Of a DNA stretch of 46,471 bases, positions 1 to 46,471 are shown piece after piece. The notes beneath the pieces are model-generated. The model had not been told where the DNA came from. It saw only the letters and a list, made by a program, of their open reading frames with translations, and made no database searches. The DNA is from a bacterium (GTDB lineage Bacteria; Patescibacteriota; Minisyncoccia; UBA6257; JAUSGH01): positions 1 through 46,471 of the forward strand of contig JAUSGH010000022.1 in NCBI GenBank assembly GCA_030649055.1, written 5' to 3'. Positions within the stretch are counted from its first letter, which is position 1. Every line of letters begins with the position of its first letter. A program made the position numbers and the translations under genes.

Positions 1-802
1 ATGAACTCTGTTGCGCAACGGCGGCGGCGACACACGTCGGTTTGGTAACGTCTGTATTATTCAACGTAACCGCGGCTGTCCTAGCCAAAAGTCTTCCCAA
101 AATCGTTGAACCACCCGCGTCTGAAATGGAAGCCGCGGCCATTATGGTTCCTTTGAAGTTTGACCCCGATCCGATCGTCGCGGAACTGCCGACTTGCCAA
201 AATACATTACACGCCTGAGTGCCGGTTGTGAGGTTAACCACGCTTCCGCCAGCCGTAGTGAGCGTGCTACCCGACTTAATGATAAAGACGGCATTGGCAT
301 CGCCAAGACCATCGAGCGTAACCGCTCCGGTTAGTCCAACCGAAGAATCGCCTCCGTAGACACCCGGCGTCAACGTGCCGCCATTGAACGTTGCGAGGTC
401 GGAAGTAATCACGGTTGTTGTCGCCTGGTCGCGCGCATCAATAAACGCCGTGACCAAATCGTTTTTCGCGATTATAAGCAGGCCGGCGTTCGTCAATAAA
501 CATCCAACCGTTGAATCGTCGCCACCGGTATATCCGGCATTGGTATCATAAATCGTTCCCGTTGTTTCACTGCACGACAGGTTGGTAATTGCCGTACCGC
601 CGGTGGGGCTTAAACCGACATTGCCGACAATAGCAGAACCGCCAGTGGGGTCCGAAATTGCCGAACCGGCCAAAACTGCGAAATCATCTGCCGTGCCAAG
701 CGTTGGCGCGGTTGCCGCGAATGCCGCGAATGGCCCCGCGAAACCGAACGCAATGGCGATGGCCGATGCGGTTACTAATGATTTTATGCTTATTTTTTTC
801 AT
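1..802 (-). CDS. Secreted DUF3494 (ice-binding-like) protein, 3'-truncated by window edge
   Basis: Reading from the ATG at 802 the frame stays open to the left edge, so the C-terminus lies outside the window. The N-terminus is a clear Sec signal peptide (MKK start, hydrophobic core, Ala-rich end near AAFAA). The mature part shows features of the DUF3494 ice-binding-like beta-solenoid: 'FAVLAGSAIS', 'IVGNVGLSP', 'LTPGVYGG', 'NVFWQVGSSATIGSGSNFKG' and 'TAAVTLNN'. In characterised members this fold binds ice or acts as an adhesin; many homologues in non-cold organisms are simply secreted surface proteins, so ice binding is not claimed. The next gene upstream (835-2430) is a broken paralogue, so the two look like a tandem duplication. 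Confidence 0.85.
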   Translation of the reverse strand, partial: MKKISIKSLVTASAIAIAFGFAGPFAAFAATAPTLGTADDFAVLAGSAISDPTGGSAIVGNVGLSPTGGTAITNLSCSETTGTIYDTNAGYTGGDDSTVGCLLTNAGLLIIAKNDLVTAFIDARDQATTTVITSDLATFNGGTLTPGVYGGDSSVGLTGAVTLDGLGDANAVFIIKSGSTLTTAGGSVVNLTTGTQACNVFWQVGSSATIGSGSNFKGTIMAAASISDAGGSTILGRLLARTAAVTLNNTDVTKPTCVAAAVAQQSS

Positions 803-1884
803 GTATGTTATGTGATTAATTTAAAATTATTTTTTTAATGCGACTTTATGTAGTTACGGGTTATTGATCCGAAGTTCCCGAACGCCGGGCTAATCCCGAC
901 TTTTGCCTGAAACTCGGCTAACGCGTCACGGGTCATGCCGCCAAAGTAAGCGGTTACGCCAACTTTAGCCAATGCTTCCGCGGCTGGACCTTTGTGTTGA
1001 TCAATTAAAAATTGCTGAAGAGTAGTAACGTCGCCTCCCCTGCTTCCTTTGCCAAGATTCATCGCAATCATCCGGATTTGCTGACCCAAATTAGCAGCCG
1101 GCGCAGCTGCGGCGGCGGCAGAACTTTGCTGTTGCTGTTTCGCCTGCACCTGCGCCTGGAGCGCACGCAAAGTTGAAAGCAATGCAGTCATCTGGTCCGA
1201 TTGTCCTTGAGCAGATTGAGTCGCGGAGGTCGCAGAAACTGCCGGGGTAGCGGGCGTTGCGGGGCTTACCGTCGGCGTTGCGGGTGTTGCTGGTATAGCC
1301 GGAGTTGCGGAAATTGCCGGCGTTTGGGTTACAACGATTGCCGGAGCTACGTAGACAGGCGCGGTCACCGTGCTTGCGTCTAATGTAACTGCGGACTGCG
1401 CCAATGCCCGGCCGTTCAATGTTGCGCCGGTGTTCAATATAATAGCTGTCTGGTCTAATATGGTTCCGTTAAAAACAGACGTTGTCCCGAGTGTTGTCTG
1501 GCCTGCGACAACCCAGAAGACGTTGCTCGCCTGCGCGCCGCCTGAAAGAATCACTTTTACTCCTGAACTTACGGTAAGATTTTGCGCGACTTGAAATATC
1601 CACACATCGTTTGCGCCGCCCGAGAGCGTTACGTCGGTTGGTATAGTCAGGCCGGTGCTCCATTTATAGAGTCCGGGGGCAAGCGTCATTCCGCTGATAT
1701 TGAAATCAGTTGCGGTTGGATTTGTGCGTCCGGCGGCTTCAGTGTAGGCGTCTTGCATGGCAAGCACCGCCGCGGTCACGTTCGCGGGAGTCGGATTGGC
1801 GTAGCCGGGCGCATATATTTTCCCGACGACTAGCGCTGACGTGGAGTAGGCGCTCGCCGCGGGAAGAGAAAGATCGAATCCGGT

Positions 1885-1961
1885 TTGGTGATGAGTTTAC
1901 AGGGGCAGACGGGCGGCGATATAAAAAGGTCAGTGATACTGAACTTGAAGTCGTAGAATAG
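1885..1961 (+). pseudogene. C-terminal fragment of an unidentified protein
   Basis: On the plus strand the frame from about 1886 reads 'GDEFTGADGRRYKKVSDTE' and ends shortly after at a TAG (1959-1961). The composition is that of a soluble protein C-terminus, unlike the antisense DUF3494 sequence before it, so the piece probably came in with the insert. The parent protein is not recognised. It might also be chance coding potential. Confidence 0.35.
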
Positions 1962-1963
1962 GG

Positions 1964-2182
1964 CTATATTTCTTCGTTTAGTCCCCAAAGAAACAATCCC
2001 AACTCAAATACAAGAATCCCAATCATGACTATAATTATAGAAAGCCAAAACGGCATCTCAATAAAACCTGTAACAACCAAAGAACAAGCCCATGCCAATA
2101 TGAACGATAAGCTAAGCCCTTTCCGGAGCATATCCTTTGCCCAATCTTCAAACTTACCGCATATATCCATTAATTTATCCAT
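1964..2182 (-). CDS. Small two-helix membrane protein inside the insertion
   Basis: 72 residues starting MDKLMDICGKFEDW. Residues ~22-40 and ~45-66 form two hydrophobic helices, and the end is acidic (NEEI). I chose the ATG at 2182 because a TTGACA box (2213-2218), an 18-nt spacer and a TATGCT box (2189-2194) stand 6 nt before it, the leaderless arrangement seen at other genes here. A longer frame to 2260 would run into the disrupted DUF3494 gene. Function unknown. Confidence 0.55.
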   Translation of the reverse strand: MDKLMDICGKFEDWAKDMLRKGLSLSFILAWACSLVVTGFIEMPFWLSIIIVMIGILVFELGLFLWGLNEEI

Positions 2183-2188
2183 CGCATA

Positions 2189-2218
2189 AGCATAACATAA
2201 GCAGGCATATTTTGTCAA
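2189..2218 (-). promoter_or_regulatory. Sigma70-type promoter of the small inserted gene
   Basis: -35 TTGACA at 2213-2218, spacer 18, -10 TATGCT at 2189-2194, 6 nt before the ATG at 2182. The -35 box spans the inferred insertion boundary (2216/2217), so the insertion may have created or completed it. Confidence 0.5.
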
Positions 2219-2565
2219 TGTAGCTTGCTTCTGCCGGGCTGATACCAAGATCACCGACAATGGCGGTTGTTCCGGTTGTTGAAATCCCTGTTTTTTGCGA
2301 GAATCACGAAATTACCCGAGGCGCCGAGATTCACCAATGCCGGACCGGCGGCGAATGCGGAAAATCCCGTCATGCTCAACACGGAGAAAACGGTGAGCGT
2401 TGTTGTTAGTAAATTTTTATTGAACGTCATAAAGATTTTTAAGTATTAATGAACTGATTATGTGAATAAATTATTTGTTGAAATTGTTTCGTGTACGGAT
2501 ACAATCGACCACCAACTAAAAACTTTTAGAAAAGGCAGAGTACTCCTTTTATATCAATTATTTTT

Positions 2566-2574
2566 ATTATACCA
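2566..2574 (-). promoter_or_regulatory. Extended -10 promoter upstream of the DUF3494 pseudogene
   Basis: TGG-TATAAT on the minus strand with no good -35. It implies a ~130-nt AT-rich leader before the ATG at 2430. The leader contains an AAAGGAG stretch (near 2545) that is not placed to serve the start codon. Confidence 0.5.
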
Positions 2575-2646
2575 TTTTTACTTTTTTGACTAGTGGGGAT
2601 AACTTTTGAGCGAATAGTACAAGCGCAAAAATCACCCGCCGATTCC

Positions 2647-2698
2647 CCCGCTCATATTTAAAAATCCCTCAAAGAAGGGATTTTTAAATATGAGCGGG
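2647..2698 (-). terminator. 23-bp perfect inverted repeat / terminator fused to the tRNA-Gly 3' end
   Basis: Arms 2647-2669 and 2676-2698 are perfect complements around a 6-nt loop (2670-2675). The core AAAAATCCCT/AGGGATTTTT is a classic terminator hairpin usable in both directions. Unusually, the right arm includes the last acceptor-stem bases of the tRNA gene. Confidence 0.7.
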
Positions 2699-2763
2699 TA
2701 ACGGGAATCGAACCCGTATCTCGACCTTGGGAAGGTCGCATTCTACCACTGAACCATACCCGC
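2693..2763 (-). tRNA. tRNA-Gly (anticodon CCC)
   Basis: 71-nt cloverleaf on the minus strand: acceptor GCGGGTA/TACCCGC, D-arm GGTTCAGTGGTAGAA, anticodon stem CGACC/GGTCG with loop TTCCCAA (anticodon CCC, reading GGG), T-arm with GGTTCGATTCC. CCA is not encoded. It follows the 2785-3363 gene by 21 nt and is probably cotranscribed with it. Confidence 0.95.
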
Positions 2764-2784
2764 AATGTTCCGAGTGTACCAAAC

Positions 2785-3363
2785 CTACGGCGCGATTTCC
2801 ACTGTGCCGTTGCTCCACTGCAATTTCGACAAAAATATCCGGGCGCTTGCGTCGCGGCGCGCAGATAAAAGCCATGATTGTATATCGGCCAACTCGCCCT
2901 TCAACGCTTCATCGAGGAGCACCTGCTTCGCCTCCGGAAGCAGTAGCATTTCCTGAAACTCCTCAAATGTCGTGCCATACAACTCCGGCACCGCCTCGCG
3001 CAGACGGTCAACCTGCGCGTCCGCTATTTTTCGGTTCGCGAGCGCAAGCACCCGGTCACCGAGCCGCCGCTCGAGCTCCGCATCAATAAGCCGCTCGGCG
3101 ACCAGTTTATCAAGTGTGGCGCGGCGAATTTCTCCATACAACGCGCTGACTTCTTCCGACGTGAGCTGACGGTGCGCCGCCGCCTCCTGCGACCTCACGT
3201 AAAAATTCAATCCTGCAAGCGCCACGCGCTGAAACTCTCGCGCCGAAATCATAGCTCCGTTCACCGTTGCCACCGGATAGAGCGCGTTGTGCAATACATA
3301 AAAAACTCCCGCTCCAAAAGTTACGAGCGCGATAAGCCCGATATAGAAATGGTGTCGCTTCAT
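2785..3363 (-). CDS. Membrane-anchored SurA/PpiC N-terminal-domain-like protein
   Basis: 192 residues. One N-terminal membrane helix (~6-27) is followed by 'VATVNGAMISAREFQR' and a helical segment 'LDKLVAERLIDAELERR', the pattern of the N-terminal chaperone domain of SurA/PpiC-type periplasmic foldases. No parvulin (rotamase) domain follows, so a chaperone-like rather than a cis-trans isomerase role is inferred, outside the membrane. The start ATG shares its A with the stop of the FtsB-like gene (TAATG), so the two are translationally coupled. Confidence 0.65.
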   Translation of the reverse strand: MKRHHFYIGLIALVTFGAGVFYVLHNALYPVATVNGAMISAREFQRVALAGLNFYVRSQEAAAHRQLTSEEVSALYGEIRRATLDKLVAERLIDAELERRLGDRVLALANRKIADAQVDRLREAVPELYGTTFEEFQEMLLLPEAKQVLLDEALKGELADIQSWLLSARRDASARIFLSKLQWSNGTVEIAP

Positions 3364-3635
3364 TACGGATTTTTCTTCGGAATAACCACGATTAACCGCT
3401 CACCCGGCTCCCCATAGTGCAATTCCTTGCGCGCCGCCTTGGCAAGATTTTGCGGATCTCCGAGATACGCAATAGTTGCTTCAAGCTCAACATTTTCGCT
3501 CAACAAGCCGTCTACTTTTTTTACTACGCGATCGCGCTCCGCGATAAGCGCCTCGTCGTGATAATACAATCCTTTGAGTTGCACCGCGGTCGCGACAAAG
3601 ATGATGACGATAAGGAGAAGCATGAGGAGGCGCAT
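3363..3635 (-). CDS. FtsB/DivIC-like septum formation protein
   Basis: 90 residues: a membrane helix (~4-20), then a short coiled coil ('LIAERDRVVKKVDGLLSENV') and a C-terminal part with 'LGDPQNLAKAARKELHYGEP', resembling the 'E..AR..L....PGE' stretch of FtsB/DivIC. These single-pass proteins bridge FtsL and FtsQ in the divisome. First gene of a two-gene operon with the SurA-N-like gene. A TATGAT -10 box (3642-3647) stands 6 nt before the ATG, suggesting a leaderless mRNA, although no -35 is evident. Confidence 0.75.
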   Translation of the reverse strand: MRLLMLLLIVIIFVATAVQLKGLYYHDEALIAERDRVVKKVDGLLSENVELEATIAYLGDPQNLAKAARKELHYGEPGERLIVVIPKKNP

Positions 3636-3641
3636 GTCTTT

Positions 3642-3647
3642 ATCATA
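3642..3647 (-). promoter_or_regulatory. -10 box of the ftsB-like operon, leaderless spacing
   Basis: TATGAT on the minus strand, 6 nt before the start codon at 3635. The -35 region does not match consensus. Supported mainly by the same spacing at several other genes in the window. Confidence 0.4.
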
Positions 3648-3675
3648 TCACAGGTGATTCGCACGCGTATGTTTT

Positions 3676-3745
3676 CCTTCGACTTCGGTCCAATGTCCAT
3701 TGGACCTTCGCTCAGGAAATAACAGTCCCTGAGTTTATCGAAGGG
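3676..3745. repeat. Intergenic repeat of the 'TTCGAC..CTCAGG' family
   Basis: Contains CCTTCGACTTCGG, an ATGTCCATTGGA palindromic core, CCTTCGCTCAGGAAAT and CCTGAGTTTATCGAAGGG. Related pieces occur at 27457-27482, 35226-35286 and 41693-41740, always between genes. Possibly a terminator or a REP-like element. Confidence 0.7.
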
Positions 3746-3753
3746 CTACCGAT

Positions 3754-5601
3754 TTATTTTTTCAACAACTCTTTGAATATATTCGCGGAAATCTTCAGCT
3801 GAGAGTTTTCTCCGCGTTCTTTCAAGCGCTCTTTTCCGCGCGCCTGTTTTTTCCAGAGTTTCATTTTCCGCGTGCGGTCACCGCCGTTTTTCCCGAAATT
3901 GCCGAGTTCTTTTTTCATCGCCGGTATTGTTTCACGGGCAACAATTTTCCCGGACACCACCGCCTGCAGTGCCTGCACGAACTGCTGGCGTGGCAGCAAT
4001 TCCTTCAACCGTTCCACGGATTTCCTCGCCTCGCGTTCAATGTCGCCTTTCGGCAAAATACGGGTAAGTCCCGCCACGGGATTTTCCGCGACGAGAATGT
4101 CCAGCTTCCGCACTTCCGCCGGTTCGTAGCCGACAAACTCATAATTCAGCGACGCAAACCCTTGTGTCACAGATTTCAACTGATCGTCCAGGTCACGGAT
4201 GAGGTCTGCTAACGGAAGTTTCGCCGCGACAATGATGCGCGAACCGAAATTCTTTGTTTCAATTTCTTTAAAACGGAACAGTTGCGTCAACTGCAGTACC
4301 GGCCCCAGATATTCGGATGGCAAAAGGATTTCGGTGCGCACCATCGGCTCCTCAACGCCAAGATTGTCATCCGGAAAGTCTTTCGGGTTATTTACCATTT
4401 GCCACCCCGAGGCGGTCTTCACGCGGTATTCCACCGACGGAAAACTATGCACGGTTTCAATGCCAAACTCGCGCGCGATGCGTTCGGCGGTAATTTCAAA
4501 ATGCAGCTGACCCAAAAACCCGCCCTTAAATCCTCTGCCCAACACTTCGTTTTTGTCCGGAAGAAACGCAAGCGACGAATCGTTCAGTCGCAGTTTGCCC
4601 AGCGCGCTTTTCAAGTTTTCATAGTCGTCGCTTTCCGACGGATAAAACGAAACAAAGACGACGGGCTTCGGGATTTTAAATCCGGGAAGCGGATCCGCTC
4701 CGCCGACACTCGCAATGGTGTCGCCAATTTTTAACTGATCCGGGTCTTTGATGCCGGTCGCGATGTAGCCGATCTCCCCTTCTTGAAGCGTTTCGCATGG
4801 TTTTAACTTCGGCGCAAAATAGCCAATCTCTTTAGGCTTGAAAAGCCCTCGCGTCGCCGCAAGATGATACGGCGGATCTTCCTTCTCCAACATCATAAAC
4901 GCGCCGGAAAACACGCGGACATACGCGATTACGCCGCGATGTTCGTCGTATTGGGAGTCAAAGATAAGGGCGCGGGAAGGTTGGGTGACGGGTGACGGGT
5001 GACGGGTGTCCGATGTTCGAGGTTCGAGGTTCGAGGTTTGAGGTTCAACAGATTTCGGAGGTGGAACACGCGCAACGATTGCTTCCAACAGTTCCGGAAC
5101 GCCGGCGCCGGTCTTGCCGGAAACGCCGAGCACTTCATCCGGCGAAACCCCTAAGAGATTAGCGAGTTCTTCACGCGCCGCCGCAACCTGCTCAGGACTT
5201 GCCACGTCAATTTTATTTACTGCGCCAATGATAGTAAGACCCGCTTTTCGCGCGTGCTCAAAATTCGCCAGTGTCTGCGCTTGCGTGCCCTGCGTCGCAT
5301 CAACAAGCAAGACCGCTCCTTCAACCGCCATAAGGGCGCGCGAGACCTCATAGCCGAAGTCAGAGTGGCCAGGAGTATCAATCAGGTTAAGCGTATAGCG
5401 TTCAGCGTTTAGGGTATAGGACATTCTCACGGGAGCCATTTTGATGGTAATCCCCCGCTCTTGCTCAAGTTCAAGCGCGTCTAAATACTGCGGGTGCATA
5501 CTCCGCATCGGCACTGTGCCGGTAACTTCAAGAAGCCGGTCGGCTAAAGTTGATTTCCCATGATCTATATGGGCAATAATGACGAAATTCCGAATATTCA
5601 T
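3754..5601 (-). CDS. lepA: Elongation factor 4 (LepA) back-translocating GTPase
   Basis: 615 residues from the ATG at 5601. Translation factor GTPase with G1 'AHIDHGKSTL', G2 'RGITIK', G3 'DTPGH' and G4 'NKID'. The C-terminal part ends with a basic segment as in LepA. The open frame extends to 5679, but the extra N-terminus is unlike LepA, while 'MNIRNFVIIAHIDHGKSTLA' is the family start. Odd feature: a ~25-residue Pro/Ser/Thr-rich insert between the GTPase domain ('RVPPP') and domain 2 ('RALIFDSQYDEHRG') is encoded by tandem short repeats (4985-5046) and is not part of the family core. It probably loops out at a domain boundary. Role: ribosome remodelling under stress. Confidence 0.95.
   Translation of the reverse strand: MNIRNFVIIAHIDHGKSTLADRLLEVTGTVPMRSMHPQYLDALELEQERGITIKMAPVRMSYTLNAERYTLNLIDTPGHSDFGYEVSRALMAVEGAVLLVDATQGTQAQTLANFEHARKAGLTIIGAVNKIDVASPEQVAAAREELANLLGVSPDEVLGVSGKTGAGVPELLEAIVARVPPPKSVEPQTSNLEPRTSDTRHPSPVTQPSRALIFDSQYDEHRGVIAYVRVFSGAFMMLEKEDPPYHLAATRGLFKPKEIGYFAPKLKPCETLQEGEIGYIATGIKDPDQLKIGDTIASVGGADPLPGFKIPKPVVFVSFYPSESDDYENLKSALGKLRLNDSSLAFLPDKNEVLGRGFKGGFLGQLHFEITAERIAREFGIETVHSFPSVEYRVKTASGWQMVNNPKDFPDDNLGVEEPMVRTEILLPSEYLGPVLQLTQLFRFKEIETKNFGSRIIVAAKLPLADLIRDLDDQLKSVTQGFASLNYEFVGYEPAEVRKLDILVAENPVAGLTRILPKGDIEREARKSVERLKELLPRQQFVQALQAVVSGKIVARETIPAMKKELGNFGKNGGDRTRKMKLWKKQARGKERLKERGENSQLKISANIFKELLKK
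4985..5046. repeat. Tandem microrepeats inside lepA
   Basis: Three to four copies of GTGACGG, then three copies of TTCGAGG, in frame inside lepA. They encode the Pro/Ser/Thr-rich interdomain insert. The reading frame stays open across the array. Confidence 0.8.
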
Positions 5602-5694
5602 AGCTATAATCACTACAATATAGCCCAAAACCACCAAAAGATACAGCGCAAGCCGGGGCGCGGCCGCCGTGCGATACATTACACGAGCGGAGTA

Positions 5695-8106
5695 TTATTT
5701 CCGGTCACCATCAAACGGCGGTCCTCCGACCGGAAGCGTAACGGTGAACGTAGTTCCTTTATTTTCTTCCGAAACAAACGTGATGTCTCCGCCAAGCTCC
5801 CTCGCCATTTTACGCACAATGTAGAGTCCCAATCCGGTGCCGGAGACATCCAGCGCCAACACGTTAGTCGCGCGAAAAAATTTCTCAAACATCCGCGACT
5901 GCTGATTCTCCGGAATACCGACACCGCTGTCCTCCACCGCGAATTCAATCTTCCCACCCTTCCCTAGAGCAACGCGCGCCGCGATACGACCGCCATTCGG
6001 CGTATATTTTATCGCGTTTGCAATCAGGTTCCGAAGTATCTCGCCAAGCAAACGGCCGTCGGTCCGAATCGTGGCAGTGTCGGCGGATATACTGAATGTC
6101 AGCTTATGTTTATGCTGTTGCGCCGCGTGCGCGAACTCGGATTTCACATCGTCAAAAAGCCGGCGAAGATCAACATCTTCCACTTCTATGCCAAGACGAC
6201 GCGCCTCAATACGCGAAATACTCAGCAGTTGATTCACGAGAATCACGAGCCGTCCGGCGGAGTAGTGAATGTCCTCAACGTATTTCCGCTGCTTCACCGA
6301 CAACTTTCCAAACGCGCCGTCCAGCAACATCTCGGGAATCCACTTCATGGTCGTGAGCGGCGTGCGCAGCTGATGCGACGCAAGCGAAATAAACTCACTT
6401 TTCGCGCGGTCAAGTTCCTTCTCCTTGGTAATATCACGCTCAATGCCGACAAAAAAGAGTATGTTGCCCTTGATGTCCACCAGCGGGACAATACTCACGG
6501 CTGCGGTGTAGGGCTCTCCATTCTTGCGTTTATTATTTACCTCACCTTCAAACGGCTGTTTTTTTATTTTGATGGTTTCCCACATTTTCGCGTAAAATTC
6601 CTTCGGCATAATGCCGCCCCAAAGCGATGGACGCTTCCCCAGTATTTCCCCTCGGCTGTAGCCCGTATTCTTTTCCGCCGCCTTGTTCGCGTAAATAATA
6701 AATCCGTCGGTATCCGTCATAATAATATGATCCGAAGCACCCTCAACCGCCAGTCTGAACTTCTGCAATTCGTTGGCGGTATGCTCCGAAAGCGTTTTTT
6801 CTATTTTGAGGTCTTCAACGACGTTCACGAGCGCGCGCTCCGATTCTTCCAATTTTTTATTTTGCGATTCAACATTTTGCAAACTCTTTGCGAGTTCGCT
6901 TGTTTTTTCCCTCACTTTTTGTTCAAGCCCTTTGTACAACTCCCGCAAATGCGCCTGCATCACGTTAAACGCGCGAGCCAATGCCCCAGTTTCGTCGCTT
7001 ACCAAAATAAGATCTTTGGGGACGGAAAACTCAAAATCCCCCTCACTCAGCCGCCTCGCGGTACCCGCAAGCTTGACGATTGGTTCGGTAATTAAACGGG
7101 AAAAAATCAAGGAAATCAAAAGGGCAAGTAATGCAGCAATAATTCCCAAAAACCACGCAGCAACCGCGAGCGCGCGCGCCGGAATAAGCGCTTCGTCCAA
7201 ATCAATCTTCACTGCTAATTCGAGATTAAGGACCGGATCGTGCCGCCACGCCGCGAGCACATCATTCCCACGATAGTCAACGGTTTGACCCGAACCATTG
7301 CCGCCTCCATACGTATTTGCCGAAGATATTCCGACGGCGGACTCTAAAAATACCTTCCGTAACGCCATCGGGTCGGCGACCGAGCGCGTTGAACTAAAAA
7401 GAATCTCATATTTCCTCGGGTCGGCAACGCGCTCGGACACATGGGCGCCGATCTCAACTTCGCCTGTTTCTCCCAGCCCGCTTATTTTGTTTATCGCTAA
7501 TGCCAATAACTTACGGATGTTTACTACTATCGCAATCTCGCCGGCAAAATTTCCCAGCTCATCCTTCACCGGCGCGGTGATATAGAAACCGTAATCCTGA
7601 TCCGCCCCGGTCAGCATAAATATATCACCGATAAACATATCGGATTTCCCGCCGATAAACGCGGCAGATCCAGCATCATAACGCAATTGCCCAAATTTTT
7701 CCTGTTGGCTAACATCGGCGGCGCGGTACACCACTCTGCCATCCGGAACGAGTAACATCAGATCATCTATCGCTCCCAACTCTTTAGTCCGCGCCAACAA
7801 CTGCGTATCAAGCATCGCGGTCGCGGCTTTAAACGCCGAGCTATCCGCATCACCGATGTGCTTTGCAAGAATCGGTAAGTTATGCCTGATGTTGTAATAA
7901 TCTTGACTCACTGCGACATCCCTCCGCAAATCATTAAAGAAGTTGCTGATGAGTGTAACTTTCAAATCCGCGACGGACCCCAACTCGCCAAGCTTAGCCG
8001 TAACAATCGTCTCCCGGCTGTTATTAAAATGAAGGTATGAAACGAAAAAAATCGGAATGACGGAAATAAGGACGTACGTTGTACTAAGGCGCGCGCGGAT
8101 GCTCAT
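5695..8106 (-). CDS. Membrane sensor histidine kinase (HAMP-PAS-HisKA-HATPase)
   Basis: 803 residues. Membrane helices at ~7-27 and ~308-335 enclose a ~280-residue extracytoplasmic sensor region; a HAMP linker and coiled coil follow (~336-440), then a PAS domain (~447-562). HisKA has the phospho-acceptor in 'SHQLRTPL' (H578); the ATPase domain shows the N box ('NLIANAIKY', ~692), 'DSGVGIP' (~726) and 'SGTGLGLYIV' (~755). All catalytic motifs are present, so it should autophosphorylate and pass phosphate to the response regulator encoded just upstream (8240-8635). The gap between the two is 133 nt with no obvious promoter, so the pair is likely one operon. The signal is unknown. Confidence 0.93.
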   Translation of the reverse strand: MSIRARLSTTYVLISVIPIFFVSYLHFNNSRETIVTAKLGELGSVADLKVTLISNFFNDLRRDVAVSQDYYNIRHNLPILAKHIGDADSSAFKAATAMLDTQLLARTKELGAIDDLMLLVPDGRVVYRAADVSQQEKFGQLRYDAGSAAFIGGKSDMFIGDIFMLTGADQDYGFYITAPVKDELGNFAGEIAIVVNIRKLLALAINKISGLGETGEVEIGAHVSERVADPRKYEILFSSTRSVADPMALRKVFLESAVGISSANTYGGGNGSGQTVDYRGNDVLAAWRHDPVLNLELAVKIDLDEALIPARALAVAAWFLGIIAALLALLISLIFSRLITEPIVKLAGTARRLSEGDFEFSVPKDLILVSDETGALARAFNVMQAHLRELYKGLEQKVREKTSELAKSLQNVESQNKKLEESERALVNVVEDLKIEKTLSEHTANELQKFRLAVEGASDHIIMTDTDGFIIYANKAAEKNTGYSRGEILGKRPSLWGGIMPKEFYAKMWETIKIKKQPFEGEVNNKRKNGEPYTAAVSIVPLVDIKGNILFFVGIERDITKEKELDRAKSEFISLASHQLRTPLTTMKWIPEMLLDGAFGKLSVKQRKYVEDIHYSAGRLVILVNQLLSISRIEARRLGIEVEDVDLRRLFDDVKSEFAHAAQQHKHKLTFSISADTATIRTDGRLLGEILRNLIANAIKYTPNGGRIAARVALGKGGKIEFAVEDSGVGIPENQQSRMFEKFFRATNVLALDVSGTGLGLYIVRKMARELGGDITFVSEENKGTTFTVTLPVGGPPFDGDRK

Positions 8107-8239
8107 ATCAGTTTATCGGGCTTGTTGCTGAATTATTTTTTTGCGCGCCACCCGCGTATACAAATTTTAAACAACCTCTGCGGCATGTCTCTACCCGTTC
8201 CTTTGCGTTGGCGCTCCAAATGCAAAACTCCTCACGCGA

Positions 8240-8635
8240 CTACGCCGTCGCTGTTTTTCCCGACGATTTCCCGAAAAACGTCTGCACGCGTTCCACGACA
8301 TCCTTCAGCGCGACATCGGATTTCACCAAATAATCAGCGATATCGTATGACTTCACGCGATCCAAATCTTCTTTTTGCGAAAGGTTGGTTAAGGCAATCA
8401 CCGGAGTTTTTACTCCCGCGGCGCGCATCTCCTCCAGCACCGCGAATCCGTCCTTCTTGGGCATGCTGAGATCAAGCAGCAGCATGTCGCATGAACCGGC
8501 TTTGAGCTTCTCGCTTCCTTCCGTTCCATCGTAAGCAACATCCACACTAAAACCGGCGGCTTTGAATTTAAATCCAAGCGCGTTTGCGAGCGGACGCTCA
8601 TCCTCCATAATAAGAATTTTTTCCTTAGCCGTCAT
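8240..8635 (-). CDS. Stand-alone response regulator receiver protein (CheY-like)
   Basis: 131 residues, receiver domain only: acidic pocket E11/D12, phospho-acceptor D55 in 'LLLDLSMPKKDG', switch T83 in 'ALTN' and K105. No DNA-binding output domain, so it acts by protein contact or as a phosphorelay intermediate. It precedes the histidine kinase and its promoter drives both. A TATAAT box (8644-8649) lies 8 nt before the ATG, so the mRNA is almost leaderless and has no room for an SD site. Confidence 0.92.
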   Translation of the reverse strand: MTAKEKILIMEDERPLANALGFKFKAAGFSVDVAYDGTEGSEKLKAGSCDMLLLDLSMPKKDGFAVLEEMRAAGVKTPVIALTNLSQKEDLDRVKSYDIADYLVKSDVALKDVVERVQTFFGKSSGKTATA

Positions 8636-8643
8636 ATAACAAT

Positions 8644-8652
8644 ATTATAGCA
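8644..8652 (-). promoter_or_regulatory. Extended -10 promoter of the response regulator / kinase operon
   Basis: TGC-TATAAT on the minus strand, 8 nt before the ATG at 8635. No clear -35, as expected for an extended -10 promoter. Initiation would give a 0-3 nt leader. Confidence 0.7.
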
Positions 8653-8746
8653 TGAGTAATAGAAAAAGTGCCTACGGCGTCTCTATTGGACACTTCTTCC
8701 ATCAGTGGCATCTTTATCGGTTTTATGGTACCATAGTTGCATTCCT

Positions 8747-9721
8747 ATGGAATTCATCGTTGAAGAAAAGGGCGGACGGCTAGATAAGTTTCTGGCCAGC
8801 CACGACACCAAATTTTCCCGCACCGAGTGGCAGCGGTTTATTAAGGACGGCGCGGTGAGCGTCAACGGGCGCGTTGTGACAAAATCCGCGCTTACTCTGC
8901 ACACACACGACAAATTGACTATTCTTGAGGAAAAAACCGTAGGGCGCAAAGGAGCATTCCGCATTGAACCGGATCCGGGTATTCCTCTGGACATCGTTTA
9001 CGAAGACGCCGACATCCTTGTCGTCAATAAACCCGCCGGCCTTCTGGTGCACCCGACATTTACCGAACGCCGCCACACTCTGGTAAACGCCCTTGTCGCG
9101 CGCTATCCCGAAATTATTGCTGTCGGAGAAAATCCCCTGCGCGCGGGAATCGTCCACCGTCTCGACAAAGACACGTCAGGACTTGTGGTTGTCGCGAAAA
9201 ATCAATCCGCGTTTTTTTCCACGAAACAACAGTTTCTTGATCGCGTCATCGTAAAAAAATATCTCGCGCTCACCGAGGGCATCCCCAACAAACCCGAGGG
9301 AGACATCACCTACGACATCCGTCCGTCAACCGGCAACCGCTTAAGGAAAGTCGCGGTGAAAAAGCTTGAGCCGGAGAAACGGTCCCGTCGCTCCGCGGAA
9401 ACGCACTACGCGGTCAAAGAAACGTTCGGCACCCGTTTCGCTCTTATTGACGTGACCCCGAAAACAGGCCGCACGCACCAGATCCGCGTGCATCTTGCCG
9501 CCATTCTGTGTCCGATTGTCGGCGACACATTGTATGGAGGAAAAAGAAAAACCGGCCTTGCCCTTGGGCTAAAGCGCCATTTTTTGCACGCGTATTATCT
9601 GAAACTCACATTGCCAAGCGGAAAGGAAATGACGTTTGAAATCGGATTGCCGGAGGATTTGCGGAGGGCGATAGGAAAACTGACTGGCTCTTCTGTTATT
9701 CCCGCGAAAGCGGGAATCTAG
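8747..9721 (+). CDS. RluD/RluA-family 23S rRNA pseudouridine synthase
   Basis: 324 residues. An N-terminal S4 RNA-binding domain ('GGRLDKFLASH', ~8-70) precedes the catalytic domain with 'HRLDKDTSGLVVVAKN' (catalytic Asp) and 'KTGRTHQIRVHLA'. It converts uridines in rRNA to pseudouridine; the exact target site (RluD or RluC type) cannot be read from the sequence. I chose the ATG at 8747 because the S4 domain begins there; the frame is open to 8705. The last residues ('SSVIPAKAGI') and the stop codon are supplied by a palindromic repeat (9698-9717), so the native C-terminus was extended or replaced. It is one of the few large plus-strand genes. Confidence 0.92.
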   Translation: MEFIVEEKGGRLDKFLASHDTKFSRTEWQRFIKDGAVSVNGRVVTKSALTLHTHDKLTILEEKTVGRKGAFRIEPDPGIPLDIVYEDADILVVNKPAGLLVHPTFTERRHTLVNALVARYPEIIAVGENPLRAGIVHRLDKDTSGLVVVAKNQSAFFSTKQQFLDRVIVKKYLALTEGIPNKPEGDITYDIRPSTGNRLRKVAVKKLEPEKRSRRSAETHYAVKETFGTRFALIDVTPKTGRTHQIRVHLAAILCPIVGDTLYGGKRKTGLALGLKRHFLHAYYLKLTLPSGKEMTFEIGLPEDLRRAIGKLTGSSVIPAKAGI

Positions 9722-9760
9722 GGCTTCCCGCGCATGCTGGATTCCCGCTTCCGCGGGAAT
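9698..9760. repeat. Two palindromic ATTCCCGC-N4-GCGGGAAT repeats
   Basis: Perfect hairpins at 9698-9717 (loop GAAA) and 9741-9760 (loop TTCC). The first contains the stop region of the pseudouridine synthase gene. The same element occurs in frame inside mnmA (around 17830). Possible transcription terminators for the convergent genes on both sides. Confidence 0.8.
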
Positions 9761-9790
9761 GACACCGGCTGCGTAAGTTTCAGATTACTC

Positions 9791-10387
9791 CTAGAACATG
9801 ATGTCTTCTTCTGAACGCTTGTACGAATGGATTTCCTTGTCGGTGAACCAAAGTTTTATTTCTGTTTCGGCTTCGGCGGTGTTGCCGGAGGCATGCACAA
9901 GGTTACGAATACCGCGACGCTGGGCGTTCGCGAGTACAGCGGAATCAACCGAGTAGTCACCGCGAATCGTGCCCATGTCCGCCATTGACGGCAGGGTACT
10001 GCCGACGATTTTCCGCACCATTTCAACGGCGTGTAAACCTTCCACCACCATCTTCACAATCGGTCCGGTGGTCATAAACTCCACAATCCAGCCGTGCACC
10101 ATCTTGCCGATTTTTTCCGGATCGTTTGTTCCGATTTCTTTGACAGGATCCAAACCGTACTTTTCATACGTTGCCAATGTCTTTCCTCCCATCGCTTTTA
10201 AATTTTCCGGCGCGTCAGAATAATGCTTTCCGAGAATTTGCTTTGTCGTCTGTAACATTTGCAACCCCACGATTTTCAATCCCCGCTGTTCAATGCGGCG
10301 CATAATCTCACCCAGCAACCCGCGCTTCACGCCATCGGGCTTCACGAGTACTAATGTTTGTTCTTCTTTGAGTTTTAATTTTGTCAT
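9791..10387 (-). CDS. ndk: Nucleoside diphosphate kinase with an internal insertion
   Basis: 198 residues. The NDK core is clear: 'TLVLVKPDGVKRGLLGEI', 'TGPIVKMVVEG', 'GTIRGDYS' and the catalytic His in 'RNLVHASGN'. It transfers the gamma phosphate between nucleoside tri- and diphosphates. Usual NDKs have ~140-150 residues. The extra length lies in the segment between 'LGKHY' and 'EFMTTGP' (~50 residues including 'LATYEKYGLDPVKE') and in the tail. Start: ATG at 10387 (family start) rather than 10402. It follows the UMP kinase gene by ~31 nt, forming a nucleotide operon aspS-pyrH-ndk. Confidence 0.93.
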   Translation of the reverse strand: MTKLKLKEEQTLVLVKPDGVKRGLLGEIMRRIEQRGLKIVGLQMLQTTKQILGKHYSDAPENLKAMGGKTLATYEKYGLDPVKEIGTNDPEKIGKMVHGWIVEFMTTGPIVKMVVEGLHAVEMVRKIVGSTLPSMADMGTIRGDYSVDSAVLANAQRRGIRNLVHASGNTAEAETEIKLWFTDKEIHSYKRSEEDIMF

Positions 10388-10418
10388 GTTTCTATTAAAC
10401 ACGAATCAAGGGCGAAAT

Positions 10419-11135
10419 TCAAGAGGTGCCGATAACCGTCCCCACGAAACGCTCGCCCGCGAAATAGCGTTCAAGGTTTTTCCAGTTGTCGCCTTTTAAG
10501 ACCACGACCTTCAAGCCGAGGGATTCCGCGCGCGCGGATGCCACCGGATCAAACGGCGCGTTCATGCCGGGGATCCATTTTTTTCCGACAAGCTTCCGGT
10601 AGTCCTTCCATGAGATCGCCTCAATCGGCTTCGCGTCAGGATTCGTTCGCGGGTCCTTATCGTACACATGGTCAATGTTTGACATGTTCACCACGGTGTC
10701 TACATGATAATCCTCCGCCAGAAGCACCGCGTCATAATCGGTACTCCAGCCCGGCTTCCAGCCGGCCGCGACCGCAATCGGCTCCGTTACTTTGCGGATG
10801 ATGTCGTAGTGCTTGATGATGTACGGATGCGCGATGTCGCAAAAAATCGTCCGCAACAAGTGCGCGTTGAGGCGCGTGGCGTGGATGCCCAGCCAGTCCA
10901 TGTCTTCATCGGTCAATTTACGCCCGATGACTTCGCGGCCGGCATCGCGGTAATGCCTAGCAAGGAGTCCCCCGCCCGCCACGATAAAAAATTGCCGGCG
11001 GGGATTTTCTTTTAACCGCCGGCGGAGGAATGTGTTGAATCCGGAAAGAAACGGGATGGCAATTCCGCCGTTCGGGACGATTAAACTGCCGCCTACCGAA
11101 AGCACGAAGCGTTCGCGTTTATTTCCCTTTTCCAT
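10419..11135 (-). CDS. pyrH: UMP kinase, archaeal-type PyrH-like
   Basis: 238 residues of the amino-acid-kinase fold: 'FVLSVGGSLI', 'FFIVAGGGLLARHYR', 'GWSTDYDAVLLAE', 'VVNMSNIDHVYDKDPR' and 'PFDPVASARAES'. These match the short archaeal-type UMP kinases typical of CPR genomes rather than classical bacterial PyrH (inferred). It makes UDP from UMP. The start at 11135 (MEKGNKRERF) lies inside the end of aspS (17-nt overlap); an in-frame ATG also exists at 11147. The overlap indicates translational coupling. Confidence 0.85.
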   Translation of the reverse strand: MEKGNKRERFVLSVGGSLIVPNGGIAIPFLSGFNTFLRRRLKENPRRQFFIVAGGGLLARHYRDAGREVIGRKLTDEDMDWLGIHATRLNAHLLRTIFCDIAHPYIIKHYDIIRKVTEPIAVAAGWKPGWSTDYDAVLLAEDYHVDTVVNMSNIDHVYDKDPRTNPDAKPIEAISWKDYRKLVGKKWIPGMNAPFDPVASARAESLGLKVVVLKGDNWKNLERYFAGERFVGTVIGTS

Positions 11136-12516
11136 GTTTGATATCAATGCCTAATTCCTTTAACTGTTTTGCGCTCACCTCATCCGGCGCATTGGTCATG
11201 AGGTCTCTGCCGTCGCCAGTTTTCGGAAACGCGATCACTTCACGAATGTTCGGTTCGTTTAAAAGAATCATCATCAAGCGGTCAAAGCCAATTGCCGCTC
11301 CGCCGTGAGGCGGCACGCCATAAGAAAACGCCGCCAGCATGTGGCCGAATTTTTCCTCAACGGCTTTTTCGTCATAACCGACGCGCATAAATGCCTTTTT
11401 GAGCAAATCGGCTTTATGATTGCGGATGCTTCCGCCGGCAATTTCAAAACCGTTCAACGCAAGGTCGTATTGATACGCGAGCACATCGCCCATGCCCTTC
11501 TCATTGTCCGGCAACGCTTCTCCATGCGGCATGCTGAACGGGTTGTGCCCGAAGTCCCACTTCTTGTCCTTTTCGCTCCACTCGTAAAACGGGAAATCAA
11601 CGATCCATGCGAATGCAAGCTCGTTCGGGTCATTTTTATCTTTGCGTAAGTCCGGTTTGTCGGATTTATACTTTTCCTGCGCTTCCTTATAACTCAAGCG
11701 CGGAAACGGCACTTGCGTGATATGTTTTTCTGGATATTCATTTTTTACAAGATCAATCATTAGCCCCTCCAAAACCCCCAGCACATCATCGCGCTCAACG
11801 AAACTCATCTCAAGGTCAATCTGCGTAAACTCCGGCTGGCGGTCGCCTCTCGTATCTTCATCGCGAAAACAGCGCGCCACCTGGTAATAACGCTCCAATC
11901 CCGCCACCTGCAATAACTGTTTATATTGTTGCGGCGCCTGCGGAAGAGCATAAAACTTTCCGGGATAGAGCCGTGCCGGCACCAAGTAGTCGCGCGCGCC
12001 CTCTGGAGTTGATTTACCCAAAATTGGGGTCTCAACTTCAACGAAGTCCTGCGCCTTTAGATATTCATCAACAAATGCAAGCGTCTTGCTCCGCAGCTGC
12101 AAGTTGCGGTGCATGCGCTCACGGCGCAAATCAACGTAGCGGTATTTCATCCGCACTTCTTCACCGACTTCACGACCATCGGTCGTGACATCAAACGGCG
12201 GCGTGACGGCCTCGCTTAAAATCTCAAGCGACTCCACCAGCATTTCATGCTCGCCGGTCGGGATTTCTTTGTTGATCATCGCGGGCGGACGCTTATTGAC
12301 CACGCCTTCCACACGAATCACCCACTCGCTCCGCAGGGTGTTTGCTTTCTCGTACAATGCTTTGTCCTTCGTTATGAAAACAAGCTGTGCCGTGCCAGTG
12401 CGATCGCGCAAATCAATGAAAATAATTTTTCCGTGGTCGCGCCGCGCGTGCACAAAACCGGCCAGTTCAACTTTTTGGCCTTCGCTTTTCACTATGTCGT
12501 TAATGAGTGTTCTCAC
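11119..12516 (-). CDS. aspS: Aspartyl-tRNA synthetase lacking the GAD insertion domain
   Basis: 465 residues, GTG start. N-terminal OB-fold anticodon domain (~1-100) and class II catalytic core with motif 2 'ARCFRDEDTRGDRQPEFTQ' and motif 3 'GAAIGFDRLMM'. The sequence is of bacterial type ('TPEGARDYLVP', 'YALPQAPQQYKQL'), but the ~120-residue GAD domain normally following 'SDKPDLR' is absent; the chain goes straight to 'ELAFAWIVDFPFYEW'. That explains the length (family ~590). A TAATAT -10 box stands 6 nt before the GTG, so the transcript is probably leaderless. First gene of aspS-pyrH-ndk. Confidence 0.95.
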   Translation of the reverse strand: MRTLINDIVKSEGQKVELAGFVHARRDHGKIIFIDLRDRTGTAQLVFITKDKALYEKANTLRSEWVIRVEGVVNKRPPAMINKEIPTGEHEMLVESLEILSEAVTPPFDVTTDGREVGEEVRMKYRYVDLRRERMHRNLQLRSKTLAFVDEYLKAQDFVEVETPILGKSTPEGARDYLVPARLYPGKFYALPQAPQQYKQLLQVAGLERYYQVARCFRDEDTRGDRQPEFTQIDLEMSFVERDDVLGVLEGLMIDLVKNEYPEKHITQVPFPRLSYKEAQEKYKSDKPDLRKDKNDPNELAFAWIVDFPFYEWSEKDKKWDFGHNPFSMPHGEALPDNEKGMGDVLAYQYDLALNGFEIAGGSIRNHKADLLKKAFMRVGYDEKAVEEKFGHMLAAFSYGVPPHGGAAIGFDRLMMILLNEPNIREVIAFPKTGDGRDLMTNAPDEVSAKQLKELGIDIKHGKGK

Positions 12517-12522
12517 GAAAAA

Positions 12523-12551
12523 ATATTACCACACTTGAATCTATTTTTGAA
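12523..12551 (-). promoter_or_regulatory. aspS promoter, leaderless spacing
   Basis: -35 TTCAAA (12546-12551), spacer 17, -10 TAATAT (12523-12528, preceded by TGG), 6 nt before the GTG start at 12516. Confidence 0.65.
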
Positions 12552-12573
12552 ATACCCCGTCCGCAAAAGGAAA

Positions 12574-12599
12574 GAGCACCGCGGGAAACCCGGGCGCTC
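12574..12599 (-). terminator. Terminator after the small membrane gene
   Basis: GC-rich hairpin GAGC...GGG-AAA-CCC...GCTC followed on the minus strand by TTTCCTTTT. It separates the 12620-12874 gene from aspS. Confidence 0.65.
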
Positions 12600-12619
12600 T
12601 TTTCGCCTTCACCATTTAT

Positions 12620-12874
12620 CTACCGCCGTTCGTCGGTGGTCGGCGGCGCGGGATATCCGAGGGAGGCGCCGTTCATCGCGGCCATCTTGGCGTGAAGCCC
12701 TCGCACCTTGTCTACCGCAAAGCAGAATGCCGCGATGAGAAAGATGGTTACCAGTGCCGCCGGCAGATCGCCAAGCTTGGGATATGACCGTTCCGTTTCT
12801 CGCGCAATCGTCACAACCAGCGTCACTCCGAAGATCACGTACAAGACCGCGCCAATGATGGGGACGGTTTCCAT
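12620..12874 (-). CDS. Small two-helix membrane protein, unknown function
   Basis: 84 residues starting METVPIIGAVLYVIFG. Two hydrophobic helices (~5-23 and ~36-55) and a polar tail ending PPTTDERR. The start at 12874 is set by a strong SD (GGAGGA 8-9 nt upstream); the frame is open to 12904. It has its own consensus promoter and terminator, so it is a monocistronic unit between housekeeping genes. Not recognised. It belongs to the SD-containing small-gene class described in the findings. Confidence 0.7.
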   Translation of the reverse strand: METVPIIGAVLYVIFGVTLVVTIARETERSYPKLGDLPAALVTIFLIAAFCFAVDKVRGLHAKMAAMNGASLGYPAPPTTDERR

Positions 12875-12924
12875 CGCAAGATCCTCCTTTGTTATCTTCC
12901 GCACGAACCATGTCCACTGTTTAT

Positions 12925-12953
12925 ATTATAACGCATTACTTTCGTTTTGTCCA
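12925..12953 (-). promoter_or_regulatory. Near-consensus sigma70 promoter
   Basis: -35 TGGACA (12948-12953), 17-nt spacer, perfect -10 TATAAT (12925-12930). Drives the small membrane gene starting at 12874 with a ~45-nt leader that includes its SD. One of the strongest promoters in the window. Confidence 0.8.
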
Positions 12954-12986
12954 GGGGTAAGCGCCGCACATTCCGATGCGGTAAGT

Positions 12987-12992
12987 TATAAT
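12987..12992 (+). promoter_or_regulatory. -10 box for the PAP2 gene
   Basis: TATAAT on the plus strand, ~41 nt before the ATG at 13034. No convincing -35. Divergent from the promoter at 12925-12953. Confidence 0.45.
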
Positions 12993-13033
12993 AAAAGAAG
13001 AATCCCGATATTCCGCTTGTTAAGGAGTGCGCC

Positions 13034-13654
13034 ATGCGCCGCATCGGAACAAAGATGCTGCTCTACTCGGCAATGGCGATACTCTTTTTTCTGGGGTATC
13101 GCTACGTCGCGGAGGTAACCGCTGTGCGGAGCGTGGAAACATCGTTCCTCACACCGATAGATGGAATGATTCCGTTCATTCCCGAATTTGTGTTCCCGTA
13201 CATGAGTTTGTACGCGCTGTTCTGGCTTCCGGTCATCGTTAGCCGGAACATCACGCTACGGGATTTTGCCACAATCATCGTGGCAACCGCGGGAATGTTC
13301 GCGGTGGCGTTCACGGTCTACGCAATCATTCCGTCGCGCTACCCGCGGCCGGAGGTTTGCCCCGACACGTCGTTTGTGTACTACATCCTCGCGAAGGCCT
13401 TGTACGCGTACGACTTGCCGAACAACACCCTGCCCAGTACACACGCGGCGGTTGTCGCGATACTCCTCTCCGCCGCGCGGAAGAAGTTCGGCCGCCGCAC
13501 CTACGCCGTCTACGCCTTGTGGGGGGCGTCTATTCTCCTCTCTACGGTGACGGTGAAGCAACACTTCGTCGTTGACCTGGTCTCGGGGATCGTCCTAGGT
13601 GTCGTCATGTACGCTGTTGCGCGACGCATTGTCGGTAATGCCCGCACAACGTAA
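13034..13654 (+). CDS. PAP2-family membrane phosphatase / phosphotransferase
   Basis: 206 residues, about six membrane helices. PAP2 signature: 'LPSTHAAV' (PSxH motif) and 'STVTVKQHFVVDLVSG' (Sx..KQHxxxD), the variant found in the Aur1-like PAP2_3 subgroup, in which the usual Arg of SRxxxxxH is replaced. Likely removes or transfers phosphate from a lipid carrier at the outer membrane face; the substrate is unknown. Start set by AAGGAG 6 nt before the ATG. Own promoter and terminator. Preference for AAG lysine codons contrasts with the neighbours. Confidence 0.8.
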   Translation: MRRIGTKMLLYSAMAILFFLGYRYVAEVTAVRSVETSFLTPIDGMIPFIPEFVFPYMSLYALFWLPVIVSRNITLRDFATIIVATAGMFAVAFTVYAIIPSRYPRPEVCPDTSFVYYILAKALYAYDLPNNTLPSTHAAVVAILLSAARKKFGRRTYAVYALWGASILLSTVTVKQHFVVDLVSGIVLGVVMYAVARRIVGNARTT

Positions 13655-13688
13655 AAGACCCCTTCGCAATTGAAGCGCTGGGGTCTTT
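13654..13688 (+). terminator. Terminator after the PAP2 gene
   Basis: AAAGACCCC ... GGGGTCTTT with an internal CTTC/GAAG stem, starting at the stop codon. The arms end in T/A runs, so it can work for the convergent metallo-beta-lactamase gene as well. Confidence 0.8.
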
Positions 13689-13691
13689 CTG

Positions 13692-14621
13692 TTATTTCGT
13701 CTTATCTATCTCTGCAAAGACCCTCAACATTCCCCCGTCGCTTACTATTTTCACCCTTCCGTTTTTATCGGTGCGAAAAATCTGCGCGCCGACGTTTGCA
13801 AGGCGGTTAAGCGCGGCCGGCGTCGGGTGTCCGTAACTGTTTTTCCCCACTTCAATCATCGCGACTTTTGGGTTCACTGCTGCCAAGAAATTTGCGCTGG
13901 ATGAAAACCGCGAGCCATGATGGCCGACTTTCAGGATGTCCGCGCGCACATCGTCCGAGGCGACGAGCTCGCGCTCAATATGTTCTCCTGCATCGCATGT
14001 TAAAAGCGCGCGCACGCCGTAGGATTCCACACGGAGCACCAGACAGCCGTCGTTTAATTCTTTGCTTATAAGATTTCTTTTGTTCGGCGAGAGCACGTCA
14101 ATCACCGTGTCGCCGTACATTATGCGGCTGCCCTTCGCGAGCGTCACGTAGGGAATGTTCCGATCGCGGATAACGCGCATCAGTTCACCGTACGCGCCAC
14201 TCGTCCCCACGCGTCCAGTTCCCAAAAATGCGCCGACACGATAGTTTTTCAGCACATCAATAAACCCTCCAAAATGGTCCAGTTGGGGATGCGTCATCAG
14301 CACAAGGTCAATCACGCGGTCGTTTGCCGGCAGCACCTTCCCCAGCTCGTCCGAAAGTTTCGCGTCCGGTCCGCCGTCAATCAGCAGCTTCACCGTTCCA
14401 CCTCCCACGCGCGGGAACAAAATCAACTCGCTATCCCCTTGCCCGACGTTCAGAAAATAATACTGCGTCGCGCGGATCGTTTCGTTTCCCGCGATGACAA
14501 AAAACCATAACGACGCGTCCGCCGCCGCGAGCAAAAGCAGCGCTACAACCAGCTTGTTGGCGAGGAGCTTTTGCGCAGCGGAGAAAATTTTATTTATGTT
14601 GTGTTTCAAAAAGTTCCACAT
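13692..14621 (-). CDS. ComEC-type metallo-beta-lactamase domain protein (separate gene)
   Basis: 309 residues. An N-terminal membrane helix (~22-45) precedes the ComEC/Rec2-type hydrolase domain: 'FLNVGQGDSELI', 'LIDGGPD', 'MTHPQLDHFGG' (metal site, THxxLDH form), 'CDAGEH' and 'LKVGHHGSRFSSS'. In most bacteria this domain is the C-terminus of ComEC, where it is proposed to degrade the non-transported strand during DNA uptake. Here it is a separate membrane-anchored gene whose start overlaps the end of comEC by 32 nt, so the pair should work together. Confidence 0.9.
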   Translation of the reverse strand: MWNFLKHNINKIFSAAQKLLANKLVVALLLLAAADASLWFFVIAGNETIRATQYYFLNVGQGDSELILFPRVGGGTVKLLIDGGPDAKLSDELGKVLPANDRVIDLVLMTHPQLDHFGGFIDVLKNYRVGAFLGTGRVGTSGAYGELMRVIRDRNIPYVTLAKGSRIMYGDTVIDVLSPNKRNLISKELNDGCLVLRVESYGVRALLTCDAGEHIERELVASDDVRADILKVGHHGSRFSSSANFLAAVNPKVAMIEVGKNSYGHPTPAALNRLANVGAQIFRTDKNGRVKIVSDGGMLRVFAEIDKTK

Positions 14622-16041
14622 ATTGTAACCGTCGGTTTACGTATAGCATCAATGCTATCAGCACGCTGTAATACGCGATTAAAAATCCCGCGCCGGCACC
14701 CGTGATGCCGCTCACATATCCGAATCCGCTAAAAAAACTTATCATCGCTCCTTCGTACCACAAAAGAGGATACGCGAGCAACGCGAAGAGCTTCGCGAGT
14801 GGCATCGCGATAAATCCGCCGATAGCGATGAGCAACCCTAAAAACATCGTCGCGGGCACGGCCAGTAGCATAGCGATGTTCGCGATGATGCCGGAGAGTG
14901 AAAACGTGCCGAAATTCACGAGCGTGATCGGAAGCGTCGCGATGGTCGCCGCAACCGTCATGGAAATACTTTTGCGCCAACCAAGGATGCCACCGCGCGC
15001 GTCCAGGCGCGTAATGCGGCCGATGATCGGCTCCAGATACACAATGCCCAACAATGCCGCGAATGAAAGTGCAAAGCCGATGTCGAACAAGAGCACCTTC
15101 GGATTTTGCAGTGCCATAAAAAACGCGGCAAGGGCGATGGCGTTTCTGAAGCTATATATTCGACCGACCGCGCCGGCGAGCATCACAATGCTTCCCATAA
15201 ACGCCGCACGAACGACCGAGGCCTCGGCGCCGGTCATCAACACAAACGCCACAATCGCCCCGACCGTCAGCGGAAACGCTGCGCGCGTGAGGCGCATCCG
15301 GCGGAAAAGCCAGCCCAACCCAAGCACGATCACCATAATGTTATAGCCGGAGAGCGCCACAAGGTGCGCGGTGCCGCTTTGCGAAAGTTCCGCGCGAAAT
15401 TCTTTGGAAAACTCGGCCTTGGTGCCAAGCGTCAATCCGGACATGAGCAACGCCTCGCCACGAGGAAGCGTTGCCGTAAATGTTCGCGCGATGCGCTCCT
15501 TGAAATGAATCAGCGCCGCCATAAAAAAACTTCCGCCGTCTTCGTTGACGAGTGTCGTAATCGGATAATTCATTGTTCCCACAATACCGTCGCGAAGATA
15601 CCGGTTCCGAAACGCGGCATCCGGCGCTTTTATGACACCTTCGACGCGCAGCACATTGCCGTAACGATACGATGGATAGCGCGCAAGCGTAAGGCGGATG
15701 TTCCCGACGTCAACTTTCTGACTGCTCGCGCTTGGCGCCGCGCGGCGCACAATGCCTTCGATGGTAACCGGCGCGTCAAAAATTATTTCCTCGCGCGTTT
15801 GCATTTCCTCATAACCAACATGATAGAGGCCACCTAAGAATATCGCCGCCGCGAGCATCGCGATGACAGACTGCCGAAATGCCAACGCGATAACCATGAC
15901 AAGCACTGCCGCGCCGCCCGACAACACAAGACGCAACGCAATGCTTCCCGAAATACTGGAAATCAAAACGCCACATAAGAAAAATATGGCGATAAAAAAA
16001 GCGAGGTCGTGCAGTGGTATCGGTTTTGTTGTTTCGTCCAT
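14590..16041 (-). CDS. comEC: ComEC/Rec2 DNA-uptake channel protein (competence domain only)
   Basis: 483 residues from the ATG at 16041 (the frame is open to 16143, but the earlier part is not ComEC-like). Begins with two membrane helices and an OB-fold-like region ('VTIEGIVRRAAPSASS', 'LTLARYPSY'); the competence core follows with 'GLTLGTKAEFSKEFRAELSQ', 'GTAHLVALSGYNIMVIV' and many membrane helices. It forms the inner-membrane channel for single-stranded DNA. The nuclease-like domain is in the next, overlapping gene. ComEC is commonly retained in CPR genomes, where DNA uptake may serve nucleotide scavenging. Confidence 0.93.
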   Translation of the reverse strand: MDETTKPIPLHDLAFFIAIFFLCGVLISSISGSIALRLVLSGGAAVLVMVIALAFRQSVIAMLAAAIFLGGLYHVGYEEMQTREEIIFDAPVTIEGIVRRAAPSASSQKVDVGNIRLTLARYPSYRYGNVLRVEGVIKAPDAAFRNRYLRDGIVGTMNYPITTLVNEDGGSFFMAALIHFKERIARTFTATLPRGEALLMSGLTLGTKAEFSKEFRAELSQSGTAHLVALSGYNIMVIVLGLGWLFRRMRLTRAAFPLTVGAIVAFVLMTGAEASVVRAAFMGSIVMLAGAVGRIYSFRNAIALAAFFMALQNPKVLLFDIGFALSFAALLGIVYLEPIIGRITRLDARGGILGWRKSISMTVAATIATLPITLVNFGTFSLSGIIANIAMLLAVPATMFLGLLIAIGGFIAMPLAKLFALLAYPLLWYEGAMISFFSGFGYVSGITGAGAGFLIAYYSVLIALMLYVNRRLQYVELFETQHK

Positions 16042-16100
16042 CGGTTTTTGGTAGTGTAATGGAAGGAAGCTTGATATGTACAGCAATGAAAGGAGGACAC

Positions 16101-16448
16101 ATGCGTTCCATGGACTTTTTGCTGGAGGCGAGAAAACGCTCACTCCTGCTTCCCGGCACAGGCCAAGCGGGTGAGTCGCCCACCGCGCATTTCCTTCCTT
16201 CGCCGCTCATCACCTCGAAGGCGCAACGAGCGATCCACGAACTTCTTGCTCTTGTACGGACATTCGCGCACCCCGCCGAGTGGAAGCGCATCTCTGCCGA
16301 AGTGCGGCTGCGTATGGCCAAAAAAGCGATCATTGAGAGTGCCGAGACCACCAACATCCCGTGGCATCATCCGTGGATGCTGCCCGAGGGCGAAGATGCG
16401 GACGACTACGTCACGCTCGGCGAGTACCTTGACCGCTGGCGCCGCTAG
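16101..16448 (+). CDS. Hypothetical 115-residue soluble protein
   Basis: Starts MRSMDFLLEARKRSLLLP and ends with an acidic/aromatic stretch (EGEDADDYVTLGEYLDRW). Start set by a strong SD (AAGGAGG, 4 nt before the ATG). Predicted helical, no membrane segment, no recognised domain. Monocistronic with its own terminator, divergent from comEC (59-nt gap). Belongs to the SD-containing, AAG-preferring gene class. Confidence 0.7.
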   Translation: MRSMDFLLEARKRSLLLPGTGQAGESPTAHFLPSPLITSKAQRAIHELLALVRTFAHPAEWKRISAEVRLRMAKKAIIESAETTNIPWHHPWMLPEGEDADDYVTLGEYLDRWRR

Positions 16449-16467
16449 CACAACTTTCACACGCACA

Positions 16468-16490
16468 CATAGACCCTAAGCGGGTCTATG
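16468..16490 (+). terminator. Rho-independent terminator
   Basis: CATAGACCC / GGGTCTATG stem with a 5-nt loop, then TTCTTTTATT on the plus strand. Ends the 16101-16448 transcript. Confidence 0.85.
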
Positions 16491-16499
16491 TTCTTTTAT

Positions 16500-16598
16500 T
16501 GTCATTCCCCAACTGTCATGCTGAGTCGCAACGAAGCATCTCCTAAAACTCGCAAAAGAGATCCTTCGCCCGCCACTGCGGACATCAGGATGACCCTG
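16500..16598. repeat. REP-like imperfect palindrome
   Basis: GTCATGCTGAGTCGCAACGA ... ATCCTTCGCCC ... ATCAGGATGAC. Outer ends are complementary (GTCATGCTGA/TCAGGATGAC) and an inner GATC..TTCG part is GC-rich. It resembles dispersed intergenic repeats found in many bacteria. Single copy in this window. Confidence 0.55.
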
Positions 16599-16600
16599 GG

Positions 16601-17137
16601 TTAAAACTCTATCGCCATCTTCGCCAACTTGCCCTTCGTAAACGGATGTTTCAACTCGCGCATTTCCGTCGCCAAATCCGCCGCTTTGATGATTGACGCC
16701 GGCGCGCCGCGTCCGGTCAAGACCACGAGTTTTTCCAGCGGAACTTTTTTTATGGCGCGGAGCACATCGGCAACCTTCAGCAGTCTCAGCGACATCGCGA
16801 CATTTATTTCATCCAAAACTATCAAGTCCCACTTTCCGCTTTCCAATTCATCCGTAAAAAATTTTAACGCGGTGCGCGCCGCTTCGGCGTGTTTTTCCCG
16901 CGGCAATGTATCGCCAAGTATCCCCACAAAACCAAGCCCTTTTTTTATCAGCCGAAATTCTCCACGCGTTGTTTCGCCGGCTTTTGTGGTGATGTCCGCA
17001 AACTCCTCTCCGGATTTCCACGGCCCTTTAATCCACTGAATCATCAGCACGCGTTTGCCGCGGCCCAACGCGCGAACTGCTTGGCCGAGCGCGGCCGTGG
17101 TCTTACCTTTTCCGTTACCCGTGAAGACAATAATCAT
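16601..17137 (-). CDS. CobO/BtuR-type corrinoid adenosyltransferase-like P-loop protein
   Basis: 178 residues. The P-loop 'FTGNGKGKTTAALGQAVRAL' begins at residue 4, followed by 'VLMIQWIKGPW', 'LIVLDEINVAM' and 'VLTGRGAP', all diagnostic of the BtuR/CobO/CobP family. These enzymes attach the adenosyl group to cob(I)alamin. No other B12 gene is in the window, and CPR genomes usually lack B12 synthesis, so it may serve salvage or have another nucleotide-dependent role. A TATTCT box (17144-17149) stands 6 nt before the ATG, consistent with a leaderless mRNA. Confidence 0.88.
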   Translation of the reverse strand: MIIVFTGNGKGKTTAALGQAVRALGRGKRVLMIQWIKGPWKSGEEFADITTKAGETTRGEFRLIKKGLGFVGILGDTLPREKHAEAARTALKFFTDELESGKWDLIVLDEINVAMSLRLLKVADVLRAIKKVPLEKLVVLTGRGAPASIIKAADLATEMRELKHPFTKGKLAKMAIEF

Positions 17138-17143
17138 AATTTA

Positions 17144-17149
17144 AGAATA
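17144..17149 (-). promoter_or_regulatory. -10 box of the cobO-like gene, leaderless spacing
   Basis: TATTCT on the minus strand, 6 nt before the ATG at 17137. The -35 is weak. Confidence 0.4.
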
Positions 17150-17184
17150 CACGAACCCTCGCCGCAAGGACGAGGGTGTGCGCA

Positions 17185-17325
17185 TCACTTCATGAACGAC
17201 TCATAGCAACCGACCGCGAGCCACGCGAGGCCGAAGACTGTCGCGACGATCACCCAGACCAGAATGAACGCGGGGATAAGCCCGGAACTCTGTGGCTGTT
17301 CCAGTTGCTTGTTGCCTTCCTGCAC
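17185..17325 (-). CDS. 46-residue single-pass membrane protein
   Basis: GTG start at 17325 preceded by a strong GGAGGA SD. Residues ~16-39 ('LIPAFILVWVIVATVFGLAW') form one membrane helix; the N-terminus is polar and Gln-rich, and the end is CYESFMK. An extended -10 promoter overlaps the stop codon of mnmA just upstream. Below usual gene-caller length limits, but promoter, SD, helix and stop all agree. Function unknown. Confidence 0.65.
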   Translation of the reverse strand: MQEGNKQLEQPQSSGLIPAFILVWVIVATVFGLAWLAVGCYESFMK

Positions 17326-17363
17326 GTTAAATCCTCCAAACCCAGTGGTTGAACGCTTTTTTC

Positions 17364-17372
17364 ATTATACCA
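17364..17372 (-). promoter_or_regulatory. Extended -10 promoter of the 46-residue membrane gene
   Basis: TGG-TATAAT on the minus strand, overlapping the last codons of mnmA. Leader ~32 nt including the GGAGGA SD. Confidence 0.65.
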
Positions 17373-18582
17373 CGATGATTCCCCCGCCGAGCATTTCGCC
17401 CCGCACGTCGTAGAAAACAGCGGATTGTCCCGCGGCGACAAACTTTTGCGGCTTATCAAAAACCAGCTTATAGCTTTTAGCTTTTAGCTTATAGAACATT
17501 GCGGAAGCGAGGGGTTGGCGGTAGCGGACGCGGGCCATTACTGACATTTGACCATTGACTTTTGACATTTGACTTGGGCGAATAAAATTCACCTCCGTTA
17601 ATGTGATTTCCTTCTGATACAACGACGGGTGGTTTTCGGGCGCGATGGTAATGGTGTTCTTTTTTAAATCTTTTGAGATGACGTAGTGCGGTGTTGCGAG
17701 TCCGCCAACGCCAAAACCGTGCCGTTGCCCGATGGTGTACAGATGAGCGCCTTCGTGCGTGCCGACAACGCGCTGGCTTGTCATTCCGGCCTCCGAGCCG
17801 GAATCCATTTTTGCCGGACCTTGACGCTTCTGGATTCCCGCGTTCGCGGGAATGACAGCGGGCGCAAGAAGCACGTTACCTTTTTTCGGCTTAATATATT
17901 GCTTCAAAAAGTCGCGGATGCTCACCTGCCCCAGGAAGCAGATGCCCTGCGAATCCTTTTTTACCGCGGTCAAAAGCCCAAACTTTTTTGCGAGCACCCG
18001 CACCCGCGGCTTCGTGTACTCGCCTATCGGAAAAAGACAATGTGCGAGCTGTTTTTGCGTCAGCGTCCAGAGAAAATATGACTGATCTTTGTTCAAATCG
18101 CGAGCAGTGCAAAGCGACATTTGACATTTGACATTTGACATTTGACCGACGGCTTGACCCGTTTTGTCAATTGTCAATTGTTTCTTGTCAATTGTTGTCC
18201 GCCGAAGGCGGACGTAGTGCCCCGTCGCCACAAAATCCGCCCCCAACTTCCGCGCTTTCTCAAAAAACAGCCCAAACTTGATTTCTTTGTTGCACATCAC
18301 ATCCGGGTTTGGCGTGATGCCGGATTTATACCCCTTAATCATGTAGTCCACCACGCGCTCCTTATACTCTTTTTCAAAATCAAAAACGTAGAATGGAATT
18401 TTTAATTGTTCGGCAACTCTGCGGGCATCCTCGGCATCGCGCTCCGCACAGCCGTCTACGTTGAAGCATTTCATGTGCGCGCCAATAACGTCGTAGCCCT
18501 GTTTGATGAGTAATGCCGCGGCGACGGAGCTGTCTACGCCGCCGGACATGGCTACAAACACTTTGTTACCCTTCTTTTTCAT
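17365..18582 (-). CDS. mnmA: tRNA-specific 2-thiouridylase MnmA with repeat-derived inserts
   Basis: 405 residues against ~360 in typical members. PP-loop ATP pyrophosphatase 'SGGVDSSVAAALL' at residue 14, catalytic Cys in 'DVMCNKEIKFG' and 'GICFLG', plus 'GHYVRLRR', 'DLNKDQSYFLW' and 'LYTIGQRHGFG'. It thiolates U34 of Lys, Glu and Gln tRNAs. At least three stretches are repeat-encoded and not part of the family: ~25 residues after GHYVRLRR (18110-18200), ~32 residues containing 'VIPANAGIQ' (17760-17862) and 'YKLKAKSYKLVFD' (17464-17500). The frame is intact throughout and all catalytic motifs are kept, so the gene is probably functional with external loops. Confidence 0.93.
   Translation of the reverse strand: MKKKGNKVFVAMSGGVDSSVAAALLIKQGYDVIGAHMKCFNVDGCAERDAEDARRVAEQLKIPFYVFDFEKEYKERVVDYMIKGYKSGITPNPDVMCNKEIKFGLFFEKARKLGADFVATGHYVRLRRTTIDKKQLTIDKTGQAVGQMSNVKCQMSLCTARDLNKDQSYFLWTLTQKQLAHCLFPIGEYTKPRVRVLAKKFGLLTAVKKDSQGICFLGQVSIRDFLKQYIKPKKGNVLLAPAVIPANAGIQKRQGPAKMDSGSEAGMTSQRVVGTHEGAHLYTIGQRHGFGVGGLATPHYVISKDLKKNTITIAPENHPSLYQKEITLTEVNFIRPSQMSKVNGQMSVMARVRYRQPLASAMFYKLKAKSYKLVFDKPQKFVAAGQSAVFYDVRGEMLGGGIIVV
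17464..17500. repeat. In-frame repeat in mnmA (AGCTTATAGCTTTTAGC type)
   Basis: Tandem near-copies of AGCTTTT / AGCTTATA in frame near the 3' end of mnmA, encoding 'YKLKAKSYKLVF'. Confidence 0.65.
17537..17577. repeat. 'TGACATTTGACCATTGAC' repeat in mnmA
   Basis: Copies of TGACATTTGAC / TGACCATTGACTTTTGAC in frame. Related copies at 18110-18147 (mnmA) and 34238-34302 (intergenic). Confidence 0.7.
17775..17862. repeat. Palindromic ATTCCCGC element inserted in frame in mnmA
   Basis: Contains TCATTCCGGCC..CCGGAATCC and GGATTCCCGC-GTTC-GCGGGAATGAC, the same palindrome family as 9698-9760. Encodes a ~32-residue insert with 'VIPANAGIQ' and 'MDSGSEAGMT'. Confidence 0.8.
18110..18197. repeat. Tandem TTTGACA and TCAATTG repeats in mnmA
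   Basis: Four copies of GACATTT(G) followed by three TGTCAATTG-like units, in frame, encoding the first extra segment of MnmA. Confidence 0.75.
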
Positions 18583-18588
18583 GCATAT

Positions 18589-18617
18589 AAAATATCACGA
18601 TTTTTTGTAAATCGCAA
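18589..18617 (-). promoter_or_regulatory. mnmA promoter, leaderless spacing
   Basis: -35 TTGCGA (18612-18617), spacer 17, -10 TATTTT (18589-18594), 6 nt before the ATG at 18582. Confidence 0.55.
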
Positions 18618-18631
18618 TGACGCCCCCGTCC

Positions 18632-18660
18632 TACTTCTTATTTCTTACGTCTTATTTCCC
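18632..18660. repeat. 'CTTCTTATTTCTTACGTCTTA' repeat, copy 1
   Basis: Pyrimidine-rich repeat overlapping the end of the nucleotidyltransferase gene. A near-identical copy is at 20790-20820. Confidence 0.65.
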
Positions 18661-19338
18661 TGCTTTCAGATACTCCTCCGCCTTCTTCAAATCCTCCGGA
18701 TAGCCGATGGGGAGCCAAAAATCCGATTGCTCCACGACGAATTTATGGTCTTTCATCATTTTGCTAATTTGATCTACCGCAAAATATTCGCCTTTCGGAT
18801 GCATGGTAACGGGATAATCAAAAATCCTAGTGTCCAGCACGAATACTGCCGGAGAAACGAGGTTTGATTTCGGCACGTCCGGCTTTTCCTCAAAACTGAT
18901 GATTTCGTTTTTGTCGTTCACCTCCACCACGCCGAACTCTTTGGGGTTTGGATGCTCGTGCACCAGCATGGCAAGATCTTTTTGCACCAACAATTTCAGC
19001 GCGCGCGGGCTGTGCAAGTCGTCGCCGATCATAAACACAAATCGTTCACCGGATTCGAGGAGTTCCTTGCAGAGCAGCAACGCATGACCGGTGCCGAGCG
19101 GCTTATCCTGCCACACGTAAGTGACGCGACGCCCCTCAAACACATCACCAAAATACGCCTGCACCATTTCGCCTTTGTAGCCGATAACCAAAATAAGCTC
19201 GGTGATTTCCGATGGCAAACTGCGAATGATGTGCGCGAGGAGCGGAGCGCCCGCTACTTCAATCATCGGCTTCGGTTTTTCAAATGTCAGCGGCCGCATG
19301 CGCTTCCCTTCGCCGGCCGCGAGAATTATTGCTTTCAT
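18652..19338 (-). CDS. Sugar-phosphate nucleotidyltransferase
   Basis: 228 residues. Nucleotidyltransferase (GT-A-like) fold: 'ILAAGEGKRMRPLTFEKPKP' signature at residue 4, 'GTGHALL', 'MIGDDLHS' and 'FEEKPDVPKSNLVSPAVFVL', as in glucose-1-phosphate thymidylyl- or uridylyltransferases. It makes an NDP-sugar for surface polysaccharide or glycosylation; base and sugar specificity cannot be told. Lacks the C-terminal left-handed helix domain of bifunctional enzymes. No SD; upstream lies the AATAACGCGAAT repeat family. Confidence 0.88.
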   Translation of the reverse strand: MKAIILAAGEGKRMRPLTFEKPKPMIEVAGAPLLAHIIRSLPSEITELILVIGYKGEMVQAYFGDVFEGRRVTYVWQDKPLGTGHALLLCKELLESGERFVFMIGDDLHSPRALKLLVQKDLAMLVHEHPNPKEFGVVEVNDKNEIISFEEKPDVPKSNLVSPAVFVLDTRIFDYPVTMHPKGEYFAVDQISKMMKDHKFVVEQSDFWLPIGYPEDLKKAEEYLKAGK

Positions 19339-19345
19339 GGAGTAA

Positions 19346-19395
19346 TCGCTAATAACGCGAATTGAGACGAAATAATGCGAATAACACGAGTATAT
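19346..19395. repeat. AATAACGCGAAT / AATAATGCGAAT repeats
   Basis: Two related 12-mers upstream of the nucleotidyltransferase gene. Same motifs at 30845-30887. Possibly a dispersed intergenic element. Confidence 0.5.
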
Positions 19396-19442
19396 ATCAT
19401 GTAACCTCGCGAGTCACTATTTTATTTCAACATCGCGCGCAG

Positions 19443-19471
19443 TTGCGCTTCATCAAATCGTTCGCTATACT
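19443..19471 (+). promoter_or_regulatory. efp promoter
   Basis: -35 TTGCGC (19443-19448), spacer 17, -10 TATACT (19466-19471). Leader ~50 nt before the ATG at 19527. Confidence 0.7.
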
Positions 19472-19526
19472 GATTCCATCGTATTTGCGTTATTACAAGT
19501 CATTAGCATGATTCGCGATTACTCCT

Positions 19527-20099
19527 ATGCTCAGTTACAACGACTTAAAAATTGGGATGACGTTCCTTTACGAAGGTGAACCGTATGAGGTGCAAGAATA
19601 CGGGTTTTTGCGCATGCAGCAGAGGAAGCCGGTGGCGCAGACGAAAATCAAGAATCTCATCACCGGGAAGATTTTGGAGCGTAATTTCCATCAGAACGAA
19701 AAGTTTGAGGACGTGGAAATTGAAAAAGTTCCGATTAACTTTATTTACGCGCATCGGGATGAGTTTTGGTTCAACGATCCGAATGATCCCAAAAAACGCT
19801 TTGAACTCAAAACAGAAGTACTCGGGACTCCTGGGCAGTTTTTGAAAGCGAACACGAAAGTCATGGCGGTGAAATGGGGCGAGCGCATTATCACGGTGGA
19901 AATTCCGATTAAGATGGAACTGCTAGTGAAAGACGCGCCGCCAAATGAGCGCGGCAACACCGCGCAAGGCGGAAGCAAGCAGGCAGTACTTGAAACCGGA
20001 GCGGCGGTGTCTGTGCCGCTATTCGTGAACACAGGGGATGTGATTAAGGTGAATACGCAGACCGGGGAATATGTGGAGAGGATGGAAAAAGCAAAATAA
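19527..20099 (+). CDS. efp: Elongation factor P with an altered tip loop
   Basis: 190 residues, three beta-barrel domains: 'LKIGMTFLYEGEPYEV' (KOW-like domain I), a middle OB domain, and a C-terminal OB domain ('FVNTGDVIKVNTQTGEYVER'). EF-P relieves ribosome stalling at polyproline by reaching the peptidyl-transferase centre with its domain I tip. Aligning from GEPY to the shared LxTG, without gaps, places 'RMQQRKP' where E. coli has 'KPGKGQA': the conserved Pro/Gly and the modified Lys34 are replaced by Met, Gln, Gln and Arg. The segment 'DAPPNERGNTAQGGSKQAVL' is otherwise normal. Known Lys- or Arg-tip modification is therefore unlikely. Confidence 0.93.
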   Translation: MLSYNDLKIGMTFLYEGEPYEVQEYGFLRMQQRKPVAQTKIKNLITGKILERNFHQNEKFEDVEIEKVPINFIYAHRDEFWFNDPNDPKKRFELKTEVLGTPGQFLKANTKVMAVKWGERIITVEIPIKMELLVKDAPPNERGNTAQGGSKQAVLETGAAVSVPLFVNTGDVIKVNTQTGEYVERMEKAK

Positions 20100-20172
20100 G
20101 AAATTAGCAGTTCACCGGTTTGATTTTTGCGCGCGGTTTCCGCTCGGATAAATTCTCCTCACTTGTTTCGCG

Positions 20173-20319
20173 AAAGCCCTGCATAGTATTGTTCGCGGGT
20201 CCGGCTCAGTCGCCTTTGGCGACTGGCCTTAAAGTCTCGCCCCGCAGAGCGGGGCGAATCGCCCCTGCCTGCCGTCAGGCAGGTCCGACAAACCCGCTCA
20301 CAACACTATGCAGTGCTTT
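20173..20319. repeat. 147-nt nested inverted-repeat element (four-way-junction-like)
   Basis: Outer arms 20173-20200 and 20292-20319 pair at 24 of 28 positions. Inside are three hairpins with perfect arms in a row: 20207-20225 (CAGTCGCC/GGCGACTG), 20237-20257 (TCGCCCCGC/GCGGGGCGA) and 20264-20283 (CCTGCCTG/CAGGCAGG). It lies in the ~400-nt gap between efp and the 20499 gene. The remaining gap sequence contains further small hairpins (CCGCA..TGCGG near 20341, GGCGCC..GGCGC near 20413). No known RNA family is recognised. It could be a structured RNA, a strong terminator, or stacked repeat insertions; the first inner hairpin matches the one at 24881-24905. Confidence 0.6.
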
Positions 20320-20431
20320 CTGGCATTGCATTTATGGTTACCGCACATTATGCGGCGCGCTTTTGGTTTGATGCCTTTTTCATCCTTGGGGCTGGAAGGT
20401 GATGATAATGTGGCGCCTTTGGCGCTTTGAC

Positions 20432-20460
20432 TTGTATTCTTACTACTGTAGTGCTATATT
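20432..20460 (+). promoter_or_regulatory. Promoter of the 64-residue membrane gene
   Basis: -35 TTGTAT (20432-20437), spacer 17, -10 TATATT (20455-20460). Leader ~32 nt with a GGAGGA SD. Confidence 0.7.
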
Positions 20461-20498
20461 TTGATAAGTTTTAGGTAGTTCCATTCGGAGGACTCGCA

Positions 20499-20693
20499 AT
20501 GAATGTCGTCCTTGCTTTTGTCTTGTTTCTCATCGGGCTCGTAGCGTTCATCTTGGCGATAGCGGGGGCTCACGCGAACGGCGACCCCACATTCGCCGCT
20601 GATCCGAAGCACAAGAACGATTTCGGGCTAGTATGCCTTCTTGCCCTCGTCGCGGTCATCTCGCTCTTCAGCGCCGGCTACTGCATCGGGTAG
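20499..20693 (+). CDS. 64-residue two-helix membrane protein
   Basis: MNVVLAFVLFLIGLVAFILA... two helices (~3-23, ~43-61) joined by a polar loop with 'DPTFAADPKHKNDFG'. Strong SD (CGGAGGA) before the ATG, own promoter and terminator. Function unknown. Same gene class as 12620-12874 and 20903-21157. Confidence 0.75.
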   Translation: MNVVLAFVLFLIGLVAFILAIAGAHANGDPTFAADPKHKNDFGLVCLLALVAVISLFSAGYCIG

Positions 20694-20748
20694 GCCGACG
20701 CGAAGACGCGAACCCACAATCCAAACAGCGAAGTAATCCGCAAAACGA

Positions 20749-20789
20749 CCCCGCATTGGCCATAAGCCGGTGCGGGGATTCGATTTTTT
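20749..20789 (+). terminator. Rho-independent terminator
   Basis: CCCCGCA..GGC / GCC..TGCGGGG stem, then ATTCGATTTTTT. Ends the 20499-20693 transcript. Confidence 0.85.
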
Positions 20790-20820
20790 CTTACTTCTTA
20801 TTTCTTACGTCTTACTTCTT
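20790..20820. repeat. 'CTTCTTATTTCTTACGTCTTA' repeat, copy 2
   Basis: Pyrimidine-rich repeat nearly identical to 18632-18660, directly after the terminator. Confidence 0.65.
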
Positions 20821-20856
20821 GCGTAACGGGGCGCTGAATTTTTATGATGTTTCCGG

Positions 20857-20862
20857 TACAAT
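20857..20862 (+). promoter_or_regulatory. -10 box for the 20903 gene
   Basis: TACAAT with a weak -35 (CTGAAT, spacer 17), ~40 nt before the ATG. Confidence 0.45.
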
Positions 20863-20902
20863 AGCATCAGAATCAAGAATCGTCTTTTACGGGAGGATAC
20901 CG

Positions 20903-21157
20903 ATGCCACACTTGATGATGTTTCTCGTCAGCACCGCCGGTGGGTGCCTGTTCGGACTGTTCACTATACTCCTCGTCCGAGACGTCGAACAAACGCGGCT
21001 CTTCAATCTCCTCGCGCGTCACTATAGGTGTCGGGAAAAGCTTTTCCGGCTCCTGCTGGACTACACTCTCGGCGGGCTCACGTTCGAAATCGCCCTCGGC
21101 TTCTTCGCCGCCGCCTCCGTCATCGGATTCACAATCGTCCGCGACCTCATCTGGTGA
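20903..21157 (+). CDS. 84-residue two-helix membrane protein
   Basis: The open frame starts at 20633, but the ATG at 20903 is preceded by GGGAGGA at SD distance, and a terminator and a promoter lie within the longer frame, so 20903 is the real start. Helices at ~4-25 and ~57-80; the middle is Arg/Leu-rich and probably cytoplasmic. Function unknown. Own terminator follows. Confidence 0.72.
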   Translation: MPHLMMFLVSTAGGCLFGLFTILLVRDVEQTRLFNLLARHYRCREKLFRLLLDYTLGGLTFEIALGFFAAASVIGFTIVRDLIW

Positions 21158-21174
21158 CCGCGCGCAAACGTAAA

Positions 21175-21224
21175 CGCCCCGACCACAAACCTTAGAGATA
21201 AGGAGGTCGGGGCGCTGCTTTTTT
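21175..21224 (+). terminator. Rho-independent terminator
   Basis: CGCCCCGACC / GGTCGGGGCG perfect 10-bp stem, 20-nt loop, then CTGCTTTTTTAT. Confidence 0.88.
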
Positions 21225-21228
21225 ATTC

Positions 21229-21322
21229 CTCCTTTCTTAAAGGAGGTGGCCAAAGGTCGGAGGATTTTTCGTTTTGCAAATCCCTCCCCCTTCGGGGACT
21301 CCCTTTAGAAAAGGGAGAATAA
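21229..21322. repeat. Intergenic hairpin repeat
   Basis: CCTCCTTTCTTAAAGGAGG is a hairpin, followed by CCCTCCCCCTTCGGGG and CTCCCTTTAGAAAAGGGAG. It lies between the plus-strand terminator and the stop of the minus-strand ATPase gene and probably also ends that operon. Confidence 0.6.
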
Positions 21323-21329
21323 CCCAGCG

Positions 21330-23246
21330 CTACTTTCGCTTAAGCGCCTCCTGAATCGCGCTCTTCAGCGCCGGAATGTCCGCGTTTGAACCGGGCTCAA
21401 TTTCATCGCGTTTTTTCTCCACGGGTTTGACTTCTCTCTGCGGCATAGGTTTCGCGAGTTTCGGGCCGCCATCGTGCCGGCGATCATCGTGACGCGCTTG
21501 TGTATGCTCACTGTGCGGCCGTTGAGGCTCGCTGTGTGGTCGTGGATGCCCGCCTTCGCCAGAGCTTCGGTGGACAGGTCCGCCATGCGGCGCGCCGCCT
21601 CTCCACTCACCATGTGGGGTCGGCGCCGGTGCGCGCCGCTCCTGTTTATACTCAATACCCAGCCCGGCCAAGCCTTCCATCGTTTCTTGCGTGCGCCGTC
21701 CACTCTCGCGGCTCACCGGCCGTTCGGGCGCGGCTAACTCACCTTTTTGTATTTTTTCAAAACACTCGGAACAATACACCGGTTTCCCCGGCGTCGGCTT
21801 AAACGGCACGCGCGTTTCTTTGCCGCAGTTTGAGCACTTCGCCGGATACATTTCCACCGTGTCCCCGCTTGCCGTTACATGTTTCACCGGTGTTGACAGC
21901 GCCTCGCCCGCCTCGTCCACTGCGCCGGAACCGCTCGCCCATCGCCGGATGTTATCCTCAACCTCCACTGCCGGCCGCGCATAACGCTCGCGCGACATCG
22001 CAATCACATCCCCTACCTTCACCGCTTCGGTAGTTGTTTTAAACGGCGGCAACGTCATCGCGGAAAACGGACGCACCGTGATGCCGTCCACCATCAGCTT
22101 CAGGTAAATCCGATAATTCGGCAGGTTCACAATGTCTTGGATCACAAACTCCGGCTCAAATTCGTTTTCCAAAAATTCGGCGTCCGCCGCGCCAACACGG
22201 AATATAATCATCGTTCCGACGTTGCCAAACACTGCGTCGCGGACTTTTGTTGAAACATCCGTCACGAGTTGCCCCACGTATTGGTGCGCGATAATAAGAT
22301 TCAGCCGATACTTACGCGCTTCGGAAAGCACACCCGCGAATGAATCCGTCGCGAAATTTTGGAACTCGTCCACAAACAAATAAAAATCTCTGCGGTCTTC
22401 CTCCGGAATACGCACGCGCTCCATCGCCGCAAGCTGGATTTTTGTGATAATCATCGCGCCCATCAAGGCGGAGTTGTCTTCGCCAATACGCCCCTTGGAC
22501 ACGTTCACAAGAAAAATCTTCTGCTCGTTCATCAAGTCAAAAATATCAATAGTGCTTTTTGACTGCCCCACCACATTCCGGACAATTGCCGTTGAAAGAA
22601 ATTGTCCGACTTTGTTTTGAATCGGCGCGATAGCTTCATTGCGGAACTTATCCTGCCACTCCTCGTACTCGTTCATCCAAAATGCCTTCACTACCGGATC
22701 CTTCAAATTATTAATGATCTGCTGACGGTAATCTTTGTCCACCAAGAGACGCGGAATGCCGAGGAGCGTCGTGTTCGGCGTATCCAAAAGCGCAAGAATC
22801 GCATTGTTCAAAATGTATTCCATGCGCGCCGACCACACGTTTGACCAGATTTTTGTGAAAATGCCCATGAGGCCGGAGGCCACAAGGTGCTTATACTTCG
22901 GGTCGGGCAGCTCCAGCGGATTAAAACCCATCGGAAATTCGGTGTCCGCCGGGTTGAAATAAATAACGTCTTTGAGGCGCTCCCGCGGAATCTTTTCCAA
23001 CACGCCCTCCACAAGTTCACCGTGCGGGTCAACCACGCACACGCCGTCGCCGTTCAAAATATCCTGCAGAATAAGGTTATGCAGCAACACGGATTTCCCC
23101 GTGCCGGTTTTTCCCATCACGTACATGTGCTGGCGGCGGTCTTTCCGTTTAATGCCAAAAAGACGCTCGGCATTGCGGAAATCCGTTTTTCCGAAATAGA
23201 CGACGTCCTTACTCGGCTGCGTTTCGCTTTTTATCTTCCGCTCCAT
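21330..23246 (-). CDS. TraG/VirB4-like (DUF87-type) ATPase with zinc-ribbon and His-rich tail
   Basis: 638 residues from the ATG at 23246 ('MERKIKSETQPSKDVVYFGK'); the frame is open to 23333, but that would overlap pepA. P-loop ATPase of the HerA/TraG/VirB4 type: Walker A 'GKTGTGKS' (45-52), 'VDPHGELVE', Walker B 'FYLFVDEFQ' (288-296) and 'IIAHQYVGQL' (~318). Residues 471-495 hold a CxxC...CxxC zinc ribbon ('KCSNCGKETRVPF', 'PVYCSECF') found in several CPR proteins. The last ~140 residues are low-complexity (Pro/His/Arg/Gly). Ring ATPases of this family pump DNA or proteins through membranes. Paralogue of 26122-27447. The gene follows pepA by 38 nt. Confidence 0.85.
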   Translation of the reverse strand: MERKIKSETQPSKDVVYFGKTDFRNAERLFGIKRKDRRQHMYVMGKTGTGKSVLLHNLILQDILNGDGVCVVDPHGELVEGVLEKIPRERLKDVIYFNPADTEFPMGFNPLELPDPKYKHLVASGLMGIFTKIWSNVWSARMEYILNNAILALLDTPNTTLLGIPRLLVDKDYRQQIINNLKDPVVKAFWMNEYEEWQDKFRNEAIAPIQNKVGQFLSTAIVRNVVGQSKSTIDIFDLMNEQKIFLVNVSKGRIGEDNSALMGAMIITKIQLAAMERVRIPEEDRRDFYLFVDEFQNFATDSFAGVLSEARKYRLNLIIAHQYVGQLVTDVSTKVRDAVFGNVGTMIIFRVGAADAEFLENEFEPEFVIQDIVNLPNYRIYLKLMVDGITVRPFSAMTLPPFKTTTEAVKVGDVIAMSRERYARPAVEVEDNIRRWASGSGAVDEAGEALSTPVKHVTASGDTVEMYPAKCSNCGKETRVPFKPTPGKPVYCSECFEKIQKGELAAPERPVSRESGRRTQETMEGLAGLGIEYKQERRAPAPTPHGEWRGGAPHGGPVHRSSGEGGHPRPHSEPQRPHSEHTQARHDDRRHDGGPKLAKPMPQREVKPVEKKRDEIEPGSNADIPALKSAIQEALKRK

Positions 23247-23284
23247 ACAATATTTATCAGTATAGAAGAAGAGCGACGCTTGCG

Positions 23285-24829
23285 CTACTCCTTTTTCTTG
23301 TCTGCTGTGCACAACCCGGCAATACTCGCCCAATGGGCGGCGAGTTCCACAAAATAACGCACACCAAAACCCACGGCGCCTTTTGCGAGATGTTCCTCAT
23401 CAGGAATCGCCGTCATGCGCGGTGCCATGTCAATATGCGCGAATGGCATCGGCTTTGCGAAGTGCCGCAAAAATGCCGCCGCAACGCTTGCGCCGCCATC
23501 GCGCGAATTTGCTTTGTGCGTATTGGTCACGTCCGCGAATTTGCCCTCAATATCTTTGTCAAAATCATCGTCCAACGGCAATGGCCATACGACATCCCCG
23601 GATTTCTCACCGATTCCTTCCAATGCGTCGCGCAACGGCTTATTGCCGGCCACAAAAAGCCCAGCCATTCTGCCGCCGAGCGCAACCACAACCGCGCCGG
23701 TCAAGGTCGCGATGGTCACAGTGAGTGCCGGTTTCTTTGTTTTGGCATACTCAATCGCGTCCGCCAAAATAACGCGCCCCTCGGCGTCGGTATCGCCCAC
23801 CTCAATCGTTTTTCCGCCATATACCTTAATGATGTCGCCCTGCCGATAACTTAATCCGCTCGGCATATTTTCCGCAGCAGGCACCAGCCCCATGACATTG
23901 ACCGGCAACCGCAATTTCGCAATCGCGCCGACAGCCGTGATAACCGCGGCACCGCCGGACATGTCAAGATGCATATCTTCCATTGAGTCGCCGGTTTTGA
24001 TATTCAAACCACCCGAGTCAAACGTGACGCCTTTGCCAACAAATGCCAACGGTTTCTCGCCGTCCTTGCCGCCTTTGTACTCAAGCACAATAAGACGCGG
24101 CGGATTTGCCGAACCCTTGCCCACCGCCAAAATGGCGTTCATGCCTTCGGACTTCAAACGCTTTTCGTCAAACACCGTTACCGTCACGTTTTTTGTTTCC
24201 TTCGCAACTTCGCGTGCGGCCTCCGCTAAACCTTCCGGCGACATTTCACCCGCCGGATAATTCGCAAGCGTCCGGCAGCGATTCATCGCCTCGCCCAAAA
24301 TCACGCCGCGCTTCACGCTTGCGTTAAGATCGCTTGATTCGTGATGCGTGAAAAGCGTTACGACCTCCACATGCTTCCAACCTTCTTTCGGCGGAGTTTT
24401 GAATTGTTCGGAAAAATTAACATGCGCGAGCAACGCGTTCTGCGTGATCAACTCCGCTGCGCACCCCGCGGCAATATTCGCGCGCTCCACATCATCAAGA
24501 TACAGGCCGATATTTTTCAACCCCTCCGCCTTTGCCGCACGCACAAACCGGCGCGTAAGCAGTGCGAACGTTTTCTCGTCAATCGTCTCGTTCACCGCGA
24601 CAAACACATATGCTGGGGCTTTGTTGAGCTTTACCAGCTCGGCGTCGCCGTCTTTCTGTAACTGCGTTGCCGCAAATGCTTTCAAAAGCTTCTGGTCGGC
24701 AGGGTCAAGCAGAGCAAAAACTCCGCCCCAGGCCTCAATTTTTCCCTCTTTCAGCCATGCCGGCAAAAGGAATGCATCCAGGCCCTTCATATCCCCTTTT
24801 TTGAGCTTCGTATTGAGGTTAAATTTCAT
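23285..24829 (-). CDS. pepA: Leucyl aminopeptidase, M17 family
   Basis: 514 residues. The C-terminal catalytic domain holds 'FVGKGVTFDSGGLN', 'MHLDMSGGAAV' and the signature 'GDTDAEGRVILAD' (usual NTDAEGR, with Asn changed to Asp). The metal-binding Asp/Glu and catalytic Lys/Arg are present. It releases N-terminal residues from peptides in the cytoplasm and fits a scavenging lifestyle. The N-terminal domain is typical. A strong promoter (24836-24864) puts its -10 only 6 nt before the ATG, so the mRNA should be leaderless. Probably cotranscribed with the downstream ATPase gene. Confidence 0.93.
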   Translation of the reverse strand: MKFNLNTKLKKGDMKGLDAFLLPAWLKEGKIEAWGGVFALLDPADQKLLKAFAATQLQKDGDAELVKLNKAPAYVFVAVNETIDEKTFALLTRRFVRAAKAEGLKNIGLYLDDVERANIAAGCAAELITQNALLAHVNFSEQFKTPPKEGWKHVEVVTLFTHHESSDLNASVKRGVILGEAMNRCRTLANYPAGEMSPEGLAEAAREVAKETKNVTVTVFDEKRLKSEGMNAILAVGKGSANPPRLIVLEYKGGKDGEKPLAFVGKGVTFDSGGLNIKTGDSMEDMHLDMSGGAAVITAVGAIAKLRLPVNVMGLVPAAENMPSGLSYRQGDIIKVYGGKTIEVGDTDAEGRVILADAIEYAKTKKPALTVTIATLTGAVVVALGGRMAGLFVAGNKPLRDALEGIGEKSGDVVWPLPLDDDFDKDIEGKFADVTNTHKANSRDGGASVAAAFLRHFAKPMPFAHIDMAPRMTAIPDEEHLAKGAVGFGVRYFVELAAHWASIAGLCTADKKKE

Positions 24830-24835
24830 AGCTAT

Positions 24836-24864
24836 AGAATAGCAGGTATTTTAACGTTTGACAA
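24836..24864 (-). promoter_or_regulatory. pepA promoter, leaderless spacing
   Basis: -35 TTGTCA (24859-24864), spacer 17, -10 TATTCT (24836-24841), then ATAGCT and the ATG at 24829. The TATAGCTATG context at the start also occurs at 5601 (lepA) and 29594. Confidence 0.75.
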
Positions 24865-24880
24865 TCCATGTAAAAAGTCA

Positions 24881-24905
24881 GGCCAGTCGCCTAAAGCGAC
24901 TGGCC
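24881..24905 (-). terminator. Terminator of the 24921-25334 gene
   Basis: GGCCAGTCGC / GCGACTGGCC perfect 10-bp stem with a 5-nt loop, then TGACTTTTTAC on the minus strand. Same stem as in the 20173-20319 element. Confidence 0.8.
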
Positions 24906-24920
24906 CACTGGCTGCGAGTT

Positions 24921-25334
24921 CTAGCGCTCCTCCTCTTCGCCGACGAGCACGAGGTGCCAGTTACGGCAAAGCTCCACAGCATACACAGCGAGCTCCGGCT
25001 TCGCGTGACGGATAGCACGCTCCAGCATGCCCTTCCACAGCTGTTCGGCCCGTGTCGCGAGAATCAAGCGGTTCTGGATCTCGTACGCGGCGTTTCTTTC
25101 CTCTTGCGACTTCGGAGGAAAGGCGACAATCGCGTTCCACCGGGGCTGAAGCTCCTTGCACTCGCGATCGCTACGCTGCCAAAGCGCAAAGATCTTCTTC
25201 ATCTCCACCGGGACCTCGCGGCCGTAGAGAATCAGCGTGTCGTTGTCCCCCACATCGCGAGTGGGTTCGTCTTTGGGGCCAAGCACGACGGCTTTGATCT
25301 CGTCCCTCAGCGCCTTCAGCATCTTACTTCGCAT
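24921..25334 (-). CDS. Hypothetical 137-residue soluble protein
   Basis: MRSKMLKALRDEIKAVVLGP... helical, charged, ending GEEEER. No membrane segment, no recognised domain. Strong SD (AAAGGAG) before the ATG; own terminator. Lysine is mostly AAG, unlike the flanking pepA. Member of the SD-containing class. Confidence 0.72.
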   Translation of the reverse strand: MRSKMLKALRDEIKAVVLGPKDEPTRDVGDNDTLILYGREVPVEMKKIFALWQRSDRECKELQPRWNAIVAFPPKSQEERNAAYEIQNRLILATRAEQLWKGMLERAIRHAKPELAVYAVELCRNWHLVLVGEEEER

Positions 25335-25398
25335 CGCTATCTCCTTTCGTGAACACTGACTTCAGCGTAGCGCATCACCAAGCCAATACGCAACAACA

Positions 25399-25438
25399 AA
25401 TAACATTCCGACATTCTCAAGAATGTCGGAATGTTATT
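25399..25438. repeat. Perfect 19-bp palindrome, copy 1
   Basis: Arms 25399-25417 and 25420-25438 with a CA centre (core ACATTCCGACATTCT). Copy 2 at 25755-25788 and a degenerate copy at 36606-36640. Here it lies directly after the stop of the 25451 gene (minus strand). Confidence 0.88.
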
Positions 25439-25450
25439 TTATCTCATTGG

Positions 25451-25747
25451 TTATAAACCTACGACTCCTTTGATGCGGGCGGCTTCGCCTTCAACGACTT
25501 CGCCATCGTAATCTCCACTATGCGCCGTTTCGTTTCCGTATGAAGGACGTTTCTGGTCAAGGTGAAGGCTAAAAACAAAGCCATCAAGGAGCGTTTTGGT
25601 GACGTAACAATGCAGCCGCGGATAATCGGCCCCGAGAGGTCGCACGCAATTCAGTTCCCCGGCCGGCGTATACCCCAGCGGACGGTAGCCAAGCTGCCGC
25701 ATCGTATTGACCAAACTGTCGTTTAACTTCTGAACTTTGAAGGTCAT
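25451..25747 (-). CDS. Conserved-looking hypothetical protein, 98 residues
   Basis: Starts MTFKVQKLNDSLVNTMRQLG at 25747; an ATG at 25759 lies within the upstream palindrome and is less likely. Basic N-terminal half, with 'YRPLGYTPAGELNCVRPLG' and an acidic 'YDGEVVEGEAARIKG' near the end. No membrane helix. Not recognised; the folded-protein look suggests a real family. Flanked by two copies of the same palindrome and following the YggT-like gene. Confidence 0.65.
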   Translation of the reverse strand: MTFKVQKLNDSLVNTMRQLGYRPLGYTPAGELNCVRPLGADYPRLHCYVTKTLLDGFVFSLHLDQKRPSYGNETAHSGDYDGEVVEGEAARIKGVVGL

Positions 25748-25754
25748 GGGTTTA

Positions 25755-25788
25755 AACATTCCGACATTCTCAAGAATGTCGGAATGTT
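25755..25788. repeat. Palindrome, copy 2
   Basis: Arms 25755-25770 and 25773-25788, same sequence and centre as copy 1. It overlaps the leader of the 25451-25747 gene. Confidence 0.88.
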
Positions 25789-25814
25789 ATTGATCAATGT
25801 TATCACCTTAAAAA

Positions 25815-26102
25815 CTAATCGATGACAAACAGAAGTCGCAGTACTTTCAAGGCAATGCCGAAAATAACCCCATAGAAAATCATGCCGGAGATGGCAACAA
25901 GGTCAATGGTGGAGCCGCCCACGGGAACGCTCGGAAAAATGTAGTTCACTGGTGCGAGCACGTAGTCGCTCCAAGTGTAGACAAAATTCACGACTCCTGC
26001 CGCAGGGTTTGCCTGCAACCCGCGGAATATGACGCGAAACACAAGCAACAACTCCAGAATTGCCAAAACGTTATTTAAAAGAATTTTGATAAATTTTCTC
26101 AT
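25815..26102 (-). CDS. YggT-like membrane protein
   Basis: 95 residues, two to three helices: 'VLAILELLLVFRVIFRGL' and a C-terminal pair (~62-90), with 'FVYTWSDYVLAPVNYIFPSV' between, the layout of half a YggT-type protein. YggT proteins are small envelope proteins linked to osmotic tolerance and division sites; the function here is unproven. Follows the ATPase gene by ~19 nt, so it is part of the 28147-to-25451 operon. Confidence 0.65.
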   Translation of the reverse strand: MRKFIKILLNNVLAILELLLVFRVIFRGLQANPAAGVVNFVYTWSDYVLAPVNYIFPSVPVGGSTIDLVAISGMIFYGVIFGIALKVLRLLFVID

Positions 26103-26121
26103 AGCATAGGTCGTATATAAC

Positions 26122-27447
26122 TTATATTGATATCAGTGTAGCATAATTGCGGCGCGAGGCGGCAATAATACGGTCACGATACGAAGCATGCGCGGCAGCA
26201 AGAACGGAGAGTGTTTCGGCCGAAAACGGATCGTATACCTCACCATCAATCATGAGTTTAATATAAAATTCCTGCCGACCGAGATTAATCATATCCTTCA
26301 CCTTGAAAATCGGTGCGAGTTCGTACTCCATCACTTCCGCGTCCGCTCCGCCGACACGAAACACGATGAGCGAACCGACGTTCCCCAGCACCGCCGCAAG
26401 CACTTTCGGGCTCAGCTGACCCATGTATTGATGCGCAACAGTGATACACATGCCATACTTTTTTGCCTCGGAGAGCAAACTCTCAAACGTCTCCGTGGCG
26501 ATACTATGAAACTCGTCCACATACAAATAAAAATCTTTGCGATCGCCTTCCGTCATTCGCGCGCGCGCCATACCCGCCTGCTTCAACTTCGCAATAACCA
26601 GCGCGCCGAACAAGCTTGAATTCTCCTCGCCGAGTTTGCCTTTAGCAAGATTGACGAGAATGATCTTCTGTTCATTCATCAACCGTTCAAGGTCAATCTT
26701 ATTTTCCTTTTGACCAAAAATATTCCGAAGCATGGGGTCAGACAAAAATTGCCCAAGTTTATTGACCAGCGGAATGATGGCCTCGGTATTGAATTTTTCC
26801 GCCCACTCCTCGAACTCAACCTCCCAAAACTGCTTCACCATGTCGTCGGTGATGTGCGCAATCACCTTCCGGCGATATTCACCATCCGTGAGCATAGCAA
26901 TCATGTCGCGCAGGGTCGCCTCCGGATAATCCAGAAGCGCGAGCGTCGTGAAGCGGAACATATGCTCCAAACGCGGGGTCCAGTTCGCACTGAACTGTTT
27001 TTCCATCGCTTCAATCATCCCCTGTGTCAGCTGATGTTTGAATGCCGGGTCAATATTCGCCAACGGGTTGAACGCAACGGGGTGGCTCGTATCCGACGGA
27101 TCAATTATCACCACGTCATTTACGCGTTCTTCGGGAATGAAATTCAATAGTTCTTCAATCACGTCGCCGTGCGGGTCCACAAAACACAACCCGTACCCGG
27201 ATGCGATGTCCTGCCGCATGAGCAACTCCAGCAGTTTTGACTTTCCGACGCCGCTTTTTCCGACAACATACAAATGTCGACGTCGATCCTCGCGTTTAAT
27301 GCCGAACACAAACTTTTTCTCTTCAAGCGCGATGACGTAATTCGTCCGTCCGATAAACGACACGATGGCGGGATTGACCTTGCCGAGCATCGGGAGCTCT
27401 GGCGGAGGAGGAGCTAACTTGATGATGCGGACTTTGTTTTCTTCCAT
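26122..27447 (-). CDS. TraG/VirB4-like (DUF87-type) ATPase
   Basis: 441 residues. Walker A 'GKSGVGKS' (63-70), 'CFVDPHGDVIEELL', Walker B 'FYLYVDEFHS' (306-315) and 'TVAHQYMGQL'. Closely similar in layout to the 21330 ATPase but without zinc ribbon or tail, and with a proline-rich N-terminus. Likely hexameric motor on the cytoplasmic face. Genes around it encode membrane proteins (27494-28147 and 28281-29594), as expected for a transport or secretion apparatus. No VirB6/8/9/10-like or relaxase gene is seen, so conjugation is not supported. Confidence 0.87.
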   Translation of the reverse strand: MEENKVRIIKLAPPPPELPMLGKVNPAIVSFIGRTNYVIALEEKKFVFGIKREDRRRHLYVVGKSGVGKSKLLELLMRQDIASGYGLCFVDPHGDVIEELLNFIPEERVNDVVIIDPSDTSHPVAFNPLANIDPAFKHQLTQGMIEAMEKQFSANWTPRLEHMFRFTTLALLDYPEATLRDMIAMLTDGEYRRKVIAHITDDMVKQFWEVEFEEWAEKFNTEAIIPLVNKLGQFLSDPMLRNIFGQKENKIDLERLMNEQKIILVNLAKGKLGEENSSLFGALVIAKLKQAGMARARMTEGDRKDFYLYVDEFHSIATETFESLLSEAKKYGMCITVAHQYMGQLSPKVLAAVLGNVGSLIVFRVGGADAEVMEYELAPIFKVKDMINLGRQEFYIKLMIDGEVYDPFSAETLSVLAAAHASYRDRIIAASRRNYATLISI

Positions 27448-27456
27448 TGTGGCTGT

Positions 27457-27482
27457 ATTCCTTCGACAAGCTCAGGAAATAA
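27457..27482. repeat. 'TTCGACAAGCTCAGG' repeat
   Basis: ATTCCTTCGACAAGCTCAGG followed by AAATAA, between the ATPase gene and the membrane-protein gene. Same family as 3676-3745. Confidence 0.75.
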
Positions 27483-27493
27483 TCTTTTCCTTG

Positions 27494-28147
27494 TTATATT
27501 GCTCCTACTTCTTTCAAAAATGCTTCGTACACGTCTAACGCCGCCTTTGCCGACTCCAGGGTCAGCACAAATCCGGGCGTGTGCACCAAGTCGTTGCGCA
27601 GGCGGTGCGCCGCCCAAACGCCTTCCACGCTCTTCACCTCCGAAGGCAAAACACGCGCTAAACGCTCGGCAAGGTTTTCGCCTTCATAACCGGCGCCTTT
27701 CAGCACTGCATCAACAAGCGCATCCGCCTCAATCACCGCAAGGCGAAGACTTTCCGGTTTTCCCGTAACCGCTTTTGTCTGCACCAGTTCCCACTGCGCG
27801 ATGATCGCGGGATCTTTCCTTTCCTCCTTCTTCTTTTTTCGGTGATGGAACATAGACGGCACCGTTTGCATCGGGAAAATTTTCGTGAGAAGAAAAATAA
27901 ACAGCGCGGCAAGCAGCACATCCAACACAATCACGATGGGCCGAATGATGTCCCGCCAAATATGCAGCAGCCACTGAATCAACTCCGAGGTGCCCCCAAG
28001 CAGCCGCGGCAAGAGCGGGAAGAACGCCAAAATGAGTACCGTTATCGCGGTAAAAAAACCAGACGGCGTGACAAACATCTTCCAAACGCCTTTCGGCTTC
28101 GGACCCTTCGGTGGCATTTCCTTCATCATTTTTGGCTTGGGAGGCAT
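27494..28147 (-). CDS. Membrane protein with cytoplasmic helical C-terminal domain
   Basis: 217 residues. Pro/Lys-rich N-terminus, two membrane helices (~29-51 and ~70-92), a basic stretch ('HHRKKKKEERK') and a ~100-residue helical domain ('LAVIEADALVDAVLKGAGYE', 'RLRNDLVHTPG') resembling the ligand-binding-like helical domains often seen in CPR. It precedes the ATPase gene (46-nt gap with a repeat) and is probably its membrane partner. Exact function unknown. Confidence 0.7.
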   Translation of the reverse strand: MPPKPKMMKEMPPKGPKPKGVWKMFVTPSGFFTAITVLILAFFPLLPRLLGGTSELIQWLLHIWRDIIRPIVIVLDVLLAALFIFLLTKIFPMQTVPSMFHHRKKKKEERKDPAIIAQWELVQTKAVTGKPESLRLAVIEADALVDAVLKGAGYEGENLAERLARVLPSEVKSVEGVWAAHRLRNDLVHTPGFVLTLESAKAALDVYEAFLKEVGAI

Positions 28148-28152
28148 ACCCT

Positions 28153-28265
28153 GTGCTACAACTTCGATTTATGTTTGTAATTATGTAAACGTTTTTTCAT
28201 AGAGAAATTTTTGGCAGTAATATGCGGCGTCTTTCATTTCGCGATAAGCGTCAAAGTTGTAGCAC
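28153..28265. repeat. 12-bp inverted repeat pair flanking the intergenic region
   Basis: GTGCTACAACTT (28153-28164) and AAGTTGTAGCAC (28254-28265), 89 nt apart, just before the 28147 start and just after the 28281 stop. Could be a large hairpin, an operator pair or a small mobile element. Confidence 0.6.
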
Positions 28266-28280
28266 GGGGCATGTTTGCGT

Positions 28281-29594
28281 TTATTCAGTAAACCGGTCAA
28301 GCACATCTTCATCCGCGAAGATATTCAAACCCGCTGGCGGACCGGCCTTCTTGCTCTCCACACGTTTCATGTGCGGGGCGGTCACCACCACCTTCATCGG
28401 CGGATGGAACAACGTCGCGAGTTCCTCGGTGTTAAATACCACCATTTTGCTGAGATTATTCCAATTCAACGGATGCGAACTCAAAAATCGCCCCATAAAT
28501 GTTTCCACCGGTGTTTCACGTTGCCGATAAAAATGATACATGCGCTGCGACCGCATCCACGCGCGCGTTTTGGCAAACAGATACGGATAGTTCCAAATTT
28601 TCGCGCGCGTCCACACCTGTGTGTTATGCCGGAAAAAATTCAGATTGAGCGCCGCGTACTGTTGAAACGCGCTCCAAATCCCGCGACGCGGATAACTGTC
28701 ATAAAATAATGTTTTCGGAGAAATATAAATGAAACGGATAACGGTTTCAAATGCCGGTTTTGAAAGATGGTTTTCCACCGCCTTTAACACGTCCGTCTCG
28801 CCGGGCGACTTCGGGAGCATCATAGAAAAACTGAACTCTCCGGCCGTGTCCTTCTCTTTCTTCCATTTCTTCAACTCATTCAACTCTGTTTCGTACTCTT
28901 TCACCCATGACGGCGGAAGCGGTGTTGCGACAAGCTGTACGCCGACAAACTCACCCGGACGCGCCTTGCCCAACACCTCAATCATGGAAGATAGCGGATC
29001 AAACTCCAGCTCCTCGGCGGGTACCTCAAAATCCATGTATGTTTTAATCGGATACAATCCGGATTTTGACAGGAGCATCTCCGATCCCCAGAACTCATTG
29101 CCTTGCTCGCCGAACTCTTCCACGTGTTCCGGCATCGTTTCCACGTAATCCTCCACCTGCGTTACCTCAACATCCGGGTAAAACGAGAAGAATGCCGCCT
29201 CAATGATAGCCGTGTATTTTCTCGGGACGCGGACATAGAAATGCAACTCTCCACCGACGCTCGTCATTTCAAACGAGAATGTACGCGTTTTTTCGCCGTC
29301 CCAATAGCGCTCTTCAATATCGCCAGGGGCGTTGCGCATGGTATGAATGGCTCGGAGCACCTGCTCCATGCCGCGGGGATTTTTCAAGATCTCGCGCGGG
29401 ATGGAAAGCTCCAGCATCACAAACGGATCATTTTTGTCCCAAATGAGATTGCGCCAATAAATCCACGTTGAATACGTCACGGGCAACGCCACGACAAAAA
29501 TCCAAAACCACCAGGTCCATTCCCAAAAAATGGAAAATGCCTGGTAGTACTGAAGTAACACTGCTTGTGCAAGAGCAAAAATTTCGGCAAACAT
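28281..29594 (-). CDS. Large CPR-type membrane protein (DUF8128-like) partner of the ATPases
   Basis: 437 residues. One or two N-terminal membrane helices (~10-47, very Trp/Phe-rich: 'FWEWTWWFWIFVV'), then a ~390-residue soluble part with 'MLELSIPREILKNPRGMEQV', 'FSFEMTSVGGELHFYVRVPR', 'AAFFSFYPDVEVTQVEDY' and 'LNWNNLSKMVVFNTEELATL'. I recall such proteins next to DUF87-type ATPases in CPR genomes, but the family name is from memory. Topology and function are unknown; probable scaffold of a transport complex with 26122 and 27494. The start has the TATAGCTATG context shared with pepA and lepA. Confidence 0.65.
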   Translation of the reverse strand: MFAEIFALAQAVLLQYYQAFSIFWEWTWWFWIFVVALPVTYSTWIYWRNLIWDKNDPFVMLELSIPREILKNPRGMEQVLRAIHTMRNAPGDIEERYWDGEKTRTFSFEMTSVGGELHFYVRVPRKYTAIIEAAFFSFYPDVEVTQVEDYVETMPEHVEEFGEQGNEFWGSEMLLSKSGLYPIKTYMDFEVPAEELEFDPLSSMIEVLGKARPGEFVGVQLVATPLPPSWVKEYETELNELKKWKKEKDTAGEFSFSMMLPKSPGETDVLKAVENHLSKPAFETVIRFIYISPKTLFYDSYPRRGIWSAFQQYAALNLNFFRHNTQVWTRAKIWNYPYLFAKTRAWMRSQRMYHFYRQRETPVETFMGRFLSSHPLNWNNLSKMVVFNTEELATLFHPPMKVVVTAPHMKRVESKKAGPPAGLNIFADEDVLDRFTE

Positions 29595-29692
29595 AGCTAT
29601 AGAAGCGGATCAACGCGGATATCAACGCTGAATGACGCGGGAGTGACGTCGTGGTTTTATAGGCCACCCTCCGCAATGCGCTGTATACCGAG

Positions 29693-30736
29693 TTATGCCT
29701 CTCTCACAGTATAACGCCCATCTGCATTTCTTTGGAAGTACTTCTTATTCTGCAGGTTGAGGAGAATAGTATTCGGCTTGAACGCGCGTTCTTTCAGAAT
29801 GACGTCCACCAGCTGATGCGATTTCAAGCTCCCGTTCTTCTTTAAGAAGTACGCGATGACTTCGCGCGCGGTTCCCGGAATGATGCCGAACTCGCGGAGA
29901 CCATAGAGTCCGCGGCCGACCAGCACGAAACGTTCATCTTTGATGAGTTCGTTATGCACCGTCTGATGATTGGTGCGCTTATTTTTTCGCACCGTGTTAA
30001 TCAAGTTCGCGATGTCGGTAAAGTGGAGAGGTTTGCGCTCTTTCTTGAGCGTCAAATAGGCCCAGTCGCGCGACGTTTTCGGATTGATTTCCGACCATGC
30101 CGCAAGTCCCGCGTCACCATAGTGGTTCACCATAAACCGCTTTGATGCCGAAACAAAATTCGCGCCGATCACGTCGGTCACACCATGCTGCGAGGCGCAA
30201 GCGGCAAAATAGTGATTAAACTTTTTGTCGCCGAGCACCTCGTCCTTCTTCGCAGCGAGTGTTCCGGCAAGTTTCGCCGCGAACAGTTTCGCGTGTTTCA
30301 TATGCTCGCCCGTAAGCCCCCATGTCGCATGCGCGTCCTTATCCGCAGGCGCGTATGCCAACTTCCCGCTCGCTTCCAGCAAGAAGCGTACACGATTTCC
30401 AAGGGTCTCTTTCGGACCATTGTCTGATGCCACATCGGTAACGTCGGCGAACAATGCCTCCTCCTTGCGTACGCCGCCCAGACCTTCCAGGTGCGCGACA
30501 ACCATCGACGCAAAGGATTCAATGCCGTTTTTGCTCCCCTCCGCGCGGACCGCGTCAAGTCCGAGATTCTGAATCTGCCGGATACGCTCGCGCGTCACGC
30601 CATAGCGCTTGCCCAACTCAGCAAGCGTCAATTCCCGACCATCTCCCAACCCGTATCGGCACCGCAACACTTCCTGTTGCCGCTCAGGCAACGGTTGCAA
30701 ACACTGCGCGACAATTTTGTTTACGACTAACTTCAT
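29693..30736 (-). CDS. Sigma region 4 - HARE-HTH transcription regulator
   Basis: 347 residues. Residues ~16-64 are a sigma70 region 4 helix-turn-helix ('LPERQQEVLRCRYGLGDG', 'LAELGKRYGVTRERIRQIQN'). A helical middle follows. Residues ~222-284 match the HARE-HTH domain of RNA polymerase delta ('KPLHFTDIANLIN', 'FVLVGRGLYGLREFG'), and ~285-347 form a second winged-helix-like unit. There is no sigma region 2, so it cannot open promoters alone. It is more likely an RNA polymerase-associated factor contacting -35-like DNA or the polymerase. Own consensus-like promoter with a TTGAC..GTCAA inverted repeat, suggesting autoregulation. Confidence 0.78.
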   Translation of the reverse strand: MKLVVNKIVAQCLQPLPERQQEVLRCRYGLGDGRELTLAELGKRYGVTRERIRQIQNLGLDAVRAEGSKNGIESFASMVVAHLEGLGGVRKEEALFADVTDVASDNGPKETLGNRVRFLLEASGKLAYAPADKDAHATWGLTGEHMKHAKLFAAKLAGTLAAKKDEVLGDKKFNHYFAACASQHGVTDVIGANFVSASKRFMVNHYGDAGLAAWSEINPKTSRDWAYLTLKKERKPLHFTDIANLINTVRKNKRTNHQTVHNELIKDERFVLVGRGLYGLREFGIIPGTAREVIAYFLKKNGSLKSHQLVDVILKERAFKPNTILLNLQNKKYFQRNADGRYTVREA

Positions 30737-30801
30737 ATGGATAATATGGTGATTTTTATCGACATTTACTGGCTTTTGGGGCCGTTTATAATATTACTAA
30801 G

Positions 30802-30830
30802 ATGATACAAAATTATTGACAAGAAGTCAA
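30802..30830 (-). promoter_or_regulatory. Promoter (with inverted repeat) of the sigma4-HARE gene
   Basis: -35 TTGACT (30825-30830), spacer 17, -10 TATCAT (30802-30807). The -35 is one half of the palindrome TTGACTTCTTGTCAA, a possible operator. Leader ~60 nt. Confidence 0.65.
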
Positions 30831-30844
30831 TAGGGTGTAGTAAT

Positions 30845-30887
30845 CGCAAATAACGCGAATCCTCGGCAAATAATGCGAATAAAAAAA
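30845..30887. repeat. AATAACGCGAAT / AATAATGCGAAT repeats
   Basis: Same two 12-mers as at 19346-19395, here between the secF stop and the sigma4-HARE promoter. Confidence 0.5.
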
Positions 30888-30896
30888 GACGGGCGC

Positions 30897-31787
30897 TTAC
30901 CGCTTCCGCCACATCGTGAGCAAAGGGCTCGCGACGAAGATTGACGAGTATGTGCCGAAAACGGTACCGACAAGGATGGTAAGCGTGAAATACGCAAGCG
31001 ATGACGAACCCAAGAAATAGAGCGCCACAAGCACCAACACAAGCGTCAATGAAGTGTTGATGGAGCGCGCCATGGTTTCGTTGACGCTTGTATTGACCAG
31101 AGCGTCAAAATCAAATTTTGCCGAACGCTCCAGCCGCAGATTTTCGCGGATGCGGTCAAACACCACAATCGTGTCGTGGACGGAAAAACCCATGACCACA
31201 AGAATCGCAACGATGAAATTGGTATCCACTTCCGCGTGATACAAATATCCCAGCACCGCGAAAAGTCCTGTAGGAATAATCGCGTCATGGAAAAGCGTGA
31301 GGAGCGTGATAAGCCCGTACTTCCACGAGCTCACCGGATACGACACCTTGCGGAACGCAAACGCGATGTAGAGCGAAATGCCGAGCAGTACGAAGAGAAA
31401 CGCCCAAATGGCACGCGATCTGAGCTCCGAGCCGATGGCGGGACCGATGCTGTCAAAACGCAATTCTTCAAAATTCGGGTATGCCTTAACAAATGCCGCT
31501 TTGTATTCCACGTGCTTGGCTTCATCAATTTCTTTCGTCCGGATTAAAAAGCTTTGCGTCGCCGGCTCGGGCGTCACGATTGCATCGTCCAATTTCAGCT
31601 CATCACTCAAAAACGCCTTCGCGCCGTCGGCGTTCACGCGCTCATCACCAAGCGTCACTTGCCACATCGTTCCGCCGGTGAAATCAATCCCCTGCTTCAA
31701 GCCGAGCGTGCCGATCACGACAATGCTTGCCGCGATGAGCAGCCCCGAACAACCGAGAAATACGTATTTATTCCCTATAACGTTCAT
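30897..31787 (-). CDS. secF: Protein translocase subunit SecF
   Basis: 296 residues, six membrane helices with a large external loop after helix 1. Motifs: 'GTLGLKQGIDFTGGTMWQVT' near the N-terminus, 'VLLGISLYIAFAFRK', 'FDRIRENLR' and 'SINTSLTLVLVLVALYFLG'. With SecD it uses the proton gradient to assist late steps of protein export. Follows secD by 19 nt. Confidence 0.95.
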   Translation of the reverse strand: MNVIGNKYVFLGCSGLLIAASIVVIGTLGLKQGIDFTGGTMWQVTLGDERVNADGAKAFLSDELKLDDAIVTPEPATQSFLIRTKEIDEAKHVEYKAAFVKAYPNFEELRFDSIGPAIGSELRSRAIWAFLFVLLGISLYIAFAFRKVSYPVSSWKYGLITLLTLFHDAIIPTGLFAVLGYLYHAEVDTNFIVAILVVMGFSVHDTIVVFDRIRENLRLERSAKFDFDALVNTSVNETMARSINTSLTLVLVLVALYFLGSSSLAYFTLTILVGTVFGTYSSIFVASPLLTMWRKR

Positions 31788-31805
31788 ATCTTTGTTTTCT
31801 TGATT

Positions 31806-31838
31806 TTTATGCTTTATTGCTTTCTTGATTGCGTGTGA
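31806..31838. repeat. 'ATTGCTTTCTTG' repeat at the secD 3' end
   Basis: TGATTTTTATGCTTTATTGC and TTTCTTGATTGCG, overlapping the end of secD. Related copies at 42751-42785 (dnaK end) and 45228-45300 (hrcA end). Encodes the tail 'NQESNKA' of SecD. Confidence 0.7.
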
Positions 31839-33081
31839 ACACGCGTAAAATTGTGCGGGTAACCGTGATAGCGGAGAACATACTCATCAAAACACCGATG
31901 AGGAGCGTCAACGCGAACCCTTTCACGAAGCCGGTGGTCGCGTAGTATAAGATGACCGCGGTGAGCATGGTGCTCACGTTGGAATCACGAATGGAAAGCC
32001 ACGCGCGGGAGAATCCTTCATCCAAGGCACTCATGCGTGAAAGTCCTTTTCGCATCTCTTCTTTACTGCGTTCAAAAATCAGCACGTTCGCGTCCACCGC
32101 CATACCGATGGAAAGAATAAAACCCGCGACGCCGGAAAGCGTCATCGTGATACCAAAGAGCTTAAACACTCCGAGCGTCAGAGCGATATATATAGTAAGT
32201 GCCAATGTGGCATAAACCCCCAGCATCCGGTAGTAAAGTAGCATGAAGAGCATGACTGCCAGCGTACCGACGAGTCCGGCGTAGAGCGTACGCTTCAGTG
32301 AATCCGTGCCGAGCGAGGCGCCGATGGTTTGCTGGCTCACGAGTTTTACCGGCGCGGGCAAGGCCCCCGCGTTAAACCGCTCAACAAGTTGCTTCGCCTC
32401 CTGCACAGTGAATCGTCCGGTGATTTGCGCGCGTCCGCCGCTGATTTTTTCCTGCACGGTCGGCATCTCAATCAATACACCGTCAAGAAAAATCGCAATC
32501 GGCTTACCCACATTTTTCGCCGTCATGTCCTCAAAGAGTTTCGCGCCTTCGTCGTTGAATGAAATGGAAACTTCCGGCTTTCCGGTCAGCTGGTCAAAAT
32601 TGAGCTGGGCGCCGGAAACGTGGCGGCCGGAAAGATCCAACGGGAAAAACTTCGGTTCCACCGCCGCAGACGTAGTTGCAGTGCCCTCTTTCGGTTTTTC
32701 ATACTCAACCTCGGCAAAGGTCAAGAGCGGCGTTTCGCCGATGAGCTTGATTGCTTCGGAAACGTCTTTAATGCCCGCAAGCTCCACCACCAAGCGATAT
32801 GAGTCCGCGCCTTTCGCGATAAACACCTGCGGCTCGGACACACCGAACAAATTGACGCGTTTTTCAATCACGTCGCGAAGTCCATTCAAGACGCTGTCAC
32901 GGTCGGCGCCGGTAACATTCGCCATGTCCACTTCATAAACTAAGTGCGTGCCGCCGACAAGATCAAGCCCCAGCCGCCACGGCCGCGTGTTTGCGCCGAA
33001 GTTTTTTGGATACACAAAAAATCCGACCAATACGGCGAGGGCAACGATTCCTATTAAGAGGATGGCTGAATTTTTTTTCAT
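31807..33081 (-). CDS. secD: Protein translocase subunit SecD
   Basis: 424 residues from the ATG at 33081; the frame extends to 33138 without SecD similarity. Helix 1, then 'RLGLDLVGGTHLVYEVD', a P1 domain ('VEKRVNLFGVSEPQV' type), 'APVKLVSQQTIGASLGTDSL', and 'SIGMAVDANVLIFERSKEEM' with the conserved Asp. Forms a complex with SecF. The tail 'NQESNKA' is repeat-encoded. Promoter at 33100-33127 gives a short (~15 nt) leader. Confidence 0.95.
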   Translation of the reverse strand: MKKNSAILLIGIVALAVLVGFFVYPKNFGANTRPWRLGLDLVGGTHLVYEVDMANVTGADRDSVLNGLRDVIEKRVNLFGVSEPQVFIAKGADSYRLVVELAGIKDVSEAIKLIGETPLLTFAEVEYEKPKEGTATTSAAVEPKFFPLDLSGRHVSGAQLNFDQLTGKPEVSISFNDEGAKLFEDMTAKNVGKPIAIFLDGVLIEMPTVQEKISGGRAQITGRFTVQEAKQLVERFNAGALPAPVKLVSQQTIGASLGTDSLKRTLYAGLVGTLAVMLFMLLYYRMLGVYATLALTIYIALTLGVFKLFGITMTLSGVAGFILSIGMAVDANVLIFERSKEEMRKGLSRMSALDEGFSRAWLSIRDSNVSTMLTAVILYYATTGFVKGFALTLLIGVLMSMFSAITVTRTILRVFTRNQESNKA

Positions 33082-33099
33082 AAAAAACAATTGTTTAGA

Positions 33100-33127
33100 A
33101 GTATAACGCGGCAGAATAAAAATGCAA
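33100..33127 (-). promoter_or_regulatory. secDF promoter
   Basis: -35 TTGCAT (33122-33127), spacer 16, -10 TATACT (33100-33105). It lies just downstream of the terminator at 33134-33166. Confidence 0.65.
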
Positions 33128-33133
33128 TAGACG

Positions 33134-33166
33134 CACAAAACCGCCCAGGAGAGGGGCGGTTTTGTG
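33134..33166 (-). terminator. Terminator of the ECF sigma / membrane protein operon
   Basis: CACAAAACCGCCC / GGGCGGTTTTGTG, perfect 13-bp stem with a 7-nt loop and a T-rich arm. Confidence 0.85.
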
Positions 33167-33226
33167 CTAGAGAAGAGTAACGTTCTGGAACCCTTTCGAG
33201 TCCCTTGGTCGCTTCAAATAATGTAA

Positions 33227-33604
33227 CTAGGGGGTGGGGGGGTTGGTTTCACCCTGTGGCGCAGCCACCGTCCGGCGCAACACTTCATACGAAACAATAG
33301 CTCGTTTGATGCTCCAGAGGAACAATCCGGCGAATATCAGCGCGATGGCGATTTCCACCTTTACTTCAACGCGGGAATGCACGAGCGCGTACCACAAATA
33401 GTCAAACAGGCGAAAACGGCTCTCCGTACTTGCAGCGGCCGCGCCTTCAAGCACGCGAACGACGTACACGCTCCGCGAGAAAAGGTGCGCGCCGAGCATC
33501 ACCGAGAACACCTCAAAGACCACGACAGGCAACACCCGCCGCACAAACCATACACGATAAATTTTGAACATCAGTTTTTTTCGGAAGTTCATTGTGTTAC
33601 TCAT
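33227..33604 (-). CDS. Two-helix membrane protein, possible sigma regulator
   Basis: 125 residues. Basic N-terminus, helix ~22-40 ('VLPVVVFEVFSVMLGA'), external loop of ~40 residues, helix ~80-98, then a cytoplasmic tail ending in 'ETNPPTP'. Its start overlaps the end of the ECF sigma gene by 8 nt, so translation is coupled. ECF factors are often followed by a membrane anti-sigma; no zinc anti-sigma motif is seen, so this is only a positional inference. Confidence 0.6.
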   Translation of the reverse strand: MSNTMNFRKKLMFKIYRVWFVRRVLPVVVFEVFSVMLGAHLFSRSVYVVRVLEGAAAASTESRFRLFDYLWYALVHSRVEVKVEIAIALIFAGLFLWSIKRAIVSYEVLRRTVAAPQGETNPPTP

Positions 33605-34181
33605 CCATTAATTTTCTAAACAGCCGTTTTGCGCGGAACAAACGCATTTTGAGCGTCGTGAGCGATATCCCTTCCAGCTTCGCGATATCGTCATAGGACT
33701 TATCCTCCAGGTAATATAACTTCATCACCCGCCCTAAATGTTCCGGCATCTTTTCAAGCGTTTTTGCGACGATAGCGCGGTTGTCAGTGTTTGTGGCTAA
33801 ATCAGACGCCCCCTCATCCACAAGCGCATCGTCGTAGAGCACCGGGTCAAGATAAGACACATTCCCCTGCTGTTTTTTTAATTTCTGATAATGCGTGAAT
33901 GAGGTATTGACGAGAATCTTATATGCCCAGCTTTTGAATGTCGCGCCGGGTTGTTTTTTAAACCGCCGACCGTTCACGTAAATCTTCGTGAATGCCTCCT
34001 GCAAAATATCCTCGGCTTCGTTATGACTCCGCGTGATGCTCCGCGCCGCGCGCACAAACGCCTCGCGGTAGCGGTCCACCAGAATGCCAAAAAGCGCCGG
34101 GTCATCCATGGATAACTTCAGCACTTCGTCATCGGGCAGTTGTTGCGGGGCTTTCTCGACCGCATCTTTCTCCTTCGGCAT
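33597..34181 (-). CDS. ECF-type RNA polymerase sigma factor
   Basis: 194 residues from the ATG at 34181. Region 2 ('LVDRYREAFVRAARSITRSH', 'EAEDILQEAFTKIYVNGRRF', 'FKSWAYKILVNTSFTHYQK') and region 4 ('RVMKLYYLEDKSYDDIAKLE', 'SLTTLKMRLFRAKRLFRKL'). Region 3 is absent, as in the group IV family. It directs RNA polymerase to a stress or envelope regulon. The promoter at 34190-34218 sits 8 nt before the start. Longer frame to 34286 rejected because region 2 begins after 34181. Confidence 0.92.
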   Translation of the reverse strand: MPKEKDAVEKAPQQLPDDEVLKLSMDDPALFGILVDRYREAFVRAARSITRSHNEAEDILQEAFTKIYVNGRRFKKQPGATFKSWAYKILVNTSFTHYQKLKKQQGNVSYLDPVLYDDALVDEGASDLATNTDNRAIVAKTLEKMPEHLGRVMKLYYLEDKSYDDIAKLEGISLTTLKMRLFRAKRLFRKLMDE

Positions 34182-34189
34182 ATACCGAT

Positions 34190-34218
34190 ATAATACACTG
34201 GATTTGCGCGTAAGGCAA
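34190..34218 (-). promoter_or_regulatory. ECF sigma promoter, leaderless spacing
   Basis: -35 TTGCCT (34213-34218), spacer 17, -10 TATTAT (34190-34195), 8 nt before the ATG at 34181. Confidence 0.7.
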
Positions 34219-34237
34219 GCGCACAAAAACAATTGAC

Positions 34238-34302
34238 GCGTGACATTTGACCATTGACCAACGAGCATGCAGCAGTCAAACGTCAATGGTCACATGTCAA
34301 AT
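34238..34302. repeat. TGACATTTGACCATTGAC inverted repeat
   Basis: TGACATTTGACCATTGAC (34242-34259) is mirrored by GTCAATGGTCACATGTCA (34280-34297), making a long imperfect hairpin between htpX and the sigma gene. Same unit as inside mnmA. It probably works as a terminator for htpX. Confidence 0.75.
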
Positions 34303-34308
34303 GTAAAC

Positions 34309-35217
34309 CTACACCAGCATCCCCCGCAATGCCGCCACGCGCTCCTCAACCGGCGGATGAGTCATAAAGAGCTTGTGGATGAGCGATGTGCGCTTGCCCT
34401 TCGTGAATGGGTCGTCAAACCACAGATGCGCCGTGGTGTTTTGCGCGACCCGCAAAGGCGTCGCGTCCGCGTGGATTTTTTCCAATGCCCGCGCGAGTCC
34501 CTCGGGATAGCGCGTCAAAAGCGCGCCGGAGGCATCGGCTAGGAACTCGCGTTTGCGCGAAATAGCGAGCTGCATAAGTGTCGCGGCGATGGGCGCAAGA
34601 ATTGAAAGCACTAGCCCCAACAAAAGCAAAACTCCTCCCGCCGACCCGCGGTCATTACGGCTGCGAGCGCCGCCCCAAAACATGGAACGCAAAAACATAT
34701 CGCCCAGAATGGAAATAAATCCGACGAGAATCACAATAACCGTAGAAACAAGCATGTCGCGGTTGCCGATGTGCGAAAGCTCGTGCGCCAACACTCCTTC
34801 AAGCTCCGTTTTATTGAGCCGTTCCAACAACCCGCGCGTCACGGCCACAACCGCGTGTTCGGGATTCCTGCCGGTCGCGAACGCGTTCGGCGCCGGTTCA
34901 TTAATAATGTATATCCGCGGCACAGGAAGCCCCGCGGTGATGCAAAGATTTTCAACGACATTGTACAGTTCGCGGGCATTCTCACGATTTACCGGATGCG
35001 CATGCGACATCGCGAGCACAATCTTATCCGAATACCAATAACTCACAATGCTCATAACGGTGCTAAATACGACCGCGATAACAAGAATGCTTGGGTCCCC
35101 ATAGATGCGCGTGAACACCCAACCAATGCCGATGACCACGACAAAAAATAACGTGAAAATGAGCCACGTTTTGCGGATGTTGGAATCTCTCTGTGTATAA
35201 AGGCTTACACTTGACAT
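34309..35217 (-). CDS. htpX: HtpX-like M48 membrane metalloprotease
   Basis: 302 residues. Two N-terminal helices (~17-55), the zinc site 'LEGVLAHELSHIGNRDML' (HExxH variant HELSH) and the third ligand in 'KREFLADASGA'. Another helix pair lies between (~150-215). It degrades misfolded membrane proteins. Next to lemA, a frequent gene pair. 'TGRNPEHAVVAVTRGLLERL' matches the family. Confidence 0.93.
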   Translation of the reverse strand: MSSVSLYTQRDSNIRKTWLIFTLFFVVVIGIGWVFTRIYGDPSILVIAVVFSTVMSIVSYWYSDKIVLAMSHAHPVNRENARELYNVVENLCITAGLPVPRIYIINEPAPNAFATGRNPEHAVVAVTRGLLERLNKTELEGVLAHELSHIGNRDMLVSTVIVILVGFISILGDMFLRSMFWGGARSRNDRGSAGGVLLLLGLVLSILAPIAATLMQLAISRKREFLADASGALLTRYPEGLARALEKIHADATPLRVAQNTTAHLWFDDPFTKGKRTSLIHKLFMTHPPVEERVAALRGMLV

Positions 35218-35225
35218 GGCACGTC

Positions 35226-35286
35226 TTATTTCCTGAGCTTGTCGAAGGAATACAATAATGTAGCCCTTCGACTCCGCTCAGGGACT
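35226..35286. repeat. 'CTGAGCTTGTCGAAGG' / 'CCTTCGACTCCGCTCAGG' inverted repeat
   Basis: TTTCCTGAGCTTGTCGAAGG and CCCTTCGACTCCGCTCAGGG face each other across ~20 nt between lemA and htpX. Family of 3676-3745. Confidence 0.75.
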
Positions 35287-35299
35287 AAAATCTCAGTTG

Positions 35300-35854
35300 C
35301 TAGAATTTCACCGCAACAGGCTTCGCCTCATCAATCGTCGACAATTCAAAAAATTTCTCCTCGTGAAAACTAAACGTACGGGCGATGATGTTTGACGGGA
35401 ACGATTGCACCTTCGCGTTCAAGTCCTGCACCACGGAATTGTAAAACCGCCGCGCCGCCTGCATCTTGTTTTCGGTGTCCGAAAGTTCACGCTGTAATTC
35501 CAAAAAGTTTTCGTTCGCCTTGAGTTGGGGGTAATTCTCCAAAACCGCGAACAGCGTTTTAAGCGTCGCTGAAAGCGCATTTTCCGCCTGGGCATTTTCC
35601 AACGCCGATCCGCCTGTTGCCACGCGCGTCCGCGCTGCCGTCACGTTTTCCAACACATTCTTTTCATGCGACACATACCCTTTCACCGTTTCAATAAGAT
35701 TCGGGATTAAGTCATAACGACGCTTGGACTGCACGTCAATGTCGGAGAGCGCTTCCTTGGCGCGCAATCGTGCCCGGATAAGACCATTGTATATTCCGAT
35801 AACCGCAATCACTAATACTACGAGAACAATAATCGCAATTGTTAATGGATTCAT
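35300..35854 (-). CDS. lemA: LemA family protein
   Basis: 184 residues. N-terminal membrane helix (~4-23) followed by 'RLRAKEALSDIDVQSKRRYD', 'LIPNLIETVKGY', 'FAVLENYPQLKANENFLELQ' and 'ARRFYNSVVQDLNAKVQSFP', all typical of LemA helical bundles. Function poorly defined; often beside HtpX-type proteases. Confidence 0.93.
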   Translation of the reverse strand: MNPLTIAIIVLVVLVIAVIGIYNGLIRARLRAKEALSDIDVQSKRRYDLIPNLIETVKGYVSHEKNVLENVTAARTRVATGGSALENAQAENALSATLKTLFAVLENYPQLKANENFLELQRELSDTENKMQAARRFYNSVVQDLNAKVQSFPSNIIARTFSFHEEKFFELSTIDEAKPVAVKF

Positions 35855-35882
35855 AGATGTATTACTTACTTATGATATCTCT

Positions 35883-35888
35883 ATTATA
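35883..35888 (-). promoter_or_regulatory. lemA-htpX promoter -10 box
   Basis: TATAAT on the minus strand, with a CTTACA -35-like box at 18-nt spacing. Leader ~22-28 nt before the ATG at 35854. Confidence 0.6.
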
Positions 35889-35913
35889 TCGTGGCGGAGG
35901 TGAAAATGTAAGA

Positions 35914-35938
35914 GACCCGTCGCGGTGGCGATCGGGTC
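35914..35938 (-). terminator. Terminator of the 35948-36529 gene
   Basis: GACCCG..CGC / GCG..CGGGTC hairpin directly after the stop codon, followed by CTTACATTTTC on the minus strand. Confidence 0.65.
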
Positions 35939-35947
35939 CCCGTACGC

Positions 35948-36529
35948 CTACTTTTTCCTTTGTACTCGATATTCCATCGGGCGTTCTCTGACGTGACTTA
36001 TCCACACATCAGAATAATTAGCCGAACAAAGCGCGTTATCCTCGAATGCAAGAGAAAGGTAGGCACTCCATCCGCCATTCATACCGGGAACAGCGTTGCC
36101 AATCCATTCCCAACGGACGATCTTCAAGCGTGCCGTTGCGATCATCACGACTGAACCATTCTCCACATGCAAGCCACTCACCCTGTTCTCGTCGCAATAT
36201 ACAGCGGGCTCGCAATCCAGCCCGTGGCCATACCGCTGCCCGGTGGAGGGATTATGCGTATGCGACTTGATTATTGCGCTCACCTCCTCCTCGCTCATTC
36301 CATAGTCGAGATACACGGAGGCATCTTTTAGTGGATTCGGCGGGCAAGACGGTGGCTGCTTGTAGACCCACACCGTGAGGAGCCAAAGCCCCCACACCGC
36401 CACGAGGAGCGTCGCGAGCCACGCGTAGAGCTTCACTGCCCTCCACATAGTCTCGCGCGCACTCACCGGCGACACGTCGCGCGGATCTTGCACCTCGGGC
36501 TTTGCTGACTCTTTCGGTTCATTCGCCAT
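35948..36529 (-). CDS. Hypothetical membrane-anchored protein
   Basis: 193 residues. Charged N-terminus (~1-30), one membrane helix (~33-54, 'LYAWLATLLVAVWGLWLLTV'), then an external domain of ~135 residues with three Cys ('QPPSCPPNP', 'GLDCEPAVYCDENRV') that could form disulphides, and 'GMSEEEVSAIIKSH', reminiscent of SmpA/BamE-like lipid-side domains but without convincing signature. Strong SD (GAGGAG) before the ATG; own terminator. Lys mostly AAG. Confidence 0.7.
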   Translation of the reverse strand: MANEPKESAKPEVQDPRDVSPVSARETMWRAVKLYAWLATLLVAVWGLWLLTVWVYKQPPSCPPNPLKDASVYLDYGMSEEEVSAIIKSHTHNPSTGQRYGHGLDCEPAVYCDENRVSGLHVENGSVVMIATARLKIVRWEWIGNAVPGMNGGWSAYLSLAFEDNALCSANYSDVWISHVRERPMEYRVQRKK

Positions 36530-36605
36530 CGGTCACACTCCTCAATGTGAGCAGAAACTTGTTCTGCGCCCATCTTCGCATATTTTCAAAAAATCCGCAA
36601 TCGCG

Positions 36606-36640
36606 ACATTCCGACATTCTCAAGAATGTGAGAATGTTAT
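36606..36640. repeat. Palindrome, degenerate copy 3
   Basis: ACATTCCGACATTCT-CA-AGAATGTGAGAATGT, the same element as 25399-25438 with two mismatches between arms. Confidence 0.8.
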
Positions 36641-36660
36641 TTGTAACGCATAAAAAGGAA

Positions 36661-36694
36661 AACGGCCGGATGTGCGCTTGCACACCCGGCCGTT
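36661..36694 (-). terminator. Strong terminator of the metallophosphoesterase gene
   Basis: AACGGCCGG.TGTG / CACA.CCGGCCGTT stem followed on the minus strand by TTCCTTTTT. Confidence 0.88.
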
Positions 36695-36727
36695 CGTAGC
36701 TGCTTTGGTCGGCTCGCGCGGGAAACG

Positions 36728-39160
36728 TTACTTCCCGCCCGAACCCTTCTTGCGATTCGCCTTCACGCGCTCCACGATGCCGCGACTCTCTTCCTTGGAC
36801 GCTTCCCTGCCGATCCGCTGAATGATCTCGGCGGGAATCGTGAGCTCCATGAAGTCGCCCGGTTTCGGCATCGCGCAGACGTGCGCTGCCTGCGTGCGAG
36901 GCACTCCCGCGAAGTAGAGCTCGGTCGGCGTCACTCCTTCGAGTGTCGCCAGCCGGCATGCCACGCGGAACGTGTTCTCGTCCGTCTTGTCGCACTTCAC
37001 ATACCCGTCGTGGGTATGCCCGCAGATCGCGAGATCGGCGTCGGAGCTCCGCCCCGCGTTCACCGCCCCGTCTCCGCTGTAGCCCTTCGGATCATGCTGG
37101 ACCACGATATCAATCGTGCTCCGCATGCCCGACACGAGCTTGCCGTCTGCACCAAGTCCGTAGCGCTTGATGAAGATATAGCTCGCGTTGTCGTGCCCGC
37201 CGACCGCGACACGCACGCCGCGCATCGGATCCGCCTTGTAGTAGTCCGGTTGCACCGTACGGAACACGCCGATCTCACGCGCCTTGCACCGCTGGACGAA
37301 GAACGACCAGTCGATGATGCCCGTGCGATCCAACGCCTTCCGCGTGTGATTGCCGTCCACCGCAACCAGCGCGATCTTGAACGCACCCGGTTGCGCAAGG
37401 GTCGGAAGCAGAAGCTTGTCGAAGTAGTCGGCAAGCCAATCCAGAATCACGTCCATGGACTCCACGGTGCCACCCTTGGAATCGTTCGTCACCTTCTCCG
37501 CGGCGCGACGCACCGCATCCGGGTCACTCTGATCCACGTTTGCCATGAGCTCCATGTTCTCCAACATAAGCTCGTGCGGATCACGTTCCGCGGAGTGCAC
37601 ATGCGGCCACCGATTGTGGTTCGCGTCGGCGGCATCCCCGCCATTCACGTATCCCCGGATCCGCGCCGCGCTGCCACAGAGCACGAACGGCTTCGCGAGA
37701 TACGTCTTGTGCATCTCCACAAAACCGGCGCGCGTCATGTCTTCCGCCTCGCGAGCCCCGATGTGTTCGTCGGCACTTGCCGAGAACGCAGCGAACTCGC
37801 TCGGCTGCTCCAGCACCGCCCCCGTCAGGAAGTCGTTGTACTGGATCCAACGCGTCGCAACCACACCAACCGGCGCGCCCTTGGGCTTCGAGATGATCGT
37901 GAGCCCGGAGACGCCGTTGTTGTGGTAACGATTGAAGACCGCGTGACTCCGCGATGCCTGAGGCTTCCCGCCGCTCATGCGCACGGGTTCCTCGCCCTTC
38001 ACGAACCGCGCAATACGCGCCTGGTTCTCGAACGGCAGGGCACAGACAAGCGTCACGCCGTCATCGGTCCGTTCCGAGTCGTACTTCATCTGGTTCTTGT
38101 AGTTCACCTCGTCCGGCATGGTCTTCAGACGCTGATAACGCTTGAATCCCTTACCGTGGTGGCCGCTCTCCAGGATCACATCCGGGCGGGTTTCCTCCGC
38201 AACCCGAACAAGGTCCTTGATCGCCGCGCCTGCCAACCGCCGCGCATGCTGTTGCTTGCCATGCGTTGCCGCGACCATGCACTCCTCGATGCGAAGCAGC
38301 GTCGCCCACGTCTTGTGACGACCGTGCGCGTAGTCCACGCGCAAATCGCCGAACGTCAGCACTCCCTGTTTGTTCGTGAACTCCGCGCCCACACCCTTGC
38401 AGATCGCCCCAACCGAAGCATAGAAGCCCTCAACGAGCTTCTTCGTCTCGTACTGGTGCGTGGGGCCTTCCTTCGGCTCACGATAGAGCGCCTGCTTCTT
38501 CCTCATCGCATCGATGTCGGTGTTGAGCTTCCCCAGCGCCGCACCGATGTTGCCGAGGTCCTTCTCCACCGTCTGGAGCTTCCGTGTGACCTTTGTAGAA
38601 ACCTTCGCTTCGGGCTTCACGTCCTTCACGAGGTTCTTCTTGGTCTTCTCCATACCCTTCGCCTGCTTCTTCAACTCTCCGCACTTGCGGTTGAGTCGGC
38701 CGATCTCCTCCTCGCACTCTTCGCCGCTGCGAAGGAGAATAGCATTCAACAGCCGCGAGAACGAATGCTGAATGTCGTCCCCGCTTTCGGACACGACGAT
38801 CTTCGCCTTCGGCGCGGCCTTGCGAAGCTCCGCGAGTCGCCGTTGGAGGATGCCGAGCTGAATGCCCTGCATGTGCTCCAGACGATCGCGGCTCTTCACC
38901 TTTATGGACTCCTCCTCGCACTCCTCCTTGGACTTGTGCCAGTGCGTGAGATCCTTGTTCAGAATCTCCGGCCTATCCAGCCGTGTGAGCGCTCCGTCCA
39001 CGATGTACCCCGTAATCCACGGGCTCTTCTTCGCAAACGCGAGAAGATTGTTCCACGCGCCCTCGTCAAAGAAATCCGTGTCGAATCCCAACTCAGAAAG
39101 CATCGCAACGGTGTCCGCTTCCTTCTCGGCGAGAAGGTCGATGGTCCTCTGGCTATCCAT
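36728..39160 (-). CDS. 810-residue coiled-coil calcineurin-like metallophosphoesterase
   Basis: Not recognised as a named family. The C-terminal half carries ordered metallophosphoesterase motifs: 'SADEHIG' (D464xH466), 'NGGDAADANHN' (D509, D512), 'VDGNHTRKA' (GNH, 603-605), 'VVQHD' (H689) and 'ICGHTHDGY' (GHTH, 714-717). Residues ~75-225 are rich in charged heptads (two coiled-coil blocks: ~76-115, ~146-222) with a Lys-rich middle, an arrangement recalling SMC-like/Mre11 partnerships within one chain. That comparison is inference; no Walker motifs occur, so it is not SbcC. Cys residues 'EECEEE' occur twice. Strong SD (GGGAGG), AAG-biased lysines, own terminator and a ~250-nt leader: an autonomous unit. 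Confidence 0.72.
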   Translation of the reverse strand: MDSQRTIDLLAEKEADTVAMLSELGFDTDFFDEGAWNNLLAFAKKSPWITGYIVDGALTRLDRPEILNKDLTHWHKSKEECEEESIKVKSRDRLEHMQGIQLGILQRRLAELRKAAPKAKIVVSESGDDIQHSFSRLLNAILLRSGEECEEEIGRLNRKCGELKKQAKGMEKTKKNLVKDVKPEAKVSTKVTRKLQTVEKDLGNIGAALGKLNTDIDAMRKKQALYREPKEGPTHQYETKKLVEGFYASVGAICKGVGAEFTNKQGVLTFGDLRVDYAHGRHKTWATLLRIEECMVAATHGKQQHARRLAGAAIKDLVRVAEETRPDVILESGHHGKGFKRYQRLKTMPDEVNYKNQMKYDSERTDDGVTLVCALPFENQARIARFVKGEEPVRMSGGKPQASRSHAVFNRYHNNGVSGLTIISKPKGAPVGVVATRWIQYNDFLTGAVLEQPSEFAAFSASADEHIGAREAEDMTRAGFVEMHKTYLAKPFVLCGSAARIRGYVNGGDAADANHNRWPHVHSAERDPHELMLENMELMANVDQSDPDAVRRAAEKVTNDSKGGTVESMDVILDWLADYFDKLLLPTLAQPGAFKIALVAVDGNHTRKALDRTGIIDWSFFVQRCKAREIGVFRTVQPDYYKADPMRGVRVAVGGHDNASYIFIKRYGLGADGKLVSGMRSTIDIVVQHDPKGYSGDGAVNAGRSSDADLAICGHTHDGYVKCDKTDENTFRVACRLATLEGVTPTELYFAGVPRTQAAHVCAMPKPGDFMELTIPAEIIQRIGREASKEESRGIVERVKANRKKGSGGK

Positions 39161-39410
39161 GATTTGCCTCCCAAAAAGGGGCTATTCCGGATATTGGCAC
39201 GTCGCCAAAGTCGCTCCGCCACAACTGGCTCTGAATTTCGCAACTCAAAGCTCTCTTTCCTTATTCAGTTGTGAAGGTGCGACTGCGGCGACCCTTCGCC
39301 GCGTACTAGGGCAACACACCCTAGCACAAAACCTACCCCGAACACATCGCCGACAACCGCATGCGTCATTGACGCTCCGGAACCGGCGATATTCTCAAGA
39401 TAGGTTCTCT
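39161..39410 (-). promoter_or_regulatory. Long structured 5' leader of the metallophosphoesterase gene
   Basis: Between the extended -10 (39417-39425) and the SD there are ~250 nt without a convincing ORF but with clear hairpins: CTAGGG-N7-CCCTAG (~39303-39326), GCGGCGA-AGGG-TCGCCGC (~39283-39303) and GCGTC-AAT-GACGC (~39367-39380). No known riboswitch is recognised. Suggests post-transcriptional control. Confidence 0.5.
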
Positions 39411-39416
39411 ACTTTG

Positions 39417-39425
39417 AATATAGCA
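39417..39425 (-). promoter_or_regulatory. Extended -10 promoter of the metallophosphoesterase gene
   Basis: TGC-TATATT on the minus strand. A TTGTAT box lies 19 nt upstream of the -10, longer than the usual spacer. Confidence 0.55.
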
Positions 39426-39481
39426 GGTCAAGTGGAAAAGTATACAAGCAGGCACAAATAAAACCTGTGGAGAACTCCGCG

Positions 39482-39907
39482 CTACGACAACTCCTTCCGG
39501 TAACACTCTGTCTCGCGCTTCACAAATCCGAGCGAAGTATAAAATTGTCCGGTATTGCGCTTGGGATTGCTTGTCAAATCAATATGTTTCGCACCGAGCG
39601 CATGTGCCTCCGCAATAACTTTTTCCATGAGCATTTTGCCGATCCCCTTGCCGCGATAATCGGACGAAACGACAACATCATGCACATACCCTTGCGTACC
39701 CATCATTGTTTCGCCGATTTCAAGCGTTGCCATGCCGACGATCTTATCCGCATCTCGCTCCACAAAGACATGCATCTGCGGCGCAATGCAAATTTTTTCT
39801 AGTCGTTCCAATGTGAGCGCTGGCGCATTGGGCGCAAGCTCGCACAACAAATTATTTATTGCAACGAGGTCACTCTCGTGTGAGATGCGATATTCCAAGA
39901 TCTCCAT
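39482..39907 (-). CDS. GNAT family N-acetyltransferase
   Basis: 141 residues. GNAT fold with acetyl-CoA loop 'VVSSDYRGKGIGKMLME' (motif A, R/QxxGxG/A) and 'SNPKRNTGQFYTSLGFVKRE' (motif B). It acetylates an unknown amine (small molecule or protein N-terminus). Its ATG is one nucleotide after the tRNA-Lys discriminator base, so processing of the tRNA 3' end would release a leaderless mRNA. No SD. Confidence 0.85.
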   Translation of the reverse strand: MEILEYRISHESDLVAINNLLCELAPNAPALTLERLEKICIAPQMHVFVERDADKIVGMATLEIGETMMGTQGYVHDVVVSSDYRGKGIGKMLMEKVIAEAHALGAKHIDLTSNPKRNTGQFYTSLGFVKRETECYRKELS

Positions 39908-39908
39908 G

Positions 39909-39979
39909 TGCCCTCAGATGGAATCGGACCATCGTCAACTGCTTAAAAGGCAGCTGCTCTACCATTGAGCTATGAGGGC
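39909..39979 (-). tRNA. tRNA-Lys (anticodon TTT)
   Basis: 71 nt on the minus strand: acceptor GCCCTCA/TGAGGGC, D-arm AGCTCAATGGTAGAGC, anticodon stem GCTGC/GCAGT with loop CTTTTAA (TTT), T-arm GGTCCGATTCC, discriminator A. CCA not encoded. Its U34 is a target of MnmA. Confidence 0.96.
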
Positions 39980-39994
39980 TTCAGATTTCTATTT

Positions 39995-40023
39995 ATTTTA
40001 TGACAACGCTCTCCAAATGACAA
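39995..40023 (-). promoter_or_regulatory. tRNA-Lys / GNAT promoter
   Basis: -35 TTGTCA (40018-40023), spacer 17, -10 TAAAAT (39995-40000), ~9 nt before the mature tRNA 5' end. Confidence 0.72.
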
Positions 40024-40024
40024 T

Positions 40025-40249
40025 CTACAATAATTTCATAAAATCTTCGGGCGATATTTCAATCTCCCGCAAGATCTGCCGAAGCAGTCCGCGGCCGATC
40101 TCTTCGCGCCCATGCACGGGCACGATCGTCGTCCTTCCGTCGGAATGCTGAAGAAAAAGATGCGAACCTTTTTGTCGCATCTCCTCGAAACCAAACTCGC
40201 GCAAAATCCTTATGAGCTCCTTCGGTTTTAGAATCGGCAAACCGCTCAT
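40025..40249 (-). CDS. hicA: HicA-family mRNA interferase toxin
   Basis: 74 residues with the double-stranded-RNA-binding-like HicA fold: 'LKPKELIRILREFGFEEMRQ', the catalytic-His motif 'KGSHLFLQHSDG' and 'TIVPVHGREEIGRGLLRQIL'. It cleaves mRNA when not neutralised. The start overlaps the antitoxin stop by 4 nt (ATGA). Confidence 0.9.
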   Translation of the reverse strand: MSGLPILKPKELIRILREFGFEEMRQKGSHLFLQHSDGRTTIVPVHGREEIGRGLLRQILREIEISPEDFMKLL

Positions 40250-40488
40250 ACCTCCACCATGTCCATGCCGATGAAGGCCGGTTCGTGAGCCATGGACTTT
40301 ATGCGCGCTCGGTATGCCGGATTCTCCGCTGATTCTTCAAGACATAACGCAATGGCATCTTTTACCCGATCCCTAAGCATGGGCAATGTTTTTGCTTGCG
40401 TGTGGCACCCTGGAAGCATTGGCACGGATGCGATAAAATATCCGTCTTCATCTTGCTCAACGATAATTTTGAACTGCTGTTTCAGCAT
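40246..40488 (-). CDS. hicB: HicB-family antitoxin
   Basis: 80 residues: 'FKIIVEQDEDGYFIASVPML', 'PGCHTQAKT' and 'VKDAIALCLEESAE', the partial RNase H fold of HicB. No C-terminal DNA-binding domain, so autoregulation would need another mode. The antitoxin precedes the toxin here. Leaderless-type promoter at 40495-40523. Confidence 0.9.
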   Translation of the reverse strand: MLKQQFKIIVEQDEDGYFIASVPMLPGCHTQAKTLPMLRDRVKDAIALCLEESAENPAYRARIKSMAHEPAFIGMDMVEV

Positions 40489-40494
40489 TGTTTT

Positions 40495-40523
40495 AATGTA
40501 ACATGACGTCGTGAATAATGCAA
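40495..40523 (-). promoter_or_regulatory. hicBA promoter, leaderless spacing
   Basis: -35 TTGCAT (40518-40523), spacer 17, -10 TACATT (40495-40500), 6 nt before the ATG at 40488. Confidence 0.65.
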
Positions 40524-40539
40524 TGATTTACGCAAGCCC

Positions 40540-41634
40540 CTACTCTATCTCCCGCTTCAGCTCCTCCAATAATTTTTTCGCCGCGGAGGAAAGATGCTTC
40601 GGGGTTTTGATATCCAGCTCCACATACATCGCTCCATGCCCGTAGCCACCAAATCGGGGCATACCGGCGCCGTCAATTTTCAATTTACTTTTCAAACTGA
40701 AGTGTTCGGGAATGGTCGCGGTTACTTTTTTGCCCGCGATGGTCGGGAGTTCTAGCGGGATCCCTAGGAGTACGTCCACAAGCGACGCCTCCTTTTTTAT
40801 AAACACGTCATCGCCCTGACGCGCAAACGTCGCGTGCGGCTTCACGCGCACACGCACATATAAGTCACCGACACCCGCGCCGCGCTCGCCCGCCTCACCC
40901 ATGCCGACCAGCTTGATAATCTGACCGTCGGCAACTCCGGAAGCAATTGCTACATCCACCTGCCGCTCACCGACGGCGCGCCCCACTCCAGAACAGCTGC
41001 CGCAAATTTTCTTGGGGATTTTTCCAAGCCCCACGCACTTCGCGCACTGCCGCACCTGCGAAAAATTACCAAAAAACGTGGAGCGGCTCTCGCGCACCTC
41101 GCCTCTGCCATCACACGCGGCGCACTCGGAAAACCCCGCATCGGGAAAATGCCCCACACCGCCGCATTTTTCGCATATAATAGAGGTACGGTAGCGCAAC
41201 TGTTTTTTGATACCCCCAAAGGACTCCTCCAGTGTTACCTCAACCACCGCTTCAATATCCGCGCCGCGCTGATACGTGCGGCGTTTGCGCTTCATGCCCA
41301 AACCTTCAAAAATTGAATCAAAAATATCTCCGGCGTCGCCAAAATCTCCGAGATTTGACGGATCAAAGCCAAACCCGAAACCACCCTCGCCAAATCCGCC
41401 AAATGGCCCCTGCCCTCCACCCATGCCGGGTTGCGCCTCGCCGAAGCGATCATAATACGCGCGCTTATCTTTGTTAGAGAGCACCTGATACGCCTCGTTC
41501 AATTCCTTAAACTTTTTCTCGTCGCCGCCGGCCTTATCCGGATGATGCTCGTGCGCCAAGCGCCGATATGCTTTTTTGATATCGTCTTCAGAGGCACCTT
41601 TTTGAACACCGAGTGTTTTGTAGAAATCTTTCAT
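40540..41634 (-). CDS. dnaJ: Chaperone DnaJ
   Basis: 364 residues. J-domain with HPD ('[12 protein letters not shown]'), a Gly/Phe-rich linker (~75-100), and a zinc domain with four repeats 'CEKCGGVG', 'CAACDGRG', 'CAKCVGLG' and 'CGSCSGVG', followed by two beta-barrel peptide-binding domains. It delivers substrates to DnaK. Separated from the 317-residue gene by a 163-nt gap with repeats; a TATAAT at 41656-41661 may provide a secondary promoter. Confidence 0.95.
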
Positions 41635-41692
41635 ATCGCTTTGCTCTCTCTACGAATTATAAATAACATACGAATTTACGAATGAGCTCAAT

Positions 41693-41740
41693 GTATTCCT
41701 TCGACTTCGCTCAGGAAATAATTTATTAGTTGGTGAGCTT
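41693..41740. repeat. 'CCTTCGACTTCGCTCAGG' repeat
   Basis: ATTCCTTCGACTTCGCTCAGG with AAATAATTT and a GTGAGCTTGTCGAAC mirror arm, between dnaJ and the membrane gene. Family of 3676-3745. Confidence 0.75.
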
Positions 41741-41797
41741 GTCGAACCACTACCTCATCCTTTCGTATTTTCGTACAGCTTTCGTAATTTTGTAGAA

Positions 41798-42751
41798 TCA
41801 TAACACGATTGTTTCTTTGCTCGTGGGTTCGGAGGCCACACGGAGAAACCCGGCGCCGAGCAACAGCTGATATAACCCCCACGCCGCCCACTGCACCGGA
41901 TAGGCCACCAAAAATCCGAAGCTCTTGATGGTAAAAAAGAGCAGTAGCCCATAGATGACGATAACGACCGTGTGCCACTCCTCCGGCACGCGGCTTGCCC
42001 ACTGCCCCAAGAGCGTCGCAAGTACTTTACTCACCGTTGTGCGCGCGGTAACGGTCGTTCCCACCGCATCGCTGATTTGCGCCAGGATCGCTCCGCGCGA
42101 CTCCGCGAGCAGTGCCGCGCGCGCTTCAGCCGAAAGCTCACCGAGCCCCGGGACAAGGCCGGAGCTACCCACCGCGTCAATCACTTCACCTACCGGCATT
42201 GCGAGTGAAAAATCCGGGACAATACGCCGCAGCACAATATCCGTCGATCCAGCGATACTCGCGACCGTACTCTCTGTAACACGCCACTCAATTCCAATAA
42301 GCGGCGCGGCAATAAGCACGGCCACAAACAGCGACAACGCCGTGATAGTACCTGGCGTTGCCGCGCGGCTCATGCGCAAAATGGAAATTTTCAAGTCATT
42401 TGCCGCCGCTGTCTGTGCACGGCGGCCGGCCACAAACAACAACCCATACATAAGCATCGCGCCAACAAGCGTTCCTTGCGAGAAGTGGCCAACAAGCGGC
42501 GCGAGAAATGCAGTCGTTTGAACGGCGAGCACCGCCGCGTACACGACGCCTCCTTTAATGAAGGAGGCCTCCAACACATCACACAACATAAACACGGCGG
42601 CAGCACCCAGCACTCCCAAGAGCATCGGCGACCCGCCAAGCATTGCGTTCAGCGCGTACCCGAACACAAACGCGGCCAGCGCGCCAACGCCTGCCAAAAC
42701 TCCGATTTTTATTTTTGAGCGGTCAACTCCCGCGGCGACTTCCGACTGCAT
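41798..42751 (-). CDS. Membrane protein of unknown function in the dnaK operon
   Basis: 317 residues with about seven to eight predicted helices: ~16-35, ~40-62, ~67-90, ~95-112, ~135-155 and two at the end (~265-300). A soluble-looking loop of ~110 residues (~155-260) contains 'GSTDIVLRRIVPDFSLAMPV', 'LSAEARAALLAESRGAILAQ' and 'TTVTARTTVSKVLATLL'. No recognised family. It starts 11 nt after the dnaK stop on the same transcript, so it should be under CIRCE control: a heat-inducible membrane protein in an operon normally reserved for chaperones. Confidence 0.75.
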   Translation of the reverse strand: MQSEVAAGVDRSKIKIGVLAGVGALAAFVFGYALNAMLGGSPMLLGVLGAAAVFMLCDVLEASFIKGGVVYAAVLAVQTTAFLAPLVGHFSQGTLVGAMLMYGLLFVAGRRAQTAAANDLKISILRMSRAATPGTITALSLFVAVLIAAPLIGIEWRVTESTVASIAGSTDIVLRRIVPDFSLAMPVGEVIDAVGSSGLVPGLGELSAEARAALLAESRGAILAQISDAVGTTVTARTTVSKVLATLLGQWASRVPEEWHTVVIVIYGLLLFFTIKSFGFLVAYPVQWAAWGLYQLLLGAGFLRVASEPTSKETIVL

Positions 42752-42785
42752 TGTTTTATTGCTTAATTGCTTTCTTGCTTTTTTT
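42751..42785. repeat. 'ATTGCTTTCTTG' repeat at the dnaK 3' end
   Basis: TTGTTTTATTGCTTAATTGC and TTTCTTGC, overlapping the dnaK stop (tail 'KKQESN'). Same family as 31806-31838 and 45228-45300. Confidence 0.7.
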
Positions 42786-44673
42786 CTTCAGGGCCGTCTT
42801 GCGGCGCGGCTGCACCGTCCTTGCTATCTTGTGGTGATCCCGCCGAACCATACGCGGCCTGTCCGATTTTTTGGATTTCCGCGGAGAGTTCCGCGATGGC
42901 GGACTTAATGACATCCGAGTCGCTGCCGTCCTTCACCCCTTTCAGTTTATCAATTTTTTCTGTAATTGTCGTTTTTACTTCCGCGGGTACCTTATCACCG
43001 GCGTCTTTCAATGCCTTTTCCGATACATACACCAGCTGCTCCGCCTGATTTCTTGTTTCAATCACTTCTTTTTTCTTTTTGTCTTCGTCCGCATGAGATG
43101 CCGCTTCCGCTTTCAATTTTTCAACTTCATCTTTGGAAAGCGCGCTGGATGCTTCAATGCGCACGGTTTGCGTTTTTCCGCTCGCTTTATCCTTCGCGGA
43201 AACACTCAGGATTCCGTTCGCGTCAATGTCAAAGGCCACTTCCACCTGTGGGGTACCGCGGGGAGAAGGCGGAATGCCGTCCAGAATAAACCGCGCGAGC
43301 GTTTTGTTGTCTCCCGCCATTTCGCGCTCGCCCTGCAAGACATGCACTTCAACCGAAGTTTGGTTATCCGCCGCGGTTGAGAATACCTGACTCTTTGCCG
43401 TGGGTACGGTGGTATTTTTCTCAATCAGGCGCGTGAAGACGCCACCGAGTGTTTCAATACCCAGCGAAAGCGGCGTCACGTCCAGCAGCAACACGTCCTT
43501 CACTTCGCCGCTCAAGACGCCCGCCTGCACCGCGGCACCGATGGCAACCACTTCGTCCGGGTTAATGCCGAGGTGCGGCTCTTTACCGAAATATTTCTTT
43601 ACCACCTCAATCATCGCCGGCATACGCGTCTGGCCGCCCACCATGATGATTTCATTCAAGTCCTTCGGTGCGAAGCCCGCTTCCTTAATTGTTTTATCAA
43701 GCAACTTAACAGAGAGGTCAAGATAATCCTGCACCAGCTCTTCCAGCTTCGCCCGCGTGAGCTTCAATAAAAAGTGCTTCGGTCCGGCGGCGTCCGAGGT
43801 TATATATGGAAGGTTCACTTCCGCCTCAACCGCGGTGGAAAGTTCATGTTTTGCTTTTTCCGCGGCTTCCCGTAACCGCTGTAGCGCCAACGGGTCTTTG
43901 GAAATATCAATGCCTTCTTGTTTCTTGTACTCCGCGACAAGGTGTTCAATGATGCGCTTATCAAAATCGTCACCGCCCAGATGCGTGTCGCCGCCGGTCG
44001 CCTTCACCTCCACTGTATCATCGCCAACTTCAAGAACGGAAACGTCAAATGTGCCGCCGCCGAAATCATAGACGACAATTTTTTCGTTCTTCTGCTTGTT
44101 GAACCCGTATGCAAGCGCGGCCGCCGTCGGTTCATTTAATATGCGGAGAACTTTCAGACCGGCAATTTCACCGGCGTTTTTTGTCGCCTGCCGCTGGCTG
44201 TCATCAAAATACGCCGGAACGGTAATGACTGCTTCCTCAACTTTTTCACCCAAACGCGCTTCGGCGTCGGCTTTCAGTTTCTGCAACACCATCGCGGAAA
44301 TTTCCTCCGGTGTATACCAGTGGTCACCTCCGCCCAAGGCGGATCCGCCCGGGGCGGACATTTTAATTTCCACGCCGCCGGTCGCGGAGGCGCGCAGCTC
44401 ATACGGAAGCCACTTTTTGTCGCGCTGGACTTCAACGTCGGAAAATTTTCGACCGACGAGCCGCTTCACCGAAAAGATGGTGTTTTTAGGGTTTGTGATC
44501 GCCTGTCGCTTCGCGAGCAATCCCACGCTACGCTCGCCGGACTTTCCGACTGCGACAATAGACGGCGTCGTGCGGTTGCCTTCCGCGTTCTCCAAAATCT
44601 TCGGCGTTCCGGCCTCCATCACCGCGACCGCCGAATTGGTGGTTCCTAAATCTATTCCGATTATTTTGCTCAT
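42763..44673 (-). CDS. dnaK: Chaperone DnaK (Hsp70)
   Basis: 636 residues. Nucleotide-binding domain '[20 protein letters not shown]', '[17 protein letters not shown]', '[17 protein letters not shown]' and 'VGGQTRMP'; linker '[18 protein letters not shown]' and a substrate-binding domain with a helical lid. The tail is acidic/Gly-rich ('[16 protein letters not shown]') and ends in repeat-encoded KKQESN. Third gene of hrcA-grpE-dnaK. ATP-driven folding in the cytoplasm. Confidence 0.97.
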
Positions 44674-44703
44674 ATTTTTATTGGACTTATAGGTCTTATG
44701 GGA
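44674..44703. repeat. Short GGACTTA repeats between dnaK and grpE
   Basis: GGACTTATAGGTCTTATGGG and ACTAATTGGACTTA: tandem near-copies in a 30-nt spacer. Confidence 0.5.
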
Positions 44704-45216
44704 CTAATTGGACTTATCTTTTGATACCTTCACTCTCGCCGGACGAATAACTCGTCCGTTTAATGTGTACCCTCGCCCCACTTCTTCCACCACCGCGCCG
44801 GGCGATTCGTTTGACTCCACCGCGGCAACTGCTTCGTGCACCGCAGGGTCAAATTGCGCGCCCGTTGTGACCGCCATCCGTTCCAATCCCTGCTTCTTCA
44901 ACACATCTTCCAGCTGCGTCCGGATCATCAACGTTCCTTTGTCCACCTTCTCACCCATTGCCGCGATCGCGAGGTCAAAGCTATCCATCACCACAATCAG
45001 ATCTCGTATCAATGCCTTATTCGCGTACTTCGCAAATTCTTCAAGATGTTTTTGTTCGTCCTTCTGATAATTGATGAGGTCGGCTTTCGCGCGCTTCCAG
45101 CCATTCAGATATTCATCACGTTCGGCGCTGATTTTCGCGAGTTCATCGCGCGCGGCTTCTGCTTCATCGGCAACATCTAACTGCGGTATTTCGTTTTTTT
45201 CTTGTTCGTCCGCCAT
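44704..45216 (-). CDS. grpE: GrpE nucleotide exchange factor
   Basis: 170 residues. Long N-terminal coiled coil ('EAARDELAKISAERDEYLNG', 'NYQKDEQKHLEEFAKYANKA') and a C-terminal beta domain ('FDPAVHEAVAAVESN', 'VEEVGRGYTLNGRVIRPARV'). It promotes ADP release from DnaK. 12 nt after hrcA. Confidence 0.95.
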   Translation of the reverse strand: MADEQEKNEIPQLDVADEAEAARDELAKISAERDEYLNGWKRAKADLINYQKDEQKHLEEFAKYANKALIRDLIVVMDSFDLAIAAMGEKVDKGTLMIRTQLEDVLKKQGLERMAVTTGAQFDPAVHEAVAAVESNESPGAVVEEVGRGYTLNGRVIRPARVKVSKDKSN

Positions 45217-45227
45217 AAAATTATTTT

Positions 45228-45300
45228 TTTATTGCTTTCTTGCTTTCTTGCTTTCCTGATTTATTGCTTTCTTGTTTTCTTGCTTTCTTGTTTTCTTGCC
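45228..45300. repeat. Tandem CTTGCTTT / CTTGTTTT repeats forming the hrcA C-terminus
   Basis: Nine to ten units of TTTCTTG(C/T) across the last ~70 nt of hrcA. They encode the basic tail 'KKTRKQENKKAINQESKKAR'. Confidence 0.8.
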
Positions 45301-45984
45301 ACCGGGCAACTCCTTAAATACATTGAGCGCCCGTTTGTAGTCCATGCGCTTCGGTCCGATTGCCGCCAAGAATATCGGCGCGCCCGCTACATTATATCGC
45401 GCGACAACAACCGAGAGATGCGAACTGCGCGTAATGGGGCTTTTGCCGATAAAGACGCGCGGCTTGCCTTCAGAAACATTTGCCGCGAGACGCGCGAGCG
45501 AAGCGTCCAAACGGTCAAAGTCGCGGACAACCTCAAGAAAATCTTCCCGTGTTTTGAAATCAATGCGCTCACAGAGCTCGTCCAGCCCGGACTTATACAC
45601 CTCGCGGTCACGCGCATCGTAACCCACGCCCAAGAGGCGCAGCTCCTCCACGAGCGGCTCCACCACACGTTCCAGTCTGCCGTCCAACGCCTCACCGAAC
45701 AGTTTACCCATACTCGGCGCCGCTTCATCCGCGCCAAAAATATCCCTCAACAATTCATCCACCCACAATGCGTATCCACTCTCGGTGGGAACTCTGCCGC
45801 CGGAGGTATGCGGCTGTTCCAAAAATCCGGCATGCGTCAGACGCAAAAGCTCCGCGCGGATACTCGCGGGCTTGATACCGAAGCTGTAGTCCTCGTAAAG
45901 TTCATCGGAGCTTACCGGGTGGCCGCTCGCGACAAACTCGCGGATGACCGCTTCCAAAATGCGCTCTGTGCGATTGCCGATCAT
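45229..45984 (-). CDS. hrcA: Heat-inducible transcription repressor HrcA
   Basis: 251 residues from the ATG at 45984. N-terminal winged helix ('RTERILEAVIREFVASGHPV', 'SIRAELLRLTHAGFLEQPHT'), family signature 'TSGGRVPTESGYALWVD', and a shortened regulatory domain (usual length ~340). The start at 46011 would fall in the CIRCE box; 45984 is preceded by a -10 at 8 nt. It binds CIRCE and represses its own operon. The last ~22 residues are a repeat-derived basic tail. Confidence 0.92.
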   Translation of the reverse strand: MIGNRTERILEAVIREFVASGHPVSSDELYEDYSFGIKPASIRAELLRLTHAGFLEQPHTSGGRVPTESGYALWVDELLRDIFGADEAAPSMGKLFGEALDGRLERVVEPLVEELRLLGVGYDARDREVYKSGLDELCERIDFKTREDFLEVVRDFDRLDASLARLAANVSEGKPRVFIGKSPITRSSHLSVVVARYNVAGAPIFLAAIGPKRMDYKRALNVFKELPGGKKTRKQENKKAINQESKKARKQ

Positions 45985-45992
45985 ATACTGCA

Positions 45993-46022
45993 AATATACC
46001 AAAGTTGGCACTCACCAGTCAA
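45993..46022 (-). promoter_or_regulatory. hrcA operon promoter
   Basis: -35 TTGACT (46017-46022), spacer 18, -10 TATATT (45993-45998), 8 nt before the ATG at 45984. Overlaps CIRCE. Confidence 0.75.
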
Positions 46023-46031
46023 GAGTGCCAA
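46005..46031. promoter_or_regulatory. CIRCE operator (HrcA binding site)
   Basis: TTGGCACTC-N9-GAGTGCCAA, a perfect 9-9-9 inverted repeat (consensus TTAGCACTC-N9-GAGTGCTAA). It covers the -35 and most of the spacer of the hrcA promoter, so HrcA binding should block RNA polymerase. Confidence 0.95.
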
Positions 46032-46041
46032 TCTGCGCTTA

Positions 46042-46471
46042 CTACCGTAAGCGCTTTCCCAGAATTGTTCTTAGCTGATTGAAAATAGCGAATAATTGTT
46101 CCATGATTTCCTCCACCGCTTTTGACACATCAACTTCTCGTACCGCTTTTTGCTCTTGCAGAACAACTCCGCCGGTTGACGCACTATTTAATTCCATCAT
46201 CTTTAGCATCTCCTCTCCATCTCTTCCTTTTGCATTCCGCGGAGTGAACGTGAGCTCGTATGAACCGGCGGGGAGCGTTTCATGCAATAGCTGATTTCGC
46301 GGTACAAAACGATGGAATTTTTTCATCACTTCTTCACGTTTACCATTCTCTACTTTTGCGACAGCAACGGTGACGCCACTTAATCCTACGTTATAATTTT
46401 CCGGTAGTGGCGCGACGCCGAACGTCACGCGGTGCAATCGCTTAGCCGCATCAATAAGTTGCGTAGCGATG
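46042..46471 (-). CDS. Hypothetical protein, 5'-truncated by window edge
   Basis: The frame is open to the right edge, so the start lies outside; a TTG at 46437 is unlikely to be the true start because similar-looking sequence ('IATQLIDAAKRLHRVTFG') continues upstream. Beta-rich 'VGLSGVTVAVAKVENG' and 'LPAGSYELTFTPRNAKG', then a C-terminal helix 'VSKAVEEIMEQLFAIFNQLR'. Not recognised. Confidence 0.55.
   Translation of the reverse strand, partial: IATQLIDAAKRLHRVTFGVAPLPENYNVGLSGVTVAVAKVENGKREEVMKKFHRFVPRNQLLHETLPAGSYELTFTPRNAKGRDGEEMLKMMELNSASTGGVVLQEQKAVREVDVSKAVEEIMEQLFAIFNQLRTILGKRLR

Follow-up and report, generated by a model that had tools for sequence, protein, structure and literature searches.

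A stand-alone metallophosphoesterase with a predicted coiled-coil hairpin, encoded by a rare gene family of Patescibacteria

Introduction

The metallophosphoesterase (MPE) fold spans both phosphatases and nucleases, and described systems of each kind can be set beside an 810-residue protein encoded on a patescibacterial contig, of which the whole 46,471-nucleotide stretch (the window) was analysed. Among the nucleases is PolD DP1, an archaeal Mre11-like proofreading exonuclease whose metals are bound by D360, H362, D404, N450, H497, H560, and H562, with H451 as the catalytic His (PMC10721889). All eight of these metal-binding and catalytic residues are matched in the same order in the window protein, and the first spacing is nearly the same (44 residues from D360 to D404 in DP1, 45 from D464 to D509 in the window protein). 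Unlike DP1, however, the window protein carries a helical hairpin and a conserved N-terminal half, has no recognised OB domain, and belongs to a bacterial host.

SbcD/Mre11 shares the MPE nuclease fold and the metal ligands with the window protein, and a coiled coil is part of that system too. In the window protein, by contrast, coil and MPE lie in one chain, and neither ATPase motifs nor a CxxC zinc hook were found in it. The original prediction, made from the letters of the window alone, had seen a likeness to Mre11/SbcD-type nucleases and had noted the lack of any ATPase motif. The latter observation was correct, with neither a P-loop nor an ABC signature present. The likeness holds for the fold, the metal ligands, and motif I, which aligns in register with that of SbcD; it does not extend to the zinc hook or to an SbcC partner, no candidate for which scored above cut-off in the host genome (a strict test, passed by one of 14 control genomes).

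A solved MPE that has an antiparallel hairpin inserted in it is Legionella WipA, which dimerises through the coiled coil of that hairpin (PMC5454105). It shares with the window protein an MPE chain bearing an antiparallel helical hairpin, a likeness at the level of architecture; the WipA hairpin lies inside the catalytic domain, whereas that of the window protein belongs to a separate N-terminal half, and the organisms and contexts differ. The joining of coiled coils to an MPE had at first been called an unusual combination in one chain, and WipA makes that wording too strong: the superfamily is well known, and the combination has precedent.

LpxH and other calcineurin-like phosphoesterases (PF00149) are matched in fold, in the register of motif V, and through a weak PF00149 hit, although the window protein differs from LpxH-type enzymes in its roughly 450 extra N-terminal residues and its Pfam score below the gathering threshold. 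The strongest fold matches are phage metallo-dependent phosphatases (BFVD, e.g., A0A4P8N515 and A0A8S5SHE5; E 2e-7 to 9e-4), of which the ten best are shorter than the window protein (291-512 aa), and no sequence match was found in phage collections. The family itself is not described in the literature searched. What is new is a rare family with two subfamilies and, possibly, a second MPE lobe into which a coil is inserted.

The Gene and Its Surroundings

The 810-codon open reading frame was predicted correctly, and is read from the minus strand, a point left unsaid at the time (Table 1). Of the expression signals claimed for it, the strong Shine-Dalgarno sequence is present directly ahead of the start codon, and the terminator is strong as judged by its stem length, the number of terminator-like sites in the region being at background. 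The long leader stands as a 321-nt intergenic gap, but a scan located no promoter-like site within it. The description of the gene as a self-contained module is likewise supported, in that no partner gene is kept across the homologous loci.

Table 1. Coordinates in the window of the metallophosphoesterase gene, its expression signals, and the domains and motifs of its product.
Feature	Residues	Position	Strand	Description	Basis
810-aa metallophosphoesterase gene		36728..39160	-	ATG at 39160; stop codon ends at 36728	ORF translation; homologues in seven other genomes
Shine-Dalgarno sequence		39167..39172	-	GGGAGG, 6 nt 5' of the ATG	Direct sequence reading
N-terminal half	1-449	37814..39160	-	Conserved alpha/beta fold, strands in an MPE-like order, hairpin inserted	AlphaFold; invariant columns
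Antiparallel coiled-coil hairpin	about 128-226	38483..38779	-	Helices 128-179 and 189-226	AlphaFold DSSP
C-terminal MPE domain	about 455-776	36833..37798	-		Weak Pfam PF00149 match; Foldseek matches to PolD DP1, LpxH, and phage phosphatases
Motif I	D464-E-H466	37763..37771	-	D464 and H466 invariant	Six full-length members
Motif II	G508-D509	37634..37639	-	Invariant
Motif III	G603-N604-H605	37346..37354	-	Invariant
Motif IV	H689	37094..37096	-	Invariant
Motif V	G714-H715-T-H717	37010..37021	-	G714, H715, and H717 invariant
Intrinsic terminator		36660..36695	-	16-bp stem, 4-nt loop, T-rich tail

A second long open reading frame (797 aa, 36881-39274, plus strand) overlaps the gene in antisense and could be mis-annotated as a gene. 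It most probably arises as a shadow of the high GC content at third codon positions (GC3) of the minus-strand gene, because that value reaches 0.804 and the full-length conserved homologues lie in the minus frame.

The host genome comprises 875 kb in 23 contigs and is 100% complete. Judged by eye from the translations, the surroundings of the gene are bacterial housekeeping genes, including secD/F, htpX, lemA, dnaJ, dnaK, and grpE. Two further proteins of the window may be recorded. A 193-aa protein (35948-36529, minus strand) has one apparent transmembrane helix and the most atypical codon usage among the window genes examined, and gave no convincing family in Pfam, PHROG, NCBIfam, or PADLOC. 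A 347-aa protein (29693-30736, minus strand) appears by eye to begin with a sigma-70 region-4-like helix-turn-helix and to contain other DNA-binding-like segments.

The C-Terminal Phosphoesterase Domain

The five MPE motifs (DxH, GD, GNH, H, and GHxH) occur in order between residues 464 and 717, exactly as the original prediction had it. An ordered-motif regular expression matches the protein once, over this span, and when the sequence was shuffled 200,000 times, one shuffle matched. Six full-length members, the window protein included, were aligned, the other five being 26-39% identical to it, and 79 of the 810 positions are invariant. These include, in all six members, the eight ligand and catalytic residues D464, H466, D509, N604, H605, H689, H715, and H717. 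Seven His residues of the protein are invariant, of which five are the ligands and catalytic His of the C-terminal domain, and the remaining two, H279 and H334, lie in the N-terminal half. The C-terminal domain has the full complement of metal ligands, together with the catalytic His, of a two-metal phosphodiesterase site, the same set that Mre11 and PolD DP1 employ.

Profile searches recognise the domain weakly. PF00149 (Metallophos) matched residues 570-718 with an E value of 0.018 and 15.9 bits, below the cut-off of 21.5; in a genome-wide search with the same model the window gene was the sole match in the host genome (E 9.1e-4, 18.9 bits against the same cut-off), and none of the members tested reached the gathering score. 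This shortfall reflects a divergent protein, the superfamily assignment being carried by motifs and fold. No other Pfam model exceeded its cut-off in any family member tested. Searches of PHROGs and NCBIfam with the window protein returned weak matches only, mainly over the coil, with no NCBIfam model above cut-off; the C-terminal domain alone had no match in PHROGs, and a profile search of PDB sequences returned mostly coiled coils and eL38.

Structure prediction and profile alignment point to the same superfamily. An AlphaFold model built from a 10-row alignment (pTM 0.72, mean pLDDT 72) was matched by Foldseek to PolD DP1 (probability 0.99), LpxH (0.96), and phage metallo-dependent phosphatases (1.0), with E values down to 2e-7. 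Matches within the PDB are weak, the best to an MPE having an E value of 8.7e-3 and none reaching 0.001. In hhalign comparisons the C-terminal half aligned with E. coli SbcD (P=0.008, motif I in register) and with LpxH (P=0.013, motif V in register), while four unrelated E. coli proteins used as controls gave P=0.22-0.68. Motifs, invariance, and fold matches together support the MPE assignment, and membership of the calcineurin-like metallophosphoesterase superfamily is established. The domain is very likely to be catalytically competent.

The N-Terminal Half and the Coiled-Coil Hairpin

Long coiled coils had been proposed for residues 75-225. A coiled coil is present in the AlphaFold model, narrowed to a single antiparallel hairpin predicted to project from the N-terminal half, and the helices that precede it (78-87 and 90-115) are part of the globular N-terminal half. 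The hairpin is placed between strands 120-124 and 260-278, in a predicted order of beta(15-22)-alpha-beta(51-55)-alpha-alpha-beta(120-124)-[hairpin]-alpha-beta-beta-beta(273-278)-alpha-beta(328-331), which is how the strands of an MPE domain would be ordered. The invariant residues D128-D129, H279, and S-G-H334-x-G336 follow strands of the model at positions resembling those of motifs III, IV, and V.

On this model, the N-terminal half may represent another MPE domain, now decayed, in which D128, H279, and H334 are kept. If that reading is right, it retains most of the metal-B ligands and has lost those of metal A as well as the bridging Asp. Alignment of the N- and C-terminal halves by hhalign, with and without predicted secondary structure, was not significant (P=0.25), and pairs the motif V stretches of both. 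A fold search with the N-terminal half returned mainly coiled coils, with no MPE among the 50 matches listed. The stretch from D128 to H279 measures 138-151 aa in the short-coil members of the family and 248-249 aa in the long-coil members, and therefore the length of the arm varies on a conserved base.

Relatives and Distribution

Whole genomes searched with profiles and with sequences yielded seven relatives, all in Patescibacteria, and members of the family range from 777 to 933 aa. They fall into a long-coil subfamily (G279, G116, and G509, mutually 54-62% identical) and a short-coil subfamily (G460, G459, G865, a broken copy at a contig edge in G464, and the window protein), with 25-29% identity between the two. 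Both G279 and G116 are Candidatus Magasanikbacteria. The copy in G464 (L024 6633-8191) consists of two overlapping frames with a break at motif I, either a sequencing error or a decaying copy. At two long-coil loci (G279 and G509), convergent genes resembling HD-type hydrolases were seen by eye to follow the family member (L025 10491-11363; L021 8107-9590), and none was seen by eye at the remaining loci.

The distribution is patchy. No member was found in 60 genomes of the order to which the host belongs, and among 384 genomes drawn from its class the host alone has one; the order containing G116 has six members in 86 genomes. No homologue was found in 50,697 phage records, in plasmid records, or in scans of 2.9 million viral contigs. 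Single-sequence searches for near relatives in viral contigs, genome contigs, plasmids, and the host's own order returned nothing, and an alignment-based scan of genome contigs recovered just the two known Magasanikbacteria. Phyla outside Patescibacteria were covered by these genome-contig scans alone.

Several candidates were rejected. A lone phage match (25% identity, E 0.06) lies mostly over the coil and was taken as a coiled-coil match; and the remaining matches from the searches of the phylum and the class (E about 1e-5 to 1e-2) are confined to short segments, in several cases over the coil. The one of these that was read, in L004, falls in an open reading frame resembling an aminoacyl-tRNA synthetase.

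Composition and Slot Exchange

The GC3 of the window gene (0.804) compares with 0.56-0.65 for 20 neighbouring genes. Seven members were compared in this way, the neighbours of G865 being left out, and in six (the window gene and those of G279, G116, G509, G460, and G464) GC3 exceeds that of all sampled neighbours; the exception is G459.

Three genomes of one genus permit a closer comparison. Between G116 and G460 the TrpS, RlmH, CarA, and CarB proteins are 83-92% identical and Tgt 82.5%, and the family members that occupy the slot between rlmH and tgt are 27% identical, one from each subfamily. The third genome, G313, has rlmH and tgt about 0.4 kb apart with no family member between them. The lemA neighbourhoods read in relatives of the host contain groEL or other genes and no such protein. 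Because of the patchy distribution, the high GC3, the swapped or empty rlmH-tgt slot, and the lemA neighbourhoods without it, the gene is regarded as an accessory gene that is exchanged horizontally. Neither a vehicle nor an integrase was found, and no convincing flanking repeat marks an integration at the tRNA-Lys gene (39908-39979).

Short GC-rich sequences were observed near several of these loci. The tgt-rlmH slot of G313 (L065 8801-9325) includes roughly 0.5 kb of GC-rich sequence (GC 0.50; median 0.40), which gives the impression of a different short piece of foreign DNA. Further short GC-rich islands lie near the enzyme in Magasanikbacteria-type genomes (L022 3176-4175; L024 4326-5125; L026 6051-7325), which suggests several small exchangeable inserts.

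Proposed Function and Alternatives

The explanation preferred here, with moderate confidence, is that the gene encodes a horizontally exchanged, stand-alone metal-dependent phosphodiesterase that acts on nucleic acid and uses its hairpin for dimerisation or partner contact. The C-terminal domain would hydrolyse nucleic-acid phosphodiester bonds as a nuclease with two divalent metals, an assignment made because of its DP1/Mre11-like ligand set and its fold neighbours. The N-terminal half would be a second MPE-type fold that has lost the metal-A ligands while keeping D128, H279, and H334, and on account of that loss its role would be regulatory or substrate-binding and not catalytic. The hairpin would mediate dimerisation or contact with a partner, replacing the coil that an ATPase drives in SbcC/Rad50, such that no ATP would be used, and the gene as a whole would supply an accessory, mobile function and not a housekeeping one.

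A more elaborate form of this proposal, speculative and rather unlikely as a whole, holds that these proteins make up a new nuclease family, independent of ATP and with an internally duplicated MPE, in which a dead N-terminal lobe, bearing a coiled-coil arm between its motif III and motif IV positions, gates the active C-terminal lobe. Such a protein would be a one-chain counterpart of Mre11-Rad50, exchanged between ultra-small bacteria and possibly serving in defence.

The sequence has no feature by which nuclease, phosphatase, and nucleotide phosphodiesterase could be told apart. In the alternative that deserves most weight, tentative as it is, the protein could be a metal-dependent phosphatase or small-nucleotide phosphodiesterase acting on a signalling nucleotide, a phosphoprotein, or a phospholipid head group, with a hairpin that dimerises or recruits a partner as in WipA. 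The fold is common to both activities, LpxH and phage proteins named metallo-dependent phosphatases are among the fold matches, and WipA, the solved MPE with an inserted coiled-coil hairpin, is itself a protein phosphatase (PMC5454105). Nevertheless, the solved structure that gives the best MPE match, PolD DP1, is that of a nuclease, and the series DxH...GNH...H...GHxH equals that of DP1 residue for residue, though phosphatases share most of it; moreover, neither signalling genes nor kinase genes were noticed next to the phosphoesterase gene.

Calcineurin-like domains also occur as effectors of conflict systems (PMC8195603), and the original prediction had named a defence factor as one possible role. 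A single-gene anti-phage system, in which the phosphoesterase degrades nucleic acid or nucleotides upon infection, would fit the rare and scattered distribution, the foreign composition of most members compared, the slot that within one genus holds different members or none, and the lack of a housekeeping partner. The proposal is nonetheless doubtful. It draws no direct support from PADLOC, whose matches are weak and on the window protein fall entirely over the coil; the loci are unlike defence islands, with neighbours that include rlmH, tgt, yidC, lemA, and dnaJ; and no sensor domain was recognised. A defence role is compatible with nuclease activity, and the confidence placed in the two readings therefore overlaps.

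Capture of a phage replication or recombination gene akin to the phage phosphoesterases that resemble the PolD small subunit, now a decaying remnant, is improbable: phage metallo-dependent phosphatases, one of them named DNA polymerase II small subunit, head the viral fold matches, but no homologue was found in the phage records and viral contigs searched, no phage genes were noticed beside the phosphoesterase gene, and the active-site residues are conserved across both subfamilies, so that the family is not decaying in general. The stretch examined of the Streptomyces phage BRock record names no phosphatase.

Significance

The host genome has no second protein matching PF00149, and thus no SbcD- or LpxH-type gene, while all 14 control genomes have matches over the cut-off. 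That so streamlined a genome retains a conserved, exchanged enzyme of 810 residues suggests that the benefit outweighs the cost, and the slot that within one genus holds either subfamily or neither offers a natural comparison for what is exchanged. Should the N-terminal half prove to be a decayed MPE with a coiled-coil arm, it would illustrate how a geometry like that of SbcCD/MRN can arise in a single, ATPase-free chain.
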